Shown here piece after piece: positions 1 to 37,288 of a stretch of DNA of 37,288 bases (position 1 is its first letter; each line of letters starts with the position of its first letter). Below the pieces are notes generated by a model. It saw only the letters and a list, made by a program, of their open reading frames with translations, made no database searches and was not told the DNA's origin. The translations under genes were made by a program, and so were the position numbers. Origin of the DNA: Coriobacteriales bacterium (GTDB taxonomy: Bacteria; Actinomycetota; Coriobacteriia; Coriobacteriales; Atopobiaceae); assembly GCA_030533135.1 (NCBI GenBank), contig JAUNJR010000004.1, forward strand, positions 1-37,288, given 5' to 3'.

Positions 1-309
1 GAGACGGCAACTAAGAACGCGTGCATTGCCCCCCTCGAGATGATGCGCCAGATTGCAAAAGCCATCGAACTGCTCGAGGAGATGGGGGAGAAGGGCTCGA
101 AGATGCTGCTTTCTGATGTCGGCTGCGGTGCCTTGCTATGTCGTGCAGCGCTGGAAGCAGCGAGCCTCAATGTGTTCGTTAACACCAAGACCTTGAACGA
201 GCGTACGCTTGCCCTAGCAATTGAAGCGGAGTGTGACGCGCTCCTGAGTATATACATCCCGCGTGCTGAGGCGTGTGCCGCCGCTGTTATGAAGCGCATT
301 CGCGGATAG
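1..309 (+). CDS. fchA: Methenyl-THF cyclohydrolase, FchA/cyclodeaminase family (3' part)
   Basis: The frame is open from base 1, so this is the last 102 codons of a gene that begins outside the window. The helical C-terminal segment, with the APLEMM, GSKMLLSDVGCGALLCRAALEAA-like and NVFVNTKTLNE regions, resembles the formiminotransferase-cyclodeaminase / FchA fold. This family opens 5,10-methenyl-THF to 10-formyl-THF in the cytoplasm. folD follows 60 bp downstream, which fits a C1-folate operon. The FolD here has lost cyclohydrolase residues (see that entry), so this protein probably supplies that step. Assignment rests on the C-terminal half only; a glutamate formiminotransferase-cyclodeaminase fusion cannot be excluded because the N-terminus is missing. 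Confidence 0.75.
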   Translation, partial: ETATKNACIAPLEMMRQIAKAIELLEEMGEKGSKMLLSDVGCGALLCRAALEAASLNVFVNTKTLNERTLALAIEAECDALLSIYIPRAEACAAAVMKRIRG

Positions 310-369
310 CAGACGACAGCTGGATGAATAAAGCCTGTTTTCCTTAATTCGTGTTGAGGGGAGAAGGAA

Positions 370-1224
370 ATGGCTGAGCAATTGTTGGGCAGTCCCGTCG
401 CAAAAACTCTATCGGAACGTTTGACTGGAAAGGTTGCCAAGCTCGTCGAGCAGGGCGTTGTGCCGACACTCGCTATCGTGCGTGTCGGAGAGCGCGAGGA
501 TGACCTGTCGTATGAGCGTGGTGCACTCAAGAGGGCAGAGATGGTGGGCGTGGCGGTGCGCAAGTTCGTCCTGCCCTCGGACTGTAGCCAAGACGACTTG
601 ATGGCTGTTATCGACGAAATCAATAACGACAGCTCGATTCACGGATGTCTTATGTTCCGTCCGCTTCCCAAGACGTTGGATGAGGTAGCTGCCTGCGCTG
701 CGCTTGACCCAGCGAAGGACGTCGATTGCGTGACCCAAGGGTCGCTCTATGGCGTCTTGGCAAACCGCCCCGTTGGCTTTGCCCCGTGCACGGCCGAGGC
801 GTGCCTCGCCATCCTTGATCACTATGGGTACGATCTCACAGGTGCACGCGTAACGGTGGTGGGCCGTTCGCTGGTCATTGGCAAGCCCGTGTCCTTGATG
901 ATGCTGACCCGCAATGCCACCGTCAAGATTTGCCACACACGTACGCGCGACTTGGCGGAGGAGTGTCGTAACGCAGATATTCTGGTTGTGGCCACCGGGG
1001 TCATCGGCACGGTGGGTGCGGATGCGGTGTCGCCTGGTCAGGTTGTTCTCGATGTGGGTATCAACTGGGATGAGAAGGCTGACAAGCTGGTTGGCGATGT
1101 CAAGTACGATGAAGTAGAACCTATCGTCGGTGCAATCACCCCGGTTCCGCGTGGCGTGGGGTCGGTCACCACGGCAATTCTATGCAAGCATGTGGTGGAG
1201 GCAGCGGAGCGCGCCAACGCGTAG
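370..1224 (+). CDS. folD: Methylene-THF dehydrogenase (FolD family), probably without cyclohydrolase activity
   Basis: The protein has 284 residues, the normal FolD length. It should oxidise 5,10-methylene-THF to methenyl-THF with NAD(P). The dinucleotide fold shows VVGRSLVIGKP (about 164-174), then DVGIN, GDV and TPVPRGVGSVT. The active-site tyrosine is kept (Y48 in SYERGALKR), but the catalytic lysine four residues later in E. coli/human FolD is alanine here (A52). The usual VQLPLP is MFRPLP, so the conserved glutamine is F96. The aspartate of KDVD (D119) is kept. In human MTHFD1, Lys56 and Gln100 are needed for cyclohydrolase activity, so this enzyme is inferred to be dehydrogenase-only and to work with the FchA-type protein just upstream. 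Start chosen at the ATG behind GAGAAGG. Confidence 0.93.
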   Translation: MAEQLLGSPVAKTLSERLTGKVAKLVEQGVVPTLAIVRVGEREDDLSYERGALKRAEMVGVAVRKFVLPSDCSQDDLMAVIDEINNDSSIHGCLMFRPLPKTLDEVAACAALDPAKDVDCVTQGSLYGVLANRPVGFAPCTAEACLAILDHYGYDLTGARVTVVGRSLVIGKPVSLMMLTRNATVKICHTRTRDLAEECRNADILVVATGVIGTVGADAVSPGQVVLDVGINWDEKADKLVGDVKYDEVEPIVGAITPVPRGVGSVTTAILCKHVVEAAERANA

Positions 1225-1254
1225 ACTATTACGTAAGCAACCAACGGGAGGGGA

Positions 1255-1884
1255 ATGGCCATGTGCGATTGCTGCGGGCACGACCAGGGCATGCGTCACG
1301 TAAACGAGCAGGGTTACGAGCGCATTGATCAGGCACGCGTGCGTGCCGCCGTGCGTGAGTTCCTGGCAGCTATCGGAGAAGACCCTGATCGCGAGGGTCT
1401 TTTGGATACGCCGGATCGTATCGCACGCGCCTGCGAGGAAATCTTCGGAGGAATGCAGGAGGATCCGAGTCTCCACCTCCTTCGCCAGTTCCATGAGCCC
1501 GGTAACGAGAACATGGTCATTGTGAGGGACATCCCGTTTAATTCGATGTGTGAGCATCACCTGCTGCCCTTCATCGGGAAGGCACACATCTGCTATCTGC
1601 CTCGCGACGGTCGCATTACGGGTCTCTCGAAGCTCGCGCGGTGCGTCAACGGCTACGCGCATCGCCCCCAGGTTCAGGAGCGTCTGACCCAGCAGATCGC
1701 CGATGCGCTTGAACAGCGACTTGATCCCCTGGGAGTGCTTGTGGTCCTGCAGGCTGAGCATTCGTGCATGAGCATGCGCGGCATCAAGAGCGTGGGCTCC
1801 TCAACGGTGACATCTGCGGTGCGCGGCTGGTTCAAGGAGGACCTCAAGGCTCGCCAGGAGGCGCTTCGCCTTCTCGGACTCTAA
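1255..1884 (+). CDS. folE: GTP cyclohydrolase I
   Basis: 209 residues. It converts GTP to 7,8-dihydroneopterin triphosphate, the first step of folate synthesis. The zinc ligands are visible in MCEHHLLPF (Cys and His) and HSCMSMRG (Cys); the substrate-binding [20 protein letters not shown] segment typical of FolE lies between them. The N-terminus carries an extra Cys-rich CDCCGH stretch ahead of the usual helical domain. ATG at 1255 lies 3 nt after the GGGAGGGG run (1246-1253); a second in-frame ATG at 1261 is equally well placed, so the start is uncertain by two residues. It sits 30 bp after folD and 23 bp before the FNT channel, consistent with co-transcription. Confidence 0.96.
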
Positions 1885-1907
1885 ACAACTAGATAGGAAG
1901 GGACGCA

Positions 1908-2711
1908 ATGCCGACAAACGATTACCCAACGGTGGACGCGCTCGTTCCCGCAAAAGTGTTTGCCAAAGCCGTGAGCGTGGGGGAGGGCAAGGCTTCCATA
2001 CCGCCCCTCCGAGCCTTCGTGTTGGCGTGCCTAGCCGGCTTCTTTATTGGTATGGGTGGCATGTTCATGCTCTTGGTGAAGTCCGACGCGGCACTCTCGT
2101 TCACGCCAAGTGCGCTCTTGGGTGGTTTTGCCTTCAGCCTGGGTCTCTTTGCGGTGCTCGTTGCTGGCGCCGAACTCTTTACGGGAAACAATCTCATGCT
2201 GTTGGGATGCCTCGAGGGACGCTATTCGGCAACGGCTCTCCTGCGGAGTTGGTGCTTGGTCTACCTGGGCAATCTCGTGGGGTCGCTGCTCTTGGCTGTC
2301 ATTTTGGTGCTGGCAAACTTTGGCGGAATGAACGGTGGGGCCGTCAGCGAGGTGGCCGTGTCGGTTGCGGTGGCTAAGTGCTCGCTGCCTCCCTTGAGCG
2401 CGTTCTTCCGTGGGATCATGTGCAATGTCCTCGTGTGCCTGGCGGTGTGGATGGGCTTTGCCGGGAAGACCGTCGTGGACAAGTTCCTTGCGGCTGCCAT
2501 GCCCGTCATGGGGTTTGTGGCCTGCGGTTTTGAACACTGCATTGCCAATATGTTCTTCCTGCCGTACGGGTTGATGTTGTCTGGCGGTAGCGCGGTTACG
2601 ATGGGTGCCATCTGCGTAAACATCCTCGTGGTGACGCTGGGGAACATGGTTGGCGGAGCCCTGCTGCTTGGCGGCGCCTATTGGCTTGCTTTTGGGAGGA
2701 ACGACGCATGA
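1908..2711 (+). CDS. Formate/nitrite transporter family (FocA-like) channel
   Basis: 267 residues with about six hydrophobic membrane segments. The FNT signature AGAELFTGNN follows the second helix, and GFEHCIANMF carries the pore histidine seen in FocA/NirC. FNT proteins are pentameric channels for small monovalent anions such as formate, nitrite or hydrosulfide. Its position among folD, folE and folC makes formate the likely substrate: formate could enter or leave the 10-formyl-THF pool through this channel. That substrate choice is inference. The start ATG follows AGGAAGGG (about 1896-1903). The 3' end overlaps folC by ATGA, implying translational coupling. Confidence 0.9.
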   Translation: MPTNDYPTVDALVPAKVFAKAVSVGEGKASIPPLRAFVLACLAGFFIGMGGMFMLLVKSDAALSFTPSALLGGFAFSLGLFAVLVAGAELFTGNNLMLLGCLEGRYSATALLRSWCLVYLGNLVGSLLLAVILVLANFGGMNGGAVSEVAVSVAVAKCSLPPLSAFFRGIMCNVLVCLAVWMGFAGKTVVDKFLAAAMPVMGFVACGFEHCIANMFFLPYGLMLSGGSAVTMGAICVNILVVTLGNMVGGALLLGGAYWLAFGRNDA

Positions 2712-4126
2712 GCGACTATCGCATCCCGTTTGACATTCCCGAGTGGACCTACGAGGAGGCGCTGCATCGGCTGCATGCCGCTTTGCGCTTTGGTATCTGT
2801 CCTCTGCTCGAGACAGTTATTGACATGCTTGCGGAGCTTGGCAACCCCGACCTCACCTACGACGCGTTGCAGATTGCTGGCACCAATGGAAAGACGTCGA
2901 CGTCGCGTTATGCTGCCGCAATCCTGCGTGGCGAAGGTTATCGGACGGCGCTGTATACAAGCCCCGAGCTGGTGAGCTATACCGAGCGCATGGAGGTTGA
3001 CGGGGCACCCGTTTCGGAAGAGGCGTTTGCGCGTGGAATTGCGGCAGCCGCCGTCGCGGGCGAGCGTGTGAACAGTCGTCGTTCTGCAGCAGGGGAGCGT
3101 CCGTACGACATTACGGAGTTCGACCTGTTGACGGTTGCGGCTTGCGTGGTCTATGCAGAGGCGGATATCGACATTGCGGTGCTTGAGTGCGGCATGGGTG
3201 GTCGCTGGGATGCTACGAGTGCAGTCAAGTCCATAGGATCGGTGGCCATCACGGGCATCGGTCTGGATCACATGCATGTGCTTGGTGACACGCTGGAGGC
3301 CATTGCGGGTGAGAAGGCCGCAATCATCAAATCGGGAAGGCCTTGCGTTTTGGGCGTGGGGACCGCGACACCGGACAGCGTCGAGGACGTCTTTTTGGCG
3401 CAGTGCGAGGCCGAAGGCGTGCTTCCCGTGCTGCTGCGTCCTATCAACCTTGCTGACGCACAAGGCGAGATGCATCCGGGGATACCGCGTGCTCATGAGG
3501 ACTTGCCCCACGCAACGTATCGGATCACGCGTCGCCCCGAGCGCTTGGGTCAACCGCTTGAGCTGACCGTCACTACGCCGCGCGCGACGTATGAGGGACT
3601 CTCCGCCTTCAAGCCTTCCTACCAAGCTGCCAACATCTCGTGCGCCGTGGCGTTGGTCGAGGAGCATCTTGGCCGTCCGCTTGATGCTCAGGTCCTGTAC
3701 GAGTCGGTCGCCTCATGCCCCACTCCAGGACGGTTTGACCTGCTCCGTACAGACCCTCCCATCCTTATCGACGCATGCCACAACCCCCAGTCGGTTGACA
3801 CGTTCCTTACGGCGGTGAGGGCCATTCATCCCGACGTGGCAAGCCGTCCAGCCCTGCTCTGTGCTGCGCTCGCCGATAAGGACTGTGCGGGAATGGTTGC
3901 CCTCCTGACGCCGGAGTTCCCATACGTCTATGTCACGCAGACCACCTCAAAACGCGCGCTCGCGGCTGAAGAGCTCGCCCAGATCTTCCGCGCACAAGGC
4001 GCTGACGTGCGGGGTGTTTATGCGACAGTGGGGGAGGCGCTCAAAGCCCTCGAAGGCGAGGCGCTCGTTGCCTGTGGCTCCATAACGTTGGCTGGTGAGG
4101 TTGCAGGTTTCCTACGTCAATCTTAG
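2708..4126 (+). CDS. folC: Folylpolyglutamate synthase / dihydrofolate synthase
   Basis: 472 residues of the Mur-ligase superfamily. It adds glutamates to folates, and possibly glutamate to dihydropteroate. The P-loop is IAGTNGKTSTSRY, close to the family GTNGKGS; SYQAANISCAVAL and DACHNPQSVDTF match the central and C-terminal Mur-ligase motifs. The ATG at 2708 overlaps the TGA of the FNT gene (ATGA) and has GGGAGGA upstream, so I prefer it to the alternative upstream start at 2681. It closes the folate cluster: no further gene follows on this strand for about 170 bp. Whether it has both DHFS and FPGS activity cannot be read from sequence. Confidence 0.94.
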   Translation: MSDYRIPFDIPEWTYEEALHRLHAALRFGICPLLETVIDMLAELGNPDLTYDALQIAGTNGKTSTSRYAAAILRGEGYRTALYTSPELVSYTERMEVDGAPVSEEAFARGIAAAAVAGERVNSRRSAAGERPYDITEFDLLTVAACVVYAEADIDIAVLECGMGGRWDATSAVKSIGSVAITGIGLDHMHVLGDTLEAIAGEKAAIIKSGRPCVLGVGTATPDSVEDVFLAQCEAEGVLPVLLRPINLADAQGEMHPGIPRAHEDLPHATYRITRRPERLGQPLELTVTTPRATYEGLSAFKPSYQAANISCAVALVEEHLGRPLDAQVLYESVASCPTPGRFDLLRTDPPILIDACHNPQSVDTFLTAVRAIHPDVASRPALLCAALADKDCAGMVALLTPEFPYVYVTQTTSKRALAAEELAQIFRAQGADVRGVYATVGEALKALEGEALVACGSITLAGEVAGFLRQS

Positions 4127-4244
4127 GACGATGCTCTTTACCTGCAGATATTGAGTATTTGTGATGAAAAGGCCCTTGAAACCCTCAAGTTTGCGTTGAA
4201 ACTTTGGATTCGCGAGGAGTGTCGCACAGCTCATCCACTATCAC

Positions 4245-4250
4245 TATAAT
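4245..4250 (+). promoter_or_regulatory. Possible -10 element upstream of the GH25 gene
   Basis: A perfect TATAAT sits 50 bp before the GH25 start, but no good -35 hexamer lies 16-18 bp upstream. A short hairpin, CCTCGC-catgt-GCGAGG (4264-4280), lies between it and the ribosome binding site. The 4127-4299 gap holds no other gene; AAGTTT/AAACTT at about 4187-4204 forms another small hairpin. Confidence 0.4.
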
Positions 4251-4299
4251 TAACCAACGAGTGCCTCGCCATGTGCGAGGAAGACGAGAGGCTGTGCTC

Positions 4300-5154
4300 A
4301 TGAAGGAATCTAAAAGCCGTCTCTTCATCTGCGTCTTGGCGCTCGCGACGCTTCTGAATATCGCGTTCGTCATGGCACCGGGTACTGCGCTCGGAGAGGG
4401 AGACGACGGTTCTGAGGAAATAGCGTACGAAGATGTTTCTTCCGACGCCCTTGAAGAGGGCGAGTCGGAAGATGATTCTTCTACCGATTCCGAGCCCCTT
4501 CTCTATCCCTCACGTGATAACTATGAGCCCATTGCCTCGTTTGACGAGTGGTATGACGCTGAAACAGGCGAGTGGCTCATCGGTGTCGACGTCAGCGAGT
4601 GGAACGGCTGGATCGATTGGGAGGCTGTCAAGGACAGCGGGGTCAAGTTTGCGATTTTACGCTGCGGCGGCACGTACGAGGGTTCATCGACGCCATACAC
4701 CGACGAGAAGTTCGAGCACAACGCACGTGAGTGCGAGCGTGTGGGTCTTCCGTACGGCGTCTATTTCTACTCGACGGCTTACGACGCATGGAGTGCGGCA
4801 ATCGAGGCGGAGTATGTTGCCAACCTCCTTGCTGACTACAATCCCTCACTTCCTGTGTTCCTCGACCTCGAGTATGTGGAACTCAGCGAGCCCGAAAATG
4901 CCGGCCCGTTGACTGAAGTTGCCCGCACGTTCTGTGGACGTATTGCAGCCGCTGGCAAGCTTCCCGGCATCTATTCCAGTGCAAGCTGGTGGGAGTATCT
5001 GCTTACTGACCCGTGCTTCGATCAGTGGGCTAAGTGGGTTGCCCAGTACGATGGCCACTGTGACGTGGAGTGCGACTGCTGGCAGTATGACGACGACGGC
5101 GACATGCCGGGATTCGACTGGCCGGTGGATCTGAACGTCTGGTTTGCCAAGTAA
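4300..5154 (+). CDS. Secreted GH25 lysozyme (muramidase)
   Basis: 284 residues. An N-terminal signal sequence (hydrophobic stretch about 8-28, Ala-rich cleavage region near 30) is followed by a very acidic, Ser-rich linker (about 33-65). The GH25 domain starts at about residue 94: GVDVSEWNGWIDW (Asp97), RCGG, YGVYFYS, the catalytic DxE in FLDLEY (Asp189, Glu191) and the terminal WQYDDDGDMPGF / VDLNVW. It should cleave the MurNAc-GlcNAc bond in peptidoglycan outside the cell. The ATG at 4300 is preferred because it gives a clean signal peptide and has GAGAGG 8 nt upstream; the longer frame from a TTG at 4204 reads across the putative promoter. There is no cell-wall anchor or binding repeat. 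The neighbours do not indicate a pathway. Confidence 0.9.
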   Translation: MKESKSRLFICVLALATLLNIAFVMAPGTALGEGDDGSEEIAYEDVSSDALEEGESEDDSSTDSEPLLYPSRDNYEPIASFDEWYDAETGEWLIGVDVSEWNGWIDWEAVKDSGVKFAILRCGGTYEGSSTPYTDEKFEHNARECERVGLPYGVYFYSTAYDAWSAAIEAEYVANLLADYNPSLPVFLDLEYVELSEPENAGPLTEVARTFCGRIAAAGKLPGIYSSASWWEYLLTDPCFDQWAKWVAQYDGHCDVECDCWQYDDDGDMPGFDWPVDLNVWFAK

Positions 5155-5207
5155 CCTTTCTCGCTCTGTGATTATTAGAGGCGATTCTCATCGAGTCGCA
5201 TTCTCTC

Positions 5208-5216
5208 TGCTACAAT
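5208..5216 (+). promoter_or_regulatory. Extended -10 promoter candidate for the zinc-ribbon membrane protein
   Basis: TGC-TACAAT matches the extended -10 pattern TGn-TATAAT (5 of 6 bases). It lies 74 bp before the downstream ATG; no convincing -35 is seen, as is tolerated for extended -10 promoters. Confidence 0.4.
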
Positions 5217-5289
5217 CTTTTAGGTATGTGCTTGCGCATTTTCATCGATGAAGTGTCCGTTCAGCCCAATATGAAGGAGAGACTGAACC

Positions 5290-5721
5290 ATGTCAGATTT
5301 GCTTGACCAGCTCATCACACCCGAGGTCCGTATGGTCCTGTACCTGATGGTGGCCTGCTTGGTGATGCTCTACATCCTTTCCATCGTGTACGTCATCCGT
5401 GACGCGCAGCGTCGTGGCGCCGAGCCTTGGTGGCTCTGGGCGGTCATTTCGGTCATTCCCATCGTTGGCCTGCTTGCCTATGTCATCCTTCGTCCGAGCT
5501 CCTATCTCGTTGACCGCGAGGAGCAGGATCTGGACATCGCCCTGCGCGAGCACCAGCTTTCGCACTACGGCATCTGCCCCAAGTGTGGTGCCCCCATCGA
5601 CCGCGACTTCATCGTGTGCCCCATCTGCAACACGCAGGTGCGCAACGTCTGCCCCACGTGCCACCGTCCCCTTAACGCGGACTGGAAGGTGTGCCCGTAC
5701 TGCCGTACGCGCATCCAGTAG
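5290..5721 (+). CDS. Membrane protein with two C-terminal zinc ribbons
   Basis: 143 residues. Two transmembrane segments (about 15-36 and 47-68) flank a short basic loop with RDAQRRGAEPWW, resembling the membrane module at the N-terminus of cardiolipin-synthase-like proteins. A linker leads to two zinc ribbons: Cys96-x2-Cys99 with Cys110-x2-Cys113, and Cys121-x2-Cys124 with Cys135-x2-Cys138. The ribbons would face the cytoplasm if the hairpin inserts with both ends inside. Molecular function is unknown; such proteins are often annotated only as zinc-ribbon domain proteins. The start ATG follows AAGGAGAG (5273-5280). A clear terminator follows, so it is probably a single-gene unit. Confidence 0.8.
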   Translation: MSDLLDQLITPEVRMVLYLMVACLVMLYILSIVYVIRDAQRRGAEPWWLWAVISVIPIVGLLAYVILRPSSYLVDREEQDLDIALREHQLSHYGICPKCGAPIDRDFIVCPICNTQVRNVCPTCHRPLNADWKVCPYCRTRIQ

Positions 5722-5746
5722 GCAACTGACAACTTGTTCTTTTGAT

Positions 5747-5768
5747 GGCACCCCACGGGGTGCCTTTT
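5747..5768 (+). terminator. Intrinsic terminator after the zinc-ribbon gene
   Basis: GGCACCCC-AC-GGGGTGCC forms an 8-bp GC-rich stem directly followed by TTTT, 25 bp after the stop codon. Confidence 0.85.
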
Positions 5769-5797
5769 CATGTTGTTCTCGCGATATTGGTGCGAGT

Positions 5798-5822
5798 GCG
5801 CTAAAGTGTTAGCGCAACACTT
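5798..5822 (+). promoter_or_regulatory. Overlapping palindromes in the thrS promoter region
   Basis: GCGCTAA-AGTG-TTAGCGC (5798-5815) overlaps AAGTGTT-AGCGC-AACACTT (5804-5822). Each is a perfect 7-bp inverted repeat and they cannot form together. They lie between the upstream terminator and the thrS leader, where the promoter must be, so they could be an operator or the start of the leader RNA. No clear -35/-10 pair was found here. Confidence 0.4.
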
Positions 5823-5849
5823 GTCACGAGTTCGCGGGGAGCAGCATCC

Positions 5850-5924
5850 ATGAAGCTTGGTGCCCCAGTAAGGGGTTTGGCCAACCACCACCGCATCACT
5901 ACCACGTCGACGCGTTCGCTCTGA
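5850..5924 (+). CDS. Thr-rich leader peptide of thrS (24 aa)
   Basis: A short frame starts with ATG 9 nt after GGGGAG (5836-5841) and ends at TGA 5922-5924. The peptide begins MKLGAPVRG and ends HHRITTTSTRSL, with four threonine codons (ACT, ACC, ACG, ACG) among the five codons at 5898-5912. It lies 138 bp before the threonyl-tRNA synthetase gene. The Thr cluster just ahead of overlapping hairpins is the classic design of a ribosome-mediated attenuator: low Thr-tRNA stalls the ribosome on these codons. Recognised from its sequence and position only; not a known named peptide to me. Confidence 0.65.
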   Translation: MKLGAPVRGLANHHRITTTSTRSL

Positions 5925-5956
5925 CGTATTGTCAGATGACGTCGCGCCGACGTTTT
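5904..5956 (+). promoter_or_regulatory. Putative threonine attenuator of thrS
   Basis: Four segments alternate. Segment 1 is ACGTCG (5904-5909, inside the Thr codons), 2 is TGACGT (5922-5927, at the leader stop codon), 3 is ACGTCG (5939-5944) and 4 is CGACGT (5948-5953) followed by TTT. Pairs 1:2, 2:3 and 3:4 are each possible (5 bp plus a G-U, or 6 bp). A ribosome stalled on Thr codons would cover 1 and let 2:3 form; a ribosome at the stop codon would cover 2 and let the 3:4 terminator form. A competing TCTGAC/GTCAGA hairpin (5920-5936) is also present. Stems are short and the T-run is weak, so this needs testing. Confidence 0.55.
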
Positions 5957-5957
5957 C

Positions 5958-6027
5958 CCGTCACCGTATGGTGGCGGTCTCTCGTGTAATAAAGCATGCG
6001 CTGCGGCATGCAAGGAACGTGCCGCAG
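5958..6027 (+). other. Two further hairpins in the thrS 5' leader
   Basis: CCGTCACC-GTAT-GGTGGCGG (5958-5977) is an 8-bp stem with one T-G pair. CTGCGGCA (6001-6008) pairs perfectly with TGCCGCAG (6020-6027) and competes with GCATGC/GCATGC (5994-6011). Together with the attenuator they make about 210 nt of structured leader before thrS. The last one ends 22 nt before the AAGGAG ribosome binding site. Confidence 0.45.
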
Positions 6028-6061
6028 GTAACGCTGGGCCCAAACAATCAAGGAGATCCCC

Positions 6062-7825
6062 ATGAAGGTTTTGTACAACGATGGTCATGTTGCTGAGTGC
6101 CCCGAGGGCGAGGAGCTGCACGTTATTCGTCACAGTGCCGCCCACATCCTGGCACAGGCCATCAAGCGCCTGTATCCCGAGGCAGACTTTGCCTATGGTC
6201 CCGCAACCGAGAACGGCTTCTACTATGACGTGGACCTTCCCGAAGGCACCAAGATCAGCGAGGACGACTTCCCCGCGATCGAGGCCGAGATGAAGAAGAT
6301 CTGCAAGGAGAACCTGAAGTTCGAGACCTACGAGCTTCCGCGCGAGGAGGCCATCGCCCACATGCAGGAGCGGGGCGAGAAATACAAGGTCGAGCACATT
6401 GGCGACCTGGACGAGGACGCTCGCATCACCTTCTACAAGCAGGGTGAATATGTTGACATGTGCGTCGGCCCGCACCTTATGTACACCAAAGCCCTCAAGG
6501 CCTTCAAGCTCACCGGCGTCTCTGGCGCGTATTGGAAGAACGACGCCAACAACAAGATGCTCACCCGCATCAATGGCATCGCCTTTGGCTCTGGCGCCGA
6601 GCTTGACGCCTATCTGAAGCGTCTTGAGGAGGCCAAGAAGCGCGACCACCGTCGCATTGGCCAGGAGATGGAGCTCTTCATGATGGCAGACGAGGGCCCG
6701 GGCTTCCCGTTCTGGCTGCCCAACGGCATGCGCCTGAAGAACGCCCTCATGGACTACTGGCACGACATGCAGGACGCGTACGGCTATGACGAGGTCCAGA
6801 CGCCCATCATCCTGTCTCGCAAGCTTTGGGAGACCTCAGGCCATTGGGATCACTACAAGGAGAACATGTACACGACGCTCATTGACGAGGAGGATTACGC
6901 CGTCAAGCCGATGAACTGCCCCGGCGCCTGCCTCATCTTCAAGAGTCGTCCACGCTCCTATCGTGATCTTCCGTTGAAGCTTGCCGAGGCTGGTCTCGAC
7001 CATCGCCACGAGCTGCGCGGTGCCCTGCACGGCCTGTTCCGCGTGCGTTCCTTCACGCAGGATGACGCGCACCTGTTCGTGCGTCCCGACCAGATTACCG
7101 AGCTCGTCACCGAGACGGCGCATCTCATCACCTCCTACTATGAGCAGTTTGGCTTCCCGTATCACGTGGAGCTCTCCACGCGTCCGGACAACTCCATGGG
7201 TTCCGATGAGGACTGGGCACTTGCCGAGGCCGGCCTCAAGACGGCCCTCGAAACGATGGGTGTCGATTACATCCTGAATGAGGGAGATGGCGCGTTCTAC
7301 GGCCCCAAGATTGACTTCCACCTTGAGGATTGCCTTGGCAGGACGTGGCAGTGTGGCACCATCCAGCTTGACTTCCAGCTGCCTCACAACTTCCAGCTTG
7401 AATATGTGGGTGCCGACGGTGAGAAGCACCAGCCCATCATGATTCACCGTGCGGGATTCGGTAGCTTCGAGCGCTTCATCGGCATGCTTACCGAGCAGTA
7501 TGCGGGCAAGTTCCCGACGTGGCTCAGCCCCTGCCAGGTCAAGGTCCTACCGGTCTCCGAGAAGACGCGTGCCTACGCGTTGGAGATTGGCAAGAAGCTG
7601 CGTGAGGCGGGCATTCGCGTTGTGGTTGACGAGCGCGACGAGAAGATCGGCTACAAGATTCGCGAAGCCCGCGGCATCGATCGCGTTCCCTACATGCTCA
7701 TTCTGGGCGAGAAGGAGCGCGACGGTGGCTTCATCTCCGTCCGCGACCGTTCGAACGAGACCGTACCGCGTGAACTCGACGAGTTTATTGCCGACATCAC
7801 CGCAGAGATTGCCGAGCGCCGATAA
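6062..7825 (+). CDS. thrS: Threonyl-tRNA synthetase lacking most of the TGS domain
   Basis: 587 residues against about 640 in E. coli; the N-terminal TGS domain is reduced to about 20 residues. The editing domain is complete: HSAAH (His24, His28) and CVGPH (Cys134, His138). The class II core shows the zinc and tRNA/ATP residues in MNCPGACL, ALHGLFRVRSFTQDDAHLF and motif 3 MIHRAGFGSFERFIG. A C-terminal anticodon-binding domain follows (KVLPVSEK ... EKIGYKIREA). It charges tRNA-Thr in the cytoplasm. The ATG follows AAGGAG at good spacing. It is probably regulated by the leader peptide and attenuator upstream. It appears to be transcribed alone; 182 bp and a palindrome separate it from def. Confidence 0.97.
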   Translation: MKVLYNDGHVAECPEGEELHVIRHSAAHILAQAIKRLYPEADFAYGPATENGFYYDVDLPEGTKISEDDFPAIEAEMKKICKENLKFETYELPREEAIAHMQERGEKYKVEHIGDLDEDARITFYKQGEYVDMCVGPHLMYTKALKAFKLTGVSGAYWKNDANNKMLTRINGIAFGSGAELDAYLKRLEEAKKRDHRRIGQEMELFMMADEGPGFPFWLPNGMRLKNALMDYWHDMQDAYGYDEVQTPIILSRKLWETSGHWDHYKENMYTTLIDEEDYAVKPMNCPGACLIFKSRPRSYRDLPLKLAEAGLDHRHELRGALHGLFRVRSFTQDDAHLFVRPDQITELVTETAHLITSYYEQFGFPYHVELSTRPDNSMGSDEDWALAEAGLKTALETMGVDYILNEGDGAFYGPKIDFHLEDCLGRTWQCGTIQLDFQLPHNFQLEYVGADGEKHQPIMIHRAGFGSFERFIGMLTEQYAGKFPTWLSPCQVKVLPVSEKTRAYALEIGKKLREAGIRVVVDERDEKIGYKIREARGIDRVPYMLILGEKERDGGFISVRDRSNETVPRELDEFIADITAEIAERR

Positions 7826-7855
7826 GCGACTCAGTAGCGGAAGAACCAACGTCAC

Positions 7856-7892
7856 GAATTCCCCATTGGGACCTGTCCCCAATGGGGAATTC
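7856..7892. repeat. Long GC/AT palindrome between thrS and def
   Basis: GAATTCCCCATTGGG (7856-7870) pairs with CCCAATGGGGAATTC (7878-7892), a perfect 15-bp inverted repeat with a 7-nt loop. Fragments of the same words recur just downstream (TTCCCCGTTAGGGACAGG and AAGGGAATTGCC up to about 7925), which suggests a degenerate second unit. There is no T-run, so a repetitive extragenic element is as likely as a terminator. The rest of 7826-8007 holds no gene. Confidence 0.6.
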
Positions 7893-8007
7893 CCCGTTAG
7901 GGACAGGCTCTAAAGGGAATTGCCTTTGGAGACATTCTGCGCACGACGTACTCTCGGGTGGCGTGGGGTACCATAACAGAGCTGACCAACATGACAAGGA
8001 GAAACCC

Positions 8008-8550
8008 ATGGCAGAACTAATGGACGGCATCGTCATTGCCCCTGACGAGCGCCTTAAGACCGAATGTGCTCCGATTACCGAGATCACTGATGAGATTCGT
8101 GCGCTGGCTGAGCGCATGGCTGCTGATATGTATGCGACCGACGGATGCGGCATTGCCGCTCCGCAGGTTGGCGAGCTGGTACAAATGGTGGTTATCGACT
8201 GCAACTACATTGACCAGGACAATCGCAATCCGTACGTCCTCATTAACCCTGAGATTGTCGTGGCAGATGGCGAGGAGCATGAGCTGCCTGAGGGCTGCCT
8301 GTCCTTCCCGGGCATCACGGTGCGCGTGACCCGTCCTGGCCACGTTATCGTGCGTGCGCGCAACCTTGATGGCGACCTCATGCAGTACGAGGCCCGCGAC
8401 AACCTGATGGCCGTTTGCCTGCAGCACGAGATTGATCACCTGCATGGCGTTACCATGATCGACCACCTGACCCCAGCCAACCGCATGATTGCCTTGCGCA
8501 ACCTTGCGGAGGCCAAGGCGGCTGGCGCACGCCCTGGTGATACCGACTAA
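8008..8550 (+). CDS. def: Peptide deformylase
   Basis: 180 residues. It removes the formyl group from N-terminal fMet of nascent proteins. All three deformylase motifs are present: GCGIAAPQVG (motif 1), EGCLSFPG with the metal-binding Cys (motif 2) and QHEIDHLHG, the HEXXH metal site (motif 3). The ATG at 8008 sits behind AAGGAG (7996-8001); an upstream in-frame start at 7882 would read through the palindrome and is not favoured. It pairs functionally with fmt 53 bp downstream, the usual def-fmt arrangement. Confidence 0.96.
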   Translation: MAELMDGIVIAPDERLKTECAPITEITDEIRALAERMAADMYATDGCGIAAPQVGELVQMVVIDCNYIDQDNRNPYVLINPEIVVADGEEHELPEGCLSFPGITVRVTRPGHVIVRARNLDGDLMQYEARDNLMAVCLQHEIDHLHGVTMIDHLTPANRMIALRNLAEAKAAGARPGDTD

Positions 8551-8603
8551 GTAAGACCAGCCTCAGAGTGTTTTGCCGACCACACCCGTGGTAAGGAGCT
8601 GAC

Positions 8604-9518
8604 ATGCGCATTACGTTCATGGGAACGCCCGACTTCGCGGTGCCTTCGCTGCGTCTGCTTGCCGAGCGCTACGACGTGACGTTGGTGGTGACGCGGCCTG
8701 ATGCCGTTCGGTCGCGTGGTAAGCGGCTGGAACCCTCGCCGGTGAAGGTAGCGGCGCTCGAATTAGGCATCGAGGTTCTCGAGGCTACACGGGTGACTGA
8801 GGACGTGCTGGCTCGTGTGCGGGCGGCAGAGCCCGATGTCATTTGCGTGGTGGCCTACGGGTGCCTGTTGCCAAACGCGCTGCTCGAGATGCCACGTCTT
8901 GGTTGTGTGAACGTACACGGTTCGCTCTTGCCGCGCTGGCGTGGGGCCGCGCCCATTCAACGTGCGGTCTTGGAGGGCGACGAACGCGCGGGCGTCTCCA
9001 TCATGCGCCTGGTCCAGAAGATGGATGCGGGTGCCTACTGTCGCCAAGCCTCGGTTGAGGTGGGAGATAAGGGCTGCGCACAGATTATGGATGAGCTGTC
9101 TGAGCTTGGTGCGATGGAGCTCGTGAAGGCCTTGGACGAGCTCGAGTCTGGAACCGTCGTGTGGACGGAGCAGGACGAGTCTCAGGTAACCTATGCCGCG
9201 AAGGTCGAGAAGGCGGAGATGTGCCTTTCTCCAGAGGACTCCACCTTGGTCAACCTGCGTAGAGTCCGCGCGTCGACAGATGCGGCGCCTGCACGTCTGA
9301 TCGTCGCTGGCAAGGGCGTGCGCGCTCTTGAGGCCCGTACTTCTGATGAACCCGTCGCCACTGCTTCGGTGCTGGTACGCCGTGGCCATGTGTTTGTAGG
9401 CTGCGCAGATGGCACGCTGGAGCTCGTGAGCGTGAAGCCTGACGGAAAGCGGGCTATGGAGGCCTCCGCATGGGCTGCGGGCCTCCGTGGTGCCGATATC
9501 ACGTGGTCAAGGGCATAG
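8604..9518 (+). CDS. fmt: Methionyl-tRNA formyltransferase
   Basis: 304 residues. It transfers the formyl group of 10-formyl-THF to Met-tRNAi. The N-terminal domain opens with RITFMGTPDFAVPSL and carries the catalytic segment VNVHGSLLPRWRGAAPIQRA (Asn, His) followed by GVSIMRLVQKMDAGA. A C-terminal OB-fold-like domain begins near residue 205. It draws on the C1 pool made by the folate cluster at the start of the window. The GTG of rsmB begins 3 nt after its stop, so the two are one operon. Confidence 0.96.
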   Translation: MRITFMGTPDFAVPSLRLLAERYDVTLVVTRPDAVRSRGKRLEPSPVKVAALELGIEVLEATRVTEDVLARVRAAEPDVICVVAYGCLLPNALLEMPRLGCVNVHGSLLPRWRGAAPIQRAVLEGDERAGVSIMRLVQKMDAGAYCRQASVEVGDKGCAQIMDELSELGAMELVKALDELESGTVVWTEQDESQVTYAAKVEKAEMCLSPEDSTLVNLRRVRASTDAAPARLIVAGKGVRALEARTSDEPVATASVLVRRGHVFVGCADGTLELVSVKPDGKRAMEASAWAAGLRGADITWSRA

Positions 9519-9521
9519 GCC

Positions 9522-10883
9522 GTGGCAAAGCTCTCTGAAGCGCGTCGGGTTGCGCTGGCAGTTCTGTCTGAGCGGCGACGCCGTAATGGCCGTGTGCGCG
9601 ACCTGCTGAGGACGTCAGATGCCATGGCGGCTCTCGACGCGCGAGACCGGAGCCTCGCCTCGAGGCTGGCGCTCGGAACCGTATCGGCTCAAGGGGTGCT
9701 CGATGAGGTACTGGCTGCCTATGTGCGCCGTCCATCCTCCTTAGAGCCGCGCGTGCGAGACGCACTGCGACTCGCATCCTTTGAGGCGCTCTATCTGGAA
9801 ACGCCTGATTCAGTGGTGGTGAGCCAGGGCGTTGAGCTTGTGCGCTCCGTCGTCCCAAGGGCTTCGGGCATGGCAAATGCCGTGTTGCGCAAGGTGGTGT
9901 CGCAAGAGCGGCCAAAGGTAAAGGAGGCGCGAGAAGCCGTATCCTCCGGCACGAGCACGCTTGCCGATTTAACCCTCGTTTCGGGATTGCCTGCTTGGCT
10001 GCTCCAGCACATTGTGGAGACGCGTGGTCTCCAGGTGGCTTGTCAAATGGCCTTGGCACAACTTGAGCCTGCGCCAGTCTATGTGGCATCCAACCGAGCC
10101 AAACTGAGTGATGAAGACGCCGAAAGGCTTCTTGAGGAGGCTGGTCTCTCACCTCAGCCAACGATGCTCCCCGGATCATGGGTTCTGGAGACGCCGGCTG
10201 GTCTTGCAACCGCAGGGCTTGTGCAAGACACCCGTGTCGTGGTCTCAGATTTGGCGGCTCAACAGGTTGCGAACATGACGGCTCCTAGTAACGGTGAGCG
10301 CCTGTTGGAGATTGGCCAAGGGAGAGGCACAAAAACAATTCTGCTGGAAAATGCCGCGCAGCTCGCGGGTGGGTTCGCGTATATCGCTGCGGTCGATTCG
10401 GAAGCGTTCAAGGTACGTGTGGCGACCCACCGCATGGAATCCGCGGGGCTTTCCGCTCATGTATCCTGTCATGTGCTAGACGCGCGAACGCTTGGAGGCC
10501 AGAAGCTTCCCAAATCGCTTGAGGGACCTTTTGACCTCGTGTTTATTGACGCACCGTGCTCGGGAACGGGAACCATGCGTCGTCATCCCGAGATTCCATG
10601 GTCGCTGTCTCCCGATGCGCTTACGGGCGAGGGGTCACTCAGTGAGCTACAGCTTCAAATTCTGACGGCTGCAGCAACGCGTGTTGCTGCAGGAGGCCGA
10701 CTGGCCTATGCCACCTGCTCCGTCTTGCCCGAGGAGAACGAGCAGGTTATCGAAGCGTTCTTGGCAACTGACAGTGGCGCGCGCTTTGCTCGCTCAGAGA
10801 TGCTGCAGACGATTCCCCAGATAGGGTCGTGCGACGGTCACTTCTGTTGCGTATTGCGTTGCGCCACGTATCCTGAACGATAG
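9522..10883 (+). CDS. rsmB: 16S rRNA m5C methyltransferase RsmB (Sun family)
   Basis: 453 residues. An N-terminal NusB-like RNA-binding domain (about 1-135, with SVVPRASGMANAVLRK) precedes an NSUN-type methyltransferase domain. The catalytic cysteines are in DAPCSGTGTMRRHP (motif IV) and YATCSVLPEENEQV (motif VI). It should methylate C967 of 16S rRNA. The SAM-binding motif I reads LLEIGQGRGTKT where most RsmB proteins have a DxCAAPGGKT-like sequence, an unusual variant. The start is GTG, chosen because it gives the full N-terminus and follows fmt by 3 nt. The convergent fmdB-like gene ends 28 bp beyond. Confidence 0.92.
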   Translation: MAKLSEARRVALAVLSERRRRNGRVRDLLRTSDAMAALDARDRSLASRLALGTVSAQGVLDEVLAAYVRRPSSLEPRVRDALRLASFEALYLETPDSVVVSQGVELVRSVVPRASGMANAVLRKVVSQERPKVKEAREAVSSGTSTLADLTLVSGLPAWLLQHIVETRGLQVACQMALAQLEPAPVYVASNRAKLSDEDAERLLEEAGLSPQPTMLPGSWVLETPAGLATAGLVQDTRVVVSDLAAQQVANMTAPSNGERLLEIGQGRGTKTILLENAAQLAGGFAYIAAVDSEAFKVRVATHRMESAGLSAHVSCHVLDARTLGGQKLPKSLEGPFDLVFIDAPCSGTGTMRRHPEIPWSLSPDALTGEGSLSELQLQILTAAATRVAAGGRLAYATCSVLPEENEQVIEAFLATDSGARFARSEMLQTIPQIGSCDGHFCCVLRCATYPER

Positions 10884-10911
10884 GGAAGGGCTTGCGTAAT
10901 CGAGCAGCTCT

Positions 10912-11136
10912 CTAGTCCTTGTGGGGACAATCGTCGCAAGAGGGGCCGACCTTGACCGTCTTGCGACGGTCAGTGTTATAGAACCCCGTTCCCTCAAAAT
11001 GGATGCCCGACGTGGTAAAGACGCGCTCGGCATGCGCGCCACACGAGGGGCAAGACACCTCGGGACGCTCGCTCATGGGATGCTCAACCTCAAAAACAGT
11101 GCCACATGAGGTGCACTTGTAGTCATAACGAGCCAT
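10912..11136 (-). CDS. FmdB-type zinc ribbon protein
   Basis: 74 residues. It begins MARYDYKCTSCG, with a CxxC pair (Cys8, Cys11) and a second pair in VSCPSCGAH (Cys29, Cys32), the FmdB/CxxC_CxxC_SSSS pattern. A GIHFEGTGFYNTD segment typical of the family follows, and a last pair CDDCPHKD. These proteins are small putative regulators of unknown target. The start ATG has GGAGG 8 nt upstream (complement of 11145-11149); a longer frame exists upstream but lacks family similarity. It is convergent with rsmB and divergent from the HAD gene. Confidence 0.88.
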   Translation of the reverse strand: MARYDYKCTSCGTVFEVEHPMSERPEVSCPSCGAHAERVFTTSGIHFEGTGFYNTDRRKTVKVGPSCDDCPHKD

Positions 11137-11162
11137 CAGACAATCCTCCGAACCAAACGCAA

Positions 11163-11189
11163 TCTTTCGCAGCCCTTTACTGCGAAAGA
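11163..11189. promoter_or_regulatory. 27-bp palindrome between divergent fmdB-like and HAD genes
   Basis: TCTTTCGCAG and CTGCGAAAGA are perfect 10-bp inverted arms around a 7-bp centre (CCCTTTA). The site lies 27 bp upstream of the fmdB-like ATG and 84 bp upstream of the HAD ATG, a position suited to an operator or to a hairpin in the fmdB leader. Confidence 0.5.
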
Positions 11190-11231
11190 CACTGTACCCA
11201 ACTTCTCTGCAAATATCCATGACCTTCATGC

Positions 11232-11240
11232 TGGTATCAT
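11232..11240 (+). promoter_or_regulatory. Extended -10 promoter candidate for the HAD gene
   Basis: TGG-TATCAT matches an extended -10 (TGn-TATAAT with one mismatch), 33 bp before the HAD start. No -35 hexamer is evident. Confidence 0.45.
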
Positions 11241-11272
11241 CAGGTGCGCATTGCTTTATCAAAGGAGGATCC

Positions 11273-11959
11273 ATGCCTATCGCCGGCGCCATCTTTGACT
11301 TTGACGGGACCATCGTCGACTCAATGCCCATGTGGGAGCGGGTGCCCATGGAGTTGGTCGCCCGTCACGGGAAGGTCCTGACGCACGAGACGTTTATGCA
11401 GATCGAATCTCTGAGCGCCAACGAGAAGTGCGACTGGTTTCACGAGCATCTTGGTGCGGGGGAAAGTGGTGAGGCCCTCTTCAAAGAGCAGCGCGAAATG
11501 GTGCGCCATGAATACGAGACTTCCATTCAGGCGTTTCCGCGCGTGCACGAGTTTTTGCAAAGCCTGGCGGATGCGGGGATTCCCATGGTGATCGCCTCTT
11601 CGACTCCCGTCGAAGACATCCGTCTTGGCCTGCGCGCACAGGGACTTGAACACTATTTCCAAGACATCATCTTTGCTGCCGACATCGGGCGTGGCAAAGA
11701 GTTTCCCGACGTCTATCTCTATGCACAGAAGTGCCTGGGAACCCCTCTTGAGGCCACGTGGGTCTTTGAGGACGCCCCCTTTGGAGTGCGGACGGCACAT
11801 GAGGCCGGCTTTCCCGTGGTTGCTGTGCTCAACGACCACGACGGGCGTGACGAGGCGTTCCTCCGAGAGAACAGTGACATCTTGGCGCATGGGTATGAGG
11901 AGCTGTCGCTTGCGCTCATCGAAGACTATGCAAAGAAGCCAGCACAAGGCGATGTTTGA
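11273..11959 (+). CDS. HAD-superfamily hydrolase, beta-phosphoglucomutase-like
   Basis: 228 residues. All HAD motifs are visible: FDFDGTIVDS (motif I, nucleophile and acid Asp), ASSTP (motif II), the lysine in GRGKEFPD (motif III) and FEDAPFGVRTA (motif IV). The helical cap between motifs I and II is of the subfamily I phosphoglucomutase/phosphatase type. The likely reaction is dephosphorylation of a small phosphorylated metabolite; the substrate is not readable. AAAGGAGG 4 nt before ATG 11273 fixes the start. The next gene, thiamine pyrophosphokinase, is in the same frame and separated from this one by only a TGA and nine codons, so a link to thiamine phosphate metabolism is possible but unproven. 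Confidence 0.88.
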   Translation: MPIAGAIFDFDGTIVDSMPMWERVPMELVARHGKVLTHETFMQIESLSANEKCDWFHEHLGAGESGEALFKEQREMVRHEYETSIQAFPRVHEFLQSLADAGIPMVIASSTPVEDIRLGLRAQGLEHYFQDIIFAADIGRGKEFPDVYLYAQKCLGTPLEATWVFEDAPFGVRTAHEAGFPVVAVLNDHDGRDEAFLRENSDILAHGYEELSLALIEDYAKKPAQGDV

Positions 11960-11986
11960 AGAGATCGGACGCTCAGGGCACTCATA

Positions 11987-12634
11987 GTGGACGGATCGCC
12001 CGAGCCAAGCTCCGTGGAGCTCGTGCGGCGTCTGGCGGGGGAGAACGACTACCTCGTGGCCGCCGATCGAGGTGCCGAGATGCTGTACGCGGCTGGTGTT
12101 GAGCCCGATGTGTTTTGCGGGGATGCCGATTCCGTCTCTCCCGAAGTGGCTGCGTGGGCACACGCTTCGGCACGCACGGACATCCGCTTTCCGTCAGAGA
12201 AGTACGCCACGGATCTGGCGCTTGCCATTGACTGTGCGCGCCATGAGGCGGCTCGGCGTGGAGCTCAGCTTCAGTTGACGATGACATGCGCGTCAGGTGG
12301 ACGTCCTGATCACGTGCTGGCCGTGCTTGGCCAACTTGCAGCCTCCGCTGATGCGAAGGCGCGCATCGTGGAGGATTCCTACGAATGTCGGGTACTTTCG
12401 CCTTGCGGCGCGAGCAGCTGGATGGTTGGCGATGAGGAGGGTGCTCTGGGGGCGACGCTCTCTGCCATCGCACTGCGTCCTGATACGGTCATCTCGGAGC
12501 GCGGCCTCAAGTGGGAGCTGGATCACCGGCGCATGGAGCTCCTGGGCGATCTTGGCATCTCTAATGTCGTTATGGAGCCGTCTGCTGAGGTTGTCTGCCA
12601 TGACGGAGTCCTGGCCGTCTTTCTGGTGAGGTAG
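11987..12634 (+). CDS. thiN: Thiamine pyrophosphokinase
   Basis: 215 residues from a GTG start. It makes thiamine diphosphate from thiamine and ATP. Motifs match the family: AADRGAEML, VFCGDADSV (metal-binding Asp residues), GGRPDHVLAVL and ISERGLKWEL. The conserved first strand of the family (a hydrophobic run before the Gly-Ser-Pro loop) is encoded as ALIVDGSP, but its first three residues lie upstream of the GTG and the frame there runs straight back to the TGA of the HAD gene with no ATG, GTG or TTG. AGGG at 11975-11978 is the best ribosome binding site. The true start is therefore uncertain. Confidence 0.85.
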   Translation: MDGSPEPSSVELVRRLAGENDYLVAADRGAEMLYAAGVEPDVFCGDADSVSPEVAAWAHASARTDIRFPSEKYATDLALAIDCARHEAARRGAQLQLTMTCASGGRPDHVLAVLGQLAASADAKARIVEDSYECRVLSPCGASSWMVGDEEGALGATLSAIALRPDTVISERGLKWELDHRRMELLGDLGISNVVMEPSAEVVCHDGVLAVFLVR

Positions 12635-12704
12635 GGCTCTCGTCTCCATGGGCTCGCCACAGCTCCGCTGAGTTAAGGGATAACCATCCATTGCCTTGCT
12701 AAGC

Positions 12705-12726
12705 AAAAGGGCCCCCGAAGGGGCCC
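12705..12726 (-). terminator. Intrinsic terminator of rpmB
   Basis: Read on the minus strand, GGGCCCC-TTCG-GGGGCCC is followed by TTTT: a strong 7-bp GC stem with the stable TTCG tetraloop, 29 bp beyond the rpmB stop. It may also act on thiN transcripts arriving from the other side. No other gene lies in 12635-12754. Confidence 0.85.
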
Positions 12727-12754
12727 AGGCGCAACACGTTGATTGCAGCTCCCA

Positions 12755-12943
12755 CTATGAACGAGCGAGGTTACCCTTCTTGAGGCAACGGGTGCACACG
12801 TTCATCTTCTTGGCATGACCCTCCTGCACGATGGTGACGCGCTGGATGTTGGGCTTGAACTTACGGTTGACCGTGCGGTGGGAGTGGCTGATGGAACGGC
12901 CGGCAACGGCGTGCTTGCCGCAGATTTCACAAACCTTAGACAT
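12755..12943 (-). CDS. rpmB: Ribosomal protein L28, zinc-binding type
   Basis: 62 residues, a complete bL28. It begins MSKVCEICGKHAVAGRSISH and ends VCTRCLKKGNLARS. The CxxC pairs (Cys5/Cys8 and Cys50/Cys53) mark the zinc-containing form. It is part of the large ribosomal subunit. The gene is alone on its strand with its own promoter and terminator. Its leader contains GCGGGC/GCCCGC repeats (about 12962-12980) that fold into a hairpin just upstream of the ribosome binding site (GGAGG, complement of 12953-12957), possibly for feedback control. Confidence 0.96.
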   Translation of the reverse strand: MSKVCEICGKHAVAGRSISHSHRTVNRKFKPNIQRVTIVQEGHAKKMNVCTRCLKKGNLARS

Positions 12944-12999
12944 GACTCAGACCTCCATAGGGCGGGCGGGACTCGCCCGCAATTTCTACAAGCTGTACG

Positions 13000-13027
13000 A
13001 ATATATCACAGCGTCACCAGCTTGCAA
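13000..13027 (-). promoter_or_regulatory. rpmB promoter
   Basis: On the minus strand, TTGCAA (13022-13027) and TATATT (13000-13005) are separated by 16 bp, a near-consensus pair. Transcription would start near 12993, about 50 nt before rpmB. Confidence 0.6.
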
Positions 13028-13156
13028 GCGCAAACCACGACTTCTTGTGGTGGGTTTGTGGCGTAACCCACAGGTCTTGTGGTCAGAGGCGCCTCAGAGG
13101 CCTTTATTTGCTGTCTGGTCGCTCCCTCACAATCAGTATAAAACGAGGAGGGGGAC

Positions 13157-13771
13157 ATGATGAGACGTGTACAGCAGTGGATTTCTGGGATATGGGAGAG
13201 CCCCGTGCGTCTGGCATCGGTGTTGGTATTAATCGTGCGTGCGGCCTGCATCTTCATGCTTCCAGCGCTTTTGGTTGACGCCCTGTGGTTTGGTGTGGTC
13301 GAGCAGGGTATTCACTCCGCGGTTCCTGGCATCGTTCAGGCGCAGACGCTGGCCGAGTATGAGCGCCACATGAGCACAGACGAGAGGCAGCTTGTCGAAG
13401 ACAGCTACTCTGACCCGAACGCGTATGGCGTCAGGACCTTTGTGGGGAATCCGTCACAACTGGAGCTCTTCTCACCGCTGTCTCGCCTCCTGTCCCGGGC
13501 AGCTGCTGGACACGACGGCGACTCGTCATGGCATGGGGTTGGTCACGTCCGCGAGGAGTACGAGGCCATGGGTCTTGATCTCAAGGCCCTGCAGTCTGCC
13601 TCCATCCTTCGCTCCATCCGAAACATTGCCTCAAACGTCACGGCCATAGCACTCACAACCGCCATATACCACTGGCTCTTGGCTACAGACACGCCGTGCG
13701 GACAGCGTGCCTACCGTGTAACAAGGGGAGAACCCAGAGCGGCAGACTCCTACGATCGGCCTGCGGCATAG
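13157..13771 (+). CDS. Unknown membrane protein with two TM segments
   Basis: 204 residues; family not recognised. A basic N-terminus is followed by a long hydrophobic segment (about 20-48). A polar, acidic middle region (about 60-150, with LAEYERHMSTDERQLVED and SSWHGVGHVREEYEAMGLDL) would be outside the membrane. A second hydrophobic segment (about 157-178) and a basic tail follow. AGGAGGGGG lies directly upstream of two adjacent ATGs (13157 and 13160), a strong ribosome binding site that supports translation. It stands alone between rpmB (divergent) and the Asp23 operon. A hairpin GTGGGTT/AACCCAC (13050-13071) lies upstream. No enzymatic motif was seen. Confidence 0.65.
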   Translation: MMRRVQQWISGIWESPVRLASVLVLIVRAACIFMLPALLVDALWFGVVEQGIHSAVPGIVQAQTLAEYERHMSTDERQLVEDSYSDPNAYGVRTFVGNPSQLELFSPLSRLLSRAAAGHDGDSSWHGVGHVREEYEAMGLDLKALQSASILRSIRNIASNVTAIALTTAIYHWLLATDTPCGQRAYRVTRGEPRAADSYDRPAA

Positions 13772-13840
13772 GTGACGGTTTCATAGCCTTCGGCATGGTA
13801 GAGCCTGGCAGCTCCTCTCGCGTTCGATGTTGCGCTACTG

Positions 13841-13871
13841 GAGCCCGCTGGGCTCAGTGCCACCAGCACTG
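13841..13871 (+). other. Adjacent hairpins in the 13772-14023 gap
   Basis: GAGCCC-GCT-GGGCTC (13841-13855) abuts CAGTGC-CACCA-GCACTG (13855-13871). They could fold as two stacked hairpins downstream of the unknown membrane gene. No T-run follows, so a factor-independent terminator is doubtful. Apart from the promoter below, I see nothing else in this gap. Confidence 0.35.
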
Positions 13872-13934
13872 CTCCAATGGGGTGAATAAGTGCGGAGTGT
13901 ATGGGGTTCCCAGGCCAAGATGGGTTGAGTTTCA

Positions 13935-13962
13935 TTGCGTATGAACATATGTGGGGTATACT
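13935..13962 (+). promoter_or_regulatory. Promoter candidate for the Asp23-fakA-recG operon
   Basis: TTGCGT (13935-13940) and TATACT (13957-13962) are separated by 16 bp; the -10 matches consensus at 5 of 6 bases. The Asp23 gene starts 62 bp downstream. Confidence 0.55.
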
Positions 13963-14023
13963 TACAGAATCCGTGCGTCGGCTGCCAACGTAGGTGGTCG
14001 CGTGCCATGTGAGAGGAGTAGTC

Positions 14024-14368
14024 ATGACCCAGGCTGTCACCGGAACCCTCAAGGTGTCCAACGATTGCATCGCTGACCTTGCCGGCTATGCTGCGCTCGA
14101 GTGCTACGGCGTGGTTGGTATGGCCCTGTCTGATGCCGAGAACGGCGTCACGCGCCTTCTGCCATTTAACAGGCTGCGCAACGGTATTGATGTTGCAGTC
14201 GAGGATGGCCGTATCGTGGTTGATATCCACGTGGTGCTTGAGCACGGAGTCAACATGTCATCCGTGACGGCCAACCTGGTGAGCTCCGTCAAGTTCATCC
14301 TAAAGACGATTGCTGAGCTCGATGACGTCGATGTTCGGGTTCATATCGAAGGCGTTCGCACCCGTTAA
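14024..14368 (+). CDS. Asp23/Gls24-family protein (YloU-like)
   Basis: 114 residues. The LKVSNDCIADLAGYAALECYGVVGM opening, the IVVDIHVVLEHGVN strand and the C-terminal VNVxVEGVR-like VDVRVHIEGVR are typical of the Asp23/YloU family. These small cytoplasmic or membrane-associated proteins are linked to envelope stress in Firmicutes. It directly precedes the fatty-acid kinase gene, exactly as yloU precedes yloV in Bacillus. ATG 14024 with GAGAGGAG upstream is preferred over the frame start at 13994. Confidence 0.88.
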   Translation: MTQAVTGTLKVSNDCIADLAGYAALECYGVVGMALSDAENGVTRLLPFNRLRNGIDVAVEDGRIVVDIHVVLEHGVNMSSVTANLVSSVKFILKTIAELDDVDVRVHIEGVRTR

Positions 14369-14403
14369 TACTGCCGTGGCATAACAGATTTAGAGGTCCC
14401 CTA

Positions 14404-16080
14404 ATGATTGCTACCACTATCCGTGCGTGCTTCCCCGTTGCCGCGCAGGTCGTTGCCGACAAGGCCGAAGAGATTAACAAGCTCAACGTCTTCCCCGTGC
14501 CTGACGGTGACACCGGCACCAACATGTCGCTCACGCTTCAGACGGTCGTGGCCGAGGTTGAGGCGCTGCCGACAGATGCCACCACGGCTGATATTGCCCA
14601 TGCCATCACACACGGCTCCCTCATGGGTGCCCGTGGCAACTCGGGCGTCATCACCAGCCAGATTCTACGCGGTGTCGCCGAGGGCTTGGCCATGTCGAAG
14701 AACGACCCGGCGACTTCTGCTGACATTGCTGCCGCGCTTCGTAACGGCGTGAAGGTTGCCTTCAAGGCAGTTCGCAAGCCGGTCGAGGGCACCATCCTCA
14801 CGGTGCTTCGTGACGTCTCCGCGCGTGCCGACCAGCTAGAGAAGCAGAAGGTTTCCGTCGAGGAGCTGCTCGACGCCATCGTGGTCGAGGCTTATGAGTC
14901 TGTTGCCCGCACGCCCGAGCTGTTGCCCGTCCTCAAGGAGAACGGCGTCGTGGACTCCGGTGCCTATGGTCTGGCAACCCTGATCGAGGGCTTTGTCAAC
15001 GCGTACGAGGGCAAGGTAGGCGAGGTCTCTGACTTCAAGACGACCGTCTCGACCGATGAGGCAAAGGCAAGCGTCGTCAACGTCGTGGACATTGAGATTA
15101 ACGACGACTGGACGGGCTCTGAGTTCAAGTACTGCACGGAGTTCCTCTTCCACGCGGAGAGCTCCGACTTCGACGAGGAGGCCAACCTCCGTTACCTGGC
15201 AAGCATGGGAGACTGCGAGCTTCTGGTTGGCGCTAATCCTGACTACAAGATTCACGTGCACACCAATCGTCCTGACCGCGTGCTGCGTCACATGCTGCAT
15301 CGTGGACAGATTTTCAACGTGTTCGTTCACAACATGGATCTCGAGGCGCAGGAGCGCACCGAGAGCATTCGTGCCGACAAGGAGTCCGAGGCCGGCGCAC
15401 AGGCTGCTCCGCGTAAGGATCTTGCCTTTGTCGCCGTGGCCGCAGGACCGGGTCAGGCCGAGATTCTCACCTCTCTTGGTGTCGATGTCGTCGTCTCTGG
15501 TGGCCAGACCATGAACCCCTCTACCGCGGACATCCTGAAGGCTATCGAACAGTGCAATGCCAATCAGGTTATCGTGCTGCCCGACAACGGCAACATCCGC
15601 ATGGCTGCGGAAGCCGCCGTTGCCGCGTGTGACTCGTGCCGTGCCGCGGTTGTTCCCACCAAGACCGTGCTCCAGGCATTCACGGCAATGTTTGTCGTTG
15701 ACGCGACGGGTACGCTCGAAGACAACGTCGAGGCCATGACTGAGGCCATCGCTGACGTCCGTGGCGGCGAAGTCACCACGGCTGTGCGCGACTCTCAGGC
15801 TGCTGATGGCACGCCTATCCATGCAGGCGATGTCATGGGCATCGAGGATGACGCCATTACCGTCGTGGGCTCTGACGTGCAGGAAGTCACCATCGAGGTC
15901 ATTAACCGCATGCAGGATGCCGAAGAGGGCGATACCCTCACCATCCTTGCTGGCGCGGATCTTGATGACGAGGCTTTCGAGACGCTGGTTGCTGCCATCG
16001 AGGAGGCTCAGCCCGACCTCGAGGTTGACGCACACCGTGGCGAGCAGCCCCTGTACCCGGTCGTCTTCTCCATCGAGTAA
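14404..16080 (+). CDS. fakA: Fatty acid kinase subunit FakA (DAK/YloV family)
   Basis: 558 residues. The N-terminal DhaL-like kinase domain shows NKLNVFPVPDGDTGTNMSLT (about 25-44, metal-binding Asp residues) and GARGNSGVITSQILRG. A middle domain and a C-terminal domain of the YloV type follow. FakA phosphorylates fatty acids bound by FakB (DegV family), feeding acyl-phosphate to PlsX/PlsY. No fakB gene lies in this window, but plsX and acpP are 5-6 kb downstream. The older DAK-domain annotation describes the same family. ATG follows AGAGG; recG starts 8 nt after the stop. Confidence 0.9.
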   Translation: MIATTIRACFPVAAQVVADKAEEINKLNVFPVPDGDTGTNMSLTLQTVVAEVEALPTDATTADIAHAITHGSLMGARGNSGVITSQILRGVAEGLAMSKNDPATSADIAAALRNGVKVAFKAVRKPVEGTILTVLRDVSARADQLEKQKVSVEELLDAIVVEAYESVARTPELLPVLKENGVVDSGAYGLATLIEGFVNAYEGKVGEVSDFKTTVSTDEAKASVVNVVDIEINDDWTGSEFKYCTEFLFHAESSDFDEEANLRYLASMGDCELLVGANPDYKIHVHTNRPDRVLRHMLHRGQIFNVFVHNMDLEAQERTESIRADKESEAGAQAAPRKDLAFVAVAAGPGQAEILTSLGVDVVVSGGQTMNPSTADILKAIEQCNANQVIVLPDNGNIRMAAEAAVAACDSCRAAVVPTKTVLQAFTAMFVVDATGTLEDNVEAMTEAIADVRGGEVTTAVRDSQAADGTPIHAGDVMGIEDDAITVVGSDVQEVTIEVINRMQDAEEGDTLTILAGADLDDEAFETLVAAIEEAQPDLEVDAHRGEQPLYPVVFSIE

Positions 16081-16088
16081 CCTCCTTC

Positions 16089-18251
16089 ATGCCACAGGGT
16101 CCAACCATTGCAGAAGCAGCCGAGCGTGTCTCGAGGACTTGCTCGCTTGCCGATGATGCGTCGCGCCTGCGTTTTGTGTCAGGCGCGCGACATGAGGCCC
16201 TGGAGCGCTTGGGCATCCATCGTGTTCGTGACGTGCTGCTCCACGTTCCGCGGCGCTACCTTGACTTCACCAACGTGTGCAAGGTTGCTCAGGCGGATGT
16301 GGGAAGCGACGCAACCGTCGTCGTGACGGTTGACCGTGTCCGTCTGAAAAAGCCCCGTCCGCGCATGCAGATCGTCGAAGTCGATGCCTTGGACGAGACG
16401 GGCGTCATCCAAGCGACCTTTTTCCGTCAGCCATGGATTGCGGACCAACTCCACAAGGGAGATGTGGTCGCGCTTTCCGGCAAAGTTACCTTCAACTATG
16501 GCTTCAAGCAGATGAAGTCACCCTTCCACGAGGTGCTTTCCTCGGCAGGCGACACGAGCGGCTATGCTCGTGTGCTGCCCGTCCATCCCGTGGGGGAGGG
16601 AATCACCGCCTCGTGGATGCGCCGCATCATCGCAGCAGCTCTGGAAGATGTCGGCGATGTCTGTGACCCGTTACCGGCTGCGCTTGTCGCGAGACGTGGC
16701 CTCATGACGGAAGCGCGTGGGTTGCGCATGGTGCACTACCCAACGACCCTTGCTGAAGCCGAGGAAGCTCGCCGTCGCCTTGCGTATGACGAGCTCCTGG
16801 CCCTGCAGCTCGCACTCATTACGCGGCAGCGTATTGACTTGGCCGGAATCGAGCCCTGTCGGCATGTGGTAACAGGGCCGCACAAGGAGGCTCTGGTACA
16901 GGCGTTGCCCTTCCAACTGACGGATGAGCAGCAGCTGGCCGTCGAACAGATCCTGGCTGACATGGCCTCTCCGCACGTCATGAATCGCCTGCTCTTGGGT
17001 GACGTCGGTACGGGCAAGACTGCCGTGGCTGCCGTTGCGCTTGCTGCGGTGGCCGATACGGGAACACAGGCCGCTGTCATGGCACCGACCTCCGTCTTGG
17101 CCCGTCAGTATGCGGAGAAGATTGGCCCCCTGCTCGACGAGGCCCAGGTCAGCTGGGCCCTCGTAACGGGTGCCACAGCTGCTGGTGAACGTGAGGGCAT
17201 TACGCGTGGCATTGCTGACGGGTCTATCAGCGTGACCTTCGGCACGACGGCCATCCTCTCCGATGACGTGGAATTCACGCACCTCTCTCTGGTCATCATT
17301 GACGAGCAGCATCGCTTTGGCGTCAACCAGCGCGTGGCCCTGCGCACCAAGGGAGCGGGGGCTGACCTGCTTACCATGACGGCGACACCGATTCCTCGAA
17401 CCTTGGCGCTCTCACTGTACGGTGACGTAGATTGTTCGCGTATCACGCGCCGCCCCAAAGCTGGCGCTGGCGTCAAGACGGCCTCTCTTGCCCCAGAGAA
17501 CCTTGACATTGCCTATGGGGCCATTCGTGAGGCCGTAGCTGCTGGTCATCAGGCATATGTGGTCTGTCCGTTGGTGGATGACTCGGACGACGGCTCCGAC
17601 CTTGACGACGTTCCGGAGCGTTCCCGCTCTGGTGCGACCAAGCTCCACTCGGCTGTGGCGACGGCTCAGGAGCTTGCGCGCTATGTCTTCCCTGAATTAC
17701 GGGTGGGGTTGCTTACTGGCCCCATGTCCGCCTCGGACAAGGATGCGGCCATGTCAGCCTTCCGGGGAGGGGAGATTGACATCCTCGTGTCGACCACGGT
17801 CGTCGAGGTCGGCGTGGACGTGCCAAACGCCACGGTCATGTTGATTCATGATGCTGACCGATTCGGCCTCGCTACGTTGCACCAGCTGCGCGGACGTGTT
17901 GGTCGTGGAGATTGGCCCGGCCAGGTATATCTGGCCTGCGCCGCCAAGAAGGGAACACCTGCTCGTCAGCGCCTTGATGCCCTCGAGGCCACCTCTGACG
18001 GGTTTGAGCTGGCAGAGCTTGACCTGCGACTTCGCCATGAAGGAGAGGTGCTGGGATATCGCCAGCACGGCGGGGTATCCCTTCAGATCTCAGATCTTGC
18101 GACGGATGCTGATTTGGTCGAGTGGGCACACAGTGACGCCCAAGAGATCGCCGCCGTTGACCCAACGCTGTCGCTTCCCCAAAACCGCACCTTGGCCCAG
18201 GAGGTTCGCGACCGCTTTGGAGCCTATTTCGAGGAGGTTGAGCGCGCATGA
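16089..18251 (+). CDS. recG: ATP-dependent DNA helicase RecG
   Basis: 720 residues, slightly longer than E. coli RecG (693). The N-terminal wedge/OB domain (about 60-150) is followed by the SF2 motor: Walker A GDVGTGKT (304-311), motif II IIDEQHRFG, TATPIPRTLALSLYGD, and motif VI QLRGRVGRG. It remodels stalled forks and Holliday junctions. The start has no good ribosome binding site, only GAG in the end of fakA, suggesting translational coupling. The rsmD start overlaps its stop by ATGA. The fakA-recG order matches the Bacillus yloV region. Confidence 0.97.
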   Translation: MPQGPTIAEAAERVSRTCSLADDASRLRFVSGARHEALERLGIHRVRDVLLHVPRRYLDFTNVCKVAQADVGSDATVVVTVDRVRLKKPRPRMQIVEVDALDETGVIQATFFRQPWIADQLHKGDVVALSGKVTFNYGFKQMKSPFHEVLSSAGDTSGYARVLPVHPVGEGITASWMRRIIAAALEDVGDVCDPLPAALVARRGLMTEARGLRMVHYPTTLAEAEEARRRLAYDELLALQLALITRQRIDLAGIEPCRHVVTGPHKEALVQALPFQLTDEQQLAVEQILADMASPHVMNRLLLGDVGTGKTAVAAVALAAVADTGTQAAVMAPTSVLARQYAEKIGPLLDEAQVSWALVTGATAAGEREGITRGIADGSISVTFGTTAILSDDVEFTHLSLVIIDEQHRFGVNQRVALRTKGAGADLLTMTATPIPRTLALSLYGDVDCSRITRRPKAGAGVKTASLAPENLDIAYGAIREAVAAGHQAYVVCPLVDDSDDGSDLDDVPERSRSGATKLHSAVATAQELARYVFPELRVGLLTGPMSASDKDAAMSAFRGGEIDILVSTTVVEVGVDVPNATVMLIHDADRFGLATLHQLRGRVGRGDWPGQVYLACAAKKGTPARQRLDALEATSDGFELAELDLRLRHEGEVLGYRQHGGVSLQISDLATDADLVEWAHSDAQEIAAVDPTLSLPQNRTLAQEVRDRFGAYFEEVERA

Positions 18252-18832
18252 GGATTGTTGGAGGCATGTGGCGTGGGCGTCCCCTTGAGGCGCCCGATGG
18301 ACGCGAGGTAACGCGCCCCACCACCGATCGCACGCGCGAGCAGATGGCGTCAATGGTCCTCTCGGCTTTTGGCCTCGATCTCTCTGACGTGGGCGTGCTG
18401 GATGCCTTTGCGGGCTCGGGGGCAATTGGGCTGGAGCTTCTCTCCAGAGGGGCAAGGCATTGCACGTTTATTGATGCCGACCGAAAAGCGGCAGGACGTG
18501 TCAAGCGAAACGCGTCGTCACTCGGCGCGAAGCCCTCAACCTACCACGTAGTTACCGGTGACGCGCTCAAGCTTGCATCGCGCGCCGCGCTTTCGGGAGG
18601 TCCATTCTCGCTCGTGGTGCTTGACCCGCCGTACGCGATGCCCGCATCTGACGTTTCTGGGTTGGTTGCCGCGCTGATTGACGGTGCCCTGCTTACCCCT
18701 GATGCGGTGGTGCTGTATGAGCGAGCGACTGCAGGTGAGCAGCTGAGCGTGAGCGGTGCAAAGTTGGTAAAGTCTAAGGCACATGGCACAACGGCCGTTG
18801 ATCTTTTGCGTTTAGGAGCTGACGATGAGTGA
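18248..18832 (+). CDS. rsmD: 16S rRNA m2G966 methyltransferase RsmD
   Basis: 194 residues. The N-terminus MRIVGGMWRGRPLEAP and the RPTTDRTREQM segment are typical of RsmD. The SAM-binding motif is VLDAFAGSGAIGLELLSRGA and the catalytic motif is LDPPY. It methylates guanine 966 of 16S rRNA in the small subunit. The ATGA overlap with recG and the 8-bp overlap with coaD place it mid-operon; rsmD-coaD adjacency is common in bacteria. Confidence 0.95.
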   Translation: MRIVGGMWRGRPLEAPDGREVTRPTTDRTREQMASMVLSAFGLDLSDVGVLDAFAGSGAIGLELLSRGARHCTFIDADRKAAGRVKRNASSLGAKPSTYHVVTGDALKLASRAALSGGPFSLVVLDPPYAMPASDVSGLVAALIDGALLTPDAVVLYERATAGEQLSVSGAKLVKSKAHGTTAVDLLRLGADDE

Positions 18833-19346
18833 GATTATTGCGATTCAGCACGTAGTCGTACCGGGTACCTTTGACCCGATTACCTACGGCCACCTGGACG
18901 TCATTGCCCGGGCCCGCCGACTCTTCCCCAAGGTGACCGTGGCGGTTGCCGCCTCAGTGGGCAAGAACGGTACCGGTCCGGTGTTTTCGCTTGATCAGCG
19001 CGTGCAGATGATTCGCGACACACTGGCAGAGAGCCAGGTTGCAGCTGGAATCGATGTCATGCCCTTCACGGGACTCCTGATGAACTTCTGCCGCGAAGTT
19101 GGTGCCGGCGGCGTTGTCAAGGGCTTGCGTGCCATGACGGACTTTGAGTACGAGCTACAGCAAGCTGACCTCAACTACCGCCTGAGCCCCGGAGTTGAGT
19201 CGATCTTCGTCATGGGCAGCCCTGAGTTTGGGTATGTCTCGTCCTCCATCGTACGCGAGCTGGCTAACCTAGGCTCGGATGTGAGCTTCCTGGTTCCTCC
19301 GGTGGTGGAGAAGGCGCTCAAGGAGCACTACGGGGGCACGCGCTAG
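18825..19346 (+). CDS. coaD: Phosphopantetheine adenylyltransferase
   Basis: 173 residues. It forms dephospho-CoA from 4'-phosphopantetheine and ATP. The nucleotidyltransferase TxGH motif is in GTFDPITYGHLDVI, the KGLRAMTDFEYELQ loop binds substrate, and VSSSIVREL is the ISSTxxR-like ATP motif. An extra six residues (MSEIIA) precede the usual start; the ATG at 18825 overlaps rsmD by 8 bp. Its TAG overlaps the stop of the convergent XRE gene by four bases (CTAG). Confidence 0.96.
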   Translation: MSEIIAIQHVVVPGTFDPITYGHLDVIARARRLFPKVTVAVAASVGKNGTGPVFSLDQRVQMIRDTLAESQVAAGIDVMPFTGLLMNFCREVGAGGVVKGLRAMTDFEYELQQADLNYRLSPGVESIFVMGSPEFGYVSSSIVRELANLGSDVSFLVPPVVEKALKEHYGGTR

Positions 19347-19594
19347 CTTATCGCGTTGCTGAAGGCTTCAACGCTATCGCAGATGAGATATGTGAGCTCA
19401 TGCGGGCGCATATCGAGGGCTGGTGCGTAAAAGAAGACGTCGCTCATGTGGAAGGAGCGAAACGCACTCTCAAGCTTGGATATGTATGACTGTGGCTGCC
19501 CCATGCGCTCAGCAAGCTGTGCTTGCGTGAGCTTTGCGTTGCAGCGCAACACCTTGAGGGTGTAACCGATTTGTTTGTTTATTACGTCATCCAT
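19343..19594 (-). CDS. Small XRE-family HTH regulator
   Basis: 83 residues. A Cro/CI-type helix-turn-helix spans about 9-65: IGYTLKVLRCNAKLTQAQLAERMGQPQSYISKLES, with the recognition helix at QSYISKLE. A short C-terminal extension follows. No sensor domain is present. The ATG at 19594 is preferred to a TTG 18 bp upstream; neither has a good ribosome binding site, so the start is uncertain. Stop codons of this gene and coaD overlap tail to tail. Target unknown; it may be an antitoxin-like or orphan regulator. Confidence 0.75.
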   Translation of the reverse strand: MDDVINKQIGYTLKVLRCNAKLTQAQLAERMGQPQSYISKLESAFRSFHMSDVFFYAPALDMRPHELTYLICDSVEAFSNAIS

Positions 19595-19771
19595 GGGCAA
19601 ACCGTACTGCAAAAGCCCGAATAGTCCAAAATGGAATACACAATTCCTTCATAAATTGTTACAGAGGCTCATCCACGTCGTTTTCCCCATGGATGACGGA
19701 CCTGTACATAAGGCTTTTTATACGCGAAAGGGCTTTGGCATGCTCATTTCCCGATAAACATGCCTTTATCG

Positions 19772-19798
19772 TTGTATTGTGCGCAATTCTGCTATGCT
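19772..19798 (+). promoter_or_regulatory. Weak promoter candidate before the coiled-coil gene
   Basis: TTGTAT (19772-19777) and TATGCT (19793-19798) are 15 bp apart, shorter than ideal. This stretch (19595-19875) is noticeably AT-richer than its surroundings and otherwise holds no gene; it must carry the promoters of the XRE gene and of the downstream operon. Confidence 0.35.
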
Positions 19799-19875
19799 TT
19801 CTACTAATTGTGGCTGGGCAACCTGCACAGATGCAGTCCCGGCCGTCCTAACACCATCATGGAAGGAGTCCTGGG

Positions 19876-20373
19876 ATGCAGCCAGGTGAGGAGATCGAGA
19901 GCTTGCTCAATGAGCTCGAGCAGATCGTGAGCGAGGCCAAGTCGCCCCTGACCGGCGGCTCCAATCGCAAGATTGTTGACGCCCAGGACGTCTATGAGAT
20001 CCTGGACGAGATCAGGCGACTGTTCCCGCAGGAGTTTGCCGATGCCCGTCGCATCGTGCGCGAGGAGCACGAGACGCTCGAGCGTGCGCAGCAGCAGGCT
20101 GATGCCATCGTTGCTGACGCGCAGCAGCAGGCCATGGTGCTTGCGGGTGACCAGGAAGTCGTCCGTCTGGCTGCCATGCAGGCTGAGCAGATTCGCGACA
20201 ACGCGCAGCAGTACGAGCGCGATACGCGCTACAACGCCGAGGAGTATGCGGATACCGTGCTGGCTCACCTTGAGGACAACCTCAAGTCCATTGCCAACTC
20301 GGTAACGCGCGTGCGCCAGACCCTGAACGAGAACGCTGGTCCGCGCAACACCTCCAACAACGTGTCCTGGTAG
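19876..20373 (+). CDS. Rv2927c-like coiled-coil protein (DivIVA/ATPase-like)
   Basis: 165 residues. The N-terminal half (LLNELEQIVSEAKSPLTGG, then VYEILDEIRRLFPQEFADARRIV) resembles mycobacterial Rv2927c. A Gln/Ala-rich coiled coil follows (about 60-145), without membrane segments or a nucleotide-binding motif. Function is not established; relatives are often annotated as cell-division initiation or ATP synthase B-like proteins because of the coiled coil. As in Mycobacterium it precedes a DUF177 gene, supporting orthology. AAGGAG lies 9 nt before the ATG. Confidence 0.75.
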   Translation: MQPGEEIESLLNELEQIVSEAKSPLTGGSNRKIVDAQDVYEILDEIRRLFPQEFADARRIVREEHETLERAQQQADAIVADAQQQAMVLAGDQEVVRLAAMQAEQIRDNAQQYERDTRYNAEEYADTVLAHLEDNLKSIANSVTRVRQTLNENAGPRNTSNNVSW

Positions 20374-20383
20374 GTAGCATCTG

Positions 20384-20950
20384 ATGAAGCAAGTCATTCA
20401 GGTGCTCGACGAGCGCCTTGCCAATGCGGGGGACACCCTGCCAGTGGTCGGGCACCTCGACGAGCCGTCATACTGCTTGGGCAATCATGACTTCACGCTG
20501 CCACAGGGCATCGACTATGACCTCATGTTGACCAATGCGGGTGAAGGCATCTTGGCCACGGGTATCCTGCGTGCCCATGTTGAGGGTATATGCGACCGTT
20601 GTCTTGATCCCGCCGAGTTTGACGTTGCGGGCGAGGTGGACGAGTACTACCTCTTTGAGGAGCCGGACGAGGCTGTCTATGCCGAGGACGATGACGACGA
20701 GCTCGACTACTCACTCGTGAACGATGATCATACCGTTGACCTGACCGAGGCGCTCTTTTCGGCGCTTCTGATGGAGACGCCGTACGTGGTGCTGTGTCGC
20801 GAGGATTGCAAGGGCTTGTGCCCCGTGTGTGGTGCCAATCTCAACGAAGAGGATTGTGGTCACGCTGCACAGGTCGAGCGCGAGCGTGAGGCTTCACGAT
20901 TGGCAGCAAGTCCCTTTGCCGCACTCAAGGATCTCAAGCTTGACGACTAG
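20384..20950 (+). CDS. DUF177 / YceD family protein
   Basis: 188 residues. The family hallmarks are present: CDRCLDPAEFDV, an acidic middle stretch, and CREDCKGLCPVCGANLNEEDCGH with a cysteine cluster that may bind zinc. It sits just upstream of rpmF, the near-universal position of this family. The E. coli and plant relatives (YceD, DUF177) are linked to 23S rRNA/50S maturation. The inverted repeat GTCAC-GCCC-GTGAC (20954-20967) follows the stop but has no T-run. Confidence 0.88.
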   Translation: MKQVIQVLDERLANAGDTLPVVGHLDEPSYCLGNHDFTLPQGIDYDLMLTNAGEGILATGILRAHVEGICDRCLDPAEFDVAGEVDEYYLFEEPDEAVYAEDDDDELDYSLVNDDHTVDLTEALFSALLMETPYVVLCREDCKGLCPVCGANLNEEDCGHAAQVEREREASRLAASPFAALKDLKLDD

Positions 20951-21034
20951 CCCGTCACGCCCGTGACAGGCTGAAATGATGAAGAGTTCCACTGTGGGGT
21001 AATCGTGATGGGTCCCACGTGCGAGTTTCTGTGG

Positions 21035-21089
21035 TATAGTGCTTTCTTGCGTGTCTAGAAGGCAAGACCACCTGCGCATGTTGCAGGTG
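21035..21089 (+). promoter_or_regulatory. rpmF promoter (-10) and leader hairpin
   Basis: TATAGT (21035-21040) is a 5 of 6 match to the -10 consensus, without a clear -35. The predicted transcript then contains CACCTGC (21069-21075) paired with GCAGGTG (21083-21089), a 7-bp hairpin with a 7-nt loop 27 nt before the rpmF ATG. Confidence 0.45.
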
Positions 21090-21116
21090 TGAAATGTAGA
21101 GCAAGAGAGGTTCAAG

Positions 21117-21296
21117 ATGGCAGTTCCTAAGCAAAAGAAGGGTCGCGGCGCTACGCACACCCGCCGTTCGGCCAACAGCAAGCTCGCCGCCCCCGCGCGT
21201 TCCACGTGCCCGCAGTGCGGTGCTCCCAAGCTTCCGCATCACGTGTGCCCCAACTGCGGTTACTACAAGGACCGTGAGGTCGTCGTCACCGACTAG
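21117..21296 (+). CDS. rpmF: Ribosomal protein L32, zinc-binding type
   Basis: 59 residues. It starts MAVPKQKKGRGATHTRRSAN, the L32 signature, and carries CPQCG (Cys31, Cys34) and CPNCG (Cys44, Cys47) zinc pairs. It is a large-subunit ribosomal protein. The ribosome binding site is AGAGAGG (21104-21110). It follows DUF177 and precedes plsX, a widely conserved order connecting ribosome synthesis to phospholipid synthesis. Confidence 0.96.
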   Translation: MAVPKQKKGRGATHTRRSANSKLAAPARSTCPQCGAPKLPHHVCPNCGYYKDREVVVTD

Positions 21297-21321
21297 TTGG
21301 CGAGAGACAAACGTATGGTCT

Positions 21322-21352
21322 GAGGGGCCGGCCCAACAGGGTCGGCCTCTTC
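21322..21352 (+). terminator. Terminator after rpmF
   Basis: GGCCGGCCC (21326-21334) pairs with GGGTCGGCC (21339-21347) around AACA, with one G-T pair; flanking GAG/CTC can extend the stem. A short, weak T-containing tail (TCTTCC) follows. It could be partial, letting some transcripts reach plsX. Confidence 0.6.
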
Positions 21353-21404
21353 CGCGTTGACGCGAGGGCGTAGTCTTTCGCGGATACGAAAAAAGGAGGC
21401 AAAG

Positions 21405-22391
21405 ATGATCACCATATGCGTTGATGCCATGGGCGGTGACACTGGTTCTGAGGTCGTTTTGGAAGGCATCGCACAGGCGCTCGAGGCTGACCAGGACCTG
21501 CAGGTGCTGGTTGCTGGCGATGATTCCGTGGTTACTCCGTTTTGCGAGGCGCATGATCGCGCGCTTCCATTAGTTACGACCGAGGTCATCGAGATGGACG
21601 AGCACCCAACGGAGGCTGTCCGCACCAAGCATGACTCCAGCATCGTGAAGGGCTGTCAGGCCGTGCGTCACGGTGAGGCGGACGGTTTCTTCTCGGCCGG
21701 ATCGACCGGGGCCATCATGGTGGCTGCGACCCTCAACGTCGGCCGTATCAAGGGCATCAAGCGCCCCGCGCTTGCAACCGCAATCCCAGGGGCCACAGGT
21801 CGTCGTACCGTGATGATTGACATGGGCGCCAATGCAAACACGCACGAGGATATGATTGTCCAGTTTGCCCACATGGGTCGCGCCTACTCCAAGGTTACTT
21901 TGGGTGTCGAAGACCCGACGGTGGCTCTTCTTTCCAACGGCGAGGAGGAAACCAAGGGCTCTGATCAGTTGCTCGCGTTCCACAAGGCGCTCAAGGAAGG
22001 TGTCCCAGCCTTCGTGGGAAACGCCGAGGGCACCGATCTGCTGGCCGGCCGCTATGACGTCATCGTGAGTGATGGATTCACAGGAAACGTTGCGCTGAAG
22101 ACGCTCGAAGGCACAGCCAAGTACATCGTCGGCCGTATCAAGGCGGCTACGAAGAGCTCGATACTCATGGCCCTTGGTGCGCTGCTGCTCAAGCCTGCCA
22201 TCAAGGCGGTCGCTGCCGACCTTTCGGGCGACGAGTATGGCGGAGCCGTGCTGCTTGGCCTCAAAGCGCCGGTCATCATCGGACACGGTGCCACCAGTGC
22301 AACGGCTGTCAAGAATGGCACGCTCGTCTGTGCTACTGCGGTGCGCTCGGGTCTGGTGGACAAGATTGCCGCTGACATCGTCGTAGCGTAG
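21405..22391 (+). CDS. plsX: Phosphate acyltransferase PlsX
   Basis: 328 residues. It converts acyl-ACP to acyl-phosphate for PlsY. The start ITICVDAMGGDTGSEVVLEG is diagnostic; later motifs include HDSSIVKGCQAV, FFSAGSTGAIM, MIDMGANAN and the C-terminal HGATSATAVKNG. AAAAGGAGG 5-6 nt before ATG 21405 fixes the start. It works with acpP just downstream and with FakA, whose acyl-phosphate product enters the same step. Confidence 0.96.
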   Translation: MITICVDAMGGDTGSEVVLEGIAQALEADQDLQVLVAGDDSVVTPFCEAHDRALPLVTTEVIEMDEHPTEAVRTKHDSSIVKGCQAVRHGEADGFFSAGSTGAIMVAATLNVGRIKGIKRPALATAIPGATGRRTVMIDMGANANTHEDMIVQFAHMGRAYSKVTLGVEDPTVALLSNGEEETKGSDQLLAFHKALKEGVPAFVGNAEGTDLLAGRYDVIVSDGFTGNVALKTLEGTAKYIVGRIKAATKSSILMALGALLLKPAIKAVAADLSGDEYGGAVLLGLKAPVIIGHGATSATAVKNGTLVCATAVRSGLVDKIAADIVVA

Positions 22392-22409
22392 GGCCGCCCA
22401 CGCAAGCGG

Positions 22410-22456
22410 GGAAAGCATGCACTTCCTATCGCAATGATGCTTGATGCTTTCCTTTT
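22410..22456 (+). terminator. Probable terminator between plsX and acpP
   Basis: GGAAAGCAT (22410-22418) pairs perfectly with ATGCTTTCC (22444-22452), followed by TTTT. The loop is long (25 nt) but contains further GATGC/GCATGC pairing options. Confidence 0.5.
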
Positions 22457-22514
22457 CTTGCCACTACGGTCAAAATAAACAGGGTTCAACTGCCTCGATA
22501 CCCAAGGAGATACC

Positions 22515-22751
22515 ATGAATCGTGCTGAGATTCTTGCCAAGGTGATTGCGGTCACGTCCGACTCACTTGATGTTGACGCTTCCGAGCTGTCCGAGCAGAC
22601 CGACTTCAAGCAGCTTGGTGCGGATTCCTTTGACCTGCTTGAGCTCGTGACCGCCTTCGAGGAGGAGTTCGAAGCAACCATGGATGATGACCAGCTTGCT
22701 GCCATCACCACAATCGGCGACGCCGTGGATGCCATCGAGCAGGCCCTCTAG
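22515..22751 (+). CDS. acpP: Acyl carrier protein
   Basis: 78 residues, acidic and helical. The phosphopantetheine attachment serine is Ser38 in GADSFDLLELV; the usual DSL is DSF here. It carries acyl chains during fatty acid synthesis and donates them to PlsX. AAGGAG precedes the ATG by 8 nt. rnc begins 11 bp after the stop, the order acpP-rnc-smc being widespread. The Bacillus fabD and fabG genes usually found between plsX and acpP are absent. Confidence 0.96.
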   Translation: MNRAEILAKVIAVTSDSLDVDASELSEQTDFKQLGADSFDLLELVTAFEEEFEATMDDDQLAAITTIGDAVDAIEQAL

Positions 22752-22762
22752 GAGGGACTCAT

Positions 22763-23485
22763 TTGAAGCTCCGTCGTCGAGTCTCGGCCGTTGAGGATAT
22801 CATCGGCCACCAATTTCAGAACAAGGACCTCATCGCCTCGGCCATCACGCATCCGTCGGCGGCCGAGGGGATGCCTGTGTCCACATCGTATGAACGTCTC
22901 GAGTTCCTCGGTGACGCGGTCTTAGGCGCCATCATCGCCCGCGAGGTCTATGAGCGGTTTCCCGGAATGGACGAGGGACAACTCACTGATCTTAAGATCG
23001 CCCTCGTGTCCGGAAAGATGCTCTCAGGCCTCTCTGACGAGCTGGGGCTTGCAGAGTACATCGTGTTTGGCGTGTCCGAGCTTGGTACGAATAGCCGTGG
23101 CATGAAGTCTGCGCTCGAGGACGTCTTCGAGGCCATCGTTGGGGCACTCTACGTAGACGGCGGTTATGACGCAGCGCATGAGTTTGTCATGCGCATGCTG
23201 GGGGAGTACATGGTGCCTGAGACCATCCAGCGCTTCATGAACCCCAAGACCCACCTGCAGGAGATCACGCAGAAGGGCAACATCCGTAAGACCCCGACCT
23301 ATCGCCTCGAGACCTCAGACGGGCCGGCGCATGCACGGGTGTTCACTTCGGTTGCCCTGCTTGACGGTCGCCGTATTGGTCGTGGCCAGGGCAGTTCCAA
23401 GAAGGAATCCGAGAACGCCGCAGCCGCCGATGCCATCCGTCGCATTGAGGAAGACCCGCACGCCGTCTGGGCGGACATGGAGTAG
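22763..23485 (+). CDS. rnc: Ribonuclease III
   Basis: 240 residues from a TTG start. The RNase III signature is YERLEFLGDAVLG (about 43-55), and DVFEAIVGALYVDGG carries the second catalytic acidic cluster. A C-terminal dsRNA-binding domain follows (THLQEITQKG ... GSSKKESENAAAADAI). It processes rRNA and cleaves double-stranded RNA. The TTG is well supported: GGAGGG at 22751-22756 lies 6 nt upstream and no ATG occurs before the conserved N-terminal helix. Actinobacterial mutM, often between rnc and smc, is missing. Confidence 0.96.
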   Translation: MKLRRRVSAVEDIIGHQFQNKDLIASAITHPSAAEGMPVSTSYERLEFLGDAVLGAIIAREVYERFPGMDEGQLTDLKIALVSGKMLSGLSDELGLAEYIVFGVSELGTNSRGMKSALEDVFEAIVGALYVDGGYDAAHEFVMRMLGEYMVPETIQRFMNPKTHLQEITQKGNIRKTPTYRLETSDGPAHARVFTSVALLDGRRIGRGQGSSKKESENAAAADAIRRIEEDPHAVWADME

Positions 23486-23505
23486 GCAAGAAAGGCAATC
23501 GGGAC

Positions 23506-26500
23506 GTGTACCTGAAGTCGCTTACGCTCAAGGGGTTCAAGTCGTTCGCCGACCGTACGACCATGGTCTTTGACCCTGGCCTGACGGTCGTCGTCGGTCC
23601 CAACGGCTCGGGTAAGTCCAACATCTCCGATGCCATTTTGTGGGTCCTGGGCGAGCAGAGCGCCAAAATGCTCCGCGGCCAGGCAATGGAGGACGTCATC
23701 TTCTCGGGTTCGTCCGCTCGACAGGCGGTCGGCGTGGCGGAGGTCACGCTCGTGCTTGACAACTCCGACCACACGCTGCCCATCGACTTTTCCGAAGTTG
23801 CCATCACCCGACGGATGTTCCGCTCGGGTGAGTCGGAGTACCTCATCAATAACTCGCCGTCGCGTCTCATGGACATCACCGACATCCTGCATGATTCGGG
23901 ACTGGGTAAGGAGACGCACTCCATCATCAGCCAGGGCAAGCTCGACAGCATCCTGGCAAGCCGCCCAGAGGACCGCCGCGAGCTCATCGAGGAGGCTGCG
24001 GGCATTTCGAAGCATCGTCGCCGCAAGGAGCGTTCCGAGCGCAAGCTCAAGCGCATGGAAGAGCACCTGACCAGGGCGAAGGACATCTCGCGCGAGATTA
24101 ACCGTCAGCTGGGGCCGCTGGAGCGCCAGGTCAACAAGGCCAAGCGTCATCACGATTTGAAGACGCGCCTCGCCGATCTCTCCACGACGCTTGCGGTGGA
24201 TGACCTGCGCCAGCTGCAAATGCGCTACAACCAGCTGACTGCCCGCCAACGCGAGGCAGAAGCAGCGGTCGAGCTGGCCGAGCTCCGTCTGGGCGAGAAG
24301 CGCGAGGACTTGGAACGCTACCAATCCCTGCTCGAGCAAAAGGGCATCTTCGTCGGTGACCTGGGCGAGCAGCGGCGTCGGATGCAAAGCGTTGTCGGTC
24401 GCATGGATTCCGACATGCGCCTTCTAGAAGAAAAGGGCAAGAACATGGTCGCGCGTCTCTCGGAGATGCGCATGACCTTGTCGACGGGCGAAAAGCAGCG
24501 TGCCGATGCGGTAGCCGAGCATGAGCGCGTGGCTGCCGACCTAGCGGACGCTCGTGTGAGGGCCCAGCAGCTCGAGGAGCAGCTCAAGCAGCTTTCCCCC
24601 GAGGCAAAGCGTGCAACTGAGCGTCGTCGTGAGCTGGGAAACAGGCAGGCGCAGTTGACGGCCGATCAACGTGCGGCGCAGCGTGAGGCAGATGCCGAGA
24701 CCCTCGCCTACGCCAAGCTGCGTGACCAGATTGCCAGCGCAGAGACGCAAGACCAGATGTTTGCGAGCCGCCTGTCGCAAATTGCCGAGCAGATTGCGAC
24801 GACGACCGAGGCGCTCGAGGAGCGCACCCAGCGCAAGGCGGAGATTACCGAGGCCCTTGAGGGTGCAACACAGTCCGCTGATGCGGCTGGTGCGGCCATC
24901 CACGCGGCGCAGGACGCATTGCAGACGGCGCGCAAGGACGAGGGGAAAGCTCGCGAGAAGCTGCAGAATGCACGAGCGACCCTGTCCGCGCTGACGTCGG
25001 TGGACGAGCAGAGCGCAAACGCGAGCGAGTTGACGGCTGCGGTCGCGTCACGCTCGCAGGGTTTGGTGGAATGCCGTCTGGCCGACCTCATCGAAGCGCC
25101 AGCAGAGCTCGAGGACCTCGTGGAGCGCTTGCTGGGGGATGACCTCGCGGCACTCGTGGTGGCTGACGCACAGACTGCGGCGATGCTCGCCGGAACGGCG
25201 GAGCGACTTACGGGTACGGCGGGCAAGGCAACCATCGTCTCGCGCGGTTCTGCTGCCATCGAAGCGCGCGACGAAGATGCTCCTGGAACAGCGCTTCTTT
25301 CACAGCTTTCGGTGCCCGAAGCCGCTGCTGAGCTCGTGCGGGCGCTGTTAGGTGACATTCGTGTGGTAGACGACGCCACGGCCGCCGTGCAGGCTCACGA
25401 GGCATTGCCCGGCTATACCTACGTCACCCCCTCTGGTGTGACGGTGCTCTCTGATGGACGTATCGTCGTGGGAGCAACGGCTGGCGCAGAAAAGGGTGCC
25501 CTCGAGCGCAAGCGTCGCATGCGTGCACTTCGGGAGAGCCTTGGCGGTCTGGAGCGTGCGTTGAGCGAGGCGACCGCTCGTGTGGCCACGGCGGAGGCGA
25601 CTCTTGCCGAGGCACGCGACCGGAGCGCACGCGCCAAGGGCGACGTCGCTCGTCTGCGCGGCGAGCTCTCCTCGGTGACGTCGGAGATGGGTCGCCTCGA
25701 AGCCCAGCGAAACCAGGCTACGTCCGAGCATGCACAGGTCTCCAAGCGTCGTGCCACGGCCTCAGAGAAGGCCGATGCGGCGCGCCCGCAGATCGAGGCT
25801 CACAAGGCGGCTGCCGATGCGGCTGAGGAGCGTGTGGCAGAGCTGGGTCGCCAGCTGGTTGAGATATCAGACGAGCGTTCTGCCGCCTCACGTGCGGAGA
25901 ATGAAGCGAGTGCTCGCTTGGCAGAGGTGCGTCTGCAGCTTGCAACAAACGTAGAGCGCCGCAATCACCTGGCCGTGCGCGAGGAGGAGCTCCGTCGCTC
26001 GGTTGCAGCTATCGAGCGGCGTCTTTCGGCGACAGAGCAGGCGGCACGCACCCTTGATGTCGTGCGCTTGCGCGTCGATCCGCTGCACGAGCGTTACTCC
26101 GCGATCTATGACTGTGCCAAGGCGTGGGCGGCACGTCTGCGCGATCGTGCCTCACTTGCAGAGGCGGATTCCGACTCGCTCAAGGCGACTATAGCTGAGG
26201 CCCGCGAGGCGGTAGATACAGCCTCCAAGCGGCTTGAGAGCGCCCGAAGCACCGCAAATGACATCAAGGTGGACCTCGGCCGTGTCGAGGTGCAGGTTGA
26301 GGGTGCCCTCAAGGCCATTACCGCTGATGGGTGGATCTTGGAGGACGCGCTGGCGCTTCCGGAGCCCGAGAACCGCGACGCCATGGAACGCGAAGTCGAG
26401 AAGCTGCAGCGGCAGATTGCAAACATCGGTCCGGTCAACGAGGTCGCCATGGACGAGTACCTGCGCCTCAAGGAGCGTGCCGATTACATTGCCGAGCAGG

Positions 26501-27045
26501 TGGCAGACCTCGAAGCGGCGCGCTCGTCGCTCGCAAAGATTACGAGCGCCATCGAGCGCAAGATGCGCCGTCAGTTCCTGGTGGTCTTCGACCAGGTCAA
26601 TGCTAACTTCACCGAAGTCTTCTCCATGCTCTTCCCTGGCGGGCATGCGCATATCGAGATGACGGATCCCGACCATGTGACCGAGACTGGCATTGAGATC
26701 GTGGCTCAGCCGCGTGGCAAGAGAATCCAGAAAATGATGCTGATGAGCGGCGGCGAAAAGTCGCTTACGGCGCTTGCGCTTCTGTTTGCCGTGTACCGCA
26801 CTCGTACGGTACCCTTCTATGTGTTTGACGAGGTGGAGGCCGCCCTTGATGACTCCAACCTCGGCAAGCTGCTTGATGCCATCGAGCAGCTCAAAGAGAC
26901 GACGCAGCTCATCGTGATTAGCCACCAGAGGCGCACGATGGAGCAGGCGGACGTTCTTTACGGTGTATCCATGCAGGCTGATGGCGTGAGCCACGTGGTC
27001 AGCCAGCGACTAGACCAAACGACGGGAAAGGTGGTTGAGGCCTAA
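23506..27045 (+). CDS. smc: Chromosome segregation protein SMC
   Basis: 1179 residues, full length, from a GTG start. The Walker A motif is GPNGSGKSN (31-39). Two long coiled coils (about 165-490 and 665-1010) surround the hinge (about 500-650, with LADLIEAPAELEDLVERLLG and PSGVTVLSDGRIVVG). The ABC signature is LMSGGEKSLT (near 1079) and Walker B is YVFDEVEAALDD (catalytic Glu near 1109). It condenses and segregates chromosomes with ScpA/ScpB, not encoded here. The start lies 20 bp after rnc with only AAAGG upstream. The ftsY start overlaps its stop (TAATG). Confidence 0.97.
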   Translation: MYLKSLTLKGFKSFADRTTMVFDPGLTVVVGPNGSGKSNISDAILWVLGEQSAKMLRGQAMEDVIFSGSSARQAVGVAEVTLVLDNSDHTLPIDFSEVAITRRMFRSGESEYLINNSPSRLMDITDILHDSGLGKETHSIISQGKLDSILASRPEDRRELIEEAAGISKHRRRKERSERKLKRMEEHLTRAKDISREINRQLGPLERQVNKAKRHHDLKTRLADLSTTLAVDDLRQLQMRYNQLTARQREAEAAVELAELRLGEKREDLERYQSLLEQKGIFVGDLGEQRRRMQSVVGRMDSDMRLLEEKGKNMVARLSEMRMTLSTGEKQRADAVAEHERVAADLADARVRAQQLEEQLKQLSPEAKRATERRRELGNRQAQLTADQRAAQREADAETLAYAKLRDQIASAETQDQMFASRLSQIAEQIATTTEALEERTQRKAEITEALEGATQSADAAGAAIHAAQDALQTARKDEGKAREKLQNARATLSALTSVDEQSANASELTAAVASRSQGLVECRLADLIEAPAELEDLVERLLGDDLAALVVADAQTAAMLAGTAERLTGTAGKATIVSRGSAAIEARDEDAPGTALLSQLSVPEAAAELVRALLGDIRVVDDATAAVQAHEALPGYTYVTPSGVTVLSDGRIVVGATAGAEKGALERKRRMRALRESLGGLERALSEATARVATAEATLAEARDRSARAKGDVARLRGELSSVTSEMGRLEAQRNQATSEHAQVSKRRATASEKADAARPQIEAHKAAADAAEERVAELGRQLVEISDERSAASRAENEASARLAEVRLQLATNVERRNHLAVREEELRRSVAAIERRLSATEQAARTLDVVRLRVDPLHERYSAIYDCAKAWAARLRDRASLAEADSDSLKATIAEAREAVDTASKRLESARSTANDIKVDLGRVEVQVEGALKAITADGWILEDALALPEPENRDAMEREVEKLQRQIANIGPVNEVAMDEYLRLKERADYIAEQVADLEAARSSLAKITSAIERKMRRQFLVVFDQVNANFTEVFSMLFPGGHAHIEMTDPDHVTETGIEIVAQPRGKRIQKMMLMSGGEKSLTALALLFAVYRTRTVPFYVFDEVEAALDDSNLGKLLDAIEQLKETTQLIVISHQRRTMEQADVLYGVSMQADGVSHVVSQRLDQTTGKVVEA

Positions 27046-27947
27046 TGGGTCTGCGCGAATCACTGATGCGTGGCCTCACGCGCTCGCGGGAGGCCATCTC
27101 CGAGATTTTCTATATGGGCGGCGAGGTCGACGACTCGTTCTGGGAGGACCTCGAGGACACGCTGGTCATGGCTGACATGGGCGCCGAGGTGGCCATGCAG
27201 GTCACTGATGACCTCCGCGAGCAGGCGGCACGCGAGAATCTGCGTACGGCGCGCCAGCTCAGGGAAGCTCTGGCCCAGCGCCTGGCGAAGACGTTCACAC
27301 CCTCTAAACGCGACCCCTTCCGTGCGCTCCCGTCCTGCGTGATTTTCGTTGGTATCAACGGCGCAGGAAAGACCACCACGGTAGGCAAGTTGGCGAGCGA
27401 AGCCCTTTCCATCGGCATCAAGCCGCTCATCGGCGCAGGCGACACCTTCCGTGCGGCCGCCATCGAGCAGCTGCAGATTTGGGGTCAGCGGTCTGGCGTC
27501 GAGGTTATCACGCGCGAGCGCGGCTCTGACCCAGCAAGCGTCTGCTACGAGGTCATGGATGAGGCCGAGAAGCGCGGTTCCGAGCTCGTGCTGATCGATA
27601 CGGCCGGCCGTCTGCACACGAGCCCCGAGCTCATGCGCGAGCTTGCGAAGGTGGTCAACGTTACCCGCAAGCGTTCCAAGATGCCGGTGACGGTGGTTCT
27701 CGTGGTTGACGCCACGACGGGGCAAAATGGCCTCAACCAGGCCCGCGAGTTCAATCAGGCGCTCGACCTAAACGGGCTCATTGTCACCAAGCTTGACGGA
27801 ACCGCCAAGGGCGGTATCGTAGTTGCCATCAGTCATGAGCTCAGCCTGCCCATCTGGCGCATTGGCGTCGGCGAGGGTATCGATGACCTGCAGCCCTTTG
27901 ACGCACTCGAGTTCTCGCGTGCGCTCGTGGGCGAAACGGAGGTATAG
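27045..27947 (+). CDS. ftsY: Signal recognition particle receptor FtsY
   Basis: 300 residues: the NG core with practically no acidic A domain, as in many Gram-positives. The N domain spans about 1-85; GTPase motifs are GINGAGKTT (103-111), GDTFRAAAIEQL, DTAGRLHTSPELM and TKLDGTAKGG. It docks SRP-ribosome complexes at the membrane. The start overlaps the smc stop by one base, indicating coupling; ffh follows after 2 bp. The small ylxM gene that often sits between ftsY and ffh in Firmicutes is absent. Confidence 0.97.
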   Translation: MGLRESLMRGLTRSREAISEIFYMGGEVDDSFWEDLEDTLVMADMGAEVAMQVTDDLREQAARENLRTARQLREALAQRLAKTFTPSKRDPFRALPSCVIFVGINGAGKTTTVGKLASEALSIGIKPLIGAGDTFRAAAIEQLQIWGQRSGVEVITRERGSDPASVCYEVMDEAEKRGSELVLIDTAGRLHTSPELMRELAKVVNVTRKRSKMPVTVVLVVDATTGQNGLNQAREFNQALDLNGLIVTKLDGTAKGGIVVAISHELSLPIWRIGVGEGIDDLQPFDALEFSRALVGETEV

Positions 27948-27949
27948 CA

Positions 27950-29359
27950 ATGGCAGTCTTCAGCAGCCTTTCCGATCGACTTCAAGACACCTTTGACCGC
28001 CTCCGCGGCAAGGGCCGTCTTACGGAGGACGATATCAATAGCGCGATGCGCGAGATTCGCATGGCTCTGCTCGAGGCAGACGTCAACTATCGCGTAGTCA
28101 AGAACTTTGTGTCCGCATGCAAGGAAAAGTGCATGACGGCCGAGGTCCTCGAATCGCTGACGCCTGCGCAGAACGTTGTGCGTATCGTACTCGACCAGCT
28201 GACCGCTCTTCTGGGTTCCACGGAGAGCAAGCTCGTGCTTCCCCAGAACCGCACCCCCAACGTCATCATGCTCGTCGGCCTTCAGGGTTCTGGTAAGACG
28301 ACCGCTGCGGCTAAGCTCGCCTACCTGTTGAAGAAGCAGGGAAGAAGCCCGCTGCTCGCGGCGTGCGACGTGCATCGTCCCGCAGCGGCTGACCAGCTGG
28401 CAACCCTGGGTTCCGAGATTGGCGTCCCCGTCTATCGCGGTGATGGTGTGGATGCCGTCAAGGTGGCGAGCGAGTCCATTCGCTACGCCATTGACCACCT
28501 GAATGACGTGGTCATCGTGGACACTGCGGGCCGCTTGCAGATTGACGAACAGATGATGGCCGAGGCGGTCAATATCAAGAACGCCGTGAAGCCCGACCAG
28601 ATTCTCATGGTTGTCGATGCCATGACCGGCCAGGACATCGTCAACGTGGTGCGCACCTTCGCCGAACGCGTCGACTTTGACGGCGTCATCATGTCCAAGC
28701 TGGACGGCGACGCACGTGGCGGCGGCGCGTTGTCCGTGCGTGAGGTAACGGGCAAGCCCATCAAGTTTGTCTCGCAGGGCGAGAAGCCCGATTCGCTCGA
28801 GGTCTTCCACCCCGACCGCATGGCCAAGCGCATCCTGGGTATGGGCGACGTCATCGGCATCATCGAGCAGGCTCAGAAGGTCGCCGACGAGAAGGACATC
28901 ATCAATGCGGAGCGCATGCTGCGCGAGGGCTTCACGATGGACGACATGCTCGACCAGATGAACCAGATTCGTAAGATGGGTGGCCTCTCGAAGCTCATCG
29001 GCATGATTCCTGGTGGCGACCGTGCCCTGTCTCAGATGGGTGGCAACCTTGACGAGTCCCAGATTACGCGCATCGAGGCCATGATTCACTCGATGACCCC
29101 CGAGGAGCGTCGTCAGCCCAAGAAGATCAACGGCCAGCGTCGCAAGCGCATCGCCGCTGGTTCCGGGCGGTCCGTCCAAGAGGTCAACCAGCTGCTCAAG
29201 CAGTGGAGCGAGATGAACAAGATGATGGGCAAGATGAAGTCCATGGCTAACGACATGGGCGGCAAGGGTGGCTCGCGCAAAGCCCGTCGTCAAATGCAAT
29301 CCATGATGCGCAACATGGGCATGGGCGGTGGCCCCGGCAGGTCGAACTTCCCGTTCTAA
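27950..29359 (+). CDS. ffh: Signal recognition particle protein Ffh (SRP54)
   Basis: 469 residues. N and G domains: GLQGSGKTTAAAKLAY (110-125), DVHRPAAADQL, DTAGRLQIDEQMM, SKLDGDARGG. The methionine-rich M domain (about 328-469) holds the signal-sequence groove and the RNA-binding helix (RITRIEAMIHSMTPEER-like, then GSGRSVQEVNQLLKQ). It binds 4.5S RNA and nascent signal peptides and partners with FtsY. GGAGG at 27939-27943 gives the start. A long palindrome follows 5 bp after the stop. Confidence 0.97.
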   Translation: MAVFSSLSDRLQDTFDRLRGKGRLTEDDINSAMREIRMALLEADVNYRVVKNFVSACKEKCMTAEVLESLTPAQNVVRIVLDQLTALLGSTESKLVLPQNRTPNVIMLVGLQGSGKTTAAAKLAYLLKKQGRSPLLAACDVHRPAAADQLATLGSEIGVPVYRGDGVDAVKVASESIRYAIDHLNDVVIVDTAGRLQIDEQMMAEAVNIKNAVKPDQILMVVDAMTGQDIVNVVRTFAERVDFDGVIMSKLDGDARGGGALSVREVTGKPIKFVSQGEKPDSLEVFHPDRMAKRILGMGDVIGIIEQAQKVADEKDIINAERMLREGFTMDDMLDQMNQIRKMGGLSKLIGMIPGGDRALSQMGGNLDESQITRIEAMIHSMTPEERRQPKKINGQRRKRIAAGSGRSVQEVNQLLKQWSEMNKMMGKMKSMANDMGGKGGSRKARRQMQSMMRNMGMGGGPGRSNFPF

Positions 29360-29364
29360 GGTGA

Positions 29365-29473
29365 AGGGCTGGCCATTCTCCCTCCGCACTCAAACAAGTC
29401 CTCGAAGGCTCTCGTTGCTTACGGCAACGAGAGCCTTCTGCGGAACTCGTGCGGAGGGAGAATGGCCAGCCCT
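29365..29473. repeat. Nested 109-bp palindrome after ffh
   Basis: Arms at 29365-29389 and 29449-29473 are perfect 25-bp inverted repeats (outer words AGGGCTGGCC ... GGCCAGCCCT). Inside lies a second perfect 14-bp inverted repeat, AAGGCTCTCGTTGC (29405-29418) and GCAACGAGAGCCTT (29424-29437), with a TTACG loop. The inner hairpin alone resembles an intrinsic terminator but has no T-run. There is no open frame inside and no obvious target-site duplication. It may be a small non-autonomous repeat or a double-stranded RNA hairpin at the end of the ffh transcript. 29474-29541 shows nothing. Confidence 0.8.
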
Positions 29474-29541
29474 CGCAAGATAACGGTAACCTGCCTGCCG
29501 GGACCGCCCATGCCCCTGCTTGCTGAAGCGTTTTAGGACAT

Positions 29542-29586
29542 GAGAGGAAAGGCCTTCGTCGCTTCTGGCAACGAAGGCCTTTCTCA
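29542..29586. terminator. Bidirectional terminator between ffh and the L,D-transpeptidase
   Basis: GAAAGGCCTTCGT (29547-29559) pairs with ACGAAGGCCTTTC (29571-29583) and the outer bases TGAGA/TCTCA extend it. TTTC on the plus side and CCTTTCCTC on the minus side suit termination from both convergent genes. Confidence 0.75.
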
Positions 29587-29604
29587 TGCTTTGTGCGTGA
29601 CGGC

Positions 29605-31470
29605 TTAGTAGTGGGTGATGACGACGTCGCCAACCTGCGTGATTCCGTAGAGCTCCTCGGCCTTGTCGTAGGGGAGGTTCACGCAGCCGTGGCTGCCGTC
29701 GGTCTGGTAGATGGACCCGCCGAAGGAGTAGCGCCACGTTGCGTCGTGCAGCGCCACGGCATTCCAGACAAACGGCATCCAGTAGGTGACATAACTTACG
29801 TACTCGGGCTCACCGGTCCGCTCGTCATCAGGGCCCTCGAGGCGGACGCTTCCGCTTTCCTTGTTGTTGTTGATGGTGTAGACACCCAGCGGCGTGTCAT
29901 GGCCTTCTGAGGTGTTGCCCGTCACGCAGTCGCTTTCCCAAATCAGGCTGCCAGATTCGTCATACATGCGAACATGCTGCTCAGAGATGTCAATGTCAAT
30001 GTAGCGCTTGCCCCAATCCTGTCCGCCGGGGTTCCACGTCTCAGCGGTCTGCATCATGGGGATGTCAATGGTACCGGTGGTACCTGACTGGATGTTGTCA
30101 TAGATGACCTTGGCTAGCTCTCCGCCATCAATGGTCCAGCCGTAGGTACCGCCAGACACCGATATGGACTTGCCGTCCGGTCTTGTGTAGCTGCGGTTTG
30201 TGCCGACAGTATCCAGCTTGTCGGAGAGTTCGCCACGTGCCCATTTGGTGATTGCCTCTTGGTCGATGGTCACCTTGAGCTCCTTGTCCACGGTGACCCA
30301 CTTCGCGATAAGGTCGGACCCAACCTCGAAGACGTCGTTGTCACCAACTGTCAGCTTCTGCGTGGCAGAGAGCTGCTTGTTCACGGCATTGACACGCTCG
30401 TTGAGCTTCTTGTCGTCAGAGGTGATGGTGGGCTTGATCACAAGCTCCTCGCCCAGCTCAGTGGAAGGCTCAAGCTTGTCAAACGCAGCTACTGCCTGTG
30501 CGACTACCTGCTTGGTATCCACCGCGGTGCCCGGCTCCTCGGGCGTTACCTTATAGAGATGCGTTGCCTCGTCATAGGCAAAGCTTGCGTCCTTGGGCAT
30601 GGTTGCTTTCTTGTTGAAAGCCTCCACAGCGCTGGTGACAAACGTTTCCAGCTTCTTTTGGTCATAGGTGATGGATTCGTCGGCAGTCAGCTGATGCGGC
30701 GAGTTCAGAAGCTCGAGCGGCCAGGTCCAGGGGTCCACTTGCGAGAGGGCATCGCGGACGTAGGCGTTACCGTCTGATCTCAGGTCGACGTCGGAGGCGG
30801 TAACGGTGATGTCCAGCCCCTGCCCCTTGATCTCAAGCTTGTAACCATCCGTGGCCTTACTGTGCTGCGTGGCAACATCCTCGACGCTCTGGAGCGAGAC
30901 GTCCTCGCCGTTGATGTGCGTATCAGGCATGAAATAGTGTTTGGAAGCCCAGACGCCGCCCGCATAGGCTCCGCCCAGGGCGAGCACGAAGAGGATGCCC
31001 AGGATGAGGCCAATCCTGCTCTTCTTGGGCTCCACGAAGGTCTTGACGGCTGCTTCAGAGGTCAGGACTGACAGCGGCTCTGGTTCGCCTGTGGCGGGGG
31101 AGGGCTCGTCGGTGGCGGCAGGCTCCTCCGCTGCGGTGTCGCTGTCGATGGTCGGCACTTTCTCCGTGAGGTCAACCTTGATGGCTGGCTTTTCCACAGT
31201 GATGTCGACATCGATGGCCGAACCAACCAACGTGTCGTCAACCGGCACGACCGCGGCCGTGTCGATGGTTTGTGCCTCGACGGCTGTGTCTACGGCATCG
31301 GTTGGCAACTCGGTGGCAGCATCACCTGTTGCGGCGTCCTCCTGCGTGACGGTAGCTTCGGCCGCTGGCGTGGCGCCATCCGTATTGTCCTTGCGCTTAT
31401 CGAAGAAGAGGCCGCGCGGCTTTGCGCCCTTTTGGGCAAAGTGGGCCCCTTTATACTTGTTTCTGCTCAC
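29605..31470 (-). CDS. Membrane-anchored L,D-transpeptidase (YkuD)
   Basis: 621 residues from a GTG start with GGGGAAG upstream. A basic then acidic, Ala/Thr/Asp-rich cytoplasmic region (1-150) is followed by one membrane helix (about 152-174). The extracellular part has a putative peptidoglycan-binding domain of the PG_binding_4 type (about 190-330), a linker and a C-terminal YkuD domain. Catalytic residues are His575 in ALHDATW and Cys596 in SHGCVNLP. It should form 3-3 crosslinks or attach proteins in peptidoglycan. The 150-residue cytoplasmic tail is unusually long. The gene is divergent from the TrmH gene. Confidence 0.93.
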   Translation of the reverse strand: MSRNKYKGAHFAQKGAKPRGLFFDKRKDNTDGATPAAEATVTQEDAATGDAATELPTDAVDTAVEAQTIDTAAVVPVDDTLVGSAIDVDITVEKPAIKVDLTEKVPTIDSDTAAEEPAATDEPSPATGEPEPLSVLTSEAAVKTFVEPKKSRIGLILGILFVLALGGAYAGGVWASKHYFMPDTHINGEDVSLQSVEDVATQHSKATDGYKLEIKGQGLDITVTASDVDLRSDGNAYVRDALSQVDPWTWPLELLNSPHQLTADESITYDQKKLETFVTSAVEAFNKKATMPKDASFAYDEATHLYKVTPEEPGTAVDTKQVVAQAVAAFDKLEPSTELGEELVIKPTITSDDKKLNERVNAVNKQLSATQKLTVGDNDVFEVGSDLIAKWVTVDKELKVTIDQEAITKWARGELSDKLDTVGTNRSYTRPDGKSISVSGGTYGWTIDGGELAKVIYDNIQSGTTGTIDIPMMQTAETWNPGGQDWGKRYIDIDISEQHVRMYDESGSLIWESDCVTGNTSEGHDTPLGVYTINNNKESGSVRLEGPDDERTGEPEYVSYVTYWMPFVWNAVALHDATWRYSFGGSIYQTDGSHGCVNLPYDKAEELYGITQVGDVVITHY

Positions 31471-31587
31471 GAGCTTCCCCGTTGTTCAATCGTGGTGCAT
31501 TCTTGGACGTCTCAAAGAAAGAGATGCATGCGTGGTTACGCTATCGTACAACAGGTGAGGCGTCGTGTGGACGAAGGAGGCCAAAGC

Positions 31588-32415
31588 ATGTCGACCATTC
31601 ACGTTGCCGACCTCTCAGACGGCCGGCTTGACGTCTTTATCCGGCTTACGGATCGCGATCTACGTCAAAAGCTGGAACAAGAGCATCAGGTCATGGTGGT
31701 GGAGTCGCCCTTCGCGCTTGAGGTTGCGTTGCGTGAGGGGTTGAAGCCGGTGTCGTTTCTCATGGACGAGCGCCACGCCGAGTCCATGGATCAGCTGCTT
31801 GCTGGCATTGGTGAAGACGTCCCGGTGTTCCTGGCCCCGCGTGAGGTCATGAGCCAAGTGGTCGGGTTCACGGTGACCCGTGGCGTCATGGGTGCGTTCT
31901 ATCGTCCGCGGCCCCTCGAGGTGACTGAGGCACTTGCCGGAGCACGGCGCGTTGCCGTGCTTGAGGGTTTGGTGGACGTCTCCAATGTCGGTGCGGTTTT
32001 TCGCTCAGCGGCAGGCCTCGGATTCGATGCGGTGCTCTTGGACCCAACCTGCGCTGATCCACTTTCGCGGCGTGCGGTGCGCGTCTCCATGGGTACGGTC
32101 CTTCAGGTTCCTTGGGCGCGACTGCCTAGGCAGGGGGAGAATCGATGGTCCGACGGAGCAATACGGCTGTTGCACGAAGAAGGGTTTCATGTGGCTGCGA
32201 TGGCTCTGGTGGACGGTGCGACGCCGTTGGACGATCCAGCCCTGGCTGCACACGATCGGCTCGCGCTCGTCTTTGGCAGCGAGGGTTGGGGTATCTCCTC
32301 TCGTGCACTCGCGCTTTGCGACGAGGCTGTCATTATCCCCATGGCGCACGAGGTGGACTCGCTCAATGTTGCCGCTTCGTCCGCGGTTGCATTCTGGCAG
32401 CTTCGAGTGCGGTAA
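31588..32415 (+). CDS. TrmH/SpoU-family RNA methyltransferase
   Basis: 275 residues. An N-terminal substrate-binding domain (about 1-105) precedes the SPOUT knot with motif 1 VSNVGAVFRSA, motif 2 LALVFGSEGWGIS and motif 3 IPMAHEVDSLNVAASSAVAFW. It transfers a methyl group from SAM to a ribose 2'-OH of rRNA or tRNA; the target base cannot be told. AAGGAGG (31574-31580) fixes the ATG at 31588; the longer frame from 31270 lies antisense to the transpeptidase gene. The 117-bp divergent intergenic region must hold both promoters, but I could not place them firmly. Confidence 0.93.
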   Translation: MSTIHVADLSDGRLDVFIRLTDRDLRQKLEQEHQVMVVESPFALEVALREGLKPVSFLMDERHAESMDQLLAGIGEDVPVFLAPREVMSQVVGFTVTRGVMGAFYRPRPLEVTEALAGARRVAVLEGLVDVSNVGAVFRSAAGLGFDAVLLDPTCADPLSRRAVRVSMGTVLQVPWARLPRQGENRWSDGAIRLLHEEGFHVAAMALVDGATPLDDPALAAHDRLALVFGSEGWGISSRALALCDEAVIIPMAHEVDSLNVAASSAVAFWQLRVR

Positions 32416-32498
32416 GGACGGAGTGAGCGGAGTTCGAACAGGAGTTAATAAGGTTTTCGTTCGCGGTCGTTATGGCAGCTCTGAGTTGGGTATGACCA

Positions 32499-32504
32499 TA
32501 TAAT
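32499..32504 (+). promoter_or_regulatory. Perfect -10 hexamer upstream of ftsH
   Basis: TATAAT lies 52 bp before the ftsH start. No convincing -35 is present at 16-18 bp. No CIRCE-like heat-shock operator (TTAGCACTC-N9-GAGTGCTAA) is seen. Confidence 0.5.
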
Positions 32505-32555
32505 CACATGTATGAATAGCATGGCCATTCTGGCTATAAGGAGAAGATTCAGAAG

Positions 32556-34448
<1,893 letters not shown>

Positions 34449-34493
34449 CGACAGTCGCTCTGGCGCGTTTGAAAAAGGCGAAACATGAGTAGG

Positions 34494-34548
34494 GCCGCCG
34501 GTCCATCCAACTCAGAGTGAATGGATGGACCGGCGGCTCCGTTTCTTA
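34494..34548. terminator. Strong terminator between convergent ftsH and GntR genes
   Basis: GCCGCCGGTCCATCCA (34494-34509) and TGGATGGACCGGCGGC (34522-34537) form a perfect 16-bp stem with a 12-nt loop, followed by TCCGTTTCTT on the plus strand. On the minus strand a CTTTTTC tract lies beyond it, so it may serve both directions. Confidence 0.85.
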
Positions 34549-34586
34549 TGCCCTCAGTTTGCCTGCCCAGCTCGGTCTTTCGTGCG

Positions 34587-35315
34587 TCAGCGCATCTTAC
34601 GGGTGACGGTGTCGTGGAAGCGGAAGTAGGCGGGGTGATACCGGCTTTCTGCGTACTCAAAGAGGGTGGCATCGCTGTCGTAGGTGCTATGCGCGATCTT
34701 TGCCAGATACAAGCAGTCTTCGATATCAAGCCACTGACGATCGGTTTCAGTTGCGGGCTCCATGGAGATGGTCCGCTTGCTCGTGGAAATCCGCAATCCC
34801 ACGACATCTTCGACGTATGCGTAAACAGAACGCTCGGCCTGCTCGGGCGTAATGCCTTCCACCGCCGACTCCCTGAAGTAGCTCTTGTCACGGATGAGGG
34901 GCCTCTCGTCAAGCAGACGGACGCGCTCGATATGCAAGATGTTCGTGCCTGGCTCGAAGCCAGTGATCCGAGACAGCTGCTCATCGCAGACGATGTGATC
35001 AAACTGCATGACTTGCGTGCGTGCGGTCACGCCGTTCCTACGGGCGGTTTCTGCAAAGGTCTCTATGCCACCGAGGGCAAAGGCCTCGCGATCGGTATCG
35101 GGCCTCCAAATGACTCGTACGCCCTTGCCGTGAATGGGAAGACAATATCCTTGGTTCGCAAGGCGTGCGATGGCCTTCCTGACGGTGTTGTGCGCACATT
35201 GGTAATGCTTAACGAGTCGCGATTGAGAGGGGAGGAGCTCCTCGTATCCGTATATCCCGTTCTCGATTGCCTGTTTGAGGTCCCGGTAAATCCGGTCGTA
35301 TGCAACGTGGCCCAT
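34587..35315 (-). CDS. GntR/HutC-family regulator, TreR-like
   Basis: 242 residues. An N-terminal winged helix (about 1-70, with LLPSQSRLVKHYQCAHNTVRKAIARLANQGY) is joined to a UTRA ligand-binding domain (about 80-235). The pattern through the UTRA domain, especially SVYAYVEDVVGLRIS, EPATETDRQWLD and the C-terminal TLFEYAESRYHPAYFRFHDTVTRK, closely follows Bacillus TreR, the trehalose-6-phosphate-responsive repressor. No trehalose transport or hydrolase gene is in this window, so its regulon is elsewhere or beyond the edges. GGGAGG 4 nt before the ATG fixes the start. It is divergent from ileS. Confidence 0.85.
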   Translation of the reverse strand: MGHVAYDRIYRDLKQAIENGIYGYEELLPSQSRLVKHYQCAHNTVRKAIARLANQGYCLPIHGKGVRVIWRPDTDREAFALGGIETFAETARRNGVTARTQVMQFDHIVCDEQLSRITGFEPGTNILHIERVRLLDERPLIRDKSYFRESAVEGITPEQAERSVYAYVEDVVGLRISTSKRTISMEPATETDRQWLDIEDCLYLAKIAHSTYDSDATLFEYAESRYHPAYFRFHDTVTRKMR

Positions 35316-35415
35316 ACTGCCTCCCGATAATTGCTACTGCGATACACACTTTAGCGAATTGAGAGACAACTGGGGGCGAATAGCTGTGACATAAAAGGAA
35401 TAAATCCGCGTATGG

Positions 35416-35444
35416 TTGAACGAAGATACGTTAAGTACTACAAA
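35416..35444 (+). promoter_or_regulatory. Candidate promoter for the ileS leader
   Basis: TTGAAC (35416-35421) and TACAAA (35439-35444) are 17 bp apart. Transcription from here would include both hairpin elements and the T-box, giving a leader of about 570 nt. The gap 35316-35495 holds no gene. Confidence 0.45.
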
Positions 35445-35495
35445 ACGCGTGCATAGACCATGTGAGACGGTCGATGGGGTGTCGGTCTTCTGCCA

Positions 35496-35556
35496 ATTGC
35501 TCACTTGTGTGTCGGTAAACGGCTTTGATGGCGCTGCGGGTTCACAAGTGAGCAAT
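35496..35556 (+). repeat. Hairpin element A (14-bp arms, 33-nt loop)
   Basis: ATTGCTCACTTGTG (35496-35509) pairs perfectly with CACAAGTGAGCAAT (35543-35556) around exactly 33 nt. The same arm sequence recurs in element B 24 nt downstream, with the same loop length but a different loop sequence. It lies between the divergent GntR and ileS genes, probably inside the ileS leader. Confidence 0.8.
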
Positions 35557-35580
35557 GTCGGGTGGTGAGAGCCGTCATTC

Positions 35581-35637
35581 TGCTCACTTGTGGCTACTAA
35601 GAGGCTCCCGAAGTCGTTTCGGCCCTACAAGTGAGCA
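35581..35637 (+). repeat. Hairpin element B (12-bp arms, 33-nt loop)
   Basis: TGCTCACTTGTG (35581-35592) pairs with TACAAGTGAGCA (35626-35637), 11 Watson-Crick pairs plus one G-U, around exactly 33 nt. The loop itself can fold (CCGAA-gtcgt-TTCGG). The four arm copies in A and B alternate in orientation. Confidence 0.8.
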
Positions 35638-35685
35638 ATCCCCGTCGTACAAACCTTCGGCAAATGGTGGGATTTGCCCCACAGA

Positions 35686-35999
35686 CGTACAGGCAAGTGC
35701 TACCATAGCGTCCCAGAGCTATGACGGGGACGCGTCTTTCGGGCAACCGCTGCCGACAGAGAGTGGGGTTGCTGAGAGCCCACGACCGCGGTCCGAAAGG
35801 TATCACCCCTGAGCTGCAACCCCAAAGCGCGGAGCGCAAGTAGACGTTGCCGGAGTGGCCGCCGACACAGGCCAGCCGAGTAATGCGGGTCTCCGCACGC
35901 TGGGTGACAAGGACAACTTTGATCTGCGGATGGTTTCTGCAGAGAGTGAGGCGTTCGTCCCAGCAGCAGGGACGGGCGCCTATTTCGTGGGCGTCCACG
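35686..35999 (+). promoter_or_regulatory. T-box leader upstream of ileS
   Basis: The linker AGAGAG (35758-35763) is followed by Stem II GTGGG/CCCAC (35763-35783). Then comes GTCCGAAAGGTATCACCCCTGAGCTG-type sequence ending in GAGCTG (35811-35816). GGGGTTGC in the Stem II loop (35765-35772) pairs perfectly with GCAACCCC (35816-35823), the Stem II pseudoknot of T-boxes. A hairpin CTGCGGA-TGGTT-TCTGCAG (35924-35942) displays UGGU, complementary to the ACCA end of tRNA. CGTCCC/GGGACG with GGCG/CGCC (35950-35980) is the likely terminator or sequestering stem. Stem I (about 35692-35754) is less clear and the specifier codon could not be placed: no ATC is found there. Confidence 0.75.
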
Positions 36000-36017
36000 A
36001 GAGAAGGGAACGATAAG

Positions 36018-37288
36018 GTGGCAAACGAGTACAAAGCGAGCATGAACCTGCCGCAGACCGGATTCGCCATGCGCGCCAACCTAGCGCAGAACGAGCCTAA
36101 GCGTCTGGCGGCATGGGATGAGGAGGGCGTCTACGAGCTGCTCCTCAAGAAGAACGAAGGCCATGACAAGTTCGTGCTGCATGATGGCCCTCCGTATGCC
36201 AATGGCCCCATCCACCTGGGTCACGCACAGAACAAGATCTCCAAGGACATCATCAACCGCTACTGGGCCATGCGTGGCTATCTGACCCCGTATGTTCCTG
36301 GTTGGGACTGCCACGGACTGCCCATCGAGAACAAGGTCGAGAACATGGTGGGTGGCTCTAAGTTCCGTCAGCTGCCGACCGAGAAGATCCGCGAGCTCTG
36401 CCGCAAGATGGCGGTCGAGCAGGTCGATACGCAGCGTCAGGGCTTCAAGCGTCTGGGCGTGCTGGGCGAGTGGAACAACCCCTACCTCACGTATGAGAAC
36501 GATTACGATGCCACTGATGTCGAGATCTTCAAGGCCATCTTCGACAAGGGCGCCATCTATCGTGGCCGCAAGCCGGTGCACTGGTGCAGCCACTGCCACA
36601 CGGCACTCGCCGAGGCAGAGATTGAGTACGGTGACGAGGTCAGTCCCGCCATCTTCGTGCGTTTTGAGATGACCACCACACCTGCTGGCCTTGAGGCTTG
36701 GGAGGGCAGGCTGGACGTAGCCATCTGGACGACCACGCCGTGGACGCTTCCTGCAGACGATGCCGTCATCCTGCATCCGGAGGCTTCCTACGTAGCGGTC
36801 GAGCACGACGGTCGTGCTGCCATCTTTGCCGAGGCCCTGTGGGAGAAATGTGCTGCCAAGTTTGGCTGGGAAGACGCCATGCTGGTGTGCGACGCCAATG
36901 GTGAGCTCTGGCATGCAACTGGCGCTGAGCTTGCTGGCAACCTGTACAAGCAACCCATCTTTGGCGATCAGGGCGAGACCGGAGTCTTTATCTACGCTGA
37001 CTACGTCACGCTGGAAGACGGTACGGGCATCGTGCACTCCGCACCTGGCCATGGCGTGGACGACTACCTTGCTGGCATGAAGTTCAATGTTCCTGTGGTC
37101 ATGCCGGTCGATGATGATGGCTGCTTCTTCAAGGGCGAGGGCATGGGCACTGGCGGTCCATTCTCCGGCATGGAGGTCAACGAGGCCAACCCGGTCATCA
37201 TCAAGTGGCTTGACGAGCGCGGCATGCTCATCCTGCACGAGGACATGAGCCACAGCTATCCGCACTGCTGGCGCTGCAAGAATCCGGT
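36018..37288 (+). CDS. ileS: Isoleucyl-tRNA synthetase (5' part)
   Basis: 423 codons of a gene that continues past the window (a full IleRS has over 900 residues). It starts at GTG: VANEYKASMNLPQTGFAMRAN, with GAGAAGGGAA upstream. The class I HIGH motif is HLGHA within HDGPPYANGPIHLGHA, and WDCHGLPIE identifies IleRS as opposed to ValRS or LeuRS. The CP1 editing domain begins at about 190, with TTTPWTLPADDAV and GTGIVHSAPGHGVDDY, and the frame is still open at the end. A zinc-binding CWRCK stretch is the last part visible. Expression is probably controlled by the T-box leader. Confidence 0.96.
   Translation, partial: MANEYKASMNLPQTGFAMRANLAQNEPKRLAAWDEEGVYELLLKKNEGHDKFVLHDGPPYANGPIHLGHAQNKISKDIINRYWAMRGYLTPYVPGWDCHGLPIENKVENMVGGSKFRQLPTEKIRELCRKMAVEQVDTQRQGFKRLGVLGEWNNPYLTYENDYDATDVEIFKAIFDKGAIYRGRKPVHWCSHCHTALAEAEIEYGDEVSPAIFVRFEMTTTPAGLEAWEGRLDVAIWTTTPWTLPADDAVILHPEASYVAVEHDGRAAIFAEALWEKCAAKFGWEDAMLVCDANGELWHATGAELAGNLYKQPIFGDQGETGVFIYADYVTLEDGTGIVHSAPGHGVDDYLAGMKFNVPVVMPVDDDGCFFKGEGMGTGGPFSGMEVNEANPVIIKWLDERGMLILHEDMSHSYPHCWRCKNP

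Follow-up and report, generated by a model that had tools for sequence, protein, structure and literature searches.

A probable threonine leader-peptide element ahead of thrS in Coriobacteriia and its divergent member in an Atopobiaceae genome

Described systems closest to the thrS leader

In Firmicutes the thrS gene is typically under T-box control. The logic of a Thr-rich leader peptide is shared with Thr_leader, the Rfam family of the gammaproteobacterial threonine operon, which however controls biosynthesis and not thrS. Leader-peptide control of thrS itself is already known in Streptomyces, and the element of Coriobacteriia described here would be a variant of such control. In Streptomyces lividans TK24 the leader peptide thrL (MKRVRPFLETTPGFVPAR, followed by the stop) is encoded ahead of thrS (PMC8079986). 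Like the leaders of Coriobacteriia it is a short ORF with Thr codons in front of an actinobacterial thrS, and it has one hairpin and no clear U-tract. Compared by description only, it differs in its two Thr codons, in its leaderless transcript and in that no comparative family has been described for it (PMC8079986).

Streptomyces trpS and leuS possess classical leader-peptide attenuators. Here, too, a peptide rich in the cognate residue precedes an aminoacyl-tRNA synthetase gene of Actinobacteria, but trpS and leuS have antiterminator and terminator hairpins, whereas an antiterminator is undetectable in the family from Coriobacteriia (PMC1262725). For threonine operons in Actinobacteria a survey from 2005 found no conserved RNA structure (PMC1262725). 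The ilvB-II motif of Corynebacterium resembles the Coriobacteriia element in having a conserved uORF with cognate codons, a hairpin P1 and a U-tract hairpin P2, and in being present just once per genome, at a single gene; its uORF, however, spans P1, while that of the Coriobacteriia family stops at the P1 base, and the amino acids and the gene differ (PMC10272879).

A conserved element upstream of thrS in Coriobacteriia

Comparison of the thrS upstream regions of 96 loci revealed a recurrent layout: a short ORF ending in T-x-T-I and a TAG stop, the hairpin P1 directly after it, usually a hairpin with a T-run, and then thrS. The leader peptides end, for example, in RTQTI, TTTTVTI, THTTETI or TTTTTTI, and P1 has the family sequence GGCG-NN-TGTC ... 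GACA-NN-CGCC. A covariance model built from 25 leaders (R1) recognised the element in 82 of the 398 Coriobacteriia genomes and, among Atopobiaceae, in 73 of 140; the matches belong to two families, f1 and f3. Olsenella uli and Collinsella tanakaei are examples of cultured species that carry it. In all 38 loci checked the element adjoined thrS, lying 111-166 nt upstream. Rfam contains no such family, and ten family loci gave no Rfam match. Judged by these searches the putative thrS leader element of Coriobacteriia is widespread and unlisted in Rfam; no report of it was found in full-text literature searches, most subscription papers being outside their reach.

Across 73 distinct sequences 98.8% of the P1 pairs were standard, in an alignment fitted to the P1 structure, so that pairing percentages lean towards P1. 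Five of the ten pairs were changed on both sides, in 24 cells where shuffles gave 3.7 (0 of 500); slid registers of P1 did not come near. All 70 distinct leaders that were long enough to be scored had a Thr codon (ACT in 68, ACA in 2) on the 5' side of P1 at a distance of precisely 5 nt from its first base pair. A second Thr stood two codons upstream of the fixed one in 91% of the leaders, and Thr accounted for 30% of the final eight codons in frame versus 7% and 4% out of frame. In one leader (L011) the stop codon comes right after the Thr codon and the distance from Thr to P1 is nevertheless unchanged, which suggests that the position of the Thr codon, rather than that of the stop, is what counts. 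The sensing step proposed for the family is well supported by these comparisons.

The downstream part of the element is less uniform. A terminator-like hairpin of at most -10 kcal/mol with a T-rich tail was present in 44 of 56 family members; the remaining 12, about a fifth, lack a strong hairpin of this kind and have kept the Thr codon and P1. Permutation tests over all pairs of leader segments in the family picked out P1 and the terminator as the sole pairings, and no antiterminator emerged. The initial annotation had named as a check whether relatives conserve the peptide, its Thr codons and compensatory changes in the four segments: a conserved leader ORF with Thr is indeed there, but covariation is confined to P1 and the terminator. 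In folding simulations with a ribosome footprint on 44 members the mean terminator probability was 0.82 without and 0.78-0.87 with the ribosome, and the terminator persisted in most members when the footprint blocked P1. Since the probability is barely altered, the footprint would not act as a general switch of the terminator.

Two further outputs were considered and rejected. Pairing of the freed 3' base of P1 with the 3' arm of the terminator was possible in 10 of 39 members versus 14.8 in the shuffled control, and masking of the thrS Shine-Dalgarno site by the pyrimidine loop of P1 was weak and of the wrong sign. Of 66 leaders in the A2 family alignment, 42 have a pyrimidine-G step 11-12 nt behind P1 (10 of the 27 that lack GCTCG), which in most leaders overlaps the conserved terminator arm; its position resembles the spacing of hairpin-stabilised pause sites and may serve as a lead.

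The leader in the window and its relationship to the family

The window is the whole stretch of 37,288 nt that was analysed (contig JAUNJR010000004.1 of assembly GCA_030533135.1, from an Atopobiaceae member of the Coriobacteriales). It carries thrS with a Thr-rich ORF directly upstream (Table 1), 137 nt separating the ORF stop from thrS. Inspection of the sequence had initially suggested a threonine leader peptide at this place, with a 24-codon frame that follows a ribosome binding site and contains a run of five codons of which four are Thr. All these elements are present at the positions given (Thr codons at 5898-5900, 5901-5903, 5904-5906 and 5910-5912), and the suggestion gains strength from relatives, which carry a Thr-codon leader ORF ahead of thrS and to one of which the leader in the window is homologous. 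At least four Thr in five codons within a short ORF arose in 0.2% of dinucleotide shuffles of the 297-nt upstream region, the same enrichment for any amino acid in 10.2%.

Table 1. Features of the thrS leader and its neighbourhood in the window
Feature	Position	Strand	Remarks
Terminator-like hairpin of upstream zinc-ribbon gene (5290-5721)	5747..5764	+	GGCACCCCACGGGGTGCC then TTTT; 7-pair stem
Probable extended -10 box of leader transcript	5797..5807	+	TGCGCTAAAGT; aligned to TGAGGTAAAGT of L013
Ribosome binding site of leader ORF	5836..5841	+	GGGGAG, 8 nt 5' of ATG; aligned to GAGGAG of L013
Leader ORF	5850..5924	+	ATG 5850 to TGA 5922-5924, 24 codons; MKLGAPVRGLANHHRITTTSTRSL and stop
Thr run	5898..5912	+	ACT ACC ACG (TCG) ACG; ACG 5904-5906 corresponds to the family's Thr codon 5 nt before P1
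P1-like long hairpin	5904..5953	+	outer stem of segments 1 and 4, continued by CGCG/CGCG
Alternative short hairpin 3:4	5939..5953	+	ends at TTT; predicted with ribosome over segment 1
Second hairpin, at the family's terminator position	5958..5977	+	aligned to terminator of L013
thrS, threonine--tRNA ligase, controlled gene	6062..7825	+	TIGR00418, E 1.9e-202

The probable -10 box implies that the leader transcript begins upstream of the ORF, and a transcription start after 5924, which would have spoken against the initial proposal, is not indicated. In six other leaders of the genus TGTGGTAAAAC or TGTGGTACAAC is found 69-132 nt before the leader stop. Between 5700 and 6100 no T-box match was obtained, even with E values up to 5 admitted, and the leader in the window had no match in Rfam under either strict or permissive settings.

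The leader is divergent. R1 did not match it at 5850-5985, nor anything else in the genome of the window; the conserved lower stem of P1 (GGCG.../...CGCC) is absent from the window, where a P1-like hairpin of other sequence is found. BLAST of the leader against the 140 family genomes gave scattered, chance-like matches, none at thrS, and an nhmmer profile made from just the six further members in the genus missed it. The connection to the family was made through L013, a member of R1 (E 2.3e-8) from the same genus with the leader peptide MQDSASVWRSFNHRSTTTL. The two leaders align collinearly from the -10 box through the second hairpin, with a local score of 55; shuffles scored 23.5 (sd 3.2; 0 of 300), and the observed score also beats the best of 154 regions in 60 of 60 shuffles. 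With L013 as nhmmer query, the best match in the 37 kb was 5795-5920 (E 6.2e-5). The leader in the window is therefore supported, through one member, as a probable homologue of the family.

In the alignment the codons ACT ACC ACG of the window correspond to ACC ACA ACT of L013, and ACG 5904-5906 occupies the Thr position of the family, 5 nt from G5912. The stop of L013 falls on ACG 5910-5912, and the 3' strand of its P1, GACGTGCGCC, on GACGTCGCGCC. Where relatives have TAG just 5' of P1, the frame in the window continues into the hairpin, and both this stop and the conserved GGC/GCC base of P1 are lost. From the alignment it would follow that in the window the stop has disappeared, the frame has been lengthened so that it reaches into the hairpin, and P1 has been built anew from a different sequence.

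Not all close relatives have kept the leader. Eight genomes of the same genus are without any thrS leader (L004, L005, L006, L008, L009, L010, L012 and L017), and in a thrS tree leader-bearing and leaderless genomes are interleaved in the genus, the window's own position being poorly supported. The interleaving suggests repeated loss, and the genus has apparently given up leader control on several occasions. Loss of the frame in close relatives, which had been named as an argument against the leader peptide, is thus seen in many of them. Several of the leaderless genomes have a -10-like box directly 5' of thrS.

Some other features of the region may be recorded. The ThrRS in the window (587 aa) showed Pfam matches to the second additional, core and anticodon-binding domains only; the N-terminal TGS domain was not detected. 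Behind thrS, at 7863-7925, lie nested inverted repeats with GGGACAGG and CCTGTCCC cores, and long perfect palindromes of a similar kind occur near thrS in genomes of the same genus (upstream of it in L017 and L009); these are possibly a mobile intergenic repeat. Near the end of the window, at 35712-35867 on the forward strand, a match to the T-box family RF00230 precedes an isoleucyl-tRNA synthetase-like frame that runs past the window end. The ileS T-box that the initial annotation noted is plausible, the match scoring 31.5 bits (E 0.0019) and so staying below the gathering score of 93. Translational ileS T-boxes have been described in Actinobacteria, and the match fits them.

Ribosome-controlled hairpin and alternative explanations

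It is probable that the region upstream of thrS in the window is a 5' leader, a divergent member of the Coriobacteriia family, in which a ribosome stalled at Thr codons controls P1. Comparison of the sequences has shown the ORF with its Thr codons, the fixed distance to P1, the covariation of P1, the association with thrS and the homology of the leader in the window. The proposed element consists of a promoter, the short ORF, P1, which begins 5 nt after a Thr codon, and another hairpin that in most cases resembles a terminator. If charged tRNA-Thr runs short, the ribosome would halt on the Thr codons and its footprint would cover the P1 base, which in the window means the entire 5' arm of the hairpin 5904-5953; P1 could then not close and thrS expression would go up. 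When threonine is ample, the ribosome would finish and depart, P1 would close and expression would go down. We infer this response to threonine, and its sign, from the arrangement. P1 might be read out through translation, through Rho, through pausing, or through termination either at P1 itself or at the second hairpin.

The initial annotation had drawn a classical attenuator from four alternating segments of 6 bases: 1 (5904-5909, ACGTCG), 2 (5922-5927, TGACGT), 3 (5939-5944, ACGTCG) and 4 (5948-5953, CGACGT). A stall on segment 1 would allow 2:3 to form as antiterminator; otherwise 3:4 would terminate near 5956. The segments are real and pair as drawn, with one G-T each in 1:2 and 2:3; segment 1 shares bases with the Thr codons, as does segment 2 with the stop codon. 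Such a set arose in 1 of 2000 shuffles of 5850-5960, in none with TTT behind, so that chance is a poor explanation for these segments, as it is for the Thr-rich ORF. However, segment 1 is identical to 3 and segment 2 nearly so to 4; hence 1:4 pairs as well as 3:4, and 1:4 is the preferred fold of the leader. In partition-function predictions, which are thermodynamic and not kinetic, with the ribosome simulated as a stall footprint, the long hairpin 5904-5953 formed without a ribosome (stem probability 0.98; -24.7 kcal/mol, z -2.75, followed by UUUU; z -3.9 for the region 5896-5985). With a ribosome on the Thr codons it gave way to a small hairpin, TCTGAC/GTCAGA, which occupies segment 2, and to 3:4 (probability 0.64-0.97), while 2:3 did not exceed 0.1 with segment 1 covered. 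In these predictions the stall favours the supposed terminator and not the antiterminator. Moreover, 3:4 amounts to just -5.7 kcal/mol with four U behind and was not listed by the terminator scan, the segments were not found in L013, and no antiterminator covaries in the family. The classical switch is not supported by these thermodynamic and comparative results and is quite unlikely; segments 1 and 4 are, on the alignment with L013, the outer stem of the window's putative rebuilt P1. The predicted exchange of a strong hairpin at UUUU for a weak one could possibly make the leader a one-hairpin attenuator, unlike the one first drawn. For the family as a whole we regard as doubtful, though conceivable, that a starved ribosome at a fixed distance simply keeps P1 open with no antiterminator and that P1, perhaps as a pause hairpin, decides; if so, some members would operate without any intrinsic terminator.

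An ancestral leader that is being lost in the window, as elsewhere in the genus, and no longer regulates would account for the lost P1 sequence, stop codon and U-tract (the second hairpin, -14.2 kcal/mol with z -3.65, has the poor tail TCTCTC), for the repeated losses in the genus and for the failure of R1. Decay would hardly be expected, though, to leave the start codon with its ribosome binding site, the uninterrupted frame and the run of Thr codons all intact and a P1-like hairpin of different sequence with a stability above that of shuffles, and we consider such a relic rather unlikely. Autoregulation by aminoacyl-tRNA synthetases has precedent, and a protein, such as ThrRS at Escherichia coli thrS, might bind the structured leader, the ORF being incidental or serving translation only. 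The conserved base and apical sequences of P1 and the failure to find an antiterminator fit this idea, but a fixed, frame-specific Thr in every scored leader is hard to explain without translation and makes it very improbable.

With a ribosome-controlled P1 as the preferred reading, these Coriobacteriia would rely at thrS on leader peptides, whose place in Firmicutes is typically taken by T-boxes. The family would be a widespread regulatory element, so far unlisted, that gut and oral Coriobacteriia have at a tRNA synthetase gene. Its fixed distance between Thr codon and hairpin, the lack of a visible antiterminator and the optional terminator make it a comparative case for attenuation with textbook parts missing, a gap noted for leader-peptide attenuation in Actinobacteria since 2005 (PMC1262725).
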